This document shows, one piece after another, positions 1 through 64,000 of a stretch of 64,000 nucleotides of DNA. This DNA comes from Roseimaritima ulvae. Lineage in GTDB: Bacteria > Planctomycetota > Planctomycetia > Pirellulales > Pirellulaceae. The stretch lies in contig NZ_CP042914.1 of NCBI RefSeq assembly GCF_008065135.1, forward strand, positions 1,860,001 to 1,924,000. The letters are read 5' to 3'. Under the pieces are notes generated by a model, which saw nothing but the letters and a program-made list of their open reading frames with translations, searched no databases and was not told the DNA's origin. The stretch's first letter is position 1; the number at the start of each line of letters is the position of its first letter. The translations under genes and the position numbers were made by a program.

Positions 1-1665
1 GACGCTCTCGTAGAAGTTGCAGAGCCCCTTGCCCAAAGTCATCATCCACGGAGCTAGTGAGCTTGTGGGCGATGACAGGATTTTGAAGGCCTTGCTCGCC
101 GAAGTTTCCGACCACATACCTTCGACTTCAAAAAGCTTGCTAGTTAGAGCAACGGAGTGAGAAACAACTTGGCCCTTCGCAGTCAATAGCGAGCTGATGA
201 CGTCATCGCTCATGTGCTCGCCGCACAAGTCGCGGATTTCCTCATGCCGGCTCTTGTGCCATAGATTTTCGAAAAACCTTCGACAGATCTCGGGGAAGAG
301 GTAGTCTGCCGCAGACCGTCCGCCCCTGAAAACAAACTCATATAGTGACTGGTCCTCGAAGATCGCCTTCTTCTTAGTTAGTGCATCCGCGGGGGAGTAC
401 TGCATCAGAAAAGTCTGCGCTAGTCGCTCCATGTCTATTCGCCTGTCACCATACTCTCGTCTGTTTTCGGTAGCATTCTTGTCCCACTGCCCGCGTTTTA
501 TCTCGTAGAACCAGGGGGGGGACTGACGGTTCATTCTCGCGGCAATGTCCTGATGAATTGGATCGTTCGTTCTCAGGTCTCGGGCGGACACAGGCGACTG
601 AGTGTTTGTGTTCTCCGAAATAAGTCGGGCTTGGTCTTTGCCTTCAGGTCCAGACGGTGGAACAATCACTCGGACCAAAACAGATACGTCATCGCTGAAA
701 CGTCCGAGTTGATACTCAAATGAGCTTACTGTTTGGCAACCATTAACGATTTGCGGGTTCTCGGCGGCGAGAAGCAACGAATCATCCGTTCTTCTGACCA
801 CTTCGCATCGGTCTGCCAGAATTGTTATCCCGTTGTTGTAGAACCAGAAGAAAGGCGAAGCCTCTTCGTCAGTGAGAGTCTTGTGGATTCTGTCGACTCG
901 CTTCGTCCGTCGACTCAATGCATATCGCACGTTGAGACTGAAAATTCTGCTGCCATACTTTCTCAATTGCCGCCCAAGGCTAACTGCAAGCATGTTTGAA
1001 ACAAATGCTTGCCAACCATGCGGTAGTCCGTCGTGCCCTTCTAGCGCCATTAACTCATTGTTGGCCAGTTCGAACTCAACCGTCTGCCCTTGAAGTGTCT
1101 GGGCATCTGGATTCCGGTCGCGGTCGAGCGTATGAAGGCTGTTTGCATCATAGATGCTAATTGAGAACACATTGCCGTGCTCTTCATTCAGTGCCTTCAA
1201 ACGGGACTTGATTGCTTCGATAGACTTATTGGGAAGCTGCGTCGGGATCCCAAGATTCAAGGAAACGTCATATCGACGACTTATCGCATTTCTCAGTTCA
1301 TTCGCTACAGACGAGAACTTTGCTCCAGCTTTCTCGGCTTGTGCAGGGTCCAAGAGAACTCGCAATGCTTCAATCAGTTCGATGCCGCACTTCTTGTCGA
1401 ACTTTTTATTGGGATCATCCGTCCATTTGCACTGCCATATATGAAACGTGAGTTCGTCGTCTTCTAGATAGAACCCATCAAGTCCACCATCACCGCCACC
1501 AGACACCACTAGGGTATCCGTGGCAGCAATAGCTTGATCATCATCGATTTCATGCACGAAGGAAAGTAGCCAAGCAGCGAATGCCCGTGGCTTAGAGATC
1601 CCTCGTTCCTCGCTTAAGGATTCGACGTTGCTAAGCAACCAGTCATGTATTTCCTTTGTGTTCAT
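1..1665 (-). CDS. AIPR-family phage-resistance protein (3' end outside window)
   Basis: I translated this frame by hand. It opens with ATG at 1665 and stays open for 555 codons to the window edge, so the C-terminus is missing. Near residue 270 it has WFYNNGITILADR and near residue 305 NPQIVNGCQT, followed by SENTNTQSPVSARDLR. This NNGIT/IVNGxQT pairing is the hallmark of the AIPR family (abortive infection phage resistance, PF10592). Its biochemical activity is not settled, and members recur in defence islands. The start lies 20 bp after the dptH stop, so it is probably co-transcribed with dptFGH. Whether it works with that complex or is an independent defence gene on the same transcript cannot be told from sequence. 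No signal peptide or membrane segment is seen in the visible part. Family call good; role inferred. Confidence 0.8.
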   Translation of the reverse strand, partial: MNTKEIHDWLLSNVESLSEERGISKPRAFAAWLLSFVHEIDDDQAIAATDTLVVSGGGDGGLDGFYLEDDELTFHIWQCKWTDDPNKKFDKKCGIELIEALRVLLDPAQAEKAGAKFSSVANELRNAISRRYDVSLNLGIPTQLPNKSIEAIKSRLKALNEEHGNVFSISIYDANSLHTLDRDRNPDAQTLQGQTVEFELANNELMALEGHDGLPHGWQAFVSNMLAVSLGRQLRKYGSRIFSLNVRYALSRRTKRVDRIHKTLTDEEASPFFWFYNNGITILADRCEVVRRTDDSLLLAAENPQIVNGCQTVSSFEYQLGRFSDDVSVLVRVIVPPSGPEGKDQARLISENTNTQSPVSARDLRTNDPIHQDIAARMNRQSPPWFYEIKRGQWDKNATENRREYGDRRIDMERLAQTFLMQYSPADALTKKKAIFEDQSLYEFVFRGGRSAADYLFPEICRRFFENLWHKSRHEEIRDLCGEHMSDDVISSLLTAKGQVVSHSVALTSKLFEVEGMWSETSASKAFKILSSPTSSLAPWMMTLGKGLCNFYESV

Positions 1666-1685
1666 CTCTTGGAACCTTTTGGTGT

Positions 1686-4600
1686 CTAGAGCTGCCAGAA
1701 GGCAAGGTCTTGTATCTTGAGAATATGTTTCTGTCCGTCGACATAGATCGACCGATGCTTGTCAAGTGCTTGAATGCTGCTGAGCAGAGACTCGACGTCG
1801 TCTTTCCCGGCGGTGTTAAACAGGGTTTTGATTTCTTGTGGCTTGATGCTTGGGACTCGGTGAATGATCCAGCTCAGGATGTAGCTGGAGTAGTCGTTGT
1901 TCGTGGTTTTGAAGTGGGTGAGTTCTTGCGTTGACAATATCGTCCCCACTCCAAACTCGCGGCCCTCTTTGAGCAGCATCCGGAGCCCTGGGAACTCTTG
2001 TTTCATAAAGTTGTCGGCCTCGTCGACGAGCACGAACTTGGTCAGCTGCCGGTGCGGATCTTGGATCTTGGAACTGCCCTTCTGGTGCATCTGGGCGTAG
2101 AACAGATCAAGCGCCAGAGCAACGACCAAATTTTGGATCTTGGGGTCGTAGCCGGACAGGTTGATGACAGTGACTCCGCTGACTAGATCGTAGAGTGACG
2201 TCGCTTTCGTTCGATCTGGTTCAAAGATCTCAAAGTTGGCTAACTCTGAGAGTGCCGCGTAAAGCGAGTCCTCTTCTACCTTTTCCTGCGCGTTAAACGC
2301 TGTCCAGACATCGTGCAAAGTTGGTGCAGGCTTGGACCACGTCGAGGGATCGTTTTTAATGATCCCAGCCGCTTCGTAAGCTTCGATCACTAATGAAGTG
2401 ATCTTGTTCTCTTGCTTGTTCCCCAGATTGAATGCCTTCGAAATTGTCGCCCTGAACTGACTTGCCGTATGCATGGGGAGCATAGGTTTGTTGCCGAACA
2501 ACGCAAACGGGTTGAACGGCAACCGGTGCAGCGGAAGTACTTTCGCGCCGGTAGCCTCGACGAAGTCCTCTTTGATGTAGTCCGCCTTGTAATCAAGAAT
2601 AAGAATGCCAATCGGCAGCCCGTCAACATTGTTCGCCTGATTCCTAATCAATTGCGTCACGAGGCTTTTCGTGAACTGAGTCTTACCGGTGCCCATCGTG
2701 CCAATGATTGCGGTATTTGGATTTAACACCTTCGCAGTATTGGTCGGCTCCCAGAAGACTCTCTCCTTGGTTTTTACATCCATTCCGAATTCGACCTTCA
2801 GTGTTTCGTTTGGGGGCGACGGATGAGCCGAGTCTTGAACAACCGGAGGACTCAGGGACGCAATTGTCACCTGGTGCTCAATGCCAGCCACTTCCGGCTG
2901 GAGTTCGATCCCGTCGTCATCAGACGGCGGTCCATCATCTGTTTCCGGCGGTTGCGTACCGTCGCCCCCACCGCCAAGAAAATATTTTGTGGGGACACCG
3001 GGGAAATTTTCTGCCAGCAACCGTTCTTCTAGCTGGAACCTTGGCGTTCTCAAGAACGTCTCGAGAAAACTCACCGGTATCTTCAGGGTTGCAACACCCT
3101 CTGATTCCGAAGCTGTGGTTTCAAAGCAGGTTTCGCTATCGAGATGGCCAATGACAAATGCGGCGGGGTAGTTGTTCAGCTCAGCAACATGGAAGTCGCC
3201 TCGCATCCATTTCTCTCGATTGTCGCGCAGTTCAGAGAAGTACTCAGGGGGGAAGACTTCGTAGAGCTCGTACTTCTCTAGCTGCATGAAAACCTGGCGT
3301 ACTAGAAGGCTTCTGTAGATCTTGCCTTCAAGAGTGGATGGACCGAATAGGCAGTCCACCAAGTACTCTCGAAGATTCTTCGCCTGCTCATGGGCTTTCT
3401 TGAAGTCACCCGATCCTGTTTTCACCTCAAGCGGAAGAAAGAAAATGCTGTCGTCTTTGAAGCCAACAAATAGCACATCATCAGAAATGCGGCCGGTATT
3501 TGTCTTGTCTTTGTGGTAGCGAGAGAAATCTCCGTCGCTCATCCGCAGCCCGATATTACCCGATACGCGGATCATCTCAGCAACGGAAAGTGGTACCCAA
3601 GTGATGCCGGATTGGGAAACGAGTGCGCTTAGTAGCTTCCATGCACCGATGATCCCTTCTCGTTCACGACGGATGCTCTCATTGGCAGTGACCATCTTGA
3701 GCAGCCACTCGCCGTTAAAGGCATTGAATTCGCCAACTGCTTCATCGGATCCATAGCTGAGAACTTCACGGTACAGGTCGGTTTGCCGGGTTACGGTGAT
3801 GGCATCGTAGCCGGCTGAGCTGGTGTATTGATCCGAAAAATGGATAAGCACCACTTCCTTGGTCTTCTCAAAAAATTTAAGCGTGACTTTCGGATCAATT
3901 ATCGTCACCCAAAGTGAGCTGTCGTAAGAACGCTCAAGAAGTTCACGAAATTTGTCGCTGACTGCTAGCCGAATGGCAGAGCTGCTGTTGTAGGTTTCTG
4001 TCGTAGCAACGAGCGGCTGCTGCAATGTTCCAACTAGCCTAGCTAATTCCAAATGCGGAAGCTCACCGGTATCGACGTTCTGCAACCCAAATCCAGTGTA
4101 GTAGTTCTGGTTCTCCGCGCACGACGCTTCGCCGCTCAGAAGACCATCGCAAGCAACCCCAGAGATATGATTATCAACATCAATGTTGGCTCGCTCGACT
4201 TTTTGGTTGTTACGGAACAACGTCAAGTGAGCATATGCTTGCTCTGACGATTCCTCGATTTGGAATTTGCTAAATGTCAATCTCGACCTCAAAAGATCGA
4301 TGATCGCGTCAGCATTCTCTTTAGCTTTACCTTTGTCTAGTTTGTAGCTCTGCTTAATCTTGCTGTAAGTTCCGATTTCAGCGAAACGATCAAACTCGGT
4401 CTCGGTGATCTCGTCATCATAGAGATTAATGTGGATTTTCTCGGACTCTTTGCCGGCGTCACGGAAGTAATTCAGTATCCCCAGGAAGACTTCCCGATTG
4501 TCAGCATTGTTGATCGAGTTGATCAGCAACGGTGCATCAGTGCCGTCCTTGAATAGCTCATCGAAGGTCTGTACAAACTCTTCGATCTTTTCTTTGGTTA

Positions 4601-6788
4601 GACGTTCGACGTAGTCGTAGCTGCTTTCTTCTTGAGGCACGATCTCAAGCCAGAATGCATTCTCATCGACTGCTTGCGTGTAACAATATTCGTGCTCGGC
4701 CGAATAAATGTACGGCAATAGGCCGCGAGCGTTGAGTCGCTTCCGTGTAACACTAGGGACGCTCTTAAAGGATCTTTCCTCCCCATCTCGCGTAATTTCA
4801 ATCGCCAAATACCGGAAGTACGACAGTACCAGCGGATGAAAGGGCGTGAGGAACTGGCGGCCATCAAAAGTGGCTGTGCCAAGCTTCATCACGTGCCGGA
4901 CCGTATCGTCAAGGCTCTTTCCATACTCAATCTCGCGAAGAAACGTTTGATAGGCCGCGATGTATGCGCCTGCCACGTCAATCATGTTCGGTCCCCAAGA
5001 TGCCAGACTGGGGATTGTTGATCTTTCTGAGAGATAGCTCTGTAGATCCTGCCAAGCGTCATAAATCGCTGGAGCGGTGTTTCTGATCTTAGCCAGAGGC
5101 AGTGAATTACCTTCGCTAGAGAAGCTAAGTAGCTTGTCATCCACGAAGACTTGCTCTACTTCGAGCATCTTCTGTCGAATTGCAACGACGTTCGACTCTT
5201 TGTTGTCTAGTACAACGCGATTTCTGTCGCGGAGAAAAACTCCGTTGTACTGATCGTCGAATAGCCGATTGAACCTCCCCTCATCCAAGAGCAACGGCAG
5301 ACTTAACGACTGGTCGCTGGCTTCGCCTTCAACGTTAAAACGAAGCGTGCTTCCGCTGCTCTCAAGAAGGAACTCTACGATGTCAGATTCTTCGTAGAGT
5401 TTCTCATATTCGACCGCACCGTATTGATCGACGGAAATTGTTTGGCCACTTTCATTCAAGAGCCACCGTTTAGAAATATTGTCGTTGATCAGTAGTTCAC
5501 GCTCATCAGTCTGAAGCTGGATCAGTCGCTGCTCAGGATCTGCGTGCGTCTTAACAAGAAACGTGTTTGCGAATGCTCCAGTGCAGAACAGGCCTTTCTT
5601 AACTACCAGAATGTTGAATTCAAATCTTTCGGTGGTCTGGCTTCGATCTAGACGAATGCGGAATATTTCTGCGACCGCTGGCGTTGGCATTGACATCGCG
5701 AGTCGCCGCCGATTCTTGCTTTTCTTGATCTCGATGCCTGCGGTGCTTTCAATCTCTTGATTGTGCTCCAGTTTCACATCCGACTTTTCAAGGTCGTCGC
5801 CAATAAACTCAATGGTCAGATCGACATTCTCGACCTCTTCGGGAACTGACAAGATAATGCTCTTGCGGCGACGACCGGCAGCAGTCTCGGACTTGTTGCG
5901 CGGGCCAATGATTTCGCAAGATTCAGAGAGCAAACTCAGATATTCAAGTCTGTGACTCTGCTGTTCGGCGATCTCGTCTTTGATCGCTTGCAGATCAAGA
6001 TCTCGCCATGGAGCCTGAGCAGATTCGCCGAAGTGCTTCTTCTCAAATGACTCACTAATTCCGAGTCTTTCCGCGATTTCATCAGGAAAGTGATGGGTTA
6101 CTCGGTCGAACTCTTCATGCAAGCGGCGATTGTCGTCTAGGCGACGTCGGATCTGCTTTGACTTATCCATTTCTGGTAAGCCTTTGTCGTTGAACAGTCC
6201 GAGCGGTCGTAGGTCGAGGCAATCATCGTTCTCTATCGAATCGAAGATCTTCCGGAAGCCGAATGCGCTCCCACCTTCTTCTGCAATGATTTCCGATTGC
6301 CAGTCAAGGATACACTCGTAGACCTTTTTGGGCCTATCGATCGCATCAGCCAGCCTCAACAGCTCACTGCTGACATGCTTTGTGGACCAGGGACCTCCTC
6401 GGCTAGAGAGATCTATCGCGCTGTTCACCAGCGTATCCAGCAAGCTATTGTGGATTATCAGCAAGCTCGTATTGCCAAACTCGTCAGATTGCTCCGCGAC
6501 GCGATCACGAAGCATTGAAATGTAATTCTCGTTAAACGCATTCGGGGATTCAGGGTTATCTGAATGTGCGACGCACAAGAGCCGAACGTCCCCAATTTCG
6601 AGGCATGGTATCGCCGTGCTGTTAACTTCAACTACGGCGGTCGCCGCACTACGGAGCTCTCCGATCAGGCTTTCCGTGTTGCTGCTGTCCGACGATCGGA
6701 ACTGGTAGCGTTTTCCGGCAACGACTCGCGTGTCCAACCAGGATACAAGAAGCTCCTTTAGAAACGCGTCAAATTGTGTTTCGGACAT
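1686..6788 (-). CDS. dptH: DptH/DndH, large HerA-like ATPase of the phosphorothioation-dependent restriction complex
   Basis: About 1,700 residues, the usual size for DptH (DndH), the largest subunit of DptFGH, which attacks DNA lacking phosphorothioate marks. The C-terminal 370 residues form a HerA/FtsK-type ATPase: Walker A IIGTMGTGKTQFTK near residue 1363 and Walker B FVLVDEADNF near 1588. An acidic, proline-rich linker (about residues 1270-1295) separates it from a long N-terminal part. Within that part, near residue 1120, DDVLFVGF followed by FFLPLEVKTG looks like a PD-(D/E)xK nuclease core; this is my inference. I chose ATG 6788 (MSETQF) because GGAG sits 9 nt upstream. GTG 6803 and ATG 6797 are alternatives. 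The start overlaps the dptG end by 20 bp, implying translational coupling. The AIPR gene follows 20 bp downstream. Confidence 0.87.
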   Translation of the reverse strand: MSETQFDAFLKELLVSWLDTRVVAGKRYQFRSSDSSNTESLIGELRSAATAVVEVNSTAIPCLEIGDVRLLCVAHSDNPESPNAFNENYISMLRDRVAEQSDEFGNTSLLIIHNSLLDTLVNSAIDLSSRGGPWSTKHVSSELLRLADAIDRPKKVYECILDWQSEIIAEEGGSAFGFRKIFDSIENDDCLDLRPLGLFNDKGLPEMDKSKQIRRRLDDNRRLHEEFDRVTHHFPDEIAERLGISESFEKKHFGESAQAPWRDLDLQAIKDEIAEQQSHRLEYLSLLSESCEIIGPRNKSETAAGRRRKSIILSVPEEVENVDLTIEFIGDDLEKSDVKLEHNQEIESTAGIEIKKSKNRRRLAMSMPTPAVAEIFRIRLDRSQTTERFEFNILVVKKGLFCTGAFANTFLVKTHADPEQRLIQLQTDERELLINDNISKRWLLNESGQTISVDQYGAVEYEKLYEESDIVEFLLESSGSTLRFNVEGEASDQSLSLPLLLDEGRFNRLFDDQYNGVFLRDRNRVVLDNKESNVVAIRQKMLEVEQVFVDDKLLSFSSEGNSLPLAKIRNTAPAIYDAWQDLQSYLSERSTIPSLASWGPNMIDVAGAYIAAYQTFLREIEYGKSLDDTVRHVMKLGTATFDGRQFLTPFHPLVLSYFRYLAIEITRDGEERSFKSVPSVTRKRLNARGLLPYIYSAEHEYCYTQAVDENAFWLEIVPQEESSYDYVERLTKEKIEEFVQTFDELFKDGTDAPLLINSINNADNREVFLGILNYFRDAGKESEKIHINLYDDEITETEFDRFAEIGTYSKIKQSYKLDKGKAKENADAIIDLLRSRLTFSKFQIEESSEQAYAHLTLFRNNQKVERANIDVDNHISGVACDGLLSGEASCAENQNYYTGFGLQNVDTGELPHLELARLVGTLQQPLVATTETYNSSSAIRLAVSDKFRELLERSYDSSLWVTIIDPKVTLKFFEKTKEVVLIHFSDQYTSSAGYDAITVTRQTDLYREVLSYGSDEAVGEFNAFNGEWLLKMVTANESIRREREGIIGAWKLLSALVSQSGITWVPLSVAEMIRVSGNIGLRMSDGDFSRYHKDKTNTGRISDDVLFVGFKDDSIFFLPLEVKTGSGDFKKAHEQAKNLREYLVDCLFGPSTLEGKIYRSLLVRQVFMQLEKYELYEVFPPEYFSELRDNREKWMRGDFHVAELNNYPAAFVIGHLDSETCFETTASESEGVATLKIPVSFLETFLRTPRFQLEERLLAENFPGVPTKYFLGGGGDGTQPPETDDGPPSDDDGIELQPEVAGIEHQVTIASLSPPVVQDSAHPSPPNETLKVEFGMDVKTKERVFWEPTNTAKVLNPNTAIIGTMGTGKTQFTKSLVTQLIRNQANNVDGLPIGILILDYKADYIKEDFVEATGAKVLPLHRLPFNPFALFGNKPMLPMHTASQFRATISKAFNLGNKQENKITSLVIEAYEAAGIIKNDPSTWSKPAPTLHDVWTAFNAQEKVEEDSLYAALSELANFEIFEPDRTKATSLYDLVSGVTVINLSGYDPKIQNLVVALALDLFYAQMHQKGSSKIQDPHRQLTKFVLVDEADNFMKQEFPGLRMLLKEGREFGVGTILSTQELTHFKTTNNDYSSYILSWIIHRVPSIKPQEIKTLFNTAGKDDVESLLSSIQALDKHRSIYVDGQKHILKIQDLAFWQL

Positions 6789-8100
6789 ATACCGCATCTC
6801 CACTATCGCTCATGCGGTCGACATTCCCGACGCGCTCGTAAAAACTGATCAAAGCTTGCTGTGATCCCTTGTCGAAGTAGAAGCCCCTCTCCTTAAATGC
6901 TTTCAGCAGTTCTTGAAATCGAACCGACGGCCGATCACCAATGGCAAGATTGGTTAGCAGCAGGACGAAGTCTTGGTTGATGACCAAAACGCGACCCGCT
7001 CTCCCACGAGACTGGAGAAAGTTCCTTGCGACCTCCTTGTCAAATACCTCCATGTATTGTTGCTGAACACGGTGTCGCCCCTCATTCACCGTCTTCGCAA
7101 ATTGCTTGACTCCCAAGCTCATCAAATGCTTCATCGCCTCGATTGCATCGATGGGTGCCGCAGGTACGGAAGGCAGTTTGCGATCCAACCGAAATTCTTC
7201 CGAGAATTCGACCAGGGATTTATGTACACGAGCCCTATTCGAGTCGTCTGAGTCGTGCACTGCCTTTGCGTAGGACCACAACGGCGCTTTCGGATAATCA
7301 GTGTCAGAGTTGAAATACTCCAGCATGCTGAGAATGGGAAAAACGTCTGCCATCGGGCCCGCAAGCGACCGATAACCATCCTTGGTAACGTGTACCCGCT
7401 CACTGCTTGCCTTTTCGGTGTCAAGTATGAAGTAAAGCGGCTTGCTCGATGGAGGGCTTCCACTGGTCCAGTTGCGGATATTCAGCCCAAGCTGAGAGCA
7501 GTAAACGAAATTGTATAATTCGATGCAACTCGGTAATTGCTCCAGAAAATACTCGGAGTGACCAGCTAGGAAGGCGACATCTCTCACAAAATTGTCGGCG
7601 ACAAATGGTAGATAGCACTCTTCAGCAGCCGCGATGTCTGCTTCACGCAGCTCATTCTTTAGCAGATCGAGAAAGCCCTTCTCTAGAAAGTTCGTCCCGC
7701 TTTCAAATTCGACCGAGGGCAGCGATTTATCGAAGAAGGACTTGAGCAGGTCAACTAAGTGTTTCGTTGATGCGTTTGTCTTGGAATGCGCTCGAAGGAG
7801 CATAAATTCTGGGGCTGTTCTCGATAACGCGTCTCCAGAGAAGTACATCTTGCGCAGATCTTCAACGACCGACGTGTCACTTAGCCTATCTTCGAGATAT
7901 TCGGAGCATTTTGCTTCGAAAGCATCCATCGAAAGATCTCTCTTGACCTGCTTTCCCATCAGCCAAGACAAGACCACGCAGGCGACCGATTCAAAATCGA
8001 ATTCCTTCGCGCCCTTCCGGTAAGGAAGGTATGCTGTCAGCTTGTTTGAGCCGATTTTTTCAGCGTCAACATTCGAGAGACGGTCTACCAAATGTTCCAT
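6769..8100 (-). CDS. dptG: DptG/DndG, phosphorothioation-dependent restriction protein
   Basis: 443 residues, the expected length for DptG. It lies exactly between dptF and dptH in the canonical F-G-H order, and the call rests mainly on size and context because DptG has no well-known catalytic motif. I see no P-loop, membrane segment or signal peptide, and composition is that of a soluble, mostly helical protein. The ATG at 8100 overlaps the dptF stop by one base (TAATG), a classic coupling arrangement, and the C-terminus runs 20 bp into dptH. In characterised systems F, G and H are all needed for restriction and for the toxicity seen when modification is lost. No frameshift or internal stop is seen, so the module looks intact. 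Confidence 0.8.
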   Translation of the reverse strand: MEHLVDRLSNVDAEKIGSNKLTAYLPYRKGAKEFDFESVACVVLSWLMGKQVKRDLSMDAFEAKCSEYLEDRLSDTSVVEDLRKMYFSGDALSRTAPEFMLLRAHSKTNASTKHLVDLLKSFFDKSLPSVEFESGTNFLEKGFLDLLKNELREADIAAAEECYLPFVADNFVRDVAFLAGHSEYFLEQLPSCIELYNFVYCSQLGLNIRNWTSGSPPSSKPLYFILDTEKASSERVHVTKDGYRSLAGPMADVFPILSMLEYFNSDTDYPKAPLWSYAKAVHDSDDSNRARVHKSLVEFSEEFRLDRKLPSVPAAPIDAIEAMKHLMSLGVKQFAKTVNEGRHRVQQQYMEVFDKEVARNFLQSRGRAGRVLVINQDFVLLLTNLAIGDRPSVRFQELLKAFKERGFYFDKGSQQALISFYERVGNVDRMSDSGDAVYVRNTI

Positions 8101-9686
8101 TATCGACGCTCCACAATGATTTCGTCTTCGACCTCATCATCGATGAGCTCCCACTCGACATCGCCCTTCTGAACGCTAAGGCACTGAGTCTGCTTGACGA
8201 TCCGCCGAACATCCTCAACCACCTCTTCGAGCTGCACTACCGTCGTCTTATCATGCGTGTTCGGTCGGTAGCCAGCATTAATCCTAAAAGCCAACTCCAG
8301 GAAGTTCACTGTTATCGGAACAGCTCTGATGTGATGTTCATGTCCAACCCTTAAACACGCTTCAAAAAACCTAAGCTGTGATGGAGCAATATTCTCAAGC
8401 TTGCTTAGATCCGGTTGCATCGTCGCGGTGGCAGAAAGTGCATAGCCATTTGGCTTTCCCAGGAGGAAGCGGTCCCGTCGTATCTCAGGCGCGAAGCGAT
8501 TTGCAAAACGGGTGACGGCAGAAACAAGTGTGTCTTTGTAGAACGACCTCAACGCGTTTTTTTGCGCTTTGTCACTTCCCTGGTAGTCTCGATGCAGCTG
8601 CCAAAATTCTCGGTACTTATCGAACAGATCCCGTTTCAGGTCTTCGCGAAATCGATGGTGATAATTGTTACTGAACTCGACTTCCTGCATGATGTAGAAC
8701 AAACGAACCCATGTCCTGGGCTCTTTTACCGTCAGGCCAAACTCCTTCTCTGCTGCTGTGCGAAACTCTTTGAAGTCTTCCTCGTACAATCCTAGAGATG
8801 CTTTTACCTGGAATAGGTCAAGCCGTTTCGATCTCGAGTGGCAAGGGTCGAGTTTATTAAGCGAATCGACCAACTCCGAGCCGTGTCCGCAAAAGAGATT
8901 GTCAAATAGTGTTCCTGGACCACTGAGTATTTGAAAGACAAAGTCAAGAATTGTGCGAGCGGTTAAGAACTGATCGAACTTGAGGTGAGCGTAGAACAGC
9001 AGTGCGCATATTCGATCTTGAACTTCTGGCACGCAAAGTAATTTGAAATTCTGGTGCAGCCTCGTGTTCGGGTCTGACTTCAAGAATTCGGCGTAGATTG
9101 GATTCGATTCTGATTCATCGCAGATCCTTCCAAGAAGTGGCCCGATGAATGGAGCCTCAATCTGCTTCCCGTTCAAAGCAAATTTTGGATAGGATTCAAA
9201 GTTGATGAAATCGAACTGCGATTCTGTTGAGGGGTGTCCCTTCAAAAAATTGGAGATAGCGTTCTTGATGTCGCCGTGTTCCTCCGCTCCGTCAGCTTCG
9301 TAGTTGCCGAGCATCCCAATGTTGATGCCAACAACCAGTGGACGTTCAGCGGCCTTGTACTCTCGGAATCGATCGTCCAAGGTCTGGATAGCGTTTTTAC
9401 CGGGATCGAAGCTATGGGTTGCGTCTAAGTGAAAATCAAAAGCAGAGGCGTACTTCTCGTGAATTCGCCGAAAAACCTCTGATTTTCCATCTCCACTAGA
9501 ACCGCATAGAAACAGGATCCTCTTCACGCTTGAATCGTCCAATGCTGTGGTCAGCGCCTTCTCAACAGGCGTGCGGACGTAGAGATACTTTTTCAGCTTT
9601 GCTGCTTCTTTACTCGCCGATCCAAGGGTCGTGACTGCCTGTGCAGATCCCTTGGAGAGCATCTCGATTGTTTGCACAAATGACAT
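8100..9686 (-). CDS. dptF: DptF/DndF, P-loop NTPase of the phosphorothioation-dependent restriction complex
   Basis: 528 residues from the chosen ATG. A Walker A loop, FLCGSSGDGKSEVFRRI, lies near residues 58-74, directly after a stretch on one side of which the family's KYLYVRTPVEKAL lead-in is found. Length, P-loop position and order ahead of dptG and dptH match DptF (DndF), thought to supply ATP hydrolysis for DNA restriction. The ATG at 9686 (MSFVQTIEM) is preferred because AGGAG precedes it by 8 nt. A longer frame starts with a weak TTG at 9728. It is the first gene of the minus-strand unit and faces the divergent methyltransferase gene. The 275-bp space between them holds an 8-bp tandem repeat and presumably both promoters. 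Confidence 0.85.
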   Translation of the reverse strand: MSFVQTIEMLSKGSAQAVTTLGSASKEAAKLKKYLYVRTPVEKALTTALDDSSVKRILFLCGSSGDGKSEVFRRIHEKYASAFDFHLDATHSFDPGKNAIQTLDDRFREYKAAERPLVVGINIGMLGNYEADGAEEHGDIKNAISNFLKGHPSTESQFDFINFESYPKFALNGKQIEAPFIGPLLGRICDESESNPIYAEFLKSDPNTRLHQNFKLLCVPEVQDRICALLFYAHLKFDQFLTARTILDFVFQILSGPGTLFDNLFCGHGSELVDSLNKLDPCHSRSKRLDLFQVKASLGLYEEDFKEFRTAAEKEFGLTVKEPRTWVRLFYIMQEVEFSNNYHHRFREDLKRDLFDKYREFWQLHRDYQGSDKAQKNALRSFYKDTLVSAVTRFANRFAPEIRRDRFLLGKPNGYALSATATMQPDLSKLENIAPSQLRFFEACLRVGHEHHIRAVPITVNFLELAFRINAGYRPNTHDKTTVVQLEEVVEDVRRIVKQTQCLSVQKGDVEWELIDDEVEDEIIVERR

Positions 9687-9761
9687 TGGTGATCTCCTGG
9701 TCCCTCGAATGACCAATTGGCAAAACACGTCGAAAGGCTATTATCATTAGCATACGAACTC

Positions 9762-9806
9762 CTGGAGTGCTGGAGTGCTGGAGTGCTGGAGTGCTGGAGT
9801 GCTGGA
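9762..9806. repeat. 8-bp tandem repeat (CTGGAGTG) in the divergent intergenic region
   Basis: Five perfect copies of CTGGAGTG run from 9762 to 9801, followed by a decayed sixth. They lie between the divergent starts of dptF (9686, minus) and the methyltransferase (9962, plus), so they are in or beside the promoter region of both units. Short perfect repeats like this change copy number by slipped replication. A length change here could alter promoter spacing, but that effect is inferred, not seen. The rest of the 9687-9961 gap shows no gene I would support. Confidence 0.85.
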
Positions 9807-9961
9807 ACGCCCCTCTCGAATCGTGATTTGCTCGCCATGATTGTTGCGTAGGGCGATTCGTGAAACAAGCAGGCTAGTTTGGAAAGCCAAGTCGTGCGTT
9901 TCGCCCCAGGAATTTCGAGCTCGCGACATGGTGCCGGCGTACTGTTTTTTCTTCGGGTGTA

Positions 9962-12037
9962 ATGGAATTCGGCATCAAACGTCATCGAGCGGCGATTCGC
10001 CGGCGCGAATATTCGTTGCCCGTGAAGTGCTTGCTCCGCGATAACCTGCTCAATGAGGATCGCCCGTTATTTGACTATGGGTGCGGGCACGGCGATGATC
10101 TGTTTGGATTGTGTGCGGAAGGCTTTGTTTGTAGCGGATTCGATCCCGCGTTTAGACCTGATTCGCCAAAGTCTCCTGCGGCGGTGGTAAACCTTGGCTT
10201 CGTCCTGAACGTGATCGAGGATCCGGACGAACGAAATGCGACACTGAAAGAAGCGTGGAGTCTCGCACACCAGGTTCTCTGCGTGGCTGCGAGGATCATG
10301 GTCAGCGATGACGGCGGCGCGGAGGTCACATACGGCGACGGTGTCGTGACTCGCATTGGCACCTTTCAGAAATTCTTTACCCAAGCTGAGCTACGCGAGT
10401 ACATCGAGTCGACTCTGGGGGAAGAATGCTTTCCTGCCGCTCCCGGTGTCTACTACGTATTCCGAGATGCCGATCTCAAAACCACCTATATAGCTGGTAA
10501 GTATCGGCGTAGGCTTGCGGCTCCTCGCAAGCGAATTGCTGAGATCCGCTACGAGGAACATCAGGAGCTTCTCGATTCGCTGATAGATTCGATCACGAAA
10601 TTTGGGCGGCTTCCCGAGCCAGATGAGTTTTCGTCTGCAGAGGAGGTGATCGATGCATTTGGGTCGCTGAAGCGCGCGTTTGCATTGATCCGACGCGTCA
10701 CCGACGAAGAAGATTGGGCTGCGGTTCGGCAACATCGGAGCGAGGATCTCCTTGTCTACCTTGCTTTAGCCAATTTCGGTAAACGTCCGAAGCTGTCTCA
10801 ATTGCCGAGTAAAGTGCAGCGAGATATTCGAGCCTTTTTTGGGAGCTATAAACGTGCTTGCAGCGAAGCGGATAGCTTGATGTTTCGCGCGGGGGATCCT
10901 GATGAGATCGATGCTGCCTGCATCCGCTCCAAGATTGGACGTTTGTGTCCAAGCTCGCTTTGGATCCATGACGGCGTTCGAGATCAACTCGAGCCACTCC
11001 TGCGAATCTACGAGGGTTGCGCTCGCGCTTACATCGGAACTATTGAAGATGCGAACCTGATCAAGCTACATCGGTTCTCTGGGAAAGTTTCCTACCTCGC
11101 CTGCCCAGATTTTGAGTCGGATCCGCATCCGATTACAACTGAAACAACCAAGGTATGGTTGCGGACGTTGCGTGTAGGGTTTTATGAAACTGCTGACAGG
11201 ATCAATCCTCCCCTACTGGATCGAAAAGAACGGATGCTTGACTCGGATGATGACCGTCGTAGCAAGTTCGAGCGTTTAAGCAGTCAGGAGGTAACACATG
11301 GGCTTCTGCACGACGAAGATGATTTCTTGACTCGTGCCGTATGGAAAGCCAATCTTCAGACCCTCGGATTCGAACACCGAGGCCACCGTCTGGTCCGACG
11401 AAAGACCAATAGCCCGCCTAGCGTTGTTCTCCCGAAACGTTGTTCGAAGTACAGGGTCGGCAAGCGAATTGGCGGAGCGGTTTACGTTCATCGTGATTTT
11501 GAACACGTGCTCGGCGAGCCAATGGCAGCAGCTAAGAGCCGGCTGCCAGCGGGATTTGAATACACGGTGGTCAAGCACAATGAGACAAACGGCAATTTCA
11601 GTTTCATCCATTGTCCCGACTTCGATGAGTCTCCCGAGCCGTCGACCGGCAGCTACGCTGTAGTCAAATCGGATGGCGTTGTGAAAATTCGTCCAGCTCT
11701 ATCCGATCCATTCATTTACCATCACAAATGGCTGTTTGTTGACGATGACTATCGGGGATTCGATGTCGAAGAAAGCAAGCGACGTTCGGTCGAATGGATG
11801 ACTCTGCCCAACGTCGATAAATCTCGGATTGGTCGAGCAAGCTATTGGAATACTCACGTGGTGCCGCAGCTCGAGCGGAATCCGCGTCAGAGCTGGCTTC
11901 GCAGTGAGGAAGTCCGCAAACGCCTTGGATGGACAACTTGCGAGCTTGCTCACCAAAGAGATGCGGGACACATTCGATTCAAGAAAGTTGGCAATGCGTT
12001 CCTTTACCAGCTCGACCATGAGAATGCTGCGGAATGA
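9962..12037 (+). CDS. DNA phosphorothioation-associated putative methyltransferase
   Basis: 691 residues. The N-terminus carries a Rossmann SAM-binding signature: DYGCGHGDD at about residues 38-46 (motif I), then GFDP and LGFVLNVIED further on. The order and the long, partly charged region that follows match the family annotated as DNA phosphorothioation-associated putative methyltransferase (TIGR04096), which occurs only near dnd/dpt genes. The last 200 or so residues (from about 490) look like an additional domain that I do not recognise. The target (DNA, RNA or protein) is unknown. It is divergent from dptF, and its stop overlaps the ATG of the phosphoesterase gene (ATGA). No strong ribosome-binding site precedes the ATG, so the start is less certain. 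Confidence 0.8.
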   Translation: MEFGIKRHRAAIRRREYSLPVKCLLRDNLLNEDRPLFDYGCGHGDDLFGLCAEGFVCSGFDPAFRPDSPKSPAAVVNLGFVLNVIEDPDERNATLKEAWSLAHQVLCVAARIMVSDDGGAEVTYGDGVVTRIGTFQKFFTQAELREYIESTLGEECFPAAPGVYYVFRDADLKTTYIAGKYRRRLAAPRKRIAEIRYEEHQELLDSLIDSITKFGRLPEPDEFSSAEEVIDAFGSLKRAFALIRRVTDEEDWAAVRQHRSEDLLVYLALANFGKRPKLSQLPSKVQRDIRAFFGSYKRACSEADSLMFRAGDPDEIDAACIRSKIGRLCPSSLWIHDGVRDQLEPLLRIYEGCARAYIGTIEDANLIKLHRFSGKVSYLACPDFESDPHPITTETTKVWLRTLRVGFYETADRINPPLLDRKERMLDSDDDRRSKFERLSSQEVTHGLLHDEDDFLTRAVWKANLQTLGFEHRGHRLVRRKTNSPPSVVLPKRCSKYRVGKRIGGAVYVHRDFEHVLGEPMAAAKSRLPAGFEYTVVKHNETNGNFSFIHCPDFDESPEPSTGSYAVVKSDGVVKIRPALSDPFIYHHKWLFVDDDYRGFDVEESKRRSVEWMTLPNVDKSRIGRASYWNTHVVPQLERNPRQSWLRSEEVRKRLGWTTCELAHQRDAGHIRFKKVGNAFLYQLDHENAAE

Positions 12038-12693
12038 AAATCTGGTTTATTTCTGATACTCACAACGAGCACCTTGGATTGCGGGTGCCGGAAGTGGACT
12101 TGGTGATTCACTGTGGCGACGAGTCGACGCATGGCAATGCTTGGATGAATGAACCGGAAGCGAGACAGTTTTTTGAATGGTATTCGTCGCTGGATATCTC
12201 TACCAAGGTGTTTGTTCCAGGTAATCATTCTACGGCCGTCGAGCAGGGGCTGATCGTCGCCGAAGACTATCCCGGGGTTCAGTTCCTGGTCCATGAGGCG
12301 ATGCAGTGGAATGGGCTGAAGATTTTCGGCTCGCCGTACACGCCACGGTTTCATGATTGGGCTTACATGAAAAAACGAGCCAAGCTGGATCTCGTTTGGC
12401 AATCGGTTCCGGATGACGTGGACATTCTAGTCACACACGGGCCGCCGAAGGGTGTGCTGGATCTGACACGCGACATCGAGTCACATGCGATTGTTCAAGT
12501 TGGCTGTGCGGCCCTGCGCCGGCATGTCGACCAAAGGATCTATCCTCGAATCCATGCTTTTGGGCACCTGCATGACGAGAAAGGCATCAGCAACTTCGGC
12601 TTGTTTACCCGTGGCTCGACGCAGTTTATCAATTGCGCGTGCTGCAATCTCGCTGGCAAGCTCAAGAACAATGGGTTTGTTGTTGAGGTTTAA
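12034..12693 (+). CDS. MPPED-like metallophosphoesterase
   Basis: 219 residues with a full calcineurin-like metal site: SDTH (D8, H10), HCGDES (D29), PGNHST (N64, H65), VTHGPP and FGHLH. The blocks IFGSPYTPRFHDWAY and FINCACCN resemble the animal MPPED1/MPPED2 family and its bacterial relatives, which are phosphodiesterases with poorly known substrates. MPPED2 has Gly in place of one metal ligand in the last block, whereas here FGHLH keeps it, so the enzyme should be fully competent. The ATG overlaps the methyltransferase stop by 4 bp, so the two are one transcription unit inside the restriction island. A role in processing nucleotides or nicked DNA there is inference only. It converges with the sigma-kinase gene 75 bp away. 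Confidence 0.82.
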   Translation: MKIWFISDTHNEHLGLRVPEVDLVIHCGDESTHGNAWMNEPEARQFFEWYSSLDISTKVFVPGNHSTAVEQGLIVAEDYPGVQFLVHEAMQWNGLKIFGSPYTPRFHDWAYMKKRAKLDLVWQSVPDDVDILVTHGPPKGVLDLTRDIESHAIVQVGCAALRRHVDQRIYPRIHAFGHLHDEKGISNFGLFTRGSTQFINCACCNLAGKLKNNGFVVEV

Positions 12694-12768
12694 ACAACTT
12701 TCCGCGAACAGTCACTCTGGTCAGCCAAATCAGGTTGAACGGTTTTCTGCCGGCCGAGCTGCGAGCCC

Positions 12769-14208
12769 TTAGTCCGCTAGTCGCTGAAGCGTGTCTTGTA
12801 TTGTTGCGGACCTATCGGCCGGGGAGGACTCCAAGGATGTTTGCATGATCGTTTGCAGGTTTGCGCCGGCTTGCGAACCGATAACCATAACGTCTTGGAC
12901 ATGGCGGCTTTCGACGGTTTCCATTAGCGTTGCGGCGATGCCTTCGCGTTGGTTGGGCGGCTGGCCGCGCAAGTACCAGTGGATCAGGCCGCCGATGGCG
13001 TAGATGTCGGTCTTGACGCTGATCTTGCCGAAGGCGGGATCGATTTGCTCGGGGGCGGCGAAGCCGAGGGTACCGCCGAGGATCGGTGAAGTCCGCCCCA
13101 GCGAGGCTTGCGAAAAACCGAAGTCAGTGATCGTGACTTTGTCTTGATCGTCGATCAGCGTGTTGGCTGGCGTCAGGTCGCCGTGGATCAGCCCGGCTTG
13201 GTGCACCGACTGGATGGCTTCGCAGATTTGTCTTAGCCACTTGATAAAGCGTCGCTCGGCGGGCCGATCGATCGCGTGCATCGGGCGGCCGTCGATCCAC
13301 TCGCTGAGAACGTACGGGCCTCCATGCGGTGACTCGCCATAGCCGAGATAGCGAATGACGCCGGGATGATCGATGCGTGACGCTGCGTTGATTTCTCGCA
13401 GAAACGACGCGCGACCTTCTGCGTTTTGCCAGAACGCTTTTCGCAGAAATTTTACCGCGACCGTGCTACCGTCGGATTGCAGGCTGGCGCGATACACTTT
13501 GCCGAAACCGCCGCTGCCGATCAGTTTGCCAAGCACGAACTGGTTGTAGGTCACACGAGGCAAATGCGTAGCGGTTGCTGCGACGAGTCCCTGCGTGGCC
13601 GGATTGCCGGAGAGAGGATCTGGCGACTTTTCTGACGCGGGGGACAACCATTGGCGAACTCTGGCAAGTCGCCTCCGCACGGTTCGCTCATCGATTCCCA
13701 GCGATTCGGCCAGCTCACGCTGCGACTGGCCGGCAAGCAATCCTTCGACGACGGAGAACTGATCGGCCGGAAGCTCGGCCTGCAGGTGATGCAGGAATTC
13801 GTCCGCGTCGGAGTCGTCTGCCGCGAAACCTGGGAACCGGCCGCTAACGCTCGGCCGCTGATCGAAATCGTCGTTGAGCGGGAGGCGAGTTTGATTGCCA
13901 CCTCGCTTGGATGCCGAATGCCGCTCGATCGAGCGGGCAAGCTTGCGACGGGCGAAAGTCGCCAGCAACCGCCACAGCGAAACGTTCTGACTGACTTGGA
14001 TGCGACTATGCCGGGCAGCGTCGAAAAAGCTTCCCAGGGCCGATTGCATGACTTGTTCGGGATCGATTTGGGATCGATAGCGACGATTCAGCCGGCTGGC
14101 GACGAGAGCCACGAGCCGGAATGCGTAACGGTCAAAAAGAACTTCGGCCGCCCGCTCGTCTCCGTTTTTCCATTGGCGCAGCAGCCAGCTATCCGGCCGG
14201 TCCGTCAT
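12769..14208 (-). CDS. ECF-type sigma domain fused to a serine/threonine protein kinase
   Basis: 479 residues from ATG 14208 (MTDRPDSWLL); a longer frame begins with TTG at 14307 and is less likely. Residues 1-190 look like an ECF sigma factor: region 2 includes NGDERAAEVLFDRYAFRL, and region 4 has the helix-turn-helix QRELAESLGIDERTVRRRL. From about residue 220 follows a Hanks-type kinase: glycine loop GSGGFGKVY (near 229), VAVKF lysine (near 252), HGDLTPAN catalytic loop (near 342), TDFGFS (near 361) and a GFAAPEQ activation segment. HGD replaces the usual HRD, so it is a non-RD kinase. Sigma-kinase fusions are known mainly in planctomycetes. The likely role is transcription control coupled to phosphorylation; promoter targets are unknown. 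The gene converges with the phosphoesterase and diverges from the ferredoxin gene. Confidence 0.85.
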   Translation of the reverse strand: MTDRPDSWLLRQWKNGDERAAEVLFDRYAFRLVALVASRLNRRYRSQIDPEQVMQSALGSFFDAARHSRIQVSQNVSLWRLLATFARRKLARSIERHSASKRGGNQTRLPLNDDFDQRPSVSGRFPGFAADDSDADEFLHHLQAELPADQFSVVEGLLAGQSQRELAESLGIDERTVRRRLARVRQWLSPASEKSPDPLSGNPATQGLVAATATHLPRVTYNQFVLGKLIGSGGFGKVYRASLQSDGSTVAVKFLRKAFWQNAEGRASFLREINAASRIDHPGVIRYLGYGESPHGGPYVLSEWIDGRPMHAIDRPAERRFIKWLRQICEAIQSVHQAGLIHGDLTPANTLIDDQDKVTITDFGFSQASLGRTSPILGGTLGFAAPEQIDPAFGKISVKTDIYAIGGLIHWYLRGQPPNQREGIAATLMETVESRHVQDVMVIGSQAGANLQTIMQTSLESSPADRSATIQDTLQRLAD

Positions 14209-14350
14209 CGACTCGACTTTTTCAAATTCTTTTTCGTTGTCGGTGTCCGGTTTCAAACGCTGTTTCTCACTTCCTCGGTGACATCGGCATCCCGCCTGTG
14301 ATTGCAAAACTGACAGGCTGGAAGCCTATCCCACTTTAGGAGACACGAGA

Positions 14351-14608
14351 ATGGCAATGGTGGTTACTCAACCCTGCATCGGTTGCAAAGACAAAGCCTG
14401 CTTGGGAGTCTGCCCGGCCGAGTGTTTTCATACAGACGAAGACGAACCAATGGTCTACATCGACCCCGATGAATGCATCGATTGTGGGGCTTGCGTTAGC
14501 GAATGCCCAACCGAGGCGATTTTCTATGAAGACGACGTGCCAGAACCATGGCATCGGTTCATTGAATTAAACGCGAGGAAGGCCAATGAATGCCCGCCGG
14601 CGGAGTAA
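14351..14608 (+). CDS. fdxA: 7Fe ferredoxin (3Fe-4S / 4Fe-4S)
   Basis: 85 residues. The cysteine pattern CIGCKDKACLGVCPAECF and DECIDCGACVSECP matches Azotobacter ferredoxin I type proteins that bind one 3Fe-4S and one 4Fe-4S cluster. C9, C17 and the last cysteine of the second block would hold the 3Fe cluster, and the others the 4Fe cluster. The tail EDDVPEPWHRFIELNA also follows the family. It lacks the long C-terminal extension of Azotobacter FdI. It is a soluble one-electron carrier whose partner is unknown. It starts 143 bp from the divergent sigma-kinase gene, seems monocistronic, and converges with the M28 peptidase across a short AT-rich repeat block. Confidence 0.9.
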   Translation: MAMVVTQPCIGCKDKACLGVCPAECFHTDEDEPMVYIDPDECIDCGACVSECPTEAIFYEDDVPEPWHRFIELNARKANECPPAE

Positions 14609-14765
14609 ACATTGCCAAATTGTAAAATGAACGGAACATTGCAAATTGCAAAATGAACATTGCAAATTGGCTATTGAGGAGCACGCTGAACGAGCCGCTT
14701 CGGCATCGCTTGAGATTCAATTTGCATTTTGAAATGATCAATTTGCAATTTGCAATCCTCCGCTC
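14609..14765. repeat. AT-rich direct and inverted TTGCAAATT repeats between convergent genes
   Basis: The 157-bp gap between the ends of two convergent genes is built of ATTGCAAATTG-type words. Three direct copies lie on the left (about 14611-14668) and inverted copies on the right (about 14716-14757), so the strand can fold back on itself. Placement at a convergent junction would suit a bidirectional terminator or a palindromic genome repeat; neither is proven. A further related word (acaatttgcaatccc) occurs near 16255. Confidence 0.6.
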
Positions 14766-15692
14766 CTAGCCCAGCAGCTTCCGCATTGCGGAGGCGACGC
14801 CGAGGGTGACTTCGGTCATGCGGGGATAGTCGAGCGTGTCCGGTGTGTCGGTGGCTTGGTGGTAGTTGGGGTTCCGCAGGAAGCTGGTGTCGGTCAGCAT
14901 CAGGGCCGGGTAGCCCTGGTCCCAGAAGGAACTGTTATCGCTGAGCCGGATCTCGTGGATCTTTTCGGGCAGGCAGATGGAAAACAGAGGCATTCGGCGC
15001 GTGCCGCGTTTGAAGCCTCGCCGGAATCTCCAGCACAACTTCCAGGATGGCATGTTGCCGACGGCCGCTAAAAAATTGCCGCGTTGCGGGAAAAACCGGT
15101 GCATCCATTTAGGGATCCCCGGTGGAACCGTCTGCGAGCCTTTGCTGAGACTGTAGTAGCCGACCATCTCCAGGCACAGCATGCCGACGATGTTGTCGCC
15201 GCGCTGCCGCGATTGACGAGCGTGGTGCTGGCTGCCCATCGAATCCATGTTGAAGTACGGCGGCTCCTCGCAAGCGAACGCGACGAAGCGTGCGGTCCGT
15301 TTGCCGCGGTGCTCGCGCAGCAAACGGCTGACTTCGAGCAACACCGCGACGGCGGAGGCGTTGTCATCGGCACCGGGAGTGCTGATGACGGTGTCGTAAT
15401 GTGCGCCGAGCAAAACGATCTGATCCGACCGCTTCGTGCCGGGCCGCTCGACAATCAAATTGCTCGCCTCGTCGCCCAGGGCGTCGTAGTATTCCCGCGA
15501 GTGACCGTATCCCATCTCAGCCCACTGACCTTCGATGTAGCCGATCGTGGCCTGAATCGTTTTCGGCTTGCTCAACGTCCGCGGACCGATCAGCCCCGCC
15601 AGCCGGTCGACGTGCAGCCTGAGGTTGTGCTCGATGGTTTTGGGGTTATTGGGAGCCGTTGGGTCGTTTGGGGCAGTTGGGTCAGTTGTCAT
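14766..15692 (-). CDS. M28-family metallopeptidase
   Basis: 308 residues from ATG 15692; a TTG at 15716 would add eight. The zinc-peptidase blocks are present in order: GAHYDT (His ligand), PGADDNASA (bridging Asp), ACEEPP (catalytic Glu and ligand Glu), CLEMVGYYS (acidic ligand) and PNYHQATDTPDTLDY (last His). This is an M28 peptidase, usually an aminopeptidase that releases N-terminal residues. No signal peptide is visible. The N-terminus instead carries a short DPTAPN repeat, so a cytoplasmic site is as likely as export. It converges with the ferredoxin gene. Upstream lies a repeat-filled gap rather than an operon partner. Confidence 0.85.
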   Translation of the reverse strand: MTTDPTAPNDPTAPNNPKTIEHNLRLHVDRLAGLIGPRTLSKPKTIQATIGYIEGQWAEMGYGHSREYYDALGDEASNLIVERPGTKRSDQIVLLGAHYDTVISTPGADDNASAVAVLLEVSRLLREHRGKRTARFVAFACEEPPYFNMDSMGSQHHARQSRQRGDNIVGMLCLEMVGYYSLSKGSQTVPPGIPKWMHRFFPQRGNFLAAVGNMPSWKLCWRFRRGFKRGTRRMPLFSICLPEKIHEIRLSDNSSFWDQGYPALMLTDTSFLRNPNYHQATDTPDTLDYPRMTEVTLGVASAMRKLLG

Positions 15693-15834
15693 TGGCGCAG
15701 GGATGGTGGATTGCAAAGGGACGTGAAGTGAATATCTGACGGATTGGTATGATGCGCGTAACAGGTATTTCCGTCGGGCTTGTCCCGAGGGGATAACAAC
15801 TGGCGCCTAACATTGCCGTCCTAACCTAGATTCT

Positions 15835-15885
15835 TCCCAGCTTGCCCCGCGAATCGCCTCGGGCGATTCGCGGGGCAAGCTGGGA
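15835..15885. repeat. Perfect 23-bp inverted repeat (hairpin)
   Basis: 15836-15858 and 15862-15884 are exact reverse complements separated by a 3-nt loop; one more T-A pair closes it outside. The arms are GC-rich and centre on GCGAATCGCC. No T-run follows on either strand, and it lies upstream of the M28 gene, so it is not a normal terminator. It may be a mobile palindromic repeat or a protein-binding or cruciform site. Confidence 0.85.
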
Positions 15886-16024
15886 GTGAGGCGGGCGGGT
15901 TGCAAGGTAGTGTCCAGTTGTCGCCCCAGCTGGGACATGCAGGCTGTCAATTTAATGGTTGCGCCGGAGTGTAGAGTGCGAGCAATGGCTCTTGTTAGCC
16001 GTAAACGTATACGCCGACGCCTTC

Positions 16025-16225
16025 GGAGACGCCTGACTTAGTAGCATTGAATTGTCATACGGCCATGCTTCACCCTCCCCCTGGGAGGGTCGAGCGTCAG
16101 CGAGGGGAGGGTTTTTCGGCTGCGGAAAATGACTCTGACGACTTGCAAATCCAACGCACCCTCCCCGCTAGTTCCTCGCGACCCTCCCAGAGGGAGGGTG
16201 CAATGCTACTAAGTCAGGCGTCTCC
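16025..16225. mobile_element. 201-bp palindromic MITE-like element
   Basis: The ends, 16025-16049 and 16201-16225, are a perfect 25-bp inverted repeat. Just inside are imperfect inverted blocks rich in CACCCTCCC / GGGAGGGTG with a GAGCGTCAGCGAGGGGAGGG core. There is no transposase or open frame. The inner part resembles the segment at 33319-33432, so it belongs to a dispersed family. Size and terminal repeats fit a non-autonomous element moved in trans. No clear target-site duplication was established by eye. Confidence 0.65.
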
Positions 16226-16272
16226 TTCGGCTGCGGGTTAAACGACTAAGTCGACAATTTGCAATCCCAGGT

Positions 16273-16500
16273 TCATCCCGGAAAAGTCAGATACGCTGCT
16301 GGGACCGCGTCGACGAGCCAGACGCCGTTGGCGGAAAGATAGAACTGGTGGCCGTCGCGATGCATGGTTTCGGCGGCGACGCAAAGGACGATCGGCTGAC
16401 CTCGCCGCGAACCGACCTTTGTGGCGGTTTCTTCATCGGGTGAAAGATGCACTAAGCTGAGGAACTTGCTGGTGGATACGAGTTTGTTTTTGGATTTCAT
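16273..16500 (-). pseudogene. kptA: kptA (RNA 2'-phosphotransferase) remnant with internal deletion
   Basis: A 75-residue frame that starts like KptA/Tpt1 (TSKFLSLV) and then jumps directly to the KptA C-terminal part: HLSPDEETATKVGSRRG, VVL-like PIVLCVAAETMH, and GVWLVDAVPAAYL. Compared with E. coli KptA, about 108 middle residues are missing, including the RH pair after TSKFLS and most of the NAD-binding core. The residues left cannot form the active site, so this is best called an in-frame deletion remnant even though the frame is open. KptA normally removes a 2'-phosphate from RNA using NAD. No other copy is in the window. Confidence 0.8.
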
Positions 16501-16640
16501 GTTTCAGATTGTACCCGAAACGAGAAACCGCCTCCGCCCCACGCTACAGCTTGACGGCTTCGTCTCGCTTGCTCGCACTTCACCCCCGGCGTAAACTTGC
16601 GAACACCTTTATCGTCGTTTGAATCGCCAGCGAGGACCGT

Positions 16641-17468
16641 ATGGCTTCCGGGTTAACAGTGAAGCATTTCAAGGTGCGTGGTTCTGCCGATGATGGGATT
16701 ACGGTGCATCAATGGGAGTCCGTCGAACACACGTGGCCGAATCACTCGCACCCCGAGTACAAACTGGGCGTTTCCGAAGGCGGGACGGGGACGTTTTTCT
16801 ATCGTGGCCAGCGATACTTCACCGGCCCGGGAAAGCTGCTCGTCATTCATCCCGGTGAAGTGCATTCGTGCACGGCTACCGGGGCGTGGCGATATCTCTA
16901 TGCAGCCCCGAACGTGGTCGCCAATATCGTGAGGACGTTTGACCGCAACGGGGATATCGAACCCTTGTTGTTGCCGCCGGTCATCGACGACACGCAACTT
17001 GTGGAGCTCGTTTTGCAGGCTCACCGGGCGATGGACGACGGAGATCCACAGTTGGATCAGGAATCCGCTTTCTATGATGCCATCTGCGAGCTTTTGGTGC
17101 GGCACGCGTCCATGCCGGACGTTCCGAAAAAGCGGGGACGGGCGAACATTCGCAAAGTCAAGGAGAGCTTGGAAGCGAAATTCCGCGAGAATGTTTCGCT
17201 TTACGAACTCGCCCAATTGGCCGGGACCTCCGCCCCGTATCTAAGCCGCGTCTTCTCCAAAGAGGTCGGCATTCCCATCCAGACCTATCTCTCGCAAATC
17301 CGCGTGCGACGGGCGCGGCAGATGTTGATGGCCGGTGAGACGCTAGCGAATGTCGCCTACGCTGCCGGTTTCGCGGACCAGTCGCACTTCACGCGGCATT
17401 TCAAACGATTCATCGGGGTTGCGCCGGGAGCGTATTCCAAGGCGGTGAATCCGTCGAGCGACTCCTGA
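16641..17468 (+). CDS. AraC-family transcriptional regulator
   Basis: 275 residues. The N-terminal part has a cupin-type sensor (HSHPEYKLGVSEGGTG, GPGKLLVIHPGEVHS, about residues 30-85). The C-terminal 100 residues hold two helix-turn-helix units: ENVSLYELAQLAGTSAPYL, then ANVAYAAGFADQSHFTRHF followed by the typical GVAPGAYS. This is a ligand-responsive DNA-binding activator. The ligand is not predictable. The gene stands alone: the kptA remnant is divergent 140 bp upstream and an SDR gene follows 288 bp downstream on the same strand. Control of that SDR is possible but nothing in the sequence proves it. Confidence 0.9.
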   Translation: MASGLTVKHFKVRGSADDGITVHQWESVEHTWPNHSHPEYKLGVSEGGTGTFFYRGQRYFTGPGKLLVIHPGEVHSCTATGAWRYLYAAPNVVANIVRTFDRNGDIEPLLLPPVIDDTQLVELVLQAHRAMDDGDPQLDQESAFYDAICELLVRHASMPDVPKKRGRANIRKVKESLEAKFRENVSLYELAQLAGTSAPYLSRVFSKEVGIPIQTYLSQIRVRRARQMLMAGETLANVAYAAGFADQSHFTRHFKRFIGVAPGAYSKAVNPSSDS

Positions 17469-17756
17469 CACGTCGTCGCCCGTCGCCGAAGTCGCCGAAC
17501 TTTGGGCCATCCGTCCAAGCAAACTCGGGCGAATCCAGTGACGAGGCGTTCTCATTGCGGTCCATTCTTTTGACGGCGCGCAAGATCGTTCAAGAAGCTC
17601 TCCGGGCACTTCCCTAAACTCATAATGTTGAAGGGCTACAAGCCAGCTCCGTCTGTTGAAGTATTCTCTTCGACACCCGTCCATGAACGCCAAGGGATCC
17701 ACCCGGTCGCAATTTGCTGATTGGACCCGTCACCACACCCATAGGATCAGAATTCG

Positions 17757-18545
17757 ATGAACCTGGAACTGAACAACAAAACAGCTTTGGTCACTGCATC
17801 AACGGGCGGAATCGGCTTGGCGATCGCGACTCGCCTGGCCGCCGAAGGGGCAACAACAATCATCAACGGTCGCAGCGAAGCGAGTGTCGAAAAAGCGATG
17901 GGAAAAATCCGCGAGAGCCAACCCGAGGCGGACCTGATCGGGCTGGTTGCTGACAATGGGACGGCCGAAGGCGTCGCACGAACCGTCGCCGAGCATCCGC
18001 AGATCGATATCCTGGTCAACAACTTGGGCATTTTTGAAGCGGTTGATTTTTTCGACCTGACGGACGAAGCGTGGCAGCACATCTTTGACGTCAACGTGAT
18101 GAGCGGTGTGCGTCTTGCCCGGCATTATCTGAAGCAAATGCTGGAGCAGAACAGCGGACGCATCGTCTTCATCAGCAGCGAATCCGGCGTCGTGCCCGCG
18201 CCGGAAATGCCACACTACGCGATGACGAAGACAGCCCAACTTGCCGTCTCCCGAAGTCTGGCTCAATTGACCAAGGGAAGCGCAGTCACGGTCAACACCG
18301 TGATGCCTGGTTCGACGTTTACCCCGGGCGTGAAGGAATTCGTCAGCAACCTGTTTCCGGAAGAGCCCTACGCTTCGGCGGAGAAGCGGTTCATGGCAGA
18401 CAATCGACCGACCTCATTGATTCAGAGACTGATCCAGCCGGAAGAGATCGCCAACATGGTTGCGTTTGTCGCCAGCCCCCTCGCATCGGCTATCAACGGA
18501 GCACCAATACGAGTCGACGGCGGCCTCATTCCAACGATCGCCTAA
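17757..18545 (+). CDS. Short-chain dehydrogenase/reductase (SDR)
   Basis: 262 residues, a normal classical SDR. Visible motifs are the dinucleotide loop TASTGGIG (about 13-20), NNLG, catalytic S141 in ISSESG, and Y154 with K158 in HYAMTKTAQ. The NGRSEAS stretch after the second beta strand, with Arg, suggests NADP(H) preference. The substrate is unknown, and the family covers many alcohols and ketones. The C-terminal block [14 protein letters not shown] is standard. AGGA lies about 11 nt before the ATG. It follows the AraC gene by 288 bp and ends just before a block of 33-bp repeats. The gap 17469-17756 shows no gene. Confidence 0.88.
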
Positions 18546-18565
18546 CACCGCCCAACGCCGTACTC

Positions 18566-18717
18566 GGTCGCCTTTCGCTCCTAATGGTCGCCTTTCGCTC
18601 CGCGAAAGTTGTGCTGATGGTCGCCTTTCGCTCCGCGAAAGTTGTGCAGATGGTCGCCTTTCGCTCCGCGAAAGTTGTGCTGATCTGCGCTACTTTCGCG
18701 GAGCGAAAGGCGACCAT
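18566..18717. repeat. 33-bp tandem repeats plus an inverted copy
   Basis: The word GGTCGCCTTTCGCTCC occurs at 18566, 18586, 18619 and 18652; the last three are exactly 33 bp apart. A reverse-complement copy (18692-18717) closes the array, so the RNA could fold into a hairpin. Each unit is itself partly palindromic (CTTTCGCTCCGCGAAAG). A single further copy lies at 33225-33249. There are no spacers, so it is not CRISPR. It is probably a dispersed palindromic genome repeat. Confidence 0.85.
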
Positions 18718-18784
18718 GCTCCTTGCCTGTCGTGGCCATCTCGCACGCAGGAAGCTGAACAGACTACAGAATGATGTTCAGCAG

Positions 18785-19140
18785 AATGATGATGCGCGGT
18801 CAAGTGGCGCCGGTCGAAGTGGGCAGGAAGATTAAGGTCAATAAGAGGTTGCTCGGCCCAAGGGCGTCCGGCGCCAAGACAGAGCCCTATTTTCCTACCC
18901 CTCATTTTCCTACCTCCCCGCCCGCGCCGGGACTGTCCCCGCGCATCCGGTCCCCGCGCATCCGGCAAGAAGATGATGCGCGGTCAAGTGGCGCCGGTCG
19001 AAGTGGGCAGGAAGATTGAGGTCAAGAAGAGGTTACTCGGCCCAGTGGCGTCCGGCGCCAAGACAGAGCCCTATTTTCCTACCCCTTATTTTCCTACCTT
19101 CCCACCCGCGCCTGGACTGTCCCCGCGCATCCGCTCTCTG
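18785..19140. repeat. 169-bp repeat family, cluster 1 (two copies)
   Basis: Two copies of a GC-rich unit that begins near GATGCGCGGTCAAGTGG and ends near GGACTGTCCCCGCGCATCC. The shared word CGGTCAAG is at 18797 and 18981, a 184-bp distance: 169 bp plus a 15-bp duplication of GGTCCCCGCGCATCC. The same unit recurs in 20905-21640. Non-coding in my judgement. Confidence 0.85.
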
Positions 19141-19367
19141 TCCCCACGCGATCTCGTGGAATGATCACGAGATTTTGATTGTCCACGAAATGTCGTGGCG
19201 TGGCGAGCGGCCCGGTTGAAGTCCCAAGTCTCTTGCTGGAAACAACTTGCGTTTTTTGTGGCAGGCTTGGCACGGAAAGTGAATAAGCACCATGCGAAAC
19301 GGGGAGGCCAACTTGTCGGCTTCCGCATAACGAAAACTCTTTTCCAAACCACTACCAGGAGAATCCC

Positions 19368-20027
19368 ATGTCGCTTCACGAAAAGCTCTCCCAACTCAAC
19401 GCAGAAATCATCGCCGCGTTGCCAGCGGAGTCTGTCACCGTCATGCGTGAGCAGACGCAGAGACTACGCGAGTCCCGTATCGTCGCGTCGGCCCCTAAGA
19501 CCGGGGACAGGTTAAAAGACTTTCATCTTCCCAATCATCTCGGCGAAATGAGAAGCCTCGCTGCCCTGAGAGAACGCGGGCCTGTCGTCGTGACATTCTA
19601 CCGCGGTGGGTGGTGCCCTTACTGCAATTTGGAATTACGGGCGTACCAAGCGGTGCTTCCGGAGATTAAGACTGCGGGAGCGACCTTGGTCGCCATCACG
19701 CCGGAACTCCCTGATGCGTCTCTGACGACCTCTGAGAAGAATGAGTTGGAGTTTGAAATTCTTACCGACGCCCACGCAGACTACACACGCAAACTGGGGC
19801 TCGTCTTTACGTTGCCGGAACCGTTACGTCCCATCTATCAGGGCCTCGGGATCAATCTTGAAGAACACAACGGAGAAGGGCAGTTTGACCTGCCGCTGGC
19901 CGCTACCTTCGTTGTCGACATCGACGGGGCCATCGCCAGTGCTTTCGTTGATGCGGACTACACCTCACGCGCAGAGCCGACGGATGTTGTGGAGGTCCTT
20001 CAGTCGCTGGTCAAACAAAACGCTTGA
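19368..20027 (+). CDS. Peroxiredoxin-like AhpC/TSA-family protein
   Basis: 219 residues, thioredoxin fold. The core FYRGGWCPYCNLEL carries C83 and C86, and VAITPELPDAS and EILTDAHADYTRKLGL follow the AhpC/TSA pattern. The CPYC pair resembles the peroxiredoxin-like subgroup rather than the PxxxTxxC motif of classical peroxiredoxins. It may therefore reduce peroxides or act as a thiol-disulfide oxidoreductase. There is no signal peptide, so it is cytoplasmic. The ATG is preceded by AGGAGAA about 7 nt upstream. It is alone between repeat DNA and the cupin gene 200 bp downstream. Confidence 0.85.
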   Translation: MSLHEKLSQLNAEIIAALPAESVTVMREQTQRLRESRIVASAPKTGDRLKDFHLPNHLGEMRSLAALRERGPVVVTFYRGGWCPYCNLELRAYQAVLPEIKTAGATLVAITPELPDASLTTSEKNELEFEILTDAHADYTRKLGLVFTLPEPLRPIYQGLGINLEEHNGEGQFDLPLAATFVVDIDGAIASAFVDADYTSRAEPTDVVEVLQSLVKQNA

Positions 20028-20229
20028 GTCGTCAGCAGCGACATCACGCCTGTGTTAGTTGTTCCCAGTATTGGACGGGAGCATACTTCGCACCAAAGCG
20101 ATACACGTTGAAGCAGCGGTGCCATGCACTGCTGCTTTGTTTTGTTATCTGTACTAACATGATGAACGGGCCTTCGCGATTTGTGAACATCCAGGTTTGA
20201 ACAGCCGACCAGCAAGCCAAGGTAGAACG

Positions 20230-20631
20230 ATGCCGAAACCAAGCAAAATCGAACCAGTTCTTATTCGACCCGAAGCGTGGCTGAAGAATTCCAGCCCCCC
20301 GCTGGGATCCCAAGAGGGACGTCATTTTGGCGTTGATTGCGTCGTCATTCGCTACAGCACCGATACGATCGGCGAGGGGCCAAGCTTGCATGTGCATCCG
20401 TATGACGAAATCTTTCATATCCTCGAAGGACGCGCACAGTTCACCGTTGGTGAGCAGCAATTCGAGGCGGTGGCGGGGTCGCTTGTTATTGGACCGGCGA
20501 ACGTGCCACACGCTTACAAGAACTTAGGCCCCGGTCGCTTGGACTCGATTGATTTTCATTTGAGCCCAGAATGGATCCAATATGACCTGCCCCGCGACGG
20601 CGAGTCGCTGAGCGCGCCGACGCTTTCGTAG
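20230..20631 (+). CDS. Small cupin-domain protein
   Basis: 133 residues. One cupin barrel: GPSLHVHPYDEIFHILEG supplies the first metal motif (HxH and E), and GSLVIGPANVPHAYKNLGPG the second (H). The expected metal ligands are therefore present. Such single-domain cupins range from isomerases and dioxygenases to ligand-binding proteins, so no substrate is offered. I take ATG 20230 because AAGG lies about 8 nt before it; an upstream TTG (20197) opens the same frame. It starts 200 bp after the peroxiredoxin gene. Confidence 0.85.
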   Translation: MPKPSKIEPVLIRPEAWLKNSSPPLGSQEGRHFGVDCVVIRYSTDTIGEGPSLHVHPYDEIFHILEGRAQFTVGEQQFEAVAGSLVIGPANVPHAYKNLGPGRLDSIDFHLSPEWIQYDLPRDGESLSAPTLS

Positions 20632-20662
20632 GTAAGAAGTGGTGCAAACGCAGTTGCTTTAT

Positions 20663-20790
20663 TCAGGGCTCAATCACACAGACGACTCGTTTCCCGATCG
20701 TGTGTCCAGTTTCCAACGCCTGCAAAGCATCCAAGACTGACGCAAGTGTATGCACTTCTGGCACGAGTTTTTCGTTGTTAGCGTTTCGCG
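20663..20790 (-). pseudogene. C-terminal remnant of a zinc-type alcohol dehydrogenase/quinone reductase
   Basis: The minus frame reads EKLVPEVHTLASVLDALQ, then ALETGHTIGKRVVCVI and a stop at 20663. This is the C-terminal end typical of MDR-family NADPH:quinone or alcohol dehydrogenases (a last helix followed by the GKxVV strand). Only about 40 residues remain, with no start or nucleotide-binding part. The rest is replaced by repeat DNA. It is a truncated relic. Confidence 0.65.
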
Positions 20791-20904
20791 AATACGGCTT
20801 TCATGTCGAACCTGTCTGCATTCAATAAGAAGTCGACTGACAAATCAGCCTTGTGACGCTCGCGTCCTTCATCGCCGCGATGATATTTCGGGTCCCCGCA
20901 GAGC

Positions 20905-21640
20905 GAACCGCGCCTTCCTACCTTTCCACCCGCGCAGGGACTGTCCCCGCGCATCCGACAAGACGAGGGTGCGCGGTCAAGTGGCGCCGGTCGAAGTGGG
21001 CAGGAAGATTAAGGTCAAAAAGAGGTTGCTTGGCCCAGTGGCGTCCGGCGCCAAGACAGAGCCCTATTTTCCTACCCCAAATTTTCCTACCTCCCCACCC
21101 GCGCCGGGACTGTCCCTGCGCATCCGGCAAGAAGAGGGTGCTCGGTCAAGTGGCGCCGGTCGAGGTGGGCAGGAAGATTGAGGTCAAGAAGAGGTTGCTC
21201 GGCCCAGTGGCGTCCGGCGCCAAGACAGAGCCCTATTTTCCTACCCCAAATTTTCCTACCTCCCCACCCGCGCCGGGACTGTCCCCGCGCATCCGGCAAG
21301 AAGAGGGTGCTCGGTCAAGTGGCGCCGGTCGAGGTGGGCAGGAAGATTGAGGTTAAGAAGAGGTTGCTCGGCCCAGTGGCGTCCGGCGCCTAGACAGAGC
21401 CCTATTTTCCTACCCCAAATTTTCCTACCTTCCCACCCGCGCAGGGACTGTGTCCGCGCATCCGACAAGAAGATGATGCTCGGTCAAGTGGCGCCGGTCG
21501 AAGTGGGCAGGAAGATTGAGGTCAAGAAGAGGTTACTCGGCCCAGTGGCGTCCGACGCCAAGACAGAGCCCTATTTTCCTACCCCAAATTTTCCTACCTT
21601 CCCACCCGCGCCGGGACTGTCCCCGCGCATCCGTTCCTGG
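20905..21640. repeat. 169-bp tandem repeats, cluster 2 (about 4.4 copies)
   Basis: Anchor GA(A/C)GA(G/T)G at 20962, 21131, 21300 and 21469 gives an exact 169-bp period. Units are nearly identical, with scattered single-base changes. Because 169 is not a multiple of three, the frame shifts at each unit, so the many open frames here are artefacts. The array fills most of the gap 20632-21748. The first 30 bp and about 250 bp before it contain the dehydrogenase remnant. Related copies are at 18785-19140. Confidence 0.9.
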
Positions 21641-21748
21641 TCGATGCACGTCGGCGAGCGATGGAGGAGTTATTACCATCACCGATGCCAGCACGATTGA
21701 TCAAGCGAAGATGATGCAACATGTCGAGTCGCATCAGGGAAGCCGTGG

Positions 21749-22132
21749 TCACTTCTGAGCCTCGCCAATGCAGTAGCACAGACCATCGGGTGCGACGACG
21801 AAGAATAGGCAATAGGTCGTGTCGCCGTGTTGCTGCGTTTTCATGTCCGTTTCGAGACTCGGGTCATAGGACCGAAGCTCCGCTGCGGCCGCCTGGACGT
21901 CGTCCACTTCAAAGAAGCATCCCTCCTGCGACGGATCGCCGCCATTTTCGGCGAGACCAATCTGAATGGTATCTCGTTCAAGCACCACTCGACGGCACCC
22001 GTCCTCGGATCGCGAGGCAACGCGAAATCCCATCTTCGATTCGTAGAACGGAATCGCTTCGTCGATGTCTCGAACGGGAAGGTTCATTGCATCGTCGGCA
22101 TACGGGGCGGCTCGAAAGAATTTGGCCGTCAT
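21749..22132 (-). CDS. VOC-family (glyoxalase/bleomycin-resistance fold) protein
   Basis: 127 residues from ATG 22132, chosen because AAGGAA stands about 6 nt upstream. Longer frames begin at 22159 and 22183. The sequence NLPVRDIDEAIPFYESKMGFRV, GCFFEVDDVQAAAAEL and FFVVAPDGLCYCIGE follows the beta-alpha-beta-beta-beta pattern of a single VOC module. VOC proteins act as lyases, dioxygenases or drug-binding proteins; the substrate is not deducible. It lies 65 bp after the CDF transporter on the same strand and may share its transcript. Confidence 0.82.
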   Translation of the reverse strand: MTAKFFRAAPYADDAMNLPVRDIDEAIPFYESKMGFRVASRSEDGCRRVVLERDTIQIGLAENGGDPSQEGCFFEVDDVQAAAAELRSYDPSLETDMKTQQHGDTTYCLFFVVAPDGLCYCIGEAQK

Positions 22133-22197
22133 TGGAATTCCTTGGTTTGGTCTTGTCATCCGGCATTCGGTACGAATCGGCAACTTTGTCTGTAATT

Positions 22198-22824
22198 CTA
22201 GCCATTGTGTTGTTCGTCTGCTTGCTCATTTTTTGCATCCTCCTTCGCCTCCCGGAGAATTTTCACACCACCCCGAAAGACAACCGCGGCAATGATGATG
22301 CCGATCAAAAGGTCGGGAATTGCCGACTCGGTCAACAACACCAAGGCCCCCGACACGATGACGCCGAAGTTTGCGATGACGTCATTCGCCGAGAAAATGA
22401 AAGAGGCTCGAAAGTTGACATCTCCGCCTCGATGTTTCCACAACAGTCGCAGGCAGATTGCATTGGCCACAAGTGCAATCGCGGCAATGCCGATCATCGT
22501 CCAACCGATTGGTTCGGTACCAAACGTGAAACGTCGCACGACTTCGATCAGGACTCCACCACCGAGCAATACTTGTAGAACGCCACTGGCGGTCGCCGCG
22601 CTGCGGCGAATCTTCGCGACCCTACCGACTGCGAATAGGCTGATCGCGTACACACTGGCATCGGCGAGCATATCAAGCGAGTCAGCGATCAATCCCGCGG
22701 ATTCTGCCAGTAGACCTGCCGTCATCTCGGCGACAAACATCAACGCATTGATTGCTAGAACGATGCGAAGTGTTCGCCGCTGTTCGTCATCTGTCGCTTC
22801 GAATTCACATCCGCAATCAGCCAT
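22198..22824 (-). CDS. Cation diffusion facilitator (CDF) transporter
   Basis: 208 residues from ATG 22824 (MADCGCEFEA), supported by AGGG upstream; a longer frame begins at 22887. Five or six hydrophobic helices are visible. The metal-site residues lie in helix 2 (IADSLDMLADA: D48, D51 or D55) and helix 5 (SANDVIANFG). This fits small CDF proteins that exchange Zn2+ or another divalent cation for protons across the inner membrane. The usual His of HxxxD is Asn here, which may alter metal choice. There is no C-terminal cytoplasmic domain, and a Cys pair at the N-terminus could bind metal. Probably in one transcript with the VOC gene. Confidence 0.85.
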   Translation of the reverse strand: MADCGCEFEATDDEQRRTLRIVLAINALMFVAEMTAGLLAESAGLIADSLDMLADASVYAISLFAVGRVAKIRRSAATASGVLQVLLGGGVLIEVVRRFTFGTEPIGWTMIGIAAIALVANAICLRLLWKHRGGDVNFRASFIFSANDVIANFGVIVSGALVLLTESAIPDLLIGIIIAAVVFRGGVKILREAKEDAKNEQADEQHNG

Positions 22825-23457
22825 GAACTTACCCTGTTGGTCTTCTTCCAGCGTGCCGCGAACTGTGATCTGACACACAAGACGCACGCGCTCTCGAGCT
22901 TACACGTTTCTTACACTTTGTTAAGCTGCCTTTCAGTTCTGACGAGCTTAAACTTCTATCGAGGTCGCCAGCTAGTTCGCTGATGATTGTTCATCGGTAT
23001 TCACAAGTAGCGTGGGGGGAGTCCGGCAGAACTTGACAGGTTGGTGAATCCACGTGGAGCGACGATTTTTAAGGCAACCCCGAGTATCTATGGTCCGCTC
23101 GCAATCGCACGCTGGCGGTGGATTACGATTACGACGATTGGTCGAGTATTTGCAGCCACATCCGTGACTATCGGGCCAGTGTTAACTGTATGGTCGTTTC
23201 GTAGACGGAAACTAAATATAATCGGGATGTTTTTCCATATTCCTGTTAACGCTTTGCGTTTGAGTTCGGCATGAGATCTTCGCAAAGTTGTTTCGCGTCA
23301 ATCTCCGGATTTCATGATGCTTGACGAACGGCGAGCCAGCGGAAGGTCATCGATGTAAACGCCTCGCGCTGATGACGATGATTGGAGTGATAGTCCTGAC
23401 TCGGCTGAGAATGCACCTTCCAAAATTAAACACCCCCCAGCGTGGTCAACCCAAGAA
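22825..23457. other. Gene-free 633-bp divergent intergenic region
   Basis: The region lies between the CDF gene (minus) and the FAD oxidoreductase (plus). I see no frame with coding character, no repeat matching the other families and no clear hairpin. Promoters for both flanking genes must lie here but cannot be pinned by eye. Confidence 0.5.
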
Positions 23458-25593
23458 ATGAACACGAGATTTTTAATGAAGATTTGTCACATCATTGTTG
23501 CCGCTTTCGCCGTCATCGCTGCGGCTCCTGTGCACGCTCAGCAATCGCAGGCGACCAGAGCGGACGTCATCGTTTACGGATCCACACCCGGTGGCTTCTG
23601 CGCTGCTATCGCTGCGGCTCGCGAAGGTGCTTCGGTCATTCTTCTTGAACCCACCAACCACGTCGGCGGTTTGAGCACAGGCGGTCTAAGTCACTGCGAC
23701 TCGAACCAGATGGTCCGCAGCACCTTGATGGGACTCTTCGACGAATGGCATACGCGCGTGGTGAAGGACTACACGGATCGCGGTCTCGAGGCCCCTTACG
23801 ACCCGGCAAAGAAGAACACGGCGCGGTGGTGTTTTGAGCCTCACGTTGCGATGCGTGTGACCAGGGGAATGTTAGACGAGGCCGGTGTCCTCGTGTTGAC
23901 GCAGCGTTATCTGAAATCGGTTACGAAAGACGGACCGCGAATCACGTCGCTGGTCACGAAGAACGGTACTTTCACTGCGAGAGTATTTATCGATGGCACT
24001 TATGAAGGCGATTTGATGGCGGCGGCTGGAGTCGACTGGACGATCGGTCGTGAAGGTCGCGACGAGTACGGCGAGCCCCTGGCGGGCAAGCAGTACCCAA
24101 AGAAAAAGATGAACATCAACGGCTTTGATGCCCAAGGCAAACTGTTGCCACTGCTCACGACCGATGATGCCGGGGCCGACGAAGAGGGGGATGGGAACAT
24201 CATGACCTACAGCTTTCGGCTGTGCCTAACGACGGATCCTAAGAACCACGTGCCCATGCCGAAGCCGGCTAATTACGACCCGACTCGATTTGAAGTGATC
24301 CGCCGGTACCTGAAAGCCGGCGGCAAATCGGTCGGTTTCGACGCCTACGCGCTGCCTGCGAGCGAAATCGTCGGGCTCCGCACCTTGCCTCTTTCTAACA
24401 AAAAGTTTGATGGCAACAATTCGATCGGACGACAGTTTTCAATCGGCCTCGTGGGCGGCGCCAACGAGTGGCATTCGGCCGACGAAATAGGACGAAACAA
24501 AATCTGGGAAGCGCACAAACAGTACACCCTAGAATTCATCCACTTCTTGACGACCGACCCCGCTGTGCCCGCGGAGCTCCGCAGCCAATACGCAAAATTC
24601 GGCCTCTGCAAAGACGAGTTCGTTGAACATGGCCATTTCCCACCCGCGCTGTATGTCCGTGAGTCGCGCCGCATGAAGGGGATGTATGTCATCAGCCAAA
24701 AGGACATCATTCACGAGCCGGCGAAAGATGACCCCATAGCCATCTCATCCTTCCCCATCGACTCGCACGACGTCCAGCGTATCGCGTTGAAGGATGGCGG
24801 CGTGATCAATGAAGGCACGATCTTCCCCGTGCGTGTGAAAGGCCTGCGGGTTGGTTATGCCTACCACGTACCCTACCGCGCGATCCTGCCGAAACCGAAT
24901 CAATGTGACAACTTGCTCGTTCCCGTCGCGTTGTCCTGCACGCACGTCGGTATTGCATCGCTGAGGATTGAAGGAGCATGGATGGTGATCGGTCAGGGAG
25001 CGGGCGTCGCAGCAGCATTAGCGGCAAAGAACGACGTGGCGGTGCAAGAACTTGAATACGCAAAACTGCGTGAACGACTGCTGACGCAAAAGCAGGTGCT
25101 GGAATTGCCGGACGTATCCGCCCTAATATCGGTCAGCGACTCCATCGCCGCGAAGTCGTTACCAGGAATCGTACTCGACGACTCGCAAGCGACGCTGACA
25201 GGCAACTGGTCGCGATCAACGAATTTCAAACCACATGTTGAAAGCGGATATGTCTTCAGCGGGGAAAACGATCCAACGGCAAAAGGCGACGGCCAAGCGA
25301 CGGCGACCTTTCGGTTCAAATCCGCAAAGTCTGGTCGCTATCAATTACTGATGGCTTATTCGGCCCACGAAACTCGAGCGAAGAATGTCCCCGTGACCGT
25401 TACCTCAGGATCTCACCGCAAAGAAATCATCGTTGATCAGACCGTCCCCCTTCCCAGCGGCAAACACTTTCGCCGAATCGAAGCGGTTGATCTTGATGCG
25501 GACACCGAGACGGTCATTCAAATAACGAACGCTGAAACCACGGGGTTTGTGATTATCGATGCCTTGCAATTGCTGCCCGCGGAACATAAATGA
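23458..25593 (+). CDS. Secreted FAD-dependent oxidoreductase with a C-terminal golvesin-like domain
   Basis: 711 residues. A Sec signal peptide (KICHIIVAAFAVIAAAPVHA) precedes a Rossmann FAD-binding start: DVIVYGSTPGGFCAAIAAAR, then ILLEPTNHVGG with the acidic ribose-binding residue. Length and sequence fit the FAD_oxidored family (PF12831), common in planctomycetes and usually near sulfatases or glycoside hydrolases. From about residue 575 a beta-sandwich (TGNWSRSTNF to VIIDALQLLP) resembles the golvesin C-terminal-like carbohydrate-binding domain. A role in periplasmic sugar or lipid oxidation is inferred. ATG 23476 would give a shorter, more typical signal peptide. A decayed sulfatase lies just downstream. 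Confidence 0.85.
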   Translation: MNTRFLMKICHIIVAAFAVIAAAPVHAQQSQATRADVIVYGSTPGGFCAAIAAAREGASVILLEPTNHVGGLSTGGLSHCDSNQMVRSTLMGLFDEWHTRVVKDYTDRGLEAPYDPAKKNTARWCFEPHVAMRVTRGMLDEAGVLVLTQRYLKSVTKDGPRITSLVTKNGTFTARVFIDGTYEGDLMAAAGVDWTIGREGRDEYGEPLAGKQYPKKKMNINGFDAQGKLLPLLTTDDAGADEEGDGNIMTYSFRLCLTTDPKNHVPMPKPANYDPTRFEVIRRYLKAGGKSVGFDAYALPASEIVGLRTLPLSNKKFDGNNSIGRQFSIGLVGGANEWHSADEIGRNKIWEAHKQYTLEFIHFLTTDPAVPAELRSQYAKFGLCKDEFVEHGHFPPALYVRESRRMKGMYVISQKDIIHEPAKDDPIAISSFPIDSHDVQRIALKDGGVINEGTIFPVRVKGLRVGYAYHVPYRAILPKPNQCDNLLVPVALSCTHVGIASLRIEGAWMVIGQGAGVAAALAAKNDVAVQELEYAKLRERLLTQKQVLELPDVSALISVSDSIAAKSLPGIVLDDSQATLTGNWSRSTNFKPHVESGYVFSGENDPTAKGDGQATATFRFKSAKSGRYQLLMAYSAHETRAKNVPVTVTSGSHRKEIIVDQTVPLPSGKHFRRIEAVDLDADTETVIQITNAETTGFVIIDALQLLPAEHK

Positions 25594-25740
25594 AAACTGA
25601 TGAATCGGTTAATCAACACATGGGATTTCGAAGACTTCGAAACGCCGAGGCCTGTCGCTTGCCGTTAAAGGAAAAGGGCAACATGAGCCTCTGTTCCTTG
25701 CGTCTTCGAGGCCGATGAGACATATCGGCTTTGTTTTTGC

Positions 25741-25760
25741 GACGGCCTTGGAAGGCCGTC
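25741..25760. repeat. Short palindrome GACGGCCTT-GG-AAGGCCGTC
   Basis: A perfect 9-bp inverted repeat with a 2-nt centre. It lies between the oxidoreductase stop and the sulfatase remnant. It could be a terminator stem (no T-run follows) or a small dispersed repeat. Confidence 0.7.
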
Positions 25761-25816
25761 CTATAAAGTTCAGTTTGCGCTGTGTTTGGGCATGCCCCGG
25801 GGGCATGGTTGGAGGC

Positions 25817-26062
25817 GGCGACAAGCCGAATGTCGTTGCCTTTCGGACCAACAATCACGGCTACAGCGACCTCGGCTGAAATGCGCAGGCCATCAGCAAA
25901 AGTGCGGTTCTGAACCAGGATACCGTGCTGTCACTGGCTGGCTTGTTTAAGATGAGCGGCTACGACACCTTCGGGTACGGAAAATTCGCCCACGGTCGGG
26001 ACCACAAAGAATACTGGGAAGACAAAGTCGGCCACAAAAGAGAAGGTCCCAGGGCAGTAGTG
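25817..26062 (+). pseudogene. Sulfatase remnant
   Basis: The plus frame at 25817 reads GDKPNVVAFRTNNHGYSDLG and then stops (TGA at 25877), which copies the N-terminal start of a type I sulfatase (normally PNVVxxxxDDxGYxDLG). After the stop, about 25905-26050, LSLAGLFKMSGYDTFGYGKF and HGRDHKEYWEDKVGH match a later sulfatase segment. The metal-binding Asp pair is already lost (NN), and the catalytic C/S-x-P-x-R region and the rest are absent. It is a decayed fragment. The remaining gap to 26204 holds no gene I can support. Confidence 0.72.
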
Positions 26063-26204
26063 GACGTTGCTGTTGGTCGCTCGTCCCTAGGACTTGAATC
26101 GTTCCACCACCCTGCATCCGTCCGCCGATGTTGTTGATGAGGGTTCCAAGAACTGAGTGCACCATCGTCCATACGAATGTTTTTCGCATTTACGGATTTG
26201 TGGA

Positions 26205-27626
26205 TCAGCTCAGTATTGCGTGCGCAACGGTTCCCGCGGTTTCGGTTAACCGCATCTCACGACCCGCGTAGCGATAGGTCAGCCTTTCGTGGTCAAATCC
26301 TAGCAGATGTAAAATGGTGGCGTGCCAGTCGTGAATGTGCATCTTCCCCGCGATCGCTTCGTAGCCGTGATCGTCGGTGCTGCCATACTGGAAGCCTCCT
26401 TTGATACCGCCACCAGCCATCCACATCGTGAATCCCTTGTGATTGTGATCGCGACCTTTGCCATCGGGCGAGTAAGGCGTACGACCAAATTCGCCGCCCC
26501 AAAGGATCAACGTGTCCTTGAGCAAGTCACGACGCAGGAGATCCGCGATTAACCCGGCGATCGGCTTATCCGTTTCGGCACAGTTTTCAGAAAGGGCGGT
26601 TTGCAGATTGCTGTGCTGGTCCCAGCTACCGTGTCCGAGTTCAATAAACCGGACGCCCTCCTCGGCAAATCGCCTGGCAAGTAAGCACTGACGCCCGAAC
26701 CCGTCGGTGGGATCTTCGCCAATGCCGTACAGGTCAAGTGTTTCCTGCGTCTCGTCTGTTATGTTCATGATCGCGGGCACGGCGTCTTGCATTCGGAAGG
26801 CCAATTCGTAGTTCTCAAGGGCCCCGTCAATCACTGGGTTGAAGACATCCCTGGCAAGTTTTTCACGATTCAGTTTTGCAAGGAGGTCAAGCTGTGCGCG
26901 TTGATCCGATTTCGACAATCGCCCGTTCACCGCGTTGTTGATGCCATGCGGATTCACTTCGCCACGACGCATCCGATCGATTCGGCGGTTGCGGGCGCTG
27001 GTGTCCGTGACGGTAAACTTGGTGCCTTGAAATGCCGCCGGCAAAAACGCACTGCCGAAGTTCTGTGCTCCGCCGACACTGCTCGGCGGGTTGATCGAAA
27101 TGAATCCTGGCAGGTTTTGGTTTTCGGTTCCGAGTCCGTACAGTGCCCATGCTCCCATCGACGGCCGAACTTGTTGAAAGTTTCCCGTATGTAGTTGCAT
27201 CATCGCCTGAGCGTGAGACGGTTGGTCGCAATGCATGCCGTTAAGCAGGCACAGGTTGTCAACTTGCTTTGCCAAGTTGGGATACAACTGCGAAAGCCAA
27301 AGCCCACTGTCGCCATGTTGCTGAAAACGAAAACTTGATTGGCACCAGGGTGTTCCGTAATTGGAAGGTCTCCCATGATCGGCGGCTAACCTCGGCTTGT
27401 AATCAAACGTATCGACATGCGAGGGGCCGCCGCGCATGCACAAAAATATCACCCGCTTCGCACGCGGTGCAAAGTGCGGGGCGCGTGACTTCAAGGACGA
27501 TTCGCCCGCAACACTTTGCTCCGCGGCCAGCGCGGAAAAGGCCAAGTAGCCAAACCCGGCCGACATGCTCCGGAGGGCATGGCGTCGCGAGATGGAGGAG
27601 GGTGCGGCATCGGTAGTGTTAATCAT
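26205..27626 (-). CDS. DUF1501-family protein with Tat signal
   Basis: 473 residues from ATG 27626; a TTG three codons upstream is possible. The N-terminus has a twin-arginine motif, SRRHALRSM, with a hydrophobic stretch after it, pointing to Tat export. The blocks RAKRVIFLCMRGGPSHVDTFDYKP, WGGEFGRTPYSPDGKGRDHN and MHIHDWHATILHLLGFDHERLTYRY are typical of DUF1501 (sulfatase/alkaline-phosphatase-like fold, metal ligands D, H). In planctomycetes these genes sit next to DUF1549/DUF1553 cytochromes, as here, and the pair is thought to work on the cell surface in polymer or electron-transfer chemistry. The activity is not known. It is the last gene of a three-gene minus-strand unit, 28 bp after the cytochrome stop. 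Confidence 0.9.
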   Translation of the reverse strand: MINTTDAAPSSISRRHALRSMSAGFGYLAFSALAAEQSVAGESSLKSRAPHFAPRAKRVIFLCMRGGPSHVDTFDYKPRLAADHGRPSNYGTPWCQSSFRFQQHGDSGLWLSQLYPNLAKQVDNLCLLNGMHCDQPSHAQAMMQLHTGNFQQVRPSMGAWALYGLGTENQNLPGFISINPPSSVGGAQNFGSAFLPAAFQGTKFTVTDTSARNRRIDRMRRGEVNPHGINNAVNGRLSKSDQRAQLDLLAKLNREKLARDVFNPVIDGALENYELAFRMQDAVPAIMNITDETQETLDLYGIGEDPTDGFGRQCLLARRFAEEGVRFIELGHGSWDQHSNLQTALSENCAETDKPIAGLIADLLRRDLLKDTLILWGGEFGRTPYSPDGKGRDHNHKGFTMWMAGGGIKGGFQYGSTDDHGYEAIAGKMHIHDWHATILHLLGFDHERLTYRYAGREMRLTETAGTVAHAILS

Positions 27627-27654
27627 AGAAAACAACTATTGGGAAAGACAACAT

Positions 27655-30087
27655 TCAATCAATCTGGCTGAACTCGGTGGTACACATCAAAACCTGGCAG
27701 TAGGCAAGGAGCCTTTCTCGCTTCTCGAGTCTGGACGAATTGTCTAGCGAAACCATGGACGCCCTCGCATGCTGACGTTCCGTGGGCGTTGGGTGGCGAC
27801 CGAGCAGGAGCAAATAAGCGGAATCAACTCGCTCGCTTGCCGGTTGGTTCAACAGCCGATCGGCGAGACTTTCCGCTTGACTCGCCACAAATTCATTGTT
27901 CAGCATGTACAGCGCTTGCAGCGGACTGGAGGTGGACTCTCGGATGCCAGAGACGCTTCCGGCGTCGGGTGCATCAAACAGCTCTAGCATCTCCGGTATC
28001 ACACTTCGCACTCGCGGTAGGTAGACCGAACGGTGATCTGAATCAATCGCGCGAATCACGGGTTCAAAAACGTTTTGACCCACCGTTCCTTCGCCGACGC
28101 TGCGCAGGTAAGTCCCCAGCGGCCGCTCAAGATTCAAGTTTCCCGCAGCCAGCAGCATCGCATCGCGAATCGCTTCTCCCTCCAGCCGTCGCTTGTTCAT
28201 CCTCCAGAGCAAACGATTGTCAGGATCGATGTCAAAGCTGGCGGAGTCGAAGGTTGAAGAGAGTTGCCAGGTGCGTGACATGGCGATTTCGCGAATCAGG
28301 GATTTGATCGACCAATCGTGCTCCATAAACGTGGTAGCCAAATGATCCAGCAACTCGGGGTGTGAGGGAGTTTCACCCGCAGCGCCAAAGTCATCCGCGG
28401 TCCGCACAAGGCCCTGACCGAACATCCAATACCAAACGCGATTCACAATCACTCGTGCGGTGAGCGGATTTTGTTCGCTGGCAATCCAGTTGGCCAACTC
28501 CAGCCTTCCGCTACCGTTGGTGCGTGGAGGAAGCATCTGTCGCCCGGAATCCGAAAGGACCTGCACGAAGCCCCGCGGAACCAATTGAGCCGGCTTGTCA
28601 ATCTCGCCGCGAAGCAGCAATCGAGTCGGCAACGGGAAGTCGCGATCTTGGGTGCCCATGGCAAAGACCCGCGGATTTCCATGCGCGTCGTAAGCTTGCA
28701 GTGCCGCCTCGGTTTCATCACGATCGCTGCGAATCCGCCTGAGCGTTCCGCGAAACACGTTTTCTCCACCGCGTATTTTCCGCATGGCATCGTCGACCCT
28801 TTGTCGGGCGTCATCACGAGCTTTCACAAGCTCGGCGTACTGTTTCGCCGCCAATGCCGGGGTGCCGGGCTCAACGCCCAATCCCGTGATGTCGATCAGC
28901 GTGGTCGCTTGTCGCGCCTGGGCCTTGATCAAACCGTAATGCGTTTCCGTGGCTCGAAAAATGCCAGCCAGGGCGTAATAATCCGACTGTGGAATCGGAT
29001 CGAATTTATGATCATGACATCTTGCACAAGCAACCGTGGTTGCCAGAAAGGCACGTGTCGTGGCATCGATCTGTTCGTCGACCAGGTCCGCGTAAAACTT
29101 CTGCGAGTCTTCTTCACCTACAAGCTTCTGGCCCACGGCCAAGAATCCGGTTGCGATGATGTTTTCGGCCCACTCGGCATCGCTGCCGATCGGCAGTAAG
29201 TCTCCCGCTACCTGCTCCATAATGAAGCGGTCAAAGGATTTGTCTCTGTTGAAAGAATCGATGACGTAGTCGCGGTAACGCCAAGCGTGCTGGTGAACGT
29301 TGTTGGAGTCTCCGCCTGTCGATTCAGCAAAGCGAGCGACGTCCAACCAATGGCGTCCCCATCTCTCGCCGAAGTATTTTGTCCCCAGCAAGCTATCGAC
29401 CAGTTTCTCAATCGCGGCTTGATTCAACCCAGCGGAGTCGCCTTTGATCTCGGCTGTCCAGTGTTTGATCGCAGTCGGTGTTGGCGGCAAGCCCGTCAGC
29501 ACGAAAAAAAGTCGGCGAACTAATACTTGGGCTTCTGCATCGGCTACCGGTTTCAGTCCCCTCGATTCCAATTTCGCCAACACGAAGCGATCGAGATCAT
29601 GCCGTGGCCAGGAGACATTCGTCACCGCTGGTGGGCTAACGTGCTTGGGTGGCTGATAAGCCCAAAATCTCCGTCCAGCCGCCACATCGATTTCCGTTCT
29701 CACATCGGGGACGTTCTCCACGACGCGTGGGTCCGGGGCACCCATTTCGATCCAGCGACGCAGATCCGCAATCACGTCGTCAGGCAATTTGCCCTTGGGC
29801 GGCATCTGATAGTCGCCTTCGTAGGTGATGAATTGGTAGAGCAAACTGTCGCGTGCCGAGCGTCCACGTAACGCCGGCCCGCTGTCGCCTCCTTGCTGCA
29901 GAGCGTCGCGCGTGTCGACTCTCAGTCCACCGCGTGCCTTCCCCGATTCGGTTGAATGGCACTCATAGCAGTGCTTGACCAAGATCGGCCGGATCTTCGT
30001 TTCAAAGAATTGAACGCCGGCTCGATCGTTGGCACTCGCAACGATTGGGGAGCAAAGCAAAACAACGAGGCAGGTGCACGTTCTCAT
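27655..30087 (-). CDS. Planctomycete cytochrome C with DUF1549 and DUF1553 (PSCyt1/PSCyt2/PSD1)
   Basis: 810 residues. A signal peptide (residues 1-19) leads to a PSCyt1 haem site C40-YE-C43-H44. The PSCyt2/DUF1549 region (about 155-380) begins WPRHDLDRFVLAKL and contains a second haem-type motif in CARCHDHKFDPIPQSDYY. DUF1553 (about 525-780) shows LANWIASEQNPLTARVIVNR and AMSRTWQLSS. The architecture is nearly confined to planctomycetes and allies. Haem attachment and a periplasmic site are expected; the substrate is unknown. Its ATG overlaps the stop of the upstream glycine-rich gene by 4 bp, and the DUF1501 gene follows, so the three form an operon. Confidence 0.92.
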   Translation of the reverse strand: MRTCTCLVVLLCSPIVASANDRAGVQFFETKIRPILVKHCYECHSTESGKARGGLRVDTRDALQQGGDSGPALRGRSARDSLLYQFITYEGDYQMPPKGKLPDDVIADLRRWIEMGAPDPRVVENVPDVRTEIDVAAGRRFWAYQPPKHVSPPAVTNVSWPRHDLDRFVLAKLESRGLKPVADAEAQVLVRRLFFVLTGLPPTPTAIKHWTAEIKGDSAGLNQAAIEKLVDSLLGTKYFGERWGRHWLDVARFAESTGGDSNNVHQHAWRYRDYVIDSFNRDKSFDRFIMEQVAGDLLPIGSDAEWAENIIATGFLAVGQKLVGEEDSQKFYADLVDEQIDATTRAFLATTVACARCHDHKFDPIPQSDYYALAGIFRATETHYGLIKAQARQATTLIDITGLGVEPGTPALAAKQYAELVKARDDARQRVDDAMRKIRGGENVFRGTLRRIRSDRDETEAALQAYDAHGNPRVFAMGTQDRDFPLPTRLLLRGEIDKPAQLVPRGFVQVLSDSGRQMLPPRTNGSGRLELANWIASEQNPLTARVIVNRVWYWMFGQGLVRTADDFGAAGETPSHPELLDHLATTFMEHDWSIKSLIREIAMSRTWQLSSTFDSASFDIDPDNRLLWRMNKRRLEGEAIRDAMLLAAGNLNLERPLGTYLRSVGEGTVGQNVFEPVIRAIDSDHRSVYLPRVRSVIPEMLELFDAPDAGSVSGIRESTSSPLQALYMLNNEFVASQAESLADRLLNQPASERVDSAYLLLLGRHPTPTERQHARASMVSLDNSSRLEKRERLLAYCQVLMCTTEFSQID

Positions 30088-30587
30088 TTGCTGGAGCTCC
30101 TACTTGGCGGCCGCCTCGGTTTAACCGCGATGACGGTTTGTCCTGACGAGGATGTGTTGCGTTGATTGACGTCGGTGTCAGCGGTGATCACGTTCAATTC
30201 TGTGATTCGATTCCCTTGGGTGACAATCCTTGCCGAGAGCGGCTTTTGCATTTGGGTGAACACGGGATGACGCATGCCGCCGGCCAATTCGATTCCCACT
30301 CGGAACTCAAATGTCCGCCTCTCGCGCATCGCGGCAGTGATTTTTGCGGCGGTGGGAATGACCGCCGCCTGTGTTTGACTCGTGTTTCCGCCGCCACGGC
30401 CACGGCCACGTCCGCCTCGCATTCCGCGACCTTGCCCCATGCCACCGCCTCGTCCACGTCCTCCGGCGGATTCCGAAAATTCAATCCGATTACCAACAAC
30501 CTTTTGGATCGTGATAAATCTTTCTTCGCTGCGAGCAACCGCCGGGATTGCGAACAGCATCATTAGGGCAATCGCAAATCGCTGCAT
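30084..30587 (-). CDS. Small secreted glycine/arginine-rich protein
   Basis: 167 residues from ATG 30587 (MQRFAIALMMLFAIPAVA), which supplies a clean signal peptide; the frame is open further upstream but with unlikely sequence. The mature part has an RG-rich low-complexity run (about residues 45-75, GRGRGGGMG and similar) and then a conserved-looking segment with ELAGGMRHPVFTQM and VITADTDVNQR. I do not recognise a family. It is first in the operon, overlapping the cytochrome gene by 4 bp, so it may be a partner or assembly factor of that cytochrome pair. Divergent from the ECF sigma gene 260 bp away. Confidence 0.72.
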   Translation of the reverse strand: MQRFAIALMMLFAIPAVARSEERFITIQKVVGNRIEFSESAGGRGRGGGMGQGRGMRGGRGRGRGGGNTSQTQAAVIPTAAKITAAMRERRTFEFRVGIELAGGMRHPVFTQMQKPLSARIVTQGNRITELNVITADTDVNQRNTSSSGQTVIAVKPRRPPSRSSSK

Positions 30588-30847
30588 GGACTCGATCTTC
30601 GTAGAATGGGGGTAGGGGGAGGGGCGACCGGTTTTCAGCCACAGCACTAGGTTGTCGTACCGCAAACGGGAGATTGGACGCAGCTTTTACGGAAACCGGC
30701 TGCCTTTTTTCCGACGCGGGTGAGAATAGGGATGCCGACCGGTACGCGAATCTGGACAAATGCTGATTTTCCGCGTCCAATCCGCGTCCGCTTTGACGAT
30801 TACTGTTGGCCGCCCGGCGAGACAGAAGCGTCCAACGATTGATACTT

Positions 30848-31414
30848 ATGAGCGATTCCATGCCTATCGACCCCCCCAGTGATCAGGGGAAACACGACCC
30901 GGGAAGTGAGTTTGTCTCACTGATCGTTCGGCATCGGCACGCGCTGTACGCGTTTATCGCCAAGCAACTCGTCCATCCAGCGGATGCCGAAGACGTTTTT
31001 CAAAAGACGAGCCTGGTGTTGTGGTCGAAAATGGCAGAATTCGATTCCGGTGGTAGCTTCTTTCATTGGGCATGCGGAATAGCCTTTAACGAAGTCCGCA
31101 ACCACCGACGCACGCAAGGGAGGAATCGATTGCATTTTGATTCCGAGCTTTCCGAGTTGCTCGCCGAGGAATCCATGGCGGAGGAGGAGCTAACTCAGGC
31201 TCGGCTGAAGGCACTTAGCGTCTGTATGGAGAAGCTCTCGCCGCGACAGCAGCAAATCGTGCGTCGCTGTTACGACGGCACATCCACGATCTCGGAAGTG
31301 GCGGGCGCGCTCGGGCGTAGTCGTGATGCCCTCTACAAACAGCTCGCTCGACTTCGCGAAAAGCTGTCGGACTGCATCCGTGGACAGATCGCAGCGGAGG
31401 ACTTTGCATCATGA
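30848..31414 (+). CDS. ECF-family RNA polymerase sigma factor
   Basis: 188 residues from ATG 30848 (MSDSMPID); an upstream frame from 30806 is less likely. Region 2 is visible as HRHALYAFIAKQLVHPADAE, followed by DVFQKTSLVLWSKMAEFD and FFHWACGIAFNEVRNHRR. Region 4 is LKALSVCMEKLSPRQQQIV, then a helix-turn-helix at ISEVAGALGRSRDALYKQL. The C-terminus overlaps the FecR-domain gene by 4 bp (ATGA), the standard layout for a sigma and its membrane regulator. It probably drives its own unit and perhaps the divergent cytochrome operon; that second link is inference. Confidence 0.92.
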   Translation: MSDSMPIDPPSDQGKHDPGSEFVSLIVRHRHALYAFIAKQLVHPADAEDVFQKTSLVLWSKMAEFDSGGSFFHWACGIAFNEVRNHRRTQGRNRLHFDSELSELLAEESMAEEELTQARLKALSVCMEKLSPRQQQIVRRCYDGTSTISEVAGALGRSRDALYKQLARLREKLSDCIRGQIAAEDFAS

Positions 31415-33195
31415 GTTATCAAGAAGACCTCCACCGCCTGCTGGACTTACTGGTCGCCGGAGAGATTGCGCCGGCCGAGCATGAAGCGTTGCAGTCCCTT
31501 TTAAAAACCGATGCGGAAGCTCGTGCCACGTTTCGCCAACGCATGGATCTGGAGTCTGGACTGCGTCATTGGGCTGCCGAGGCAGCGGAGTTGCCAAGTG
31601 ACGAACGCGGGCCGAACGGCAACGATGTCACCGTCTCGCTCGGAGGGCGTTCGGATTTGGAAACGTTCGATTCGCGACCTTCCTCAGCACCCTCTTTGGG
31701 GAAGGGGCGAACGCAGCGAGGGGATGGCAAGCACTGGAGCTCGCGGCAAACCGCTTTCATCGCAGTGTTAGTGGCTTCGATGATCTTTGTCATGGCAGCC
31801 CTGTTTTCGATTCCCAACAGCAACGAACAACAGATCGCCGATTCCCAGGTTCCTGCCTCGGGTGGCAAGTCCGTTGCGAAAGAGGCACTCGGGCATTTAG
31901 TGGAGCAACCCAATTGTCGATGGCAAATCAAGCCGGTCTCTTGGGGCGGCACGTTCAACTCCGGCATCGCTGTGCTCCAGCGGGGCGCTGCGGAGTTGAG
32001 ATTTGGATCGGGAACCAATTTGATTCTTCAAGCACCGTGCGAGTTTAAGGTGACCGACGCAAGCACCGCGGAATTGCTCGCCGGCAGCGTGGCCGTCCAT
32101 GTCACCGAACAGTCCAACGGTTTTGTGCTGGGGACCCCCGAATCGGAAATCTTGGACGAAGGAACCGAGTACGCCGTGTCGGTGGCGGAAGACTCCACGG
32201 AAGTCCACGTGTTTAACGGCAGCGTTTGGTGGGTACCGAAACTGGAAGACGAACGAAAAGAGCACGATCTGCAAGACAGGATCGAAGCGGGACAGGCAAA
32301 GCAATACGTACGCTCTCAACCGACCGACGGAAAATTTATTCCGTTTGGTAGACGTCAGTTTGTTCGGAACATTGAGCAGGCTGTGCGGGACGATACCGAA
32401 GGGGAGATCATCGCCTACGACGGATTTGAAAACCTGGCCGGCAGGATGCGCCGCGGTCGCAGCGGCTTCGGCTGGTCTGGCGGTTGGATTCCCACCGGGC
32501 GGCGAGGCGGCAAAGCAGCGGAAATCCTTGATGCTCCCCCAGGTACCGTGTTTGGGGTTTCACGCGATCAAAGAAGGTTGATGTTGTGCTCTGAAGGGTC
32601 CGATCTTCGTCGTGAGCTTTCACCGCCGTTCACATGGGAACCGGAGACCGAGCTGTACCTGAGCTTCATCATCAGAGACGCCGAAACCGAAACACGGCCT
32701 GTCCCAGAGAGTGGAGACCTAGAGGGCAAGACGCCGGAGCAGTCGGATCCACGGCCAGATCGTTCGTTGCGAATGACTCTCGAGCCTGACCTGCCTGGAC
32801 GAGGTCGAACGCGGCATGCGGTTGCCTCATTCGGAATCACATCGAGTGGTGTGCCGTTTATCAACAGCCGCCAACGTGTTTCTCGAACCGGCTTATCGAT
32901 CCTTCGCGGAGAAGACTACTTTTGTGTTGTGCGAATTCCGTCCGTCGAGTCAAACCGACCGCCACAAATGCGAGTTTACCATTCCACCGAGGCGATTGAA
33001 TCCGACACCGCGGAAACCTGGACGGTCGAGGCCGAGTTTCCGGTGGAGCGACAAGCGATTCGATGGATTCGCGTTACAGCAGGAAGCAACGCCTTTTGGC
33101 ACATCGATGAACTGCGCCTCGGCGCAACCTGGCAATCGGTCATCGAAAGCGAGCAAGACGTTGACCAAGAAACGCCTCATTCGACTACTGGCTAG
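31411..33195 (+). CDS. FecR-domain membrane anti-sigma protein with a C-terminal beta-sandwich
   Basis: 594 residues. The N-terminal 60 residues (LHRLLDLLVAGEIAPAEHEA, FRQRMDLESGLR) resemble an anti-sigma zinc-finger-type or ASD helix bundle. A transmembrane helix lies at about 115-136 (FIAVLVASMIFVMAALFSI). FecR-like strands follow (about 175-275: GAAELRFGSGTNLILQAPCE, ELLAGSVAVHVTEQ, FVLGTPESEILDEGTEY). From about 325 to 585 a concanavalin-like region begins AYDGFENLAGRM. Translational coupling to the ECF gene (ATGA) supports an anti-sigma role. Odd: residues about 88-112 (SAPSLGKGRTQRGDG) derive from DNA that resembles the genome's palindromic repeat. Confidence 0.87.
   Translation: MSYQEDLHRLLDLLVAGEIAPAEHEALQSLLKTDAEARATFRQRMDLESGLRHWAAEAAELPSDERGPNGNDVTVSLGGRSDLETFDSRPSSAPSLGKGRTQRGDGKHWSSRQTAFIAVLVASMIFVMAALFSIPNSNEQQIADSQVPASGGKSVAKEALGHLVEQPNCRWQIKPVSWGGTFNSGIAVLQRGAAELRFGSGTNLILQAPCEFKVTDASTAELLAGSVAVHVTEQSNGFVLGTPESEILDEGTEYAVSVAEDSTEVHVFNGSVWWVPKLEDERKEHDLQDRIEAGQAKQYVRSQPTDGKFIPFGRRQFVRNIEQAVRDDTEGEIIAYDGFENLAGRMRRGRSGFGWSGGWIPTGRRGGKAAEILDAPPGTVFGVSRDQRRLMLCSEGSDLRRELSPPFTWEPETELYLSFIIRDAETETRPVPESGDLEGKTPEQSDPRPDRSLRMTLEPDLPGRGRTRHAVASFGITSSGVPFINSRQRVSRTGLSILRGEDYFCVVRIPSVESNRPPQMRVYHSTEAIESDTAETWTVEAEFPVERQAIRWIRVTAGSNAFWHIDELRLGATWQSVIESEQDVDQETPHSTTG
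31683..31732. repeat. Degenerate palindromic-repeat segment inside the FecR gene
   Basis: The stretch CAGCACCCTCTTTGGGGAAG, then GGGCGAACGCAGCGAGGGGA, matches the core plan of the elements at 16071 and 33319 (CACCCTC, GGG-CGAG, AGCGAGGGGAGG). It lies in the low-complexity cytoplasmic linker before the transmembrane helix and keeps the reading frame. The match is by eye and imperfect. Confidence 0.45.
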
Positions 33196-33224
33196 GTCGG
33201 CTGCTTCTCGGGCAGCAGGAAAGT

Positions 33225-33290
33225 GGTCGCCTTTCGCTCCGCGAAAGTAGCGTGGATCAGCGCACTTTCACGGGGGACGTGAAAGGTATT
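33225..33290. repeat. Single copy of the 33-bp repeat word with adjacent hairpin
   Basis: GGTCGCCTTTCGCTCC followed by GCGAAAGT at 33225-33249 equals the unit repeated at 18566-18717. Immediately after, GCACTTTCACG and CGTGAAAGG form a small stem. This shows the repeat is dispersed in the genome. Confidence 0.75.
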
Positions 33291-33318
33291 ACTGCAACAT
33301 TGGACCTTGGGGCCGCTT

Positions 33319-33432
33319 GCTTCACCCTCCTTTTTAAGGAGGGTCGAGCCTTAGCGAGGGGAGGTTCTTTTGCGGCGACGCGGTCGCTCTCTCCTCGCTG
33401 ACGCCCGACTCTCCCAGAGGGAGAGTGAAGTG
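33319..33432. mobile_element. Palindromic repeat element, second copy (about 114 bp)
   Basis: Starts GCTTCACCCTCC and ends GGGAGAGTGAAG, which are imperfect inverted ends. Internal CCTTTTTAAGGA and AGCGAGGGGAGG blocks follow the same plan as the 201-bp element at 16025. Lacks the perfect 25-bp outer arms of that copy, so it is a shorter or diverged member. Confidence 0.65.
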
Positions 33433-33478
33433 AATCCGTCATTAATACACTTCACGTCCCGAGTGAAAGGCGACAATA

Positions 33479-33563
33479 CGGAAGTCACCCGGCCGAATCA
33501 GGACACTGTCTTGAAAACAGCTGCAGGTCAAACCGTTGTGGGTTCGAGTCCTGCTCTGGGTAC
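33479..33563 (+). pseudogene. tRNA-Ser(UGA)-like remnant
   Basis: An anticodon arm reads CTGT-CTTGAAA-ACAG with anticodon TGA at 33512-33514, a variable-arm-like stretch follows, and then a T arm GTGGG-TTCGAGT-CCTGC (two G-U pairs). The order and spacing match a type II serine tRNA. The 5' half is degraded: no acceptor strand pairs with TCTGGGT, and the D arm is shortened. I therefore call it a relic rather than a working tRNA. Such 3' tRNA pieces can mark integration sites. Confidence 0.45.
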
Positions 33564-33697
33564 CCAGGCCAGATCGCAATTTGGATCACGGCCGCCGAAC
33601 ATGCGTTGATACGTCTTGTGTGAGTGAATAATGAACAGCTTGGGGAAATCTTTTCATGGCCAGCCGATGGTGCCGTCCTGAGTCGCGATCTGGTGGT

Positions 33698-34885
33698 TTA
33701 CGGGGCACCGTCCACATTGATGATCATACGGCGATAGGCGTAGAGATTAGGCTCGCCGTCATCGTGGATTTCCAAGATGATGTGCATGTTCTTCCCGGCG
33801 GCATCCGCAGGAACCGAAATCTTGATGGATTCGGAATCGCGACCCTTCAGGCTTAAGTCTCCGGCGTAAGAGCTCGGGTCTTTATAGAACGACCACGAAT
33901 AGGTAAGCGTGTTTTTGTCGGGGTCGCTGGATCCCTTCGCGGTCAGTGAAACGGTTGAACCCGGTGCGGCCGAGACTTCCAGGACTCGACGCGACGTATC
34001 GCCATTGAGGACGGCGATCGGATGGTGATTGGCATCCTCATACTTGCTGGTGATGCTCCAATCCATCCGTGCGGCGAAGTCGTTGTCGTAGCCCTTGCTC
34101 CAGCGTTTGATTGATTTCGCGCCGTCGGAAGTGTTGCCGTACATGTCGTACGGATCGTACTGTCGTTCTTCTTCCTTCACGGCCCGCATACTCTTAATGC
34201 CGGTCTTTTTCTTCCAGCTGAAACGTCCGCCCCAACCACCCTGGTCAATTTGGTCGGGATCATTGAGACCATTTGGGTAGACATGCATGAACGCCGGGGT
34301 GTCACCTTCCGTCGCCCATTTTGTGTCCGGATAAAGCGCGCCCAGAGGACCATGGCTTTGGATTTCGTTGCGTTGATAGTTCCCATTTTTTGGTGGCTGC
34401 CAACCGTAGACTCCGGTGGCCCGAATGTAGAGTACTTCTGGATAATTCTTCGCGATCCAGGCCCCGGCGTCATCCTGACCAAGAATATCAAACACCCGTA
34501 GCTTGGAAAGAAACTCTGACAGTTCCGCTTCGGAACGCGTCGTGCGAACTTTCCAGATCGCCTGGGCGACATTGTTTGTTCCTCCCCAGCCTCCAATCCA
34601 GACCGGCCGCGGATCGTCCTTGTCCACTGAGGCAATAATCAAGTCCGAACCCGGACTGTCCTTTCCATCGCCAACGTCACTCATCCCGTAATTCGCAACG
34701 CTGTTGGCTTTGAACTCGAACGACTTGATCGCAGCGCTGCCTTTTCCAGCGGCATAGATTGCGGGTCGCAGGTAGGAAAAATTACCCAGCACATTGTGGT
34801 CGTAGCTGGAAAGTTCGTACGTGCGTTCGTTCTTCGTCCAGGTTTCCCCGTCTTTGCTGTAGTACAGATTGAGCGATTGCATCAA
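33698..34885 (-). pseudogene. Chimeric remnant: GH43-type C-terminal segment joined to a DUF1593 C-terminal part
   Basis: One open frame of 395 residues, but it is built from two families. Residues 1-60 (LYYSKDGETWTKNERTYELS, GNFSYLRPAIYAAGKGSAAI) match the C-terminal beta-sandwich of GH43-type proteins. The homology continues upstream of the first ATG (EWKYDHHARSLLMQ) to a TAG stop near 34922. From about residue 68 it switches to DUF1593 (SDLIIASVDKDDPRPVWIGG, WGGTNNVAQAIW, GGWGGRFSWKK and the C-terminal PVSLTAKGSSDPD-like Ig domain). The DUF1593 N-terminal metal-binding half is missing. A deletion that fused two neighbouring genes explains this. No proper start or signal peptide exists, so function is unlikely. 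Confidence 0.75.
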
Positions 34886-34935
34886 TAGGGACCTTGCATG
34901 GTGATCGTATTTCCACTCGCCAACACCGCGAGTCT

Positions 34936-35210
34936 ATCGTCGTGTTGGGGGAGATTTTACCACGTCGAACCGGGGGCGTAACGCGATGGGTAATTCAGAA
35001 TCGAAACGCCATTAGCTGGCCTGAGCCTGCCAGAGGTATCGCCATTGTCTCCAGAGCAATTTCAGGCTCAGCATAAGTAATTTTGGAAACCTAAAGTATG
35101 TTGCGGACCGCCTGTTGTCGCAAAACTATTGCAACTGGAGTCTTTGTGCGTAGGGGGCTCTCGCTGAGCGATCTGAGCCGAAACGAGCGATTGCACGCCC
35201 GCAGCCCTGC
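34936..35210. other. Intergenic region without recognised features
   Basis: 275 bp between the chimeric remnant and the ECF sigma remnant. No coding frame, repeat or hairpin that I can support. Confidence 0.45.
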
Positions 35211-35522
35211 GTGGCTTTCGGCGTACTCGAGATCCATTGGGCCACTCAGCTCCGCGGCGAGCCGGCGCGGGTTGAGCTGACTGATTACTTCGCCGAAGCC
35301 TTTAATCTGGAGATACTGGACGAAGCGAAATCGCGTGTGCAGAAGCGCGTCAATGCCACGCGTTGGCAAAGTTGGGATCTCTTGAGCAATTATGCCTTGT
35401 CCGGCAAAGAAGTTTCAGTGAAACTGGGAATCTCCGTCGGCGTGGCCTACGCCAACAAAAACCAGGTGCAAAATCTGATCAAGGAGTAGATCGAGCGACT
35501 GGAGGCAGGAAAACCGGCGTAG
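35211..35522 (+). pseudogene. ECF sigma factor remnant with an amber stop
   Basis: The frame preserves the C-terminal half of a planctomycete ECF sigma factor: LEILDEAKSRVQKRVNATRW, then a region 4 helix-turn-helix at GKEVSVKLGISVGVAYANK and NQVQNLIKE. Directly after IKE comes TAG (35487), then the same frame continues IERLEAGKPA and a normal stop at 35520. IKE-x-IERLEAGK is the family's usual ending, so the TAG is a nonsense mutation (probably from GAG). Region 2 is also missing at the 5' end. It therefore cannot act as a sigma factor. Confidence 0.78.
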
Positions 35523-35524
35523 TC

Positions 35525-35698
35525 GTGTGCTGCTTGCAATCCGAGCTGGCCCACTACTACCAAGTTCTGCTCGACTCCGCGGAGGTCAAAACCCGGACAA
35601 AAATTGCTCGGTGCCTGGGTGTGTCTCGGGCTCGCGTGACACGGGTACTCAGTAGACTTAAGCGGGCAATCGCGAATCCTCCCGCTTCACGCCCTTAA
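35525..35698 (+). pseudogene. Helix-turn-helix fragment
   Basis: A short frame encodes ELAHYYQVLLDSAEVKTRTK and IARCLGVSRARVTRVLSRLK, the helix-turn-helix that accompanies serine recombinases and similar proteins in planctomycetes. Only the HTH is left (57 codons from a GTG), beginning right after the sigma remnant. It may be a small protein but most likely is another fragment. Confidence 0.5.
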
Positions 35699-35722
35699 GG
35701 CAACGCGGAGCAATCTATCAAG

Positions 35723-37021
35723 ATGAATACCCGATCAAAAACGGATGACTCCCGACGCGCCGTTCTCAAGGCGGCCGGAGTCTCTATCGCCCTGCCGTTG
35801 CTTGAGTCTTTCGATGTTGACAGCGCGGTGGCTGCAGAGAAGCGGGACGAATCAGCAAAGAGGATGGTCTTTGTCAGCACGGGACTGGGGATGAACCCTC
35901 GGACATTTTTTCCCGACGAGTATGGTGCTGATTTTGCTCCGTCTCCGGTCTTGCCGGCCATGATGAAGCATCGCGGTGAGTTCACGTTGTTCTCGCATAT
36001 GGACCACCCGAATATCTTCACCAAACACGCCGGCATCAAATCGCTGCTCAATGGTGTGCTGAACAAGAACGCCCGCCCCGGCCAGAACATTTCGATCGAT
36101 CAGGTTGCCGCGAATCACGTTGGCTATACAACGCGGTTTCCTTCGCTGCACATTTCGCTCGGCGGCGCCGAGAGCGCTTCGTATAGCTCGTCCGGAATTC
36201 TGCTGCGGCAGGAGACTTCGCCGGAAGCTCTGTTCAAGAAACTCTTCGTGGCTGACTCGGCGGCTGCCCGCAAGGCTCGCGCGCTGGAACTGGAAGAACA
36301 GGGCAGCGTGCTTGATCTGGTCCGCACGCGGGCTCGCCGCTTGGAACGCAGCGTCAGTCGCACAGACCGGGCGAAGCTGGACGAATACCTGACCGCGATC
36401 CGGGAAGCGGAAGAACGCCTTCAAGGAAAGCGTCGTTGGCAGAACATCCAAAAGCCCGAAGTTTCGAAAGACGAGTACGATCCCACGGCGCGAGGACACG
36501 GTGACTTGGACTACGGATTCCTCGGGCCGGTCATGTTCGACCTGCTGGCACTCGCCCTGCAGTCAGATTCCAGCCGGGTCATTACCGCGAACTTCTCGAT
36601 GCACAACCGTGTGATTGAAATCGACGGGGTGACCAAGGGCTACCACACGCTTTCCCATCACGGCAACCGCGAGAGTCATCTCCGCGAGCTGCAGGCCATC
36701 GAAACGTTTTACATCGAGCAGCTATCGAGGTTCATCGGCAGACTGAAGGGAATCAATACCAGTGGCGGCTCGCTCCTGGATGACACGATGGTGTTCTTCG
36801 GCAGCGGCCTCAGCGATGCGTCCCGACACTCCAACCGTAATTTGCCAATCATCCTGGCTGGCGGCGGGCTGAAGCATCAAGGCCACTACGACGCCGTGCA
36901 GCGACACAGCGGCAAACAAACTCCATTGAACAATCTCTTTACCACCATGCTTCAGCACTTCGGTATCGAGATCGACTCTTTCAATGGCGCAACCGGAAAT
37001 CTGAATCACGTTCTTGCTTAA
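35723..37021 (+). CDS. DUF1552-family protein with Tat signal
   Basis: 432 residues. Twin arginine SRRAVLKAAGVSIALPLLES indicates Tat export. The blocks KRMVFVSTGLGMNPRTFFPD, PNIFTKHAGIKSLLNGVL, LHISLGGAES, FLGPVMFDLLALALQSDSSR and GYHTLSHHGNRESHLRELQ define DUF1552, a fold related to DUF1501 and sulfatases. In planctomycetes it is paired with DUF1592-type cytochromes, exactly as here. The next gene's ATG lies one base after the stop, so the two are translationally coupled. The biochemical role is unknown; an export-linked partner of the cytochrome is expected. Confidence 0.92.
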   Translation: MNTRSKTDDSRRAVLKAAGVSIALPLLESFDVDSAVAAEKRDESAKRMVFVSTGLGMNPRTFFPDEYGADFAPSPVLPAMMKHRGEFTLFSHMDHPNIFTKHAGIKSLLNGVLNKNARPGQNISIDQVAANHVGYTTRFPSLHISLGGAESASYSSSGILLRQETSPEALFKKLFVADSAAARKARALELEEQGSVLDLVRTRARRLERSVSRTDRAKLDEYLTAIREAEERLQGKRRWQNIQKPEVSKDEYDPTARGHGDLDYGFLGPVMFDLLALALQSDSSRVITANFSMHNRVIEIDGVTKGYHTLSHHGNRESHLRELQAIETFYIEQLSRFIGRLKGINTSGGSLLDDTMVFFGSGLSDASRHSNRNLPIILAGGGLKHQGHYDAVQRHSGKQTPLNNLFTTMLQHFGIEIDSFNGATGNLNHVLA

Positions 37022-37022
37022 C

Positions 37023-39377
37023 ATGAACACCAAGACCCTCTTTCCACTCGTATGCCTGGTCATGTTGGTCTCCGCTGCATGGGGGCACGCGGACGACCAA
37101 TACGCGCCTGTTCAGCCGTTTCTCAATCGCTATTGCGTGAATTGCCACGGCGCGACGAAGCAGAAGGGGGAAGTGCGTCTGGATGACATGGCCGAAATCG
37201 ATGGCGCTCTTTGGAGTGACATCTACGACCAAATCCATGACGCCAACATGCCACCTGAGGACGCTCGTCAGCCTTCAGCGAATGAGCGTGCCGACATTGC
37301 CGGGCTTGTTCTGCAGATTTCGCGAGACGAAGCCTTTTCGATCTCGACCGGCTATCGGCGTCTGAACCGCCGTGAGTTTCGTAACACCGTTCGTGATCTG
37401 CTGGGCCTGAAGCCCGGCATCTATGACCCCGCATCCCGAGTCTTCAAAGACGATGTCGATGGTGGCTTTGACACCAATGCGGACGAACTGGTCATCTCCA
37501 ACGAACTGCTTCTGGAGTACCTCGAATCAGCCGAACACAGTTTGCGGATGGCTCTGTTTCTGGAAGACCTGACGCCACCGGTGACAAGAGTCGTCGATTT
37601 CAAGCCGGGGAGGCTGCAGGGCGGAGATAGACGCTTCACCACGAACAAGAAGAAATCGACCGTGCTGCGGGGATCGGGGCAGTATTACGCGAGTGAAGGG
37701 GCTCGCAGGGTAACAATAGCGGGCAACTACAGGATCACGGTCAATGCCGCCGGAGTCGACCGCAACAACTATGGCAGGATGAAGTTCCCGCCAGCAAGCG
37801 GCCCGATCAGGATGGGCATCGGCACCCGGCTGGACAGCGAGGGCCAACAGTCCACATCAAATCTGGCGGAGTCTTTTGATCTGCAGGATGGCGAGTTCAA
37901 AGATTACAGCGTTGTGGTCTGGCTTGAGAATGGTGCCTATCCGTGGGTTGGATTCCTGAACGGTGCCGGCAAACCTGCGTCCAGCATCCGCCAAGCGATT
38001 CGGCAACGGAAAGTCGATCCTAAAGAGGTCAGCCCGAAGAATTACCTCGGCCCCGGTGTGGAAGTGACCGGGTTCCGCGTCGAAGGTCCGCTGGACCCGG
38101 ATTGGCCGCCCAAGACCTATCGGACTGTATTCCAGACGGATGAGATGCCCGACTTCGGGAATGCCGAAGTTCGCGCTTCGCTGATCGAACGGTTTTTGAC
38201 GCGGGCTTTCCGCCGTCCGGCTACCGAACAGGATGTGAAGGACTACCTCGAATATCTCAACAGACAGTATCAGCAGACGTCGGATTGGCACGAGGCATTC
38301 ATCAAGACCTTCGCCGCTGTCATGGCCTCACACGACTTCCTCTACATCAAGGAAGAAATCGGTCCACTTCCGCCGTTCGAACTGGCCAGCCGTCTGTCCT
38401 ATTTCCTGTGGAGCACGATGCCCGATACGGAGCTGTTCCAGCTTGCGAGTTCCGGCAGGATTCTCAACGCGGAAGTCTACGCGGCGCAGGTTGACCGAAT
38501 GCTCCACGATCGGAGAACGGATGAATTCGTACGCGGGTTTGCCACACAATGGCTCTCGCTCGATCTGCTAGGCACGATGCCGCCGGACATCAAAGACCGG
38601 CGCTACGCTGCTTACCACAAGAGCAAATACGAGGCAGCTTTTCGGAGCGAAACGCTGCACTTTTTCCGACATGTTCTTTTTGAGAATCAACCTGTCGGCG
38701 ACTTCCTCGATTCCGACTATGTGATCATCAATAACACGCTGGCAGACGTTTACAAACTGCCCTTCGAAGGCGGTTCCGAATTCCAACGCGTATCGCTGCC
38801 CAAGGGATCCGTGCGCGGCGGGCTGCTGGGACACGGCAGTATCCTCGCCCTGACTTCCAACGGCGTCGAAACCCTGCCCGTGACCCGTGGCCACTGGATC
38901 CTGGACGAACTATTGGGGACGCCACCTCCCGCTCCACCGGAAGAGGTTCCTGCTCTGGTTCCTGATCTGAATGGAGTGGATACACCACGCGACCAGCTGG
39001 TTCGTCACCGGAAAGCCCCAGCCTGCTTCGAATGCCACAAGCAGATGGACCCGCTCGGCCTAGCTCTGGAGAGTTTTGATGTCATCGGCAGACACCGAAC
39101 GAAATACGAGACAGGACCGAAGATCGATCCTTCCGGCGAGATGTTCGGTACCAGGTTTGAGGACGTTACGGAGTTGCGCGAGATCCTCCGCTCCCAAGAA
39201 GACCAATTCGCGAAGAGCCTGATCGTCAAACTGGCTGAATACGCGAAGGGGCGAAGGCTGAACCGGCGCGACCTCGACCTCGTGGATCAGGTCGCGGCGA
39301 AATCGAAGGCGGATGAATATCGATTCGAATCGATGCTACGGCACCTGCTAATGAGCAATCTGATGAGCGAGCGATAA
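37023..39377 (+). CDS. DUF1592-type planctomycete cytochrome C (DUF1587/1595/1592/1588/1585)
   Basis: 784 residues from ATG 37023. A signal peptide ends near residue 23 (SAAWGHA). Haem motif C38-VN-C41-H42 is followed by DUF1587 (YRRLNRREFRNTVRDLLGLK, about 105-165), a beta-rich stretch with a carbohydrate-binding look, DUF1595 (FLTRAFRRPATEQDVKDYLE, about 385-425), DUF1592 (ELASRLSYFLWSTMPDTELF, about 450-580), DUF1588 (RGGLLGHGSILALTSNGVET, about 595-690) with a second CFECHKQMDPLGLALE, and DUF1585 at the end. It is expected in the periplasm and haem-bearing. It forms an operon with the DUF1552 gene. Substrate unknown. Confidence 0.93.
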   Translation: MNTKTLFPLVCLVMLVSAAWGHADDQYAPVQPFLNRYCVNCHGATKQKGEVRLDDMAEIDGALWSDIYDQIHDANMPPEDARQPSANERADIAGLVLQISRDEAFSISTGYRRLNRREFRNTVRDLLGLKPGIYDPASRVFKDDVDGGFDTNADELVISNELLLEYLESAEHSLRMALFLEDLTPPVTRVVDFKPGRLQGGDRRFTTNKKKSTVLRGSGQYYASEGARRVTIAGNYRITVNAAGVDRNNYGRMKFPPASGPIRMGIGTRLDSEGQQSTSNLAESFDLQDGEFKDYSVVVWLENGAYPWVGFLNGAGKPASSIRQAIRQRKVDPKEVSPKNYLGPGVEVTGFRVEGPLDPDWPPKTYRTVFQTDEMPDFGNAEVRASLIERFLTRAFRRPATEQDVKDYLEYLNRQYQQTSDWHEAFIKTFAAVMASHDFLYIKEEIGPLPPFELASRLSYFLWSTMPDTELFQLASSGRILNAEVYAAQVDRMLHDRRTDEFVRGFATQWLSLDLLGTMPPDIKDRRYAAYHKSKYEAAFRSETLHFFRHVLFENQPVGDFLDSDYVIINNTLADVYKLPFEGGSEFQRVSLPKGSVRGGLLGHGSILALTSNGVETLPVTRGHWILDELLGTPPPAPPEEVPALVPDLNGVDTPRDQLVRHRKAPACFECHKQMDPLGLALESFDVIGRHRTKYETGPKIDPSGEMFGTRFEDVTELREILRSQEDQFAKSLIVKLAEYAKGRRLNRRDLDLVDQVAAKSKADEYRFESMLRHLLMSNLMSER

Positions 39378-39634
39378 CATGACGGCCTCCCCGTACCAAA
39401 CCAATCCGGAGAGAGTCAGCAGACCCGGTCTGACTCACTGAGGATACGCCATAAGGCGACAGGGCTCGGCGAGACTAGGCCATCAGCTGCCTTGCCCTGG
39501 CAGAAGTGTGGTTTCGGTTTCCATGGATATCAAGTTGGCTTCGCTCCCTCGGCTTGAGCCGAGGTCATCGAGTATCATCAGGGTAGATCGAATCTTCCCT
39601 TACAGCGACTCCTCCTTACCCCTCGAGTGGATGA

Positions 39635-41590
39635 ATGGCGATTTCCCAACTCCGCGCCCTTCTCTTCCTGACGTTTACGATTCTTGTTCAACTGCCCAGT
39701 TCCGCAGCGGAGCTTCGTAAGTGGACGACCAGCGACGGCAGATTTGAAACGCAAGCTGAACTGGTTGAAGCTAACGAGTCAGCAGTGACGTTGAAAAGAG
39801 CGGATCGTAACGTAATCACACTTTCAATCAGCAAGCTCAGTAAGCCGGACCGCGATTATGTCCAAGCCTGGCTACTTCAACGTAAACAGTCCGAGACATG
39901 GAGACCAGGCATTGTGCCGGACGTCTTGGGGGAACAGGTCGACTTGCTGTCGATGATCGACCCTGCCAATGACACGCAAGCAGGAAAGTGGGAGCGTGAC
40001 GCAAACGCGCTTGTGTCGTCAGGTTCGTCGCGAGCAAGAATATTGCTCCCACATTCCGTTTCAGGTTCCTATCAACTCAGGCTTATCGCGCAGCGGCAAC
40101 TGGACACGGGGTCGCTTAACATTGGTCTGGTGGTCGGCGGTCGGCATCAAGTGCTCGCCATCGTTGATTACGGCAGGTCGAAGAGATCGGGATTAGCCTG
40201 GATCGACGAAAAGAACGAACCCGCCAATTCGACGTTTTATCGCACGCCGGTATTAACGACGGGGCGTGATTCCGAAATCGTTTGTACGGTTCACTACAGT
40301 CATTTACGTGTCACCTGCGACGGTAAAACGATCATCGAGTGGACCGGCGATCCATCCCGCCTGACACTGCACCCCAATTTCAAAGTTCCCGGCGACCGAC
40401 TTTTTCTCGAGACCGTACACGGCAGTTTCCGCATCTCCCAGGTGCAATACCTACCGATTCGCGAGTCCGAACTTCGCCGATACAAACCTCGCGGCAAGCC
40501 ATCACCGGCTGATTCGGTTGCTTTGATCGAACATCCACTTGGTCATGGAAGTGGGTTTCTGGCAGCCCCCAATTTATTGGTAACGAATCATCATGTCATC
40601 GAGGATGCGTCCGCAGACGACCTGAAGATCTTCTTTCCAGGGGAAAGCGATTCCGTCAATGTACATGCCGTCCTGTTTGCGGATGCCGATCGAGACCTGG
40701 CAATTCTTTCGCTTGAAACCCCGCGAGCCCCATTGGCGGTTGCCTACGACGGATATGTGCCACAGGGCGAGTCGGTTCAGTTGCGGGGCAACCCCACAAT
40801 TGGTGGAGGGGTAACGCTGAGAAACGCGGTGGTGAAGGGAACCACACGGTCCATGGTGCGCGTGAATGGCTTCGATTTTTTGCAGGTCGATGCAGCCATT
40901 GATTCCGGTTCCAGTGGCGGTCCGATTTTGAATGAGCTGGACCAGGTCGTTGGAGTCATCGCCATGAAAGCGACCGACGAAGGAGAGAAGTTGATGCAAG
41001 AAGGGCTCGCTCGTCTGGATGACTCGTTTAAGAACAAATCAAGGCAACAAACTCAGGACGGCATCGCGTTTGGAATCCCGGCACGGGATGTGGCCAAGGC
41101 ACTCGACAACGTGCGTGGAATGACCGCGAGGGAGGCGGGACGACGTGCGCAGTTGCATGAAAACCGTGTGCTGTTCCAGCGGCTTGCCACACTTGCGGGC
41201 ATACGATTGCTGGAGGCAAATGTGAACGCCCCGGAAGAAATGCGGCGGCAGGCCGCGCGAGTGGCGGCGAGTCGTGCGGACGACGATTTACTCGTACTGA
41301 TTCCGGCCGAACCGGCGCGTCATCTTCGCTCAGCATTGCAAAGCCAGGACACCCAAAACATCATCGCTTTGCTGCAACAGGACATGGACAAGCATTTGAA
41401 CACGATCCGCAGTAGCCCCTACCTCACTCAAGCGAGCATTCGTGGCTTCAATGCACTGTCACAGCGAATCAAGGCAATCGAGCGTTTTGCGCAGCGGCCT
41501 GGCACGGACTACCGGAGATTCAGCACAACCATGATACGATTTCAAAGCGACGTGACGCGACTAATGGCGGAGATCAAGGAAGAACTGTAG
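39635..41590 (+). CDS. Secreted SHD1-domain trypsin-like serine protease
   Basis: 651 residues. A signal peptide (about 1-24, LLFLTFTILVQLPSSAA) precedes an SHD1 domain (about 26-85, LRKWTTSDGRFETQAELVEA, ISKLSKPDRDYVQAWL), a planctomycete trademark. After a beta-sandwich region, an HtrA/trypsin-like domain carries H near 317 (TNHHVIED), D near 352 (ADADRDLAIL) and S near 427 (DSGSSGGPIL), so the triad is complete. There is no PDZ domain. The C-terminal 200 residues are helical, perhaps for oligomerisation. A periplasmic or surface protease is expected. It stands alone, 257 bp after the cytochrome gene; that gap shows no other feature. Confidence 0.87.
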   Translation: MAISQLRALLFLTFTILVQLPSSAAELRKWTTSDGRFETQAELVEANESAVTLKRADRNVITLSISKLSKPDRDYVQAWLLQRKQSETWRPGIVPDVLGEQVDLLSMIDPANDTQAGKWERDANALVSSGSSRARILLPHSVSGSYQLRLIAQRQLDTGSLNIGLVVGGRHQVLAIVDYGRSKRSGLAWIDEKNEPANSTFYRTPVLTTGRDSEIVCTVHYSHLRVTCDGKTIIEWTGDPSRLTLHPNFKVPGDRLFLETVHGSFRISQVQYLPIRESELRRYKPRGKPSPADSVALIEHPLGHGSGFLAAPNLLVTNHHVIEDASADDLKIFFPGESDSVNVHAVLFADADRDLAILSLETPRAPLAVAYDGYVPQGESVQLRGNPTIGGGVTLRNAVVKGTTRSMVRVNGFDFLQVDAAIDSGSSGGPILNELDQVVGVIAMKATDEGEKLMQEGLARLDDSFKNKSRQQTQDGIAFGIPARDVAKALDNVRGMTAREAGRRAQLHENRVLFQRLATLAGIRLLEANVNAPEEMRRQAARVAASRADDDLLVLIPAEPARHLRSALQSQDTQNIIALLQQDMDKHLNTIRSSPYLTQASIRGFNALSQRIKAIERFAQRPGTDYRRFSTTMIRFQSDVTRLMAEIKEEL

Positions 41591-41733
41591 TCATGTCCTC
41601 CGACAGGCAGATAGTCACCGCGGAGCCCGATTTGGAACGCATCCCTGAAGCGGTTTTTCGGATCTTTAAAAATTCGCATGGCTTGCCAAACGGATGCTCT
41701 TTGGCGAGACCGCCAACACCATCGAAAATCGTA

Positions 41734-41893
41734 TCATCGAACGGTCCCGTCGTATTTCTTGATCGCGCCAGGCGAAAACTCATGCACCATCCAGGCGTCA
41801 GCATTCTTGGGAAGGATTGGGTAGGGAGCCTGAAAGCCTCGTACTCCAGCTGGGGCGAACCCGAATCTTGAGTAGTAGTCCGGGTAGCCGAAG
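41734..41893 (-). pseudogene. GNAT N-acetyltransferase remnant
   Basis: The minus frame reads GYPDYYSRFGFAPAGVRGFQ, PYPILPKNADAWMVHEF and SPGAIKKYDGTVR, then stops at 41734. This copies the C-terminal half of YhbS-type GNAT acetyltransferases (PxYYxRFGF, GLxxPxPV, LxPGALxxxxGTV). The acetyl-CoA loop is not found in the same frame, and frame changes are needed upstream. The surrounding gap (41591-42092) otherwise shows no gene. Confidence 0.65.
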
Positions 41894-42092
41894 CGGTATT
41901 CGGAGAGCTGCCGATGACGGGCACGTGTGGTTCGTAGGCAAACAACGTGGTCGTCTTTTGCTCAGCGTAGTCCCAGGATTGCTGAACTTGCACTTGTTCT
42001 AGCTATCGGCATAAGAGTTGCCTTTTTCAATCCTACTCGTTCATTAGCTGGTCGTGGTGCCACCACGGGCGTCCAACAAGTAGGAGAAACAA

Positions 42093-42548
42093 ATGGCAGA
42101 GCGAATGAGAATCAATGATGAAGTAACGGTCGGTCCCCAACCGGCGGAAGCTGATATTCAGCAACTGCAAGACGATGGGTTCGAATCGGTCGTGAACTTC
42201 CGCACCGACGGTGAAGAGGATCAACCGTTATCACCCGATGACGAAGCCAATGTCGTTGAGTCCGCTGGGATGCGGTACCTCAATATCCCCGTGTCGATGC
42301 AATCGATGGGGCCAGAGCTGGTCGATCAATTCCGCGAGAAATATGAGGAGCTTCCCAAGCCGGTGTTCGCCCACTGTAAGAGTGGAAAGCGTGCTGGAGC
42401 CATGGTGATGATGCACGTTGCGGTCGAGCAAGGTATGAGCGGCGAAGAGACGCTTCAGCAAGCGAAGGAGATGGGATTCGAGTGCGAACAGCCGCAGCTT
42501 GAACAATTCGTTCGGCAATACGTCGACTCGCACGCCGTGTCAAAGTAA
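42093..42548 (+). CDS. DUF442 / protein-tyrosine-phosphatase-like protein
   Basis: 151 residues. FAHCKSGKRAGAMVMMH gives the phosphatase loop HCxxGxxR, and LQDDGFESVVNFRTDGEE and YLNIPVSMQSM are the conserved strands of the DUF442 (beta-lactamase-hydrolase-like) family. The P-loop Cys, Gly and Arg are intact, so catalysis is possible. In many bacteria this domain is fused to or beside persulfide dioxygenases and YeeE/YedE transporters in sulfide-detoxification operons. Here split YeeE/YedE genes follow by 45 bp, which supports the same theme. AGGAG lies about 8 nt before the ATG. Confidence 0.85.
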   Translation: MAERMRINDEVTVGPQPAEADIQQLQDDGFESVVNFRTDGEEDQPLSPDDEANVVESAGMRYLNIPVSMQSMGPELVDQFREKYEELPKPVFAHCKSGKRAGAMVMMHVAVEQGMSGEETLQQAKEMGFECEQPQLEQFVRQYVDSHAVSK

Positions 42549-42592
42549 GACGTCAACCACAAAATCCATTCTCAACGATGGAGGATCGTCAC

Positions 42593-43126
42593 ATGAAACG
42601 CGTGGTAACTGCGAAATCCTGGTCGCCGTACCTGGTCGGTGCGGGCATTGGCATGCACAGCTGGTTTGCCTTTCTCTCGGCCGATCATCCTTTGGGGATT
42701 ACGACCGCGATGGAACACACTGCGGCGCTGGCCGAACAAGCCGTCGTGCCTTCGCTGGAAGAAAACAACAAGTACTTCGAACAGGAATCTCCGAAAATTG
42801 GTTGGCAGTGGATGCTAGTGCTGGGCGTATTCATCGGCGGGTTGGTGAGTTCGCTGGCCTCGGGTGATCGTAATGCACCTGCGGTCCCGCCGCTTTGGCA
42901 CCAACGATTTGGGCCATCAAAAACCAAGCGATTCGTCGCCGCGTTTATCGGCGGCGTACTTTTGCTGTTGGGAGCTCGCATTGCTCAGGGCTGTACCAGC
43001 GGGCATGGAATTAGCGGCACGCTGCAGCTGGCGGCATCCAGCTGGCTGTTTACTGCAATCATCTTTGCCACGGGGATTGCAACTGCATTCACCCTGTATG
43101 GTCGGGAGGGACGAAATCATGTTTGA
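42593..43126 (+). CDS. YeeE/YedE-family membrane protein, N-terminal half (PmpA-like)
   Basis: 177 residues from ATG 42593. A nearer upstream ATG (42578) overlaps the GGAGG that serves as ribosome-binding site, so it is rejected. About five hydrophobic helices are seen, and GARIAQGCTSGHGISG holds the conserved Cys of the family. YeeE/YedE proteins move thiosulfate or other sulfur species across the inner membrane. Here the usual single protein is split into two genes, as in PmpA/PmpB. Its last 8 bases overlap the start of the second half, implying a fixed 1:1 partnership. Confidence 0.86.
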   Translation: MKRVVTAKSWSPYLVGAGIGMHSWFAFLSADHPLGITTAMEHTAALAEQAVVPSLEENNKYFEQESPKIGWQWMLVLGVFIGGLVSSLASGDRNAPAVPPLWHQRFGPSKTKRFVAAFIGGVLLLLGARIAQGCTSGHGISGTLQLAASSWLFTAIIFATGIATAFTLYGREGRNHV

Positions 43127-43703
43127 TCCATTTTGGAAACTCGCACTTGGTCTGTTCACTGGAATCTTATTCGGCGTGCTCTTACAGAAGGGGCGTGTTG
43201 CGAAGTACCAGGTGATCCTCGGTCAGTTTCTGTTGAAAGATTGGACGGTAGTCAAAATCATGGGGACAGCAGTTGTCGTTGGGGCGATTGGTATTTATGC
43301 GTTGCTGCCGACCGAAGCTGTCTCGCTGCACTTAAAACCACTGGACTGGGGCCGCATTGTCACCGGTGGCCTGCTGTTCGGCGTGGGGATGGCGGTTCTG
43401 GGCTATTGTCCGGGGACGGGAGTCGCCGCCTGCGGCGAAGGTCGCAAGGATGCGATGATCGGTCTCGTCGGCATGTTGACCGGAGCGGGGTTGTACGTCG
43501 CAGCCTTTCCCTCGATTGATAATTTTCTGCAGCGATTCGGCAGCGCTGGAAAAATCACACTCGCCAGCGTGACCGGCACGAGTCCATGGCTGTGGATCGG
43601 CGGACTGATTGCACTTGGCTTGGTGGGCATTTTAATGTTCGGTCATGAACGTCCTAAACAGGTTTCCGCCAAACGGAAACGACCGCATCAGGTCACGGGA
43701 TAG
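43119..43703 (+). CDS. YeeE/YedE-family membrane protein, C-terminal half (PmpB-like)
   Basis: 194 residues, ATG at 43119, with GGGAGGG about 8 nt upstream. Helices include FWKLALGLFTGILFGVLLQK and LLFGVGMAVLGYCPGTGVAA. The motif GYCPGTGVAACGEGRKDA carries two conserved Cys and the CPGT turn of this family. It overlaps the upstream half by 8 bp. Together they should form one channel-like sulfur transporter. A ZIP-like membrane protein gene follows by 17 bp and the DUF442 phosphatase precedes, making a four-gene sulfur or redox cluster. Confidence 0.86.
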   Translation: MFDPFWKLALGLFTGILFGVLLQKGRVAKYQVILGQFLLKDWTVVKIMGTAVVVGAIGIYALLPTEAVSLHLKPLDWGRIVTGGLLFGVGMAVLGYCPGTGVAACGEGRKDAMIGLVGMLTGAGLYVAAFPSIDNFLQRFGSAGKITLASVTGTSPWLWIGGLIALGLVGILMFGHERPKQVSAKRKRPHQVTG

Positions 43704-43720
43704 CGAACAGAGGTGGGTTC

Positions 43721-44425
43721 ATGGCATCACTGATCGGAGCCTTGTTTCTCGCGGCCGTCCATCTGTTCGGATGCAAACTACGCTTTTTGGATGTCATCCC
43801 GCGTTCCCGCTGGCTGTCCATCGCCGGCGGCGTCGCGGTTGCCTATGCGTTGCTACACCTGTTGCCAGAGCTGAACGAGTATCACGGTGTATTGCAGGAT
43901 TTTGCTTCCGACACACCGTTTGATTTCATTGCCAGCCACGTGATTTGGTTTTTCGTGCTGCTCGGATTGCTGTTGTTCTACGGATTGGAAAAGGCAGCTT
44001 TGAGTGCGAAGGCTGATTCTCAGAGCAATGGAGTTTTCTGGGTGCATATGGGTGCGTATGCGTTCTACAACGGATTACTCGGTTACCTGTTGGTTCGGGA
44101 ATACCGCGATGTCACTTCGCTCACGCTATTCGTAATTGGCATTGGGCTGCATTTCTTCGTCAACGACCACGCACTGCGTCAACACCATCGAAAACCGTAT
44201 CATCGACGAGGGCGTTGGATCCTTGCCGCAGCCATCCTGTTGGGGTGGGCAGTTGGTATGTCCACCGAGATTCACGAAGTGATCACGGCAACGGTGATCG
44301 CGTTTCTCTCTGGGGGCATCCTGCTCAATAGTTTCAAAGAAGAACTGCCGGAAGAACGTGAAAGTCACTTCGGATCTTTCGCATCAGGAGCCGTTGGTTA
44401 CGCACTGTTGTTAACGTTAACGTAA
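43721..44425 (+). CDS. Multi-pass membrane protein, possibly ZIP-like
   Basis: 234 residues with about seven hydrophobic helices. Possible metal ligands appear in YALLHLLPELNEYH, HFFVNDHALRQHH and STEIHEVITATVIAFLSGGI, and the ending GSFASGAVGYALLLTL is reminiscent of ZIP-family divalent cation transporters, though the match is weak. It lies 17 bp after the YeeE/YedE half on the same strand and is probably in that operon. I do not assign a substrate. An odd shared sequence with the GNAT remnant lies at 44178-44207. Confidence 0.6.
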   Translation: MASLIGALFLAAVHLFGCKLRFLDVIPRSRWLSIAGGVAVAYALLHLLPELNEYHGVLQDFASDTPFDFIASHVIWFFVLLGLLLFYGLEKAALSAKADSQSNGVFWVHMGAYAFYNGLLGYLLVREYRDVTSLTLFVIGIGLHFFVNDHALRQHHRKPYHRRGRWILAAAILLGWAVGMSTEIHEVITATVIAFLSGGILLNSFKEELPEERESHFGSFASGAVGYALLLTLT

Positions 44426-44854
44426 ACCCAATCGATTTCTTCTCGCAGACCGCTCGTTTGATCGCGAAGAGCAGGTCTTTCATAAATCTCCAGTTGTCTG
44501 GAACGTATCGATTCTGGAACGCCTTGGACGTACGCGCGACGTTCTCGAACAGCTCACTTGCCTCGGAGCATTTCACTGGCCAAGTGATCCGCGACGGCGA
44601 CAAGATCGTCTACGCATCGCTCCCGGCCACAAGTGCCTTCGTCAAGAGCCAATAATGGACGCGAGCCGAACCGTTCGCGATTTAGATTGACAGGATGAAC
44701 TGATGACAAATCGTTGATCAGCTGATTAAAATCTCGTTGGTCGCAAATCGCGGCGGCTTGCTGGCCCGGCAGCGTAAGTGTGGGAACTCACAATTCTGGC
44801 GCAAGGGGCCGTTTCTACCTACAACAATTAGAGCTGGAAAACAACGAGCTAAAG
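44426..44854. other. Intergenic region with an unassigned open frame
   Basis: 429 bp. A plus frame from 44458 to 44655 (FINLQLSGTYRFWNALDV and on) is open but matches nothing I know, and a second frame (VFHKSPVVWNVSILERLG) looks equally protein-like. It may be a decayed gene. No repeat or hairpin stands out. Confidence 0.4.
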
Positions 44855-46864
44855 ATGTGTTCTTATACAATCACCGACTATTTGGAAGCGCATCGACGAG
44901 GGGACGTTGCTTTCGCTGAGCTGGGATACCGGAAGCTGTTGCTAGCTTCTAATCAAAACTACGACGTGCTGCATCTTTTGGCGATGCTTTGTCTTGAAAC
45001 CGAGCGGCCGGACGAAGCATTTTCCTTGATTGCAATGGCACTAAAGGTCAAGCCAGAATCTGCAGTGATCTGGAATTCAGCCGGAGTGATACACCGGCAG
45101 AATCAGCAAATCCAAGAGGCGAAGAATTGCTGGTTGCGAGCGTTAGATCTGGATGGTCGTTTGGAGGATGCGTACGTCAATTTGCTCGATACATTATCGG
45201 CCGAACCAGAGCGACCGCCCGAATTTCGCGCGATCTGTATTGGCGCGATTGAGAATCGCGTCCCACTACGACGTCCCTATTATGAGCTAGCTCGGCTGCA
45301 GCTCGAAGAGGATGACCAGATCGGTGCCGCCGAAACTTGGCTCCGAATGATTCAAGAACGGCTCGCGTGCGAGTCCGATGTACTTGAACTAGCGGACTCG
45401 CTTTCGCACCCCGAAGCAATCAATCAAGTCGTGAAGGTTTGTCATGAACTGGCGAGGCGGGAGGATGCGCCGGTGGCTGCGCTTCAGACGCTTTCGGTCA
45501 TCTTGACGGGAAGGCTCTCGCCATATCATCAACGACAACTGTCAGCGGAGATGCGATCGGAGATTGAGGCAACGGTACGCGGATATTTGGCGCAAGCGAG
45601 ACAGCTTTCGCAAAGCGGTAAAGGACTTTTCTTGATCGCTCGGTGTTTGCGGCAGATGGGGTACGCCGCCGAAGCGATTGACCATTTGCAAACGGCCTTC
45701 AGACTTGATCCGCAATACCTTCCCATTCAGCAGTGCCTGGCGAATGCAACGCTGGAGACGGGAGACGTCGAAACGGCTCGCGCCATCTTTCGCAGCGTCG
45801 TCACCGGCGACCATCCGATGCCGCAGTCTGAATTTGAGCTGTCAAGGATCGAAGAGGTGGGTTCGCCGGAAGCGATCTCGCGACTGCGTGAAATGCTACG
45901 CTCGGTGACACTTCCCGAGCAAGAGAAGAAGCTATGTCTGTTTGCGCTTGGAAATCGACTTCAATCACAAGAGAAGTGGGAGGAAGCCGCGACGCAGTAT
46001 CTGCTAGCCAGCGAAATTGGAAATACTGACGAGCAGCTAAGAAACAAGGAACGGTATTCCGCTCAGCCGATCTGCCGCACCTACGATGCCGAGTACTTTC
46101 AAGCGGTCCAGTGGCACGATCGGTGTGAGAGTGATCTTCCCATTTTTATCGTCGGGATGCCTCGGTCGGGAACGACACTTGTCGAGCAGATCTTGAGTTG
46201 CCATCCAGATTTGTTCGCGGCAGGGGAACTCCCCACTATCGCGCACTTGTTTGATTCACTGACCAACGGCGAAGAGCAATGGAAAAGTGACCCTCAATTA
46301 TTAAGGTCCTCAGAGATTGCTCGTTTAAAGCCCTTGGGAGACCAGTACATCGCTGAGCTGATGCGACGTATGGCGGGCGCTGAGATGCCCAAACGCGTCA
46401 CCGACAAGATGCCGACGAATCATCGATACCTCGGTTTTATCGCGAATATTCTTCCCAAGGCAAACATCGTACACGTTTTGCGAGAACCGAAGGACGTCTT
46501 CGCTTCGTGTATCCAGCTCAACCTGAATTGGCCCTTCAGCGACCCGGACGCTTTGGTCTACTACATCAAGCAGTATCAGCGGCTAATGATGCATTGGCGA
46601 AAAACGTTGCCAATCAATCTGGTGGAAGTTCAATATGAGCAGTTGGTGCAGAACGCCCGCCCCGAAGTCTCTCGGCTTCTGGAATCTGTGGGCCTTGAGT
46701 GGGACGAATCGTGCCTGAATCACACGAATGCCCGCCGGGAGGTCCGTACGCCAAGCAAGGCCCAAGTGCGTCGCGGACTATACACCACCTCCATTGACAA
46801 GTGGAAGCGTTACGAACGGGTGTTTGGGAAGTACTACGCTAGATTGGATCAGGACAGCGAGTGA
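44855..46864 (+). CDS. TPR-domain sulfotransferase
   Basis: 669 residues from ATG 44855, with GAGCT upstream; a GTG at 44780 opens a longer frame. Residues 1-390 are tetratricopeptide repeats (for example LHLLAMLCLETERPDEAFSL, AGVIHRQNQQIQEAKNCWLR). From about 425 a PAPS-dependent sulfotransferase begins: FIVGMPRSGTTLVEQILSCH is the 5'-phosphosulfate loop (near 434) and VLREPKDVFASC the 3'-phosphate loop (near 541). The ending KWKRYERVFGKYYARL is typical. It probably sulfates a protein tyrosine or glycan chosen by the TPR region. No signal peptide is visible, so it is cytoplasmic. Converges with the SUFU gene 50 bp away. Confidence 0.88.
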   Translation: MCSYTITDYLEAHRRGDVAFAELGYRKLLLASNQNYDVLHLLAMLCLETERPDEAFSLIAMALKVKPESAVIWNSAGVIHRQNQQIQEAKNCWLRALDLDGRLEDAYVNLLDTLSAEPERPPEFRAICIGAIENRVPLRRPYYELARLQLEEDDQIGAAETWLRMIQERLACESDVLELADSLSHPEAINQVVKVCHELARREDAPVAALQTLSVILTGRLSPYHQRQLSAEMRSEIEATVRGYLAQARQLSQSGKGLFLIARCLRQMGYAAEAIDHLQTAFRLDPQYLPIQQCLANATLETGDVETARAIFRSVVTGDHPMPQSEFELSRIEEVGSPEAISRLREMLRSVTLPEQEKKLCLFALGNRLQSQEKWEEAATQYLLASEIGNTDEQLRNKERYSAQPICRTYDAEYFQAVQWHDRCESDLPIFIVGMPRSGTTLVEQILSCHPDLFAAGELPTIAHLFDSLTNGEEQWKSDPQLLRSSEIARLKPLGDQYIAELMRRMAGAEMPKRVTDKMPTNHRYLGFIANILPKANIVHVLREPKDVFASCIQLNLNWPFSDPDALVYYIKQYQRLMMHWRKTLPINLVEVQYEQLVQNARPEVSRLLESVGLEWDESCLNHTNARREVRTPSKAQVRRGLYTTSIDKWKRYERVFGKYYARLDQDSE

Positions 46865-46913
46865 TCGGCGGATCAAGCGACGTTCAGTGCCCGCTGGCAG
46901 ACGTGTTCAGCTC

Positions 46914-48068
46914 TTACGATACGCAACTTGCACGGTGGACGTCCAGGACTTTTGTCGTGCCGCTCTGGTCCAAGGCGTTTAGAAAATCGGGAATCGACCT
47001 CCTGGCCAGATCGGCTTCTTCCAGGTAGATGGGCATGACACAGAGCACATCAACGGTCCTGCCATCTGAACGTTCGAAAATTTTCCCCGCCAAGAGTGCA
47101 GTTGCTTTGAAGCCCACACTCGAATGCAGCCGCTCGGGTGGTTCGCCGTTGGAGATGACGGTGACAGGAATACTGAAAAAGGCGTCATTTTCCAAGGGCA
47201 GCATGGCCAAGTCGGAAAGCAGTTGGATCGGCCAAGTGTCTTTTGAAGACTCGCCTTGGACCTTCCAATCGGCGGGCAATTGAATATAAAGTTCGCAGTG
47301 TTCGTGCCCACGAAGCTCTGGAGGAACGTTCATCGGCGTTCGGGACAACCCGGTTGTGAATAGGGTCCAGCATCCGTTGTCGCCCCGGGGAGGAATCGTA
47401 TGAACGGTGACTCCCGAATCCGCGCGGAGCAGGTCGGTGAAGGAACGCTCATCGACCGTGCCAAATTCGGACTGCATGAACTGGATCACTTCGTCGAGCA
47501 AAGCGTCGCCACGAGATGCCTTGCCCGGCTGTGCGCCAGCGTCGTTCGCGGAGACGGCTCCGACCGAGCGCAAGTATTCCTTGACCGACTCATCCTCGGC
47601 CACGTCAAGCACAGTCAAACGCATCTCCTCGTTGCCGAACCAGGGAAACCCAACATTCAAGTTGACTCCCTTGGCAACAAGCCGCTCCAGAATGGCGATT
47701 TCGGTCTGCGGATCACCCTTGTTTACTGCTGCCAAAGTGTAACGCTGGGCTTCCAGTTCATGATTCGGGTCCACTCCAGCGTTTAAAAGGAAGTCAACGT
47801 AATCGAGATTTCTGGTGGATATCGCACGCAAGAGAGGAGAAAAACCATCACCTTGAGGCAAGGCAAGAGGGTCCACACCCGCATCGATTAGCGCCTGAAG
47901 CGTTTCGGTTGACGAAGATCGCTCCATTGCGTAGGAAATCCAATGCTCTTTACGCTGCTTGTCACTAAACGTATCCAGCGAATCTACGCCAAACTGGCGT
48001 ATTGTTTCACAGTCATTCTCCTTGATTGCCGTGGCGATGTCGCGAATGGAAGGTTTTCGAGTACACAC
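46914..48068 (-). CDS. Ankyrin-SUFU protein, likely immunity protein of the adjacent toxin
   Basis: About 384 residues from GTG 48068, preferred because AGGA lies 7 nt upstream. A TTG at 48122 opens the same frame and would overlap the toxin gene by 32 bp. Residues 1-170 hold ankyrin repeats (LQALIDAGVDPLALPQGDG, YVDFLLNAGVDPNHELEAQR, ILERLVAKGVNLNVG). The C-terminal 180 residues form a Suppressor-of-Fused domain (HEHCELYIQLPADWKVQG, PIQLLSDLAMLPLENDAF, LHSSVGFKA). SUFU and ankyrin proteins are both known immunity folds in bacterial polymorphic toxin systems. It follows the AHH nuclease toxin with a small gap or overlap on the same strand, the expected place for its immunity gene. Cytoplasmic. 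Pairing is inferred from context. Confidence 0.83.
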   Translation of the reverse strand: MCTRKPSIRDIATAIKENDCETIRQFGVDSLDTFSDKQRKEHWISYAMERSSSTETLQALIDAGVDPLALPQGDGFSPLLRAISTRNLDYVDFLLNAGVDPNHELEAQRYTLAAVNKGDPQTEIAILERLVAKGVNLNVGFPWFGNEEMRLTVLDVAEDESVKEYLRSVGAVSANDAGAQPGKASRGDALLDEVIQFMQSEFGTVDERSFTDLLRADSGVTVHTIPPRGDNGCWTLFTTGLSRTPMNVPPELRGHEHCELYIQLPADWKVQGESSKDTWPIQLLSDLAMLPLENDAFFSIPVTVISNGEPPERLHSSVGFKATALLAGKIFERSDGRTVDVLCVMPIYLEEADLARRSIPDFLNALDQSGTTKVLDVHRASCVS

Positions 48069-48090
48069 AAGCAGGTCCTGAGTCAATGAA

Positions 48091-51000
48091 TTAGGTGTTC
48101 CAAAAGTCTTTGCCTTGCGCAAACTGATCTTTCCAGTCCGCGAGTTTTGCCTTCAAAGCGTCCGCAACGTCATCGCCGCGATCGATAGCGTTTTTCTTAG
48201 CTCTCCAGAGTTCTTTGGCAATATACCGCTGATACTTCGTCGAGTGAATTCCATTGGCGTAATTCAATGCGTAGGTCAGGTTATGAAACTCGTCGCCGGC
48301 GCGCGATATCGAGGCAGCGCTTTCTAGGACTTCGATCCCGTTGTCTCGCAAAAGCTTTTGGGCATATCGAGTGTAGGCCTTTCCGAGCACGCCCTTACCC
48401 GTTTTCATAACGATATGATGTGCATGAACCGCTGAATTTGCGTATCCCAACTCCTTCGCTTTCGCAATCAACGTTGCCGGCTTCGCGACACTCTGTCCCG
48501 TCCGACGAAGATACTTCACCAATTCATCGCAGAACGAAATATTGTGGACGAGCAACCCGAGGGCGGAAACAAAGTAGCTGTGGTGCTCGGCGATCGTGAG
48601 GTTGCAGACCTCTTTGTCCGTAACGTTGCTGATTCGTACGCTGAGAACCGTTACCTCTTCGCCGTCGGACGTTAGTAGCACGTCTCCACGACGAAGATCG
48701 TGACTGAACACCCAGCGTCCCGTGATATCGCTGCTGGACGTAATCGCATCGTCACCCAGGTCGGGTGACTGTCGACGATCCATGTCTTCGCCGCGAACGA
48801 CCCAGAATGGATGATTCTCGGTGACCTCGACGGTGTCCTCTGAGTCTGTCTGCAAAGTCACGGTGACCCAGTTGCCCGAGAAACGGTTGTGGTGGGCCGC
48901 GTTGACTTCGGTTTCCTTCACTTCCCCGTCGACAAAGTCCATTGCAAGGACGGTCGCTCCGGCTTCGAGCTCACCGATCGGCTTGGGGCCATGGTCTGTT
49001 GAAACAAGTGTTTCGGGGGCGAAACAGTAGGTATCGCGGTTGATCAATTTCGGAACATTCTGTCCAAGCGACCTGACGTGCTTGACCGATCCGAGTGCAG
49101 CGCGGGTGGCGAACCCGGCCGTCCCACGGACCATTTGAAAAATTCCTGGGCCGACCTCGACGATCATCACGGCAATGTCGGCTCGCTTCAGCAACGTGTC
49201 CGAATAGGCTTGGTCACCGGTGGTTGCATCCACCAGGGATTGGCCGAACGTTCGATCTCCAACACCGTCGCCGTCGGAGTCGACCACTTGCCCGACCGCG
49301 TTGTCCGTCGCTCGCGTCAACGCCCATGCGGAGCCCACGGCGACGCTTGCTTGGCCGAGTCCCGCCGCCGTCAGCGTCACACCGCCGACGGTAAAGGTAC
49401 TTGTCAGCGCTCCAGCGGCTGCCCAGCCAGCAGGGCCAGCGATTGCCACCGCCGCAGCGACACCGACAAACTGGACGTTGGGATGCGAGAAGAACGTCGT
49501 GAGCCCAACCTTGGTCGGACTCTCAGGCGGCGTGTATCCCGTTGCGTTTTCGGTCACCGTCGCATTGGAGACGTACGTGACGATCGCGCGAGCCTGGTCC
49601 GCCGCACTGATTGGATACTCCGTACCACTGTCGAACAGAGACGTATACAAGTGCGACGTTCCCCACTCGATGACACGTACTCCACTAGCGTCTGGAACCA
49701 CATTGACGTCTCGGTCGAAATCGATGATGTCATCTTTCCCGCCCAGACCCAATCGCCAGGGGGTCCAGCTCAGTTGTGTTGATCGGAATTCCCAACCTTT
49801 ACCGATCAGTCGTGCAATCCATTCAAGCGTTGGCTCGCTGTTCCCGCCGGGTCGCGAGACAGTCGGGTAGTTGTTCTTCAGTTCGTTGGCGACCGCCGTG
49901 CCAAAGTTCTTCTCTGCCGTGCGGTAGAGCCAATCGTTGTACTTCGCAGTGACTTCCGCCCTGGCTGCGGGATCGAGCTCACCCAATTGCACTTCACGGA
50001 ACAAGTCGGGGCGCTCAATGGAGAGGACGACTTCGGACGTGAAGGTTTCGCCGTGCGAATTCGACACCGTGTACGTGAACACGTCCCACCCGCGTGCCGA
50101 AAGGGACGGTTGATAATGCAGTGTGCTGCCTTGAATCGTCACCGTTCCCTGACCGACACCGCTGACTGATTCAATGGTCAATTCACCCGACTTGTAGTCA
50201 TTGTCAAGGACGTTCAGGGACCACGTTTCACCTTCCTGTTCATAGTCGGTCACTCGGAAATAATCGTCGACCGAATATCCGCCATCCCGCAGGTGGAATT
50301 GAACGGAATCGACCACCGTTCCCTCCGTATCCGCGTCGTCTTTGTGGTATCTCAGTTCGATGTAGTGATCGCCCGGTTCAAGTACATCGACCTGCATTCG
50401 TGGCGGCGTATCGACCAATTTGTCGGTGCCCAGGAGAAGGAATGTATCGCCATCTTTGGTTTCGATCACATCGTCTTCACCGATTGCGTGGACCAGAAGG
50501 TCCTCGTGTCCCGTGTGAATCGTCAAATAAGCCCCGTCTTCGAGGGTGCCGAAGTCCTCGATGCTAAGTTCCGCACCCAACCAATCTCTTGAATTGATCT
50601 CCGTGTTGGACGGGTCGTCTTCGTCATCCTCGGAAACGGCACCGCCACCGCCTTTGTGGAGTTGAAGATTGAACTTTTGACTGATTGCACCGATACCCGC
50701 CCAATCACCGCTCACCGGTGAATTGAGTGTTAGCTTCGTAACTGATTCACCATCAGGCACTCCGAAGTCAGAGAGATCATATCTACTGTATACCACACCA
50801 TGTTGGAAACCACCTGGAGTATCATTGTCTATCCAGTACCACTCGTGAGTTTCTCCGGACGGAGTTGTGCTGCCATTTAATGAGCCGCTTCCGTAACCAT
50901 CTACGTCTACAGTAAATCCATTTGGTGTTGAACGGTGAGCAAAGAAAATGAAATCTTGTCCAGAACCGTTGACTAGAACTCCCTCCGCAAAGTGGTATTC

Positions 51001-54000
51001 AAAAACCGGTGTCGGGCCGTCATAGTGCCCAACACCACCTTCAAGAATGCTGTCTCCCATCATCGCCTGCGTAAGTGTGGGCTTCCCTTCCCCTAGCGGA
51101 CTCCAGGAAAAGGACAACTTCCCGGAAACATGGCTAACAGATTCGGGATGCCAAACCTTGATGTCATCGATGATTTCGTCATAGTCCTCCTTTAGTTCAC
51201 CGGTCAACGAAACGGTGTTTCCATCCAGTTCGGCTTGAACGGTGAACGATCCTTCTTCAAACGGATCGGGTGGCGTGTAGACGCCGTCACCATCGAGCGA
51301 TCCATCGCCGCTGGTCAGTGACCAGTTGACGGTCGAACGTACGTAGTCCCACCCGAATTGATCGAGTGCCGTAGCCGTAAACGGACGTGTCTGGTGTTCG
51401 ACCACCATGACGTCGTCTTGATCAATGAAGAAATCGGTCAGGGTTTGTTCCACCGTCACTGAAACCGTACTCGTGGCCTTCAGCCCGCGTTTATCTTCGG
51501 CGGTGACGCCAAGGACGTAGGAACCGGCTCGATCAAAGGTCGCGGTCGCATTCTTGGCCGCGTTGCTTTCGTTTTCCGAAAACGATGCGGTACCTTCTCC
51601 TGGACCGGAGACAACTGACCAAGTGAAAATCAGATCACTGTCATCGGCATCGTCGGTCGCGTTGACCGAAAGCGTGGTGGACGTTCCGGTAACAAGGGAA
51701 CTGCCGGCCGTCGCGGGTGCGGTGATTGTCGGTGCCACATTGTCGGTGCGAGCGGCAACAAACTCCGAAGCCGGCGATGTGTATCCGTCCCCACTCGTCG
51801 CTCGGACGCGGTACGAATACAGTGCGCCACCCGGTTCCAGACCATTTGCGGTAAACGATGTCGAGCCGGACGTGCCGACGGTCGTCCAAGTAGTCGCGAC
51901 CTCTTCACGTTGCTCAATCGTGTAGGAAACCGCAGTCGGCGAGCTGGACCAAGAAAGATCGATGCTGGTGGCCGATCCGGTCGTCGCGTAAACATTCCAT
52001 GGGATGGAAGGCGCGTCGGAGGGCGTCGTCGCAAGAGCTGTCGGCGAGACACCACCCACGCCGCTTGGCGGGATCACGACGATTCGGAACGAGTACGTCG
52101 TGTTGGGCACCAAACCAATGATCGAGGAACTTGTGCCGAAACGAGTTGCCGCGCCGACCGGGGCGAACGTCCCACCTGACGCTATCTCCACCTGATGCAG
52201 ACTCTCATCGCCGGAATCACGCACCCAGGAAACCAAAATCGAAGTCGGCGTGACTGGGGTCGCCGTAATCGTCGATGGCGCGACGCTGGTCGTCGTCACC
52301 GTGGCAACGTTTGATGGATCCGACTCACCTGCGGGTGAAAACGCGATCACTCGGATTTGATAGTTCGTGCCAGCCTCGAGTCCGGTGATATCGAAACTGG
52401 AGGTGCTTTCCGACACCACGGCGACTTCCGAGAAGGTGGCCCCGCTATCTTCGGAATACTCAATCCTCTGCTCGGTTCCAGGGTCGCCACCTGGCACCCA
52501 ATCGATGGTGAGCGACGTGTTTGCCACGTCGCTTGTTGTCAAATTAGTGGGAGCGGCAATTTCGACCGGTTCCGCCGAGACGACCGCAGAGTAGGCCGCC
52601 GATCCAGCCGCCGTCGCCACGCGAACGCGGAAGTAGTAGGTCGTGCCGCTGGTTAGGCTATCGACGACATAGGAAGACTGTGAGATTGACGAGTCAACGA
52701 CGGTAAACGAAACACCGTCCTCGGACATTTCCAATTCGCTAGTGCTCGTATCCCCAACGGGGTATTGCCACTGTACCTCAATGGACGTTGTCGTGTTCCC
52801 CGTTGCAGTGACGGAGGTGGGCGGATCGGCAGACGTTGTCAGACTGCTGGTTCCGGAGGCTGGCGAATCGATTCCGTTGGTGGCGAAGACCCGGAACTGA
52901 TACACTTCGCCTGGCGTTAGATCGGTCACGTCCACCAGATTTTCGTTGATTCCGGTCGTTGCCACGGTTGTAAAGGTTGTTCCACCATCGGTGGATGCTT
53001 CAACGCGGAAACCGGTCTCGTTGTTTGAGTTATCCGTCCATTGCACCTGAACGATGGTGTTGGAGATCGCCGAAACCGTGATGCCGCTGGGAGCAGTGAT
53101 GCTTGTCACCGGCGGCGAAACAACGTTGCTGTACGTGCCTGTTCCGCCTGGCGTCGAGGCTCGAACGCGGAAGAAATAGAGGGTTCCGGGAACAAGGCTG
53201 GTGACGGTCGCCGTGTCCGCATCGACCGTGGCAACCGGTGTGAACGAAACACCATCGGTCGAAAATTCGATCTCGATCAAACTCGAATCGCCACTCGGCC
53301 GACTCCAAGTGAGCGTCACCTCATCGGATGCACTTTGAGTCGCCGAAAGTCCGGTTGGAGACGTCGCGGTGGTCGCCAATGCGACCGGGGCGGAGGCTGA
53401 GGTGGACGCGCCCGCCAACGCAACGACTCGAATTTGGTAATCCGTGCCCGGGGCAAGGTCGGTCATCAGATAAGATTCGGTTCCCGCCGACAACGTGGCA
53501 ACCGTTGAATAGGTCGATCCTCCATCACTGGAACGCTCAATTCGCTGTGACAGCGTGCCGGATGAATTGTCCGTCCAGTCGACGCTCACTTGCGTGTTTG
53601 AAACGACCGTTACCGCGACATCCGTCGGCGTGTCCAATGGACTGGTTGTTACGTCGATTGGCAACGAGGGGGTAGCCAGTCCGGAAGCGGTCTCGACTCG
53701 CAACTGGAACCGGTAGGCAGTATCCGGCTGAAGTCCCTCCGCCGTATACGATTCGCCGTCGATCGGTGCACTTGTCGCGACGAGATCCCAAACACCATCT
53801 TCGTCGCCATCCTCCAAACGTTCGACCAACATCAAGCTTGTGTCACCCGCGGGGCGAGTCCAAGAAAGCGCGACGGCGTCAGCCGTGATGGATGATGCAG
53901 CCAAATCTATTGGTGCATCCGACGTCGTCGTGATCTCGGACGTATCCGACGGCAACGATTCCAAGGTACCGATTGCGACAACCCGGTAGACGTATAATTC

Positions 54001-57000
54001 GTCCGCATCGAGCGTCGTATCTAGGTAGCTTAAATTGCTGGCCGCAATGGTCGCAATCGGGGAGAAGGAGACCGCGAAATCGTCTGAGCGCTCAATCCGA
54101 TAATCCGTTGGCGATCCGCCTGCCGCGGTCCAGGTCAGTTCGACCTGAGTGTTTGAAACGGAAGACGTTGCCAAATCTGTCGGTGCATCGGCAACATTCG
54201 GTGTGTTGACTTCGGCAACATTGGAGTAAGACGACGAAGTGACGCTGTTCTTGGCCCGAACGCGGAAGAAATAATTTGTGTTTGGTTGCAGCGATTCGAC
54301 CAGATATGATCCCTCATCCTGCGGCACAGATCCGGTCACGGTGACCCAAGGCCCACTCGCACTCTCGGCACGCTGGACGGAGAAACCACTTTCCGTATTG
54401 GAATGATCGGTCCATTCTAGCAGCACACTCTCCGGCGACTGGACCGTTGCGGTTAGGTCGGTGGGGGCAAGCATTCCGGTCGTGCGAAAGACGGTGTCGG
54501 ACGGCGCAGAGTCACCTTGAGAGTTTGAAGCAATCACGCGGTAGTAGTACCTGGTCGCTTCATCGAGCATCTCTTCAATGAAACTGTTTGTCGTGTCGGC
54601 GAGCACGCTGTCGATAACGGACCAATTGGTTTGATCATCGCTTCGCTCCAAGCGATAGCTGTCTTCGAACGCGACGTCATCCCAAGACAACGTGATGTCG
54701 TCGGTCGTCGCATCGACGATGGTCAGATCTGTTGGCTCCTGAGGAGGGGTGGTGACCAGATTCAGGACATTGGAATACAAAATTCTCCCGTGCGCATCCG
54801 ATGCCACCACTCGGAAAGAAACATTTTCGTTCGGAACAATGGTCGCAACAAACTGGGTAGTGTCCGGTGCTAGGTTTCCTGATTCATCGATCCAATTGGT
54901 GGCGGCATCGCGGTTGGATTCAACTCGATAGAAGGTCTCACTGCTCGAATGATCGTTCCAGTCCAACTGGATTTCGGTCGGACTAAGGGTGGTGGCTGTC
55001 AGCCCGTCCGGCCCGTTGAATTGCGTCAGGCTGTTCACTGATTCGCTGGGCGCTGAATCTCCACTAGTGTTCCGGGCGACCAGGAAGTAGTGGTAACGTT
55101 TGCTATCATCGAGCCCGGAATCGATATAAGAAGTCGTGTCCGCCGCAAGCGTGTCTAGGATGGACCAACTGGTGCCATTTGTGCTTCGATGGATAACGTA
55201 TTCTGTTTCATCAGAAAGATCGTTCCACTGTAGCGAAAGGGTGTCTTCCGACGTCGCGCTAACCGTCAGCCCGGTTGGCTGATCGGGATAGGCTGGCGTG
55301 GTAAGCGAGATCGGTGCGGAGTAGGACTCGGACGATGCATTTGCAAACGCCTTGACCCGGAATAGGTACGGCTGGTCTCCCTGGAATGGCCCGCGTGCGG
55401 AATATGTGATGACGTTTGCGGACAAGATAGCCAAGGATTCCCACGTCGTCCCGCCGTCGTCGGATTGCTGAACGTGGTATTGGATTTCTTTCGATGACCG
55501 ATCGCTCCACGTAAGGTCGATCTTAGTGGCACTTGCAAACGTAGCGCTCAGTCCGTCCGGTGCAATCGGTGTCGTGAACGCGGTCAACGCGTCGCTGTGG
55601 GCCGAAAGCCCCAACGAATTGTTCGCTTGAACTCGATAGAAATAGCTCGTCGCTTCCGGAAGACCCTGGTCGACAAAAGTTGTGGTGTTCGCAGGCAGCG
55701 CACCAATCTGGTTCCAGCTTGTGTTGTCGGTGCTGCGTTGGACCAAGTACGACGTCTCATCCTCCACATCATTCCACGTTAAGGTGATCGAATCCTCATT
55801 GGCGGAAAAGTTCAGGCCGTGCGGCTGATCCGGGAACACCGGTGTGGTGACAGAGTGGTTTGCCGAGTAGGAGTACTGGCTTGAACTCCAGTCGTAGGAA
55901 CCAACACGGAAGGTGTATTCTTGGTTACCTTGAAATGGGCCGGTCGCAGTAAAGTTCGTCGAGTTGGTCGGCAACGTTGCGATTGTGCTCCAAGTTGTGC
56001 CACCATCATCGGATTGTTGAACAACGTATTGGTTTTCCCGATCTGACTGGTCGTTCCAACTGAGATCGATTTGTGTCGCTCCTACTGCCGTCGCCGTTAA
56101 TCCGCTTGGCGGAATCGTTGGTGTGGAGGAGTTGACGACGTTACTGGGCGCAGAGTCACCGAGTGCGTTCGTTGCGACTAGCCGATAGTAATACCGAGTC
56201 ACTTCCTGCAACCCGGTGTCAGTAAAGTTGACTACGTCGACAGGCAACGTTCCGACCGAGGTCCAATTCAAACTGTCTAAACTTCTGTAGACCTCGTAGC
56301 CCGTTTCATCGTCGCTATCGCCCCACTGCAAAGCAACCGAATCGTCGCTGACCGCTGTGGCGGTCAATCCAACGGGTTGGTCCGGGAACGCGGGCGTGGT
56401 GACACTGATCGGTTCGGAGTAGTTGCTTTGATAAGATGGCCAGCCATCGTAGACCCGTACCCGGAAGCTGTAGCTCTCATCACCCTGGAATGGACCGGGA
56501 GCAGAAAAACTGATGGTGTTGGCCGCAAGACTTCCCACAGAGTTCCAAGTCATCCCGCCGTTATCGGACTGTTCGACGTAGTAGTTCTGTTCGCTATTGG
56601 AAAGATCGTTCCAGCTCACGTCGATCTGTCCACCACCGACAACGGTTGCGGTCAAGCCGTCCGGTGCGTTGGGTAGCGTCCAGCGGTAGGTAGAACTACT
56701 TGGAGCCGAATCGCCGATCGCATTGGCCGCGATCACTCGGTAGTAGTACCGGGTCGCTTCGTCGAGTGAGGTGTCGGTATAGCTGGTCACGTCGGCAGCC
56801 AGAGTGTCGCGTGTCGTCCAGGTGCTACCATCTTCGCTACGCTCGATCCGGAAACTCGTCTCGTCGGCCAGATCATTCCACTGAAGCGTGACTGTATCCT
56901 GGGTGCTATCAATCGCCGTCAGACCGGTTGGTTGGTCGGGGAACGCGGGCGTGGTGACACTGATCGGTTCGGAGTAGTTGCTTTGATAAGATGGCCAGCC

Positions 57001-60000
57001 ATCGTAGACCCGTACCCGGAAGCTGTAGCTCTCATCACCCTGAAATGGACCGGGAGCAGAAAAACTGATGGTGTTGGCCGCAAGACTTCCCACAGAGTTC
57101 CAAGTCACTCCGCCGTTATCGGACTGTTCGACGTAGTAGTTCTGTTCGCTATTGGAAAGATCGTTCCAGCTCACGTCGATTTGCGTCGAGCTGACAACGG
57201 TTGCGGTCAAGCCGTCCGGTGCGTTGGGTAGCGTCCAGCGGTAGGTAGAACTACTTGGAGCCGAATCGCCGATCGCATTGGCCGCGATCACTCGGTAGTA
57301 GTACCGGGTTGTTTCGTCGAGTGAGGTGTCGTTATAGCTGGTCACGTCGGCCGGAAGGGTATCAATCGTCGTCCAGGTGCTGCCATCTTCGCTACGCTCG
57401 ATCCGGAAACTCGTCTCGTCGGCCAGATCATTCCACTGAAGCGTGACTGTATCCTGAGTGCTATCGATCGCCGTCAGACCGGTTGGTTGGTCCGGGAACG
57501 CGGGTGTGGTGACACTGATCGGTTCGGAGTAGTTGCTTTGATAAGATGGCCAGCCATCGTAGACCCGTACCCGGAAGCTGTAGCTCTCATCACCCTGGAA
57601 TGGACCGGGAGCAGAAAAACTGATGGTGTTGGCCGCAAGACTTCCCACAGAGTTCCAAGTTGCCCCGCCGTTATCAGACTGTTCGACGTAGTAATTCTGT
57701 TCGCTATTGGAAAGATCGTTCCAGCTCACGTCGATTTGCGTCGAGCTGACAACGGTTGCGGTCAAGCCGTCCGGTGCGTTGGGTAGCGTCCAGCGGTTGG
57801 TAAAACTACTTGGAGCCGAATCGCCGATCGCATTGGCCGCGATCACTCGGAAGTAGTACCGGGTCGCTTCGTCGAGTGAGGTGTCGGTATAGCTGGTCAC
57901 GTCGGCCGAAAGGGTATCAATCGTCGTCCAGGTGCTGCCATCTTCGCTACGCTCGATCCGGTAACTCGTCTCGTCGGCCAGATCATTCCACTGAAGCGTG
58001 ACTGTATCCTGGGTGCTATCGATCGCCGTCAGACCGGTTGGTTGGTCGGGGAACGCGGGCGTGGTAACACTGATCGGTTCAGAGTAGTGGCTTTGATAAG
58101 ATGGCCAGCCATCGTAGACCCGTACCCGGAAGCTGTAGCTCTCATCACCCTGGAATGGACCGGGAGCAGAAAAACTGATGGTGTTGGCCGCAAGACTTCC
58201 CACAGAGTTCCAAGTGGCCCCCCCGTTATCGGACTGTTCGACGTAGTAGTTCTGTTCGCTATTGGAAAGATCGTTCCAGCTCACGTCGATTTGCGTCGAG
58301 CTGACAACGGTTGCGGTCAAGCCGTCTGGTGCGTTGGGTAGCGTCCAGCGGTTCACAGAACTGCTTGGAGCCGAGTCACCGATCGCATTGGCCGCGATCA
58401 CTCGGTAGTAGTACCGGGTTGCTTCGGTCAAACCGGTATCAGTGTAGGTGGTCGCATCCTGAGCTACCGTGCCAATCGTCGACCACGTGGTATTGTCGTC
58501 GCTACGCTGGATTAGATAGCTGGTTTCGGAATCGACGTCGTTCCAATCAAGCGTGATCGAATTAGAAGTATGTCCGGACACCGAAAGACCGGTCGGCCAA
58601 TCGGGGAACCCCGGCGTCGTGATCGCAAAAGGCGCAGAGTACGACGACTGGTTGCCGAGTTGGCTGTAGACGCGGACGCGGAAGCTGTATTCATCGTCAC
58701 CTAAAAAGGGGCCTGGCGCAGAAAAACTCTCCGTGTTAGCTGGCAGATTGGATGAAATGTTTGACCAATTAATGCCGCCATTGCTGGACTGCTCGACGTA
58801 ATACCACGTTTCCGTGCTGGACTGGTCGGTCCAAGTCAAATCGATTTGCGTCGAACCGACAACCGTTGCCGAGAGCCCATCTGGAGCATTGGGTAACGTC
58901 CACCGATTGACGGACGAGCTGGGTGCAGAATCACCGAAAGCATTACTCGCGACCACGCGGTAGTAGTAACGAGTCGCCTCATCCAATCCGGTGTCGACGT
59001 AAGCGGTTGTGTCCGCGGCAACCGTACCAAGGAGTACCCAGTCGATATTGTTCAGACTTCGTTCAATTGAATAATCGGACTCGTGTGCTCCGTCGTTCCA
59101 CTGGATCGCGATTGAGTCCGACGTGTGAGATGTGACGGCAAGGCCGGTCGGCTGATCGGGGAACGCCGGAGTCGTTACGGAAACCGGTTCCGAATAAGAC
59201 GATTGATAGCCAAGAGTGGTATAGACGCGAATCCGGAACTGATATTCCGTGCTGCCTTGGAATGGTCCGGGCACCGACACGCTTTCGGTGTCAACGGGTA
59301 AGGCGGATGTGACGGTTGACCAACTAGCACCGCTATTACTCGACTGTTCGACGTAGAAGCTGTATTCCTTACTTGATTGGTCCAGCCAAGTCAGATCGAC
59401 TTGCGTCGAACTCATCACCGTCGCGGTCAACGAATCGGCTGGATTGGGAAACGTCCATCGGCTAACTGATCCACTTGGCACCGAATCGCCGTGCGCGTTT
59501 GTCGCAACCAGTCGATAGTAATAACGAGAGGCCTCATCGAGGCCGGTATCGACGTACTGGTTTGTATCGGCAGGCACGGTGCCGATCGTAGACCAATCCA
59601 AGTTGTCGATGCTGCGTTGGATTGAGTAGCTGGTTTCGTCATCGCTGTCCGCCCAAACCAAAGAGACTGAACTTTCCGAGCTCGCGGTGGTGGAAAGCCC
59701 GGTAGGTGGGACAGGAAACGCCGGTGTGGTCAGCGAGACGACCGACGAATAGGACGATTGATACCCGAAATAGGTATAGACACGGACCCGAAAGTGATAT
59801 TCCTGGTCGCTCAAAAATGAACCGTTGAAGGAATGGCTTTCCGTGTTGGCGGGTAGAGAAGAGACGATCGTCGACCAACTCGTACCACCGTTGGTTGATT
59901 GCTCGATGTAGTAGAACGTTTCTCGATCTGATTGATCCGTCCACGCAAAGTCGACCTGAGTCGAACTGACAAACGTAGCGGTCAGCCCTTGCGGATCGTT

Positions 60001-63000
60001 GGGCAACGTCCATCGGTTGACAGAGTTGCTTTTCGCCGATTCGCCGATCGCATTCGTCGCGGAGACTCGGTAGTAGTAGCGTGTGGCTTCATCCAAGCCT
60101 GTGTCCGTATAGTCCGTCGTTGTTTCCGGTACATTTGCGATGGTAGTCCAGTTGAAGTTGTCGAGACTTCTTTGAAGGACGTATTGGGCCACGTGGGTCG
60201 AAGTATTCCAGGACAAGCTGAGCGAATCGTGGGTGGCGTTGGTGGCCGTTAGTCCGCCGGGTTGGCTTGGCCTCTGTCCGATGATAAACGTGTTGGGACT
60301 CGTGCTCCAGTCAACTCCGCCATTGGCAGTCCCGCCGTCGTCCCGGACATAGAACTCAAACGAGGAAGGCGTGGTTGCGTTGCCTGCCGGCGTAAAAGTC
60401 AGCGTTGACAGGGCGGCAGCATCGACAATTGCACCGGACTGGAGAAGATTTCCGTCAAGCAGGAGAGTTCCTTGCGCAGCATCGGGAACGGTGGCAAACT
60501 GAACTTCCATTAGCTGGTCCGGTGGCGAATCAAAGGAATCCAAGAGGGGAAAGTCACCGCTGGAAAATGAATACGATGAACTACTCCCAATATCTTTCAC
60601 CGTGTCGATACCACTCGGCGCATCGTTGACCGAAAGGACGGCAAAGGTGGCGGTTGCGGTGCCGCTGGACTGCAGCGCGTCACTCACGGCGAATTCGAAC
60701 GTCGTGAACGGCGCCCCATTTCCATTGTCGGGCGGTTGATACAAGAACGAACCGGAGTCTAGTTGTGCTCGGGTGATCGGCGTTGGAGCCGTCAATGGGG
60801 TGCCCGCTAGAATCAGGCTACCAACGGCCGGAAGACTTAAAATCTCGACGCCTTCAAGCGGATCCGACTCGACATCACTGTACGGAAAGTCGTTGGCTGC
60901 GAAGACATACGTTGTATCTTCGTTGAGGGTGAAAGTCACGTCAGCCGAAGTAGGAGCATCATTCACAGAGTTCACGTTGATCGTCATCACCGCCGGTGCG
61001 CTATCATCGAAGCTGTCTTTCACCGCGAAATCGAATGATGTGAGCGGAACGCCATTTGCGTTGACTGGCGGGACGTAAACCAAAGCACCGCCGTCTATTT
61101 GCGATTTTGTGATCGACGTGGCCTGGGTGAGTGCGTTGCCATCTAAAAAAAGGGTTCCCTGCGTTGGCAGTGTCTGCACCAGGATCCCCGCCATCGGATC
61201 GAGGTCACCATCGCTGTAGGGAAAGTCAGCCGCCACAAACGTATGGGATTGATCCTCGTCAATGGTCACCGATGTGTTTGCCGTTGCGGGGATTTGATTG
61301 GCGGCGACCGAAAGGACAAAGTCTGTTTGGACTGTACTTTCGCCGTCGCTGACCGAGACGGTAATGACGGTATCACCGCTGGCCCCCGGAACTGGCGTGA
61401 TGGTTAGCGTCGGATTCGCCGTTCCCGTGTTGGCGAATGTGATTCCACTGTTGGCAACGACTGCGGTATTTGCCGAATCGCCCGCAAGGGTGAGTGAAGC
61501 AAGCGAGTGATCGACATCGTTCACGGTGAGTGTGATGGGACCATACGTGCCATCTTCACGAATGGTCGCGTCAGAGATGGGCACGATGACGGGAGGATCG
61601 TTCACCGCCGCCACATGGATTGTCACCTTCGCCATGTTGCTCAACAACGTTCCGTCACTGACCGAAAAATCAAACGTCGTGTACGGGGTTCCCGACTCAT
61701 CGTCGACGGGACGAAACCGCAACTGACCGTTATCGAGGTCTGCTTTAGAAACGAACGTCGGTGAACTTAACGTCACCCCGCCAAGGATTAAGCTACCCGC
61801 CGTTGGCAGACTCTGTATTTGGATTCCGCCGAGCGGATCGGATTCCACATCGGTGTAGGTGAAATTCGCGGTAGCAAAGATGTGCGTCTGGTCTTCATCG
61901 ACGAAAAGATCAACGTCGTCGGTCGACGGTGCATCGTTTACCGCGGTGACGTTGACTGTCATCACCGCCGATGCACTGGCATCAGATCCGTCATCAACGG
62001 CGAAGTCGAACGTCGCGTAAGGCTGGCCATTTGCATTTGGAGCAGGTGAAAAGACCAGCAGGCCACCATCAAGCTGTGCTTTTGTCACCGAGGTGGGGCC
62101 TGAAAGTGTGACTCCGTCCAAAGTCAGGCTGCCATTTCCCGGCAAGCTAAGCACTTCGATTCCAACCAGAGGATCGGAATCGAGATCATTAAACGGAAAA
62201 TCGCCTGCAGCGAAGGTGAGCGAGCCGTCTTCGTCAATCGTTTTCACAGAATCCGCAGTGGTTGGGACTTGATTTGCCACAATCGTCAAGACGAAAGTCT
62301 CGACCGTGCTGCCCGTCCCATCATCCACTATCACCGAGATCGTCGTCTGCCCGCTCGCTCCAGGTTGCGGCGTGATCGAAAGTGTTGGATTTGCCGTTTG
62401 CGTATTCGAGAATGAGATTCCCGCGTTGTCGACAAGACTCGTATTTGAAGAACTTCCACTTACGATCAAGGACGAGAGCGGATCATCGACATCGCTAATT
62501 GTTAGAGTGAGTGGCCCGAACGTCGTATCTTCGCGTCCACTGGCATCGCTGATGGACGCAATCGTGGGAAGATCGTTGACCGGTGCGAACGTCAGTACAA
62601 ACGATTCCGTGTCCGTCGCTAATCCATCCGACGCGGTAATCTCAATCGTCGTGGACCCAAATGCGTCGGCCAGCGGAGTCGCGGTCAAGGTATAGCTGCC
62701 ACCACCCAAGTCGACGATGTCGATATCGCCATCGGCGACTAGAGATTGATGGGAACTGGTTGCCGTAAGTGTAATGGGATCGGGACCATCTGGATCGTTT
62801 ACGGTGAATTGGATGGGACCATACGTGGTGTCCTCCGCTGCTGACCCATCCGCAATCGATTCAATCGCGGGAATGTCGTTGAACGGCAGCACGTTGAACG
62901 TCATGACAGCGGTAGTACTGACGGCGCTCCCGTCACTGACCTTGAAATCAAACGAGGTATAGGGGGTGCCCGAAGCTCCCGCCGAAGGTGAAAAAATCAG

Positions 63001-64000
63001 CAAGCCACTGGCGATGTCTGCAACAGCAACCGTTGTCGGAGCGTTGATCGGGTTTCCATTAAGACTTAACGTGCCGTCCTGGGGAACGCTGACAAGTTCG
63101 ACGCCAGCGATGGGATCCGATTCGACGTCGCTGTACGGAAAGTCGGCAACGGAAAAGGTGTGCGACGTGGACTCCGAGATCGTCAACTCGTGGTCCAGCG
63201 TGGTGGGGGCATCGTTAAGCGAATCGACATCAATCGTCATGACGGATTCCGCACTGGATGCTTGCCCGTCACTTACGGTGAATGTGAACGAGTCCAAACC
63301 GGCCCCAAAGGCGTCGCTGGGAGGCGAGTATGTCAATTGACCCGAATTGATCGCAGACAGACTGACATCAGCACCCGCGTTCAGGGGGGATCCCGAAAGC
63401 GACAGCACACCTGAAGACGCGATGCCAGTTACGGTCACCCAAGCCAGTGGATCGAGATCGATGTCGGAATAGGGAAAGTCCGCGAAAACAAACGTGTACG
63501 GCTGGTCTTCGGCAGTCGTGACCGTGTTAGGACCCGACGCGGGCACATCGTTGACCGGTGTCACGTCCAGCGAAAATGAAACCGGCACGCTCAAGTCAGT
63601 TCCGTCGTTGGCGACAAGCGTAATGGTGACCGTACCGTGCGCGTTCGGTTCCGGCGTCACGGTCATGGTTCGATTCGCGCCCGACCCGGAAAACGTGATC
63701 GCAGTTTCCTGAAGAATCGTCGCGTCGCTGCTGGTCGCGGACAAAGTCACGCTCGATAGATCTGTATCCAAATCGGCCACGGTGACGGAAAAAGTTTGAT
63801 CAACGGAATCTTCGGCGATCGTTTGATCTTGTATCGGGGCGATGGTTGGCGGCGAGTTGTCGTCTTCCAGAATCGTTACCGTGCCATCTCCGTCGCTGAT
63901 CAGCGCGCCGACAGCATTAGAAATGACGACTTGCAGGTTCTCGTTCCCTTCGTAAATCGAGTCGTCAACGATTGAAACCGTTATCAATTTTTCGGTTTCG
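48091..64000 (-). CDS. Giant polymorphic toxin: Calx-beta, cadherin-like and FN3 repeats, Hint and AHH nuclease (5' end outside window)
   Basis: The frame is open from the window edge for 5,302 codons. From the N-side: a Calx-beta end (SIVDDSIYEGNENLQVVISN), about ten cadherin-like units with VNDAP(T/S) turns (to about 60,260), a run of some 30 fibronectin III repeats (about 60,250-51,700), an Ig/PKD-like segment (about 51,600), a mixed beta region with another Ig-like unit (DDYFRVTDYEQEGETWSLNV) and a hydrophobic stretch (FVGVAAAVAIAGPAGWAAAG) before the Hint domain and the AHH nuclease tip. The layout fits a surface-displayed or secreted toxin that delivers its C-terminus to a neighbouring cell. 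The missing 5' end should carry a signal peptide or secretion domain. The SUFU gene directly downstream is the likely antidote. Confidence 0.87.
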   Translation of the reverse strand, partial: ETEKLITVSIVDDSIYEGNENLQVVISNAVGALISDGDGTVTILEDDNSPPTIAPIQDQTIAEDSVDQTFSVTVADLDTDLSSVTLSATSSDATILQETAITFSGSGANRTMTVTPEPNAHGTVTITLVANDGTDLSVPVSFSLDVTPVNDVPASGPNTVTTAEDQPYTFVFADFPYSDIDLDPLAWVTVTGIASSGVLSLSGSPLNAGADVSLSAINSGQLTYSPPSDAFGAGLDSFTFTVSDGQASSAESVMTIDVDSLNDAPTTLDHELTISESTSHTFSVADFPYSDVESDPIAGVELVSVPQDGTLSLNGNPINAPTTVAVADIASGLLIFSPSAGASGTPYTSFDFKVSDGSAVSTTAVMTFNVLPFNDIPAIESIADGSAAEDTTYGPIQFTVNDPDGPDPITLTATSSHQSLVADGDIDIVDLGGGSYTLTATPLADAFGSTTIEITASDGLATDTESFVLTFAPVNDLPTIASISDASGREDTTFGPLTLTISDVDDPLSSLIVSGSSSNTSLVDNAGISFSNTQTANPTLSITPQPGASGQTTISVIVDDGTGSTVETFVLTIVANQVPTTADSVKTIDEDGSLTFAAGDFPFNDLDSDPLVGIEVLSLPGNGSLTLDGVTLSGPTSVTKAQLDGGLLVFSPAPNANGQPYATFDFAVDDGSDASASAVMTVNVTAVNDAPSTDDVDLFVDEDQTHIFATANFTYTDVESDPLGGIQIQSLPTAGSLILGGVTLSSPTFVSKADLDNGQLRFRPVDDESGTPYTTFDFSVSDGTLLSNMAKVTIHVAAVNDPPVIVPISDATIREDGTYGPITLTVNDVDHSLASLTLAGDSANTAVVANSGITFANTGTANPTLTITPVPGASGDTVITVSVSDGESTVQTDFVLSVAANQIPATANTSVTIDEDQSHTFVAADFPYSDGDLDPMAGILVQTLPTQGTLFLDGNALTQATSITKSQIDGGALVYVPPVNANGVPLTSFDFAVKDSFDDSAPAVMTINVNSVNDAPTSADVTFTLNEDTTYVFAANDFPYSDVESDPLEGVEILSLPAVGSLILAGTPLTAPTPITRAQLDSGSFLYQPPDNGNGAPFTTFEFAVSDALQSSGTATATFAVLSVNDAPSGIDTVKDIGSSSSYSFSSGDFPLLDSFDSPPDQLMEVQFATVPDAAQGTLLLDGNLLQSGAIVDAAALSTLTFTPAGNATTPSSFEFYVRDDGGTANGGVDWSTSPNTFIIGQRPSQPGGLTATNATHDSLSLSWNTSTHVAQYVLQRSLDNFNWTTIANVPETTTDYTDTGLDEATRYYYRVSATNAIGESAKSNSVNRWTLPNDPQGLTATFVSSTQVDFAWTDQSDRETFYYIEQSTNGGTSWSTIVSSLPANTESHSFNGSFLSDQEYHFRVRVYTYFGYQSSYSSVVSLTTPAFPVPPTGLSTTASSESSVSLVWADSDDETSYSIQRSIDNLDWSTIGTVPADTNQYVDTGLDEASRYYYRLVATNAHGDSVPSGSVSRWTFPNPADSLTATVMSSTQVDLTWLDQSSKEYSFYVEQSSNSGASWSTVTSALPVDTESVSVPGPFQGSTEYQFRIRVYTTLGYQSSYSEPVSVTTPAFPDQPTGLAVTSHTSDSIAIQWNDGAHESDYSIERSLNNIDWVLLGTVAADTTAYVDTGLDEATRYYYRVVASNAFGDSAPSSSVNRWTLPNAPDGLSATVVGSTQIDLTWTDQSSTETWYYVEQSSNGGINWSNISSNLPANTESFSAPGPFLGDDEYSFRVRVYSQLGNQSSYSAPFAITTPGFPDWPTGLSVSGHTSNSITLDWNDVDSETSYLIQRSDDNTTWSTIGTVAQDATTYTDTGLTEATRYYYRVIAANAIGDSAPSSSVNRWTLPNAPDGLTATVVSSTQIDVSWNDLSNSEQNYYVEQSDNGGATWNSVGSLAANTISFSAPGPFQGDESYSFRVRVYDGWPSYQSHYSEPISVTTPAFPDQPTGLTAIDSTQDTVTLQWNDLADETSYRIERSEDGSTWTTIDTLSADVTSYTDTSLDEATRYYFRVIAANAIGDSAPSSFTNRWTLPNAPDGLTATVVSSTQIDVSWNDLSNSEQNYYVEQSDNGGATWNSVGSLAANTISFSAPGPFQGDESYSFRVRVYDGWPSYQSNYSEPISVTTPAFPDQPTGLTAIDSTQDTVTLQWNDLADETSFRIERSEDGSTWTTIDTLPADVTSYNDTSLDETTRYYYRVIAANAIGDSAPSSSTYRWTLPNAPDGLTATVVSSTQIDVSWNDLSNSEQNYYVEQSDNGGVTWNSVGSLAANTISFSAPGPFQGDESYSFRVRVYDGWPSYQSNYSEPISVTTPAFPDQPTGLTAIDSTQDTVTLQWNDLADETSFRIERSEDGSTWTTRDTLAADVTSYTDTSLDEATRYYYRVIAANAIGDSAPSSSTYRWTLPNAPDGLTATVVGGGQIDVSWNDLSNSEQNYYVEQSDNGGMTWNSVGSLAANTISFSAPGPFQGDESYSFRVRVYDGWPSYQSNYSEPISVTTPAFPDQPVGLTATAVSDDSVALQWGDSDDETGYEVYRSLDSLNWTSVGTLPVDVVNFTDTGLQEVTRYYYRLVATNALGDSAPSNVVNSSTPTIPPSGLTATAVGATQIDLSWNDQSDRENQYVVQQSDDGGTTWSTIATLPTNSTNFTATGPFQGNQEYTFRVGSYDWSSSQYSYSANHSVTTPVFPDQPHGLNFSANEDSITLTWNDVEDETSYLVQRSTDNTSWNQIGALPANTTTFVDQGLPEATSYFYRVQANNSLGLSAHSDALTAFTTPIAPDGLSATFASATKIDLTWSDRSSKEIQYHVQQSDDGGTTWESLAILSANVITYSARGPFQGDQPYLFRVKAFANASSESYSAPISLTTPAYPDQPTGLTVSATSEDTLSLQWNDLSDETEYVIHRSTNGTSWSILDTLAADTTSYIDSGLDDSKRYHYFLVARNTSGDSAPSESVNSLTQFNGPDGLTATTLSPTEIQLDWNDHSSSETFYRVESNRDAATNWIDESGNLAPDTTQFVATIVPNENVSFRVVASDAHGRILYSNVLNLVTTPPQEPTDLTIVDATTDDITLSWDDVAFEDSYRLERSDDQTNWSVIDSVLADTTNSFIEEMLDEATRYYYRVIASNSQGDSAPSDTVFRTTGMLAPTDLTATVQSPESVLLEWTDHSNTESGFSVQRAESASGPWVTVTGSVPQDEGSYLVESLQPNTNYFFRVRAKNSVTSSSYSNVAEVNTPNVADAPTDLATSSVSNTQVELTWTAAGGSPTDYRIERSDDFAVSFSPIATIAASNLSYLDTTLDADELYVYRVVAIGTLESLPSDTSEITTTSDAPIDLAASSITADAVALSWTRPAGDTSLMLVERLEDGDEDGVWDLVATSAPIDGESYTAEGLQPDTAYRFQLRVETASGLATPSLPIDVTTSPLDTPTDVAVTVVSNTQVSVDWTDNSSGTLSQRIERSSDGGSTYSTVATLSAGTESYLMTDLAPGTDYQIRVVALAGASTSASAPVALATTATSPTGLSATQSASDEVTLTWSRPSGDSSLIEIEFSTDGVSFTPVATVDADTATVTSLVPGTLYFFRVRASTPGGTGTYSNVVSPPVTSITAPSGITVSAISNTIVQVQWTDNSNNETGFRVEASTDGGTTFTTVATTGINENLVDVTDLTPGEVYQFRVFATNGIDSPASGTSSLTTSADPPTSVTATGNTTTSIEVQWQYPVGDTSTSELEMSEDGVSFTVVDSSISQSSYVVDSLTSGTTYYFRVRVATAAGSAAYSAVVSAEPVEIAAPTNLTTSDVANTSLTIDWVPGGDPGTEQRIEYSEDSGATFSEVAVVSESTSSFDITGLEAGTNYQIRVIAFSPAGESDPSNVATVTTTSVAPSTITATPVTPTSILVSWVRDSGDESLHQVEIASGGTFAPVGAATRFGTSSSIIGLVPNTTYSFRIVVIPPSGVGGVSPTALATTPSDAPSIPWNVYATTGSATSIDLSWSSSPTAVSYTIEQREEVATTWTTVGTSGSTSFTANGLEPGGALYSYRVRATSGDGYTSPASEFVAARTDNVAPTITAPATAGSSLVTGTSTTLSVNATDDADDSDLIFTWSVVSGPGEGTASFSENESNAAKNATATFDRAGSYVLGVTAEDKRGLKATSTVSVTVEQTLTDFFIDQDDVMVVEHQTRPFTATALDQFGWDYVRSTVNWSLTSGDGSLDGDGVYTPPDPFEEGSFTVQAELDGNTVSLTGELKEDYDEIIDDIKVWHPESVSHVSGKLSFSWSPLGEGKPTLTQAMMGDSILEGGVGHYDGPTPVFEYHFAEGVLVNGSGQDFIFFAHRSTPNGFTVDVDGYGSGSLNGSTTPSGETHEWYWIDNDTPGGFQHGVVYSRYDLSDFGVPDGESVTKLTLNSPVSGDWAGIGAISQKFNLQLHKGGGGAVSEDDEDDPSNTEINSRDWLGAELSIEDFGTLEDGAYLTIHTGHEDLLVHAIGEDDVIETKDGDTFLLLGTDKLVDTPPRMQVDVLEPGDHYIELRYHKDDADTEGTVVDSVQFHLRDGGYSVDDYFRVTDYEQEGETWSLNVLDNDYKSGELTIESVSGVGQGTVTIQGSTLHYQPSLSARGWDVFTYTVSNSHGETFTSEVVLSIERPDLFREVQLGELDPAARAEVTAKYNDWLYRTAEKNFGTAVANELKNNYPTVSRPGGNSEPTLEWIARLIGKGWEFRSTQLSWTPWRLGLGGKDDIIDFDRDVNVVPDASGVRVIEWGTSHLYTSLFDSGTEYPISAADQARAIVTYVSNATVTENATGYTPPESPTKVGLTTFFSHPNVQFVGVAAAVAIAGPAGWAAAGALTSTFTVGGVTLTAAGLGQASVAVGSAWALTRATDNAVGQVVDSDGDGVGDRTFGQSLVDATTGDQAYSDTLLKRADIAVMIVEVGPGIFQMVRGTAGFATRAALGSVKHVRSLGQNVPKLINRDTYCFAPETLVSTDHGPKPIGELEAGATVLAMDFVDGEVKETEVNAAHHNRFSGNWVTVTLQTDSEDTVEVTENHPFWVVRGEDMDRRQSPDLGDDAITSSSDITGRWVFSHDLRRGDVLLTSDGEEVTVLSVRISNVTDKEVCNLTIAEHHSYFVSALGLLVHNISFCDELVKYLRRTGQSVAKPATLIAKAKELGYANSAVHAHHIVMKTGKGVLGKAYTRYAQKLLRDNGIEVLESAASISRAGDEFHNLTYALNYANGIHSTKYQRYIAKELWRAKKNAIDRGDDVADALKAKLADWKDQFAQGKDFWNT
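48094..48540 (-). other. AHH nuclease toxin tip
   Basis: 149 codons after the Hint domain. NSAVHAHHIVMKTGKGV carries the AHH signature of the HNH/Endo VII superfamily nuclease toxins (PF14412), followed by LLRDNGIEVLESAAS, DEFHNLTYALNYANGIHSTK and KYQRYIAKEL, the usual downstream His and helices. Catalytic His residues are intact. It likely cuts DNA or RNA in the target cell. Confidence 0.85.
48541..49026 (-). other. Hint autoprocessing domain of the toxin
   Basis: 162 codons. It starts with the nucleophile Cys in CFAPETLVSTDHG (codon at 49024-49026), has the mid-motif TENHPFWVV and ends in SALGLLVHN, with His-Asn at 48541-48546. These are the Hint (hedgehog/intein) block A, B and G residues. 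No splicing partner follows: the next residue is Ile, so C-terminal cleavage that frees the toxin tip is expected rather than splicing. Confidence 0.87.
56378..58420. repeat. 555-bp tandem repeats inside the toxin gene (about 3.7 copies)
   Basis: Units begin at about 56378, 56933, 57488 and 58043; the fourth ends near 58420. Each encodes two FN3 domains (185 residues), and units differ at only a few positions, far fewer than the other FN3 repeats in the gene. The length is a multiple of three, so copy changes keep the frame. This points to recent in-frame amplification and to a site of copy-number variation by recombination. Confidence 0.93.

Follow-up and report, generated by a model that had tools for sequence, protein, structure and literature searches.

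A complete dndABCDE-dptFGH locus was found in the genome of Roseimaritima ulvae, with a gene of the AIPR family directly following dptH on the same strand. We consider it fairly probable that this AIPR protein is an alternative to DndI, i.e. a second phosphorothioate (PT)-gated restriction arm on a locus that was itself probably acquired horizontally. The position after dptH is a site of cassette exchange, filled by different accessory proteins in different loci, and these include several restriction nucleases. The window, by which we mean the whole stretch analysed, comprised 64,000 nt (G000:C1:1860001-1924000).

The dnd-dpt locus and its island

The original prediction had described a phosphorothioation-type restriction island with no modification genes in view, and had offered two explanations, namely that the dnd genes lie left of position 1 or that the restriction half acts with another mark. 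By extending the contig leftward we found dndE, dndD, dndC, dndB and dndA at C1:1852094-1858485 (L002), just left of window position 1 and on the same 8.2 Mb contig. The apparent absence of modification genes was thus produced by the window edge, the second explanation loses its basis, and a restriction half without a modification half is ruled out. In a profile search all eight dnd/dpt genes were present, adjacent, intact and above the NCBIfam curated cut-offs (Table 1), as in the known DndABCDE-DndFGH (Dpt) system. The locus is complete, split only by the window edge, and as a whole is a system of known kind.

The tight packing predicted for dptF, dptG and dptH was borne out, with dptF and dptG sharing 1 nt and dptG and dptH overlapping by 35 nt when counted from the longest start. 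Within DptH, the nuclease-like and Walker stretches E1126-V-K1128, GTMGTGKT (1368-1375) and VDEAD (1593-1597) were invariant in all 4 aligned sequences, an alignment that left out L034, where dptG and dptH are split. For comparison we surveyed dptH loci across 84,980 species, using the best 80 of 202 dptH relatives; dndC and dndD were each encoded in 68 of these 80 loci. In most of them dndBCDE and dptFGH are convergent (exceptions were seen in L063 and L068), whereas in R. ulvae they are co-directional. Unlike in the Dpt system, dndA lies here between AIPR with its neighbouring 438-aa ORF and dndB, facing the opposite way.

Table 1. Features of the dnd-dpt locus and adjacent genes. Positions refer to the window unless given for contig G000:C1.
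Feature	Position	Strand	Assignment
dndE	G000:C1 1852094-1852480	-	TIGR03184 124.8 bits, cut-off 71.85
dndD	G000:C1 1852484-1854544	-	TIGR03185 597 bits, cut-off 246
dndC	G000:C1 1854516-1856141	-	TIGR03183 630 bits, cut-off 290
dndB	G000:C1 1856119-1857240	-	TIGR03233 526 bits, cut-off 328
dndA	G000:C1 1857343-1858485	+	TIGR03235 482.9 bits, cut-off 480
438-aa ORF	G000:C1 1858530-1859846	-	between AIPR and dndA, outside the window
AIPR-family protein	1..1665	-	PF10592 133.7 bits, cut-off 25; PADLOC AbiU 3e-36
AIPR domain, Mrr-like nuclease N-terminus (predicted)	~residues 28-101		
AIPR domain, AIPR core	residues 242-434		
dptH (dndH)	1686..6803	-	TIGR03237 1265 bits, cut-off 621; PADLOC DndH 2284 bits
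dptG (dndG)	6769..8100	-	TIGR03236 284 bits, cut-off 20
dptF (dndF)	8100..9728	-	TIGR03238 492 bits, cut-off 50
PT-associated putative methyltransferase	9962..12037	+	TIGR04096 (residues 5-479) 569 bits, cut-off 150; C-terminal extension
MPPED2-like metallophosphoesterase	12034..12693	+	PDC-S10 5.5e-66; MPPED2 2.2e-28

The locus sits on a low-G+C island of approximately 20.6 kb. Every gene from dndE through the phosphoesterase showed a G+C content of 48-54%, and the flanks mostly 55-61% in 2-kb windows. DptF was rare in the phylum, being encoded in 1 of 392 planctomycete genomes, the one studied here. This DNA phosphorothioation restriction-modification locus was probably acquired horizontally. 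Two congeneric genomes gave no clean empty site, since only a kinase gene of the right flank matched there (58 and 64%); besides this kinase, no ORF of at least 120 aa within 20 kb of these two genomes matched the studied 104 kb.

Beyond dptF, the predicted pair of a methyltransferase and an MPPED-like phosphoesterase was recovered, the two genes overlapping by 4 nt. The methyltransferase belongs to an already named dnd-associated family and is a known dnd companion, present in 21 of the 80 dptH loci; at least 90% of 17 aligned sequences preserve its motif D38-Y-G-C-G-x-G. The phosphoesterase resembles the solved MPPED2 over residues 5-210 and had been proposed as a component of the dpt system. 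This proposal was not supported, as the gene occurred in none of the 80 dptH loci, whereas 216 of 392 planctomycete genomes encode a member of its family and only the studied one has dptF. It is very improbable that the two genes form an accessory module of the dnd system: the overlap of the genes, their common location inside the island (53.1% G+C for the methyltransferase, 52.3% for the phosphoesterase), the dnd linkage of the methyltransferase family and a methyltransferase after dndD-dndE in one other planctomycete locus (L006) would fit it, but the phosphoesterase is missing from all 80 surveyed dptH loci, and in the 7 further planctomycetes whose methyltransferase exceeds the cut-off, none of the phosphoesterase matches listed lay on the methyltransferase contig, many of these contigs being short. 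The phosphoesterase is probably a passenger.

Alternative occupants of the site after dptH

Nine of the 80 surveyed loci ended too soon after dptH for this site to be judged, leaving 71. The site was occupied in 64 of them, counting any same-strand ORF of at least 90 aa, a figure that takes in weak cases such as L075 (a methyltransferase alone) and L091 (a 90-aa ORF). Between dptH and dnd these 71 loci encoded 119 same-strand ORFs, which Pfam classified among others as DndB-type (26), GmrSD_N (12), Mrr_cat (9), GmrSD_C (8), AIPR (7) and HNH_2 (6). The alternative occupants thus include DndI, DGQHR proteins with their partners, Mrr or HNH nucleases, and AIPR, and most occupants named by Pfam carry DndB/DGQHR or nuclease domains. 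Others are ATPase-type or trypsin-like, and several are not nucleases by Pfam. The commonest classified occupant was DNA phosphorothioation-associated DGQHR protein 1 (26 of 119 with DndB domain), usually encoded as two genes with a variable type of partner; AIPR shares its site but has no DndB domain by Pfam. Seven of the 71 judgeable loci, from several lineages, had AIPR itself after dptH and on its strand. The suggestion that AIPR could be an unreported dpt component is therefore supported as far as recurrence is concerned, but AIPR is a minority, alternative occupant and not a constant one; the corresponding suggestion for the phosphoesterase was not supported.

Replacement at the site was most directly seen in Escherichia coli, for which the accessible text of an earlier study describes one to three hypothetical proteins at this position (PMC4373003). 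The AIPR form was present in 5 of 5426 E. coli genomes, and in all 3 of those inspected it lay directly after dptH; dptH itself is borne by 187 E. coli genomes. We compared one AIPR locus with six others: dptH was 96.2-99.2% identical over 100%, and dndE with the part of dndD covered was 96.9-99.8% identical over 95-97%, whereas the dptH-to-dnd site gave no alignment at E 1e-10 in any of the six comparisons. The site was replaced outright while the flanking dptH and dndE-dndD stayed nearly identical.

A FastTree phylogeny of DptH, from which 2 of 85 rows were left out as too short, pointed in the same direction. Of its 74 labelled tips, 9 have AIPR, and these required 9 changes, the maximum for that number. 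The tree carried long-branch warnings, also for the branch of the studied locus, whose position is therefore unsure. The swaps are nevertheless independent of this tree, since L050 and L051 share 97% of DptH, with L053 about as close, and have three different occupants.

Such a site could also have received an independent AbiU-type abortive-infection gene, which would have settled behind dptFGH owing to the clustering of defence genes and the tolerance of this site to insertions, and which would use the operon promoter with no functional tie to PT. We regard this as somewhat unlikely. AIPR is indeed common outside dnd loci, with matches in 79 plasmid records and 57 viral loci (56 with an ORF, 46 after removal of near-duplicates, 44 used) and a second copy elsewhere in the studied genome; it is frequently linked with restriction-modification systems according to the available sections of PMC3506569, and the site also hosts ATPase-type, trypsin-like and other genes. 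Its recurrence at this very site and strand in several lineages nevertheless speaks against an independent gene, as do the DndB/DGQHR or nuclease domains of most Pfam-named occupants and the published PT sensing and cotranscription of the occupant DndI.

AIPR as a possible second restriction arm

The AIPR gene lies 20 bp after dptH, as predicted (PF10592, 1.4e-38), and runs beyond the window, with 555 of its 615 aa inside (full ORF L004:5818-7665) and its end at G000:C1:1859818, which lies 182 bases to the left of the window when counted from position 0. By its curated Pfam score and its PADLOC AbiU match the protein is a member of the AIPR/AbiU abortive-infection family (PF10592), here coupled to a dnd operon. 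It differs from MzaE, the AIPR protein of the MZA system, falling far under that cut-off (56 of 1050 bits).

The closest parallel in position is DndI, to which the site's ~600-aa GmrSD class corresponds (the class profile matched the solved DndI 9JFL at 5e-233) and which is the only site occupant for which we found a published characterisation. For Salmonella enterica Cerro 87, the accessible text of PMC11662687 describes DndI as a PT-sensing nickase, cotranscribed with dndFGH, with PT-stimulated ATPase and PT-restrained nickase activity. DndI and AIPR are alike in lying directly after dptH on the same strand, flanked by dptFGH on one side and by the dnd modification genes on the other (a single ORF separates AIPR from dndA-E), and in joining a predicted nuclease to a putative sensor. 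Their architectures differ, DndI consisting of DUF262 and HNH and AIPR of an Mrr-like part and the AIPR core, and profile comparison detected no homology between them. By Pfam, AIPR encodes PF10592 only and no DUF262/DUF1524 (GmrSD) domains. PT sensing is published for DndI; for AIPR it is a proposal.

Pfam gave no match in AIPR residues 1-230. Profile comparison with Mrr nucleases from the same site yielded a probability of 79% (E 1.5e-5) for the N-terminus and aligned D59xGxD63...Q78CK80 with the Mrr signature GDxGID...QAK. D59, G61, D63 and K80 were invariant in all 8 dptH-linked AIPRs, with K80 retained in just 28 of 52 AIPRs overall. A first structural model from 8 sequences was poor (pLDDT 57) and a second from 52 sequences good (pLDDT 83.5). 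For neither model did Foldseek give a PDB match at E 0.001 or better, and it thus confirmed no nuclease or sensor fold; the AIPR profile did not match any sequence of solved structures. We disregarded the nuclease entries, among them Card1 and Can2, that Foldseek listed at E 0.4 and 1.

The AIPR core showed weak likeness to PT-linked DGQHR/DndB proteins (probability 5%, E 0.0077), in which the motifs VNGCQT of the core and LDGQHR of the DGQHR profile fell close together, and no similarity to the DndI class. The same profile test gave only 16% for DGQHR against DndI, both of which have been placed with ParB-like proteins in print. This likeness, together with the published assignment of the N-terminal domain of DndB to the AbiU1/AIPR family (PMC3506569, in the sections available), might indicate that AIPR is not a nuclease but, like a DGQHR protein, regulates DptFGH or DndB or serves as their specificity partner. 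We consider this unlikely, because a protein that only regulates would have no need of the Mrr signature, invariant in all 8 dptH-linked AIPRs, and the core likeness reaches a probability of 5% only.

The 438-aa ORF following AIPR had no significant family match, no homologue in 391 other planctomycete genomes, plasmids or the 80 dptH loci, and only rows at E 0.5 against the PDB. An AIPR gene followed by such an orphan ORF was absent from the 80 dptH loci. Together with the shared direction of dndBCDE and dptFGH, the minority share of AIPR, the occupants that are not nucleases and the partial retention of K80, this counts against reading AIPR as an alternative DndI. Its RNNMIH at 399-404 fits the HEPN motif R-x(4-6)-H, but such motifs occurred in 1848 of 2000 shuffles and Pfam found no HEPN match. 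The HEPN reading is thus unsupported by the shuffles.

If AIPR is an alternative DndI, the locus might work as follows. DndA, DndC, DndD and DndE would put phosphorothioate on host DNA, DndB would regulate the modification system and DptFGH would attack unmarked DNA, functions established for the family and represented here by the genes. AIPR, whose gene comes fourth on the strand of dptFGH and sits at the position of Salmonella dndI, would carry a predicted Mrr-like nuclease restrained by its core, which may sense either the PT mark or what state the Dnd system is in. AIPR would then cut unmarked DNA even when DptFGH is blocked, possibly with the 438-aa ORF as a partner; the phosphoesterase would be a passenger. 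The analysis establishes gene content, position, the replacement at the site and the N-terminal nuclease signature; AIPR nuclease activity, PT sensing and cotranscription are inferred.

More tentatively, and with slightly less than even confidence, the dptH-dnd gap may be a general exchange site for PT-gated second effectors. DndI would be one of these and AIPR a second, a DndI-unrelated Mrr-like nuclease with a mark-sensing core. PT sensing would then have become linked to different nucleases on several occasions at one place, with swaps even between E. coli strains with near-identical dptH. The useful part of the finding is the exchange site. Should AIPR also sense the mark, Dnd systems would possess a second restriction arm that can be exchanged. 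Such an arm could explain how Dnd stays effective against phages that block DptFGH, and the long-known abortive-infection family AIPR would acquire a trigger.

Completeness and setting of the Dnd locus

The gene identities originally predicted in the window were right, but the apparent lack of a modification half beside dptF, dptG and dptH (dndFGH, the restriction half of the Dnd phosphorothioation system) was an effect of the window edge. Within 8 kb left of position 1 we found dndE, dndD, dndC and dndB (-) and dndA (+), all above NCBIfam cut-offs, DndA barely so (482.9 vs 480). Together, dndABCDE and dptF, dptG and dptH form a complete system, carried on a genome of a single contig (8,212,515 bases), on which the window spans G000:C1:1860001-1924000. 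In window coordinates the order from left to right is dndE, dndD, dndC, dndB (-); dndA (+); a 438-aa ORF (-); AIPR (-); dptH, dptG, dptF (-); methyltransferase and phosphoesterase (+). The dptFGH-AIPR-ORF block and dndBCDE are codirectional, with the reversed dndA between them, whereas dptFGH and dndBCDE are convergent in most of 80 compared loci, the best of 202 relatives found in 84,980 species genomes with an alignment of four DptH proteins as query. G+C content was 48-54% in each gene of the locus, compared with mostly 55-61% in the flanks (2-kb windows) and 59.6% in the kinase gene on the right, and DptF was found in one of 392 planctomycete genomes, namely this one. Because of this low G+C content and this rarity, the locus was most likely acquired horizontally, as an island of about 20.6 kb.

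Between the divergent dptF and methyltransferase genes, the 8-bp unit GGAGTGCT stands in about five head-to-tail copies, and a 30-base pattern of this repeat had no other exact match in the 8.2 Mb genome. By copy number, this repeat could tune the promoter of dptF or of the methyltransferase gene. Two congeners share the kinase gene that flanks the island on the right (58 and 64%) and have other defence-like genes no more than 17 kb away: congener region L204 showed PDC-M26A-, PDC-S37- and Hhe-like matches and congener region L205 a type IV-like restriction enzyme. In this genus, the site adjoining the kinase may be a hotspot for defence genes.

Coordinates of features in the window and in compared loci
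Feature	Source	Coordinates
Head-to-tail repeat	window	9764-9801
Methyltransferase C-terminal extension	window	11456-11911
Kinase gene	window	12769-14307
Kinase gene	congener	L204:17095-18666
Kinase gene	congener	L205:17422-18855
Phosphoesterase remnant	congener	L204:6719-6940
Two-gene cassette	dptH locus	L060:15284-17378
Two-gene cassette	dptH locus	L090:15299-17342
AIPR-dndE interval	E. coli GMF065	L190:8554-9578
Second AIPR-family gene	same genome as window	G000:C1:6620098-6620823

Methyltransferase and phosphoesterase

The methyltransferase belongs to TIGR04096, a family already named phosphorothioation-associated, which tblastn detected in 21 of the best 80 of 202 dptH loci; in 18 of these 21 it lay on the dnd strand, past dndB. 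Its motif D38-Y-G-C-G-x-G, shared by 90% or more of the 17 family members in the alignment, is read as a putative SAM-binding motif. The C-terminal extension (residues 499-650) showed 33-36% identity to hypothetical proteins of Vibrio plasmids, and the one region inspected carried no annotated dnd gene within 12 kb.

The phosphoesterase is MPPED2-like and also matches the PADLOC candidate PDC-S10. The proposal that it is a dpt component found no support: it occurred in none of the best 80 of 202 dptH loci, and its family had matches in 216 of 392 planctomycete genomes (E 0.001 or better). Eight planctomycete genomes encoded TIGR04096 over cut-off, and among the matches listed PDC-S10 shared a contig with it in the window genome only (1/8, several contigs being short). 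Since the gene lies inside the island and overlaps the methyltransferase gene, its product may act with the methyltransferase in this locus. In L204, a 20-kb congener stretch without any dnd gene match, a broken remnant of the MPPED-like gene with in-frame stops is separated from the conserved kinase gene by about 10 kb.

Gene content of the site after dptH

Among the best 80 of 202 dptH loci, dndC and dndD were each found in 68 and dndB in 63, some contigs ending early. The interval on the dptH strand between dptH and the dnd genes could be judged in 71 loci with enough sequence past dptH; 64 carried one or more same-strand ORFs of at least 90 aa and seven carried none. Pfam matches among 119 ORFs of at least 100 aa from this site were to DndB/DGQHR (26), GmrSD_N (12), Mrr_cat (9), GmrSD_C (8), AIPR (7), HNH_2 (6), HARE-HTH (6), HATPase (4) and smaller classes, and many ORFs had no match. 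The GmrSD proteins of about 600 aa are DndI; a search with their profile recovered the solved Salmonella DndI 9JFL (5e-233). In the published description (PMC11662687), DndI is a nickase with an ATPase stimulated by phosphorothioate, its gene lies next to dndBCDE and is transcribed together with dndFGH, and DndI confers protection when accompanied only by iscS-dndBCDE. An unclassified two-gene cassette (about 365 and 327 aa) also follows dptH, its first gene in 10 and its second in 7 of the 80 loci. The first gene gave a weak GmrSD_N hint (E 0.003), and the cassette may represent a DndI-like type that is split or new.

Matches to dptH were present in 187 of 5426 E. coli genomes, and seven regions picked down the identity ranking were inspected. 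The site held AgrB-like and DGQHR genes in 55989, AIPR in GMF065, DUF262 and an ATP-dependent nuclease in XH992 and A37, and a hypothetical gene with DGQHR in RM8082, NDM5 and 300444. Compared with GMF065, the six others were 96.2-99.2% identical in dptH and 96.9-99.8% in dndE and part of dndD, and the site gave no blastn alignment at E 1e-10 in any of the six. With near-identical flanks and no alignment between them, this is a clean cassette replacement. The GMF065-type AIPR gene occurred in 5 of the 5426 genomes, 36 bp past dptH in all three carriers inspected. Counted irrespective of position relative to dptH, the DUF262 pair matched in 31 E. coli genomes and the DGQHR pair in 123, most of the latter pair's length being covered in 109 of these. 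In GMF065, about 1 kb between AIPR and dndE bears no annotated feature.

An E. coli survey placed one to three hypothetical proteins in the interval from dptFGH to dnd (PMC4373003), and a large Dnd reappraisal described HKD, HNH, REase/HARE-HTH, URI, HEPN and PIN nucleases near modification genes, with AIPR, GmrSD and DGQHR absent from its main text (PMC10853773). We found no description of AIPR beside dptH in the accessible open literature on AIPR and phosphorothioation, and subscription papers or supplements may hold one. AIPR appeared together with dptF, dptH or dndH in PMC5608340 only, as far as open text is accessible, and 'AIPR family protein' and 'DndFGH' were not found in one paper among the open-literature matches listed.

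AIPR as an alternative to DndI

The seven AIPR loci among the best 80 of 202 (L041, L050, L062, L089, L106, L113, L115) came from Halomonas, two Vibrio, Larsenimonas, a Helicobacteraceae MAG, Xenorhabdus and an Oceanospirillaceae MAG. The gap from the dptH match to the start of AIPR was 9-46 bases in five of the seven, and in two, both Vibrio, a Mrr/HARE-HTH gene lay between. In a FastTree of 83 DptH proteins, the nine AIPR tips among 74 labelled needed nine changes and seven occupant classes 41; the position of the window itself is unsure owing to long branches. The window genome also encodes a second AIPR-family gene.

The other dptH-linked AIPRs are 20-26% identical to that of the window (615 aa), and D59, G61, D63 and K80 are invariant in all eight. 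A profile of 52 AIPRs, 44 from viral contigs, matched the Mrr nucleases of the site after dptH with a probability of 79% (E 1.5e-5), placing D59xGxD63...Q78CK80 on GDxGID...QAK. These sequences point to a Mrr-like N-terminus of dptH-linked AIPRs instead of a HEPN one. Since D63 is kept in 43/52 and K80 in 28/52, many members elsewhere lack this signature. Residues N245, R247, N278, G279, N308, G309, Q311, N354 and Q356 of the core are invariant in 52/52. The core matched DGQHR/DndB proteins weakly (probability 5%, E 0.0077), with VNGCQT near LDGQHR; for scale, profile comparisons gave 16% for DGQHR vs DndI, 1% for DGQHR vs Mrr and 0.3% for AIPR vs DndI. DGQHR and DndI have both been placed with ParB-like proteins (PMC11662687), and our data agree weakly with the published placement of the DndB N-terminal domain in the AbiU1/AIPR family (PMC3506569). 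The AlphaFold model of AIPR was good (pLDDT 83.5), and Foldseek returned no PDB match at E 0.001 or better.

The AIPR lead proved real. Seen in 7 of 71 judgeable dptH loci, AIPR recurs as an alternative to DndI at a site of cassette exchange. It is most likely a second restriction arm of these systems, with putative phosphorothioate sensing.
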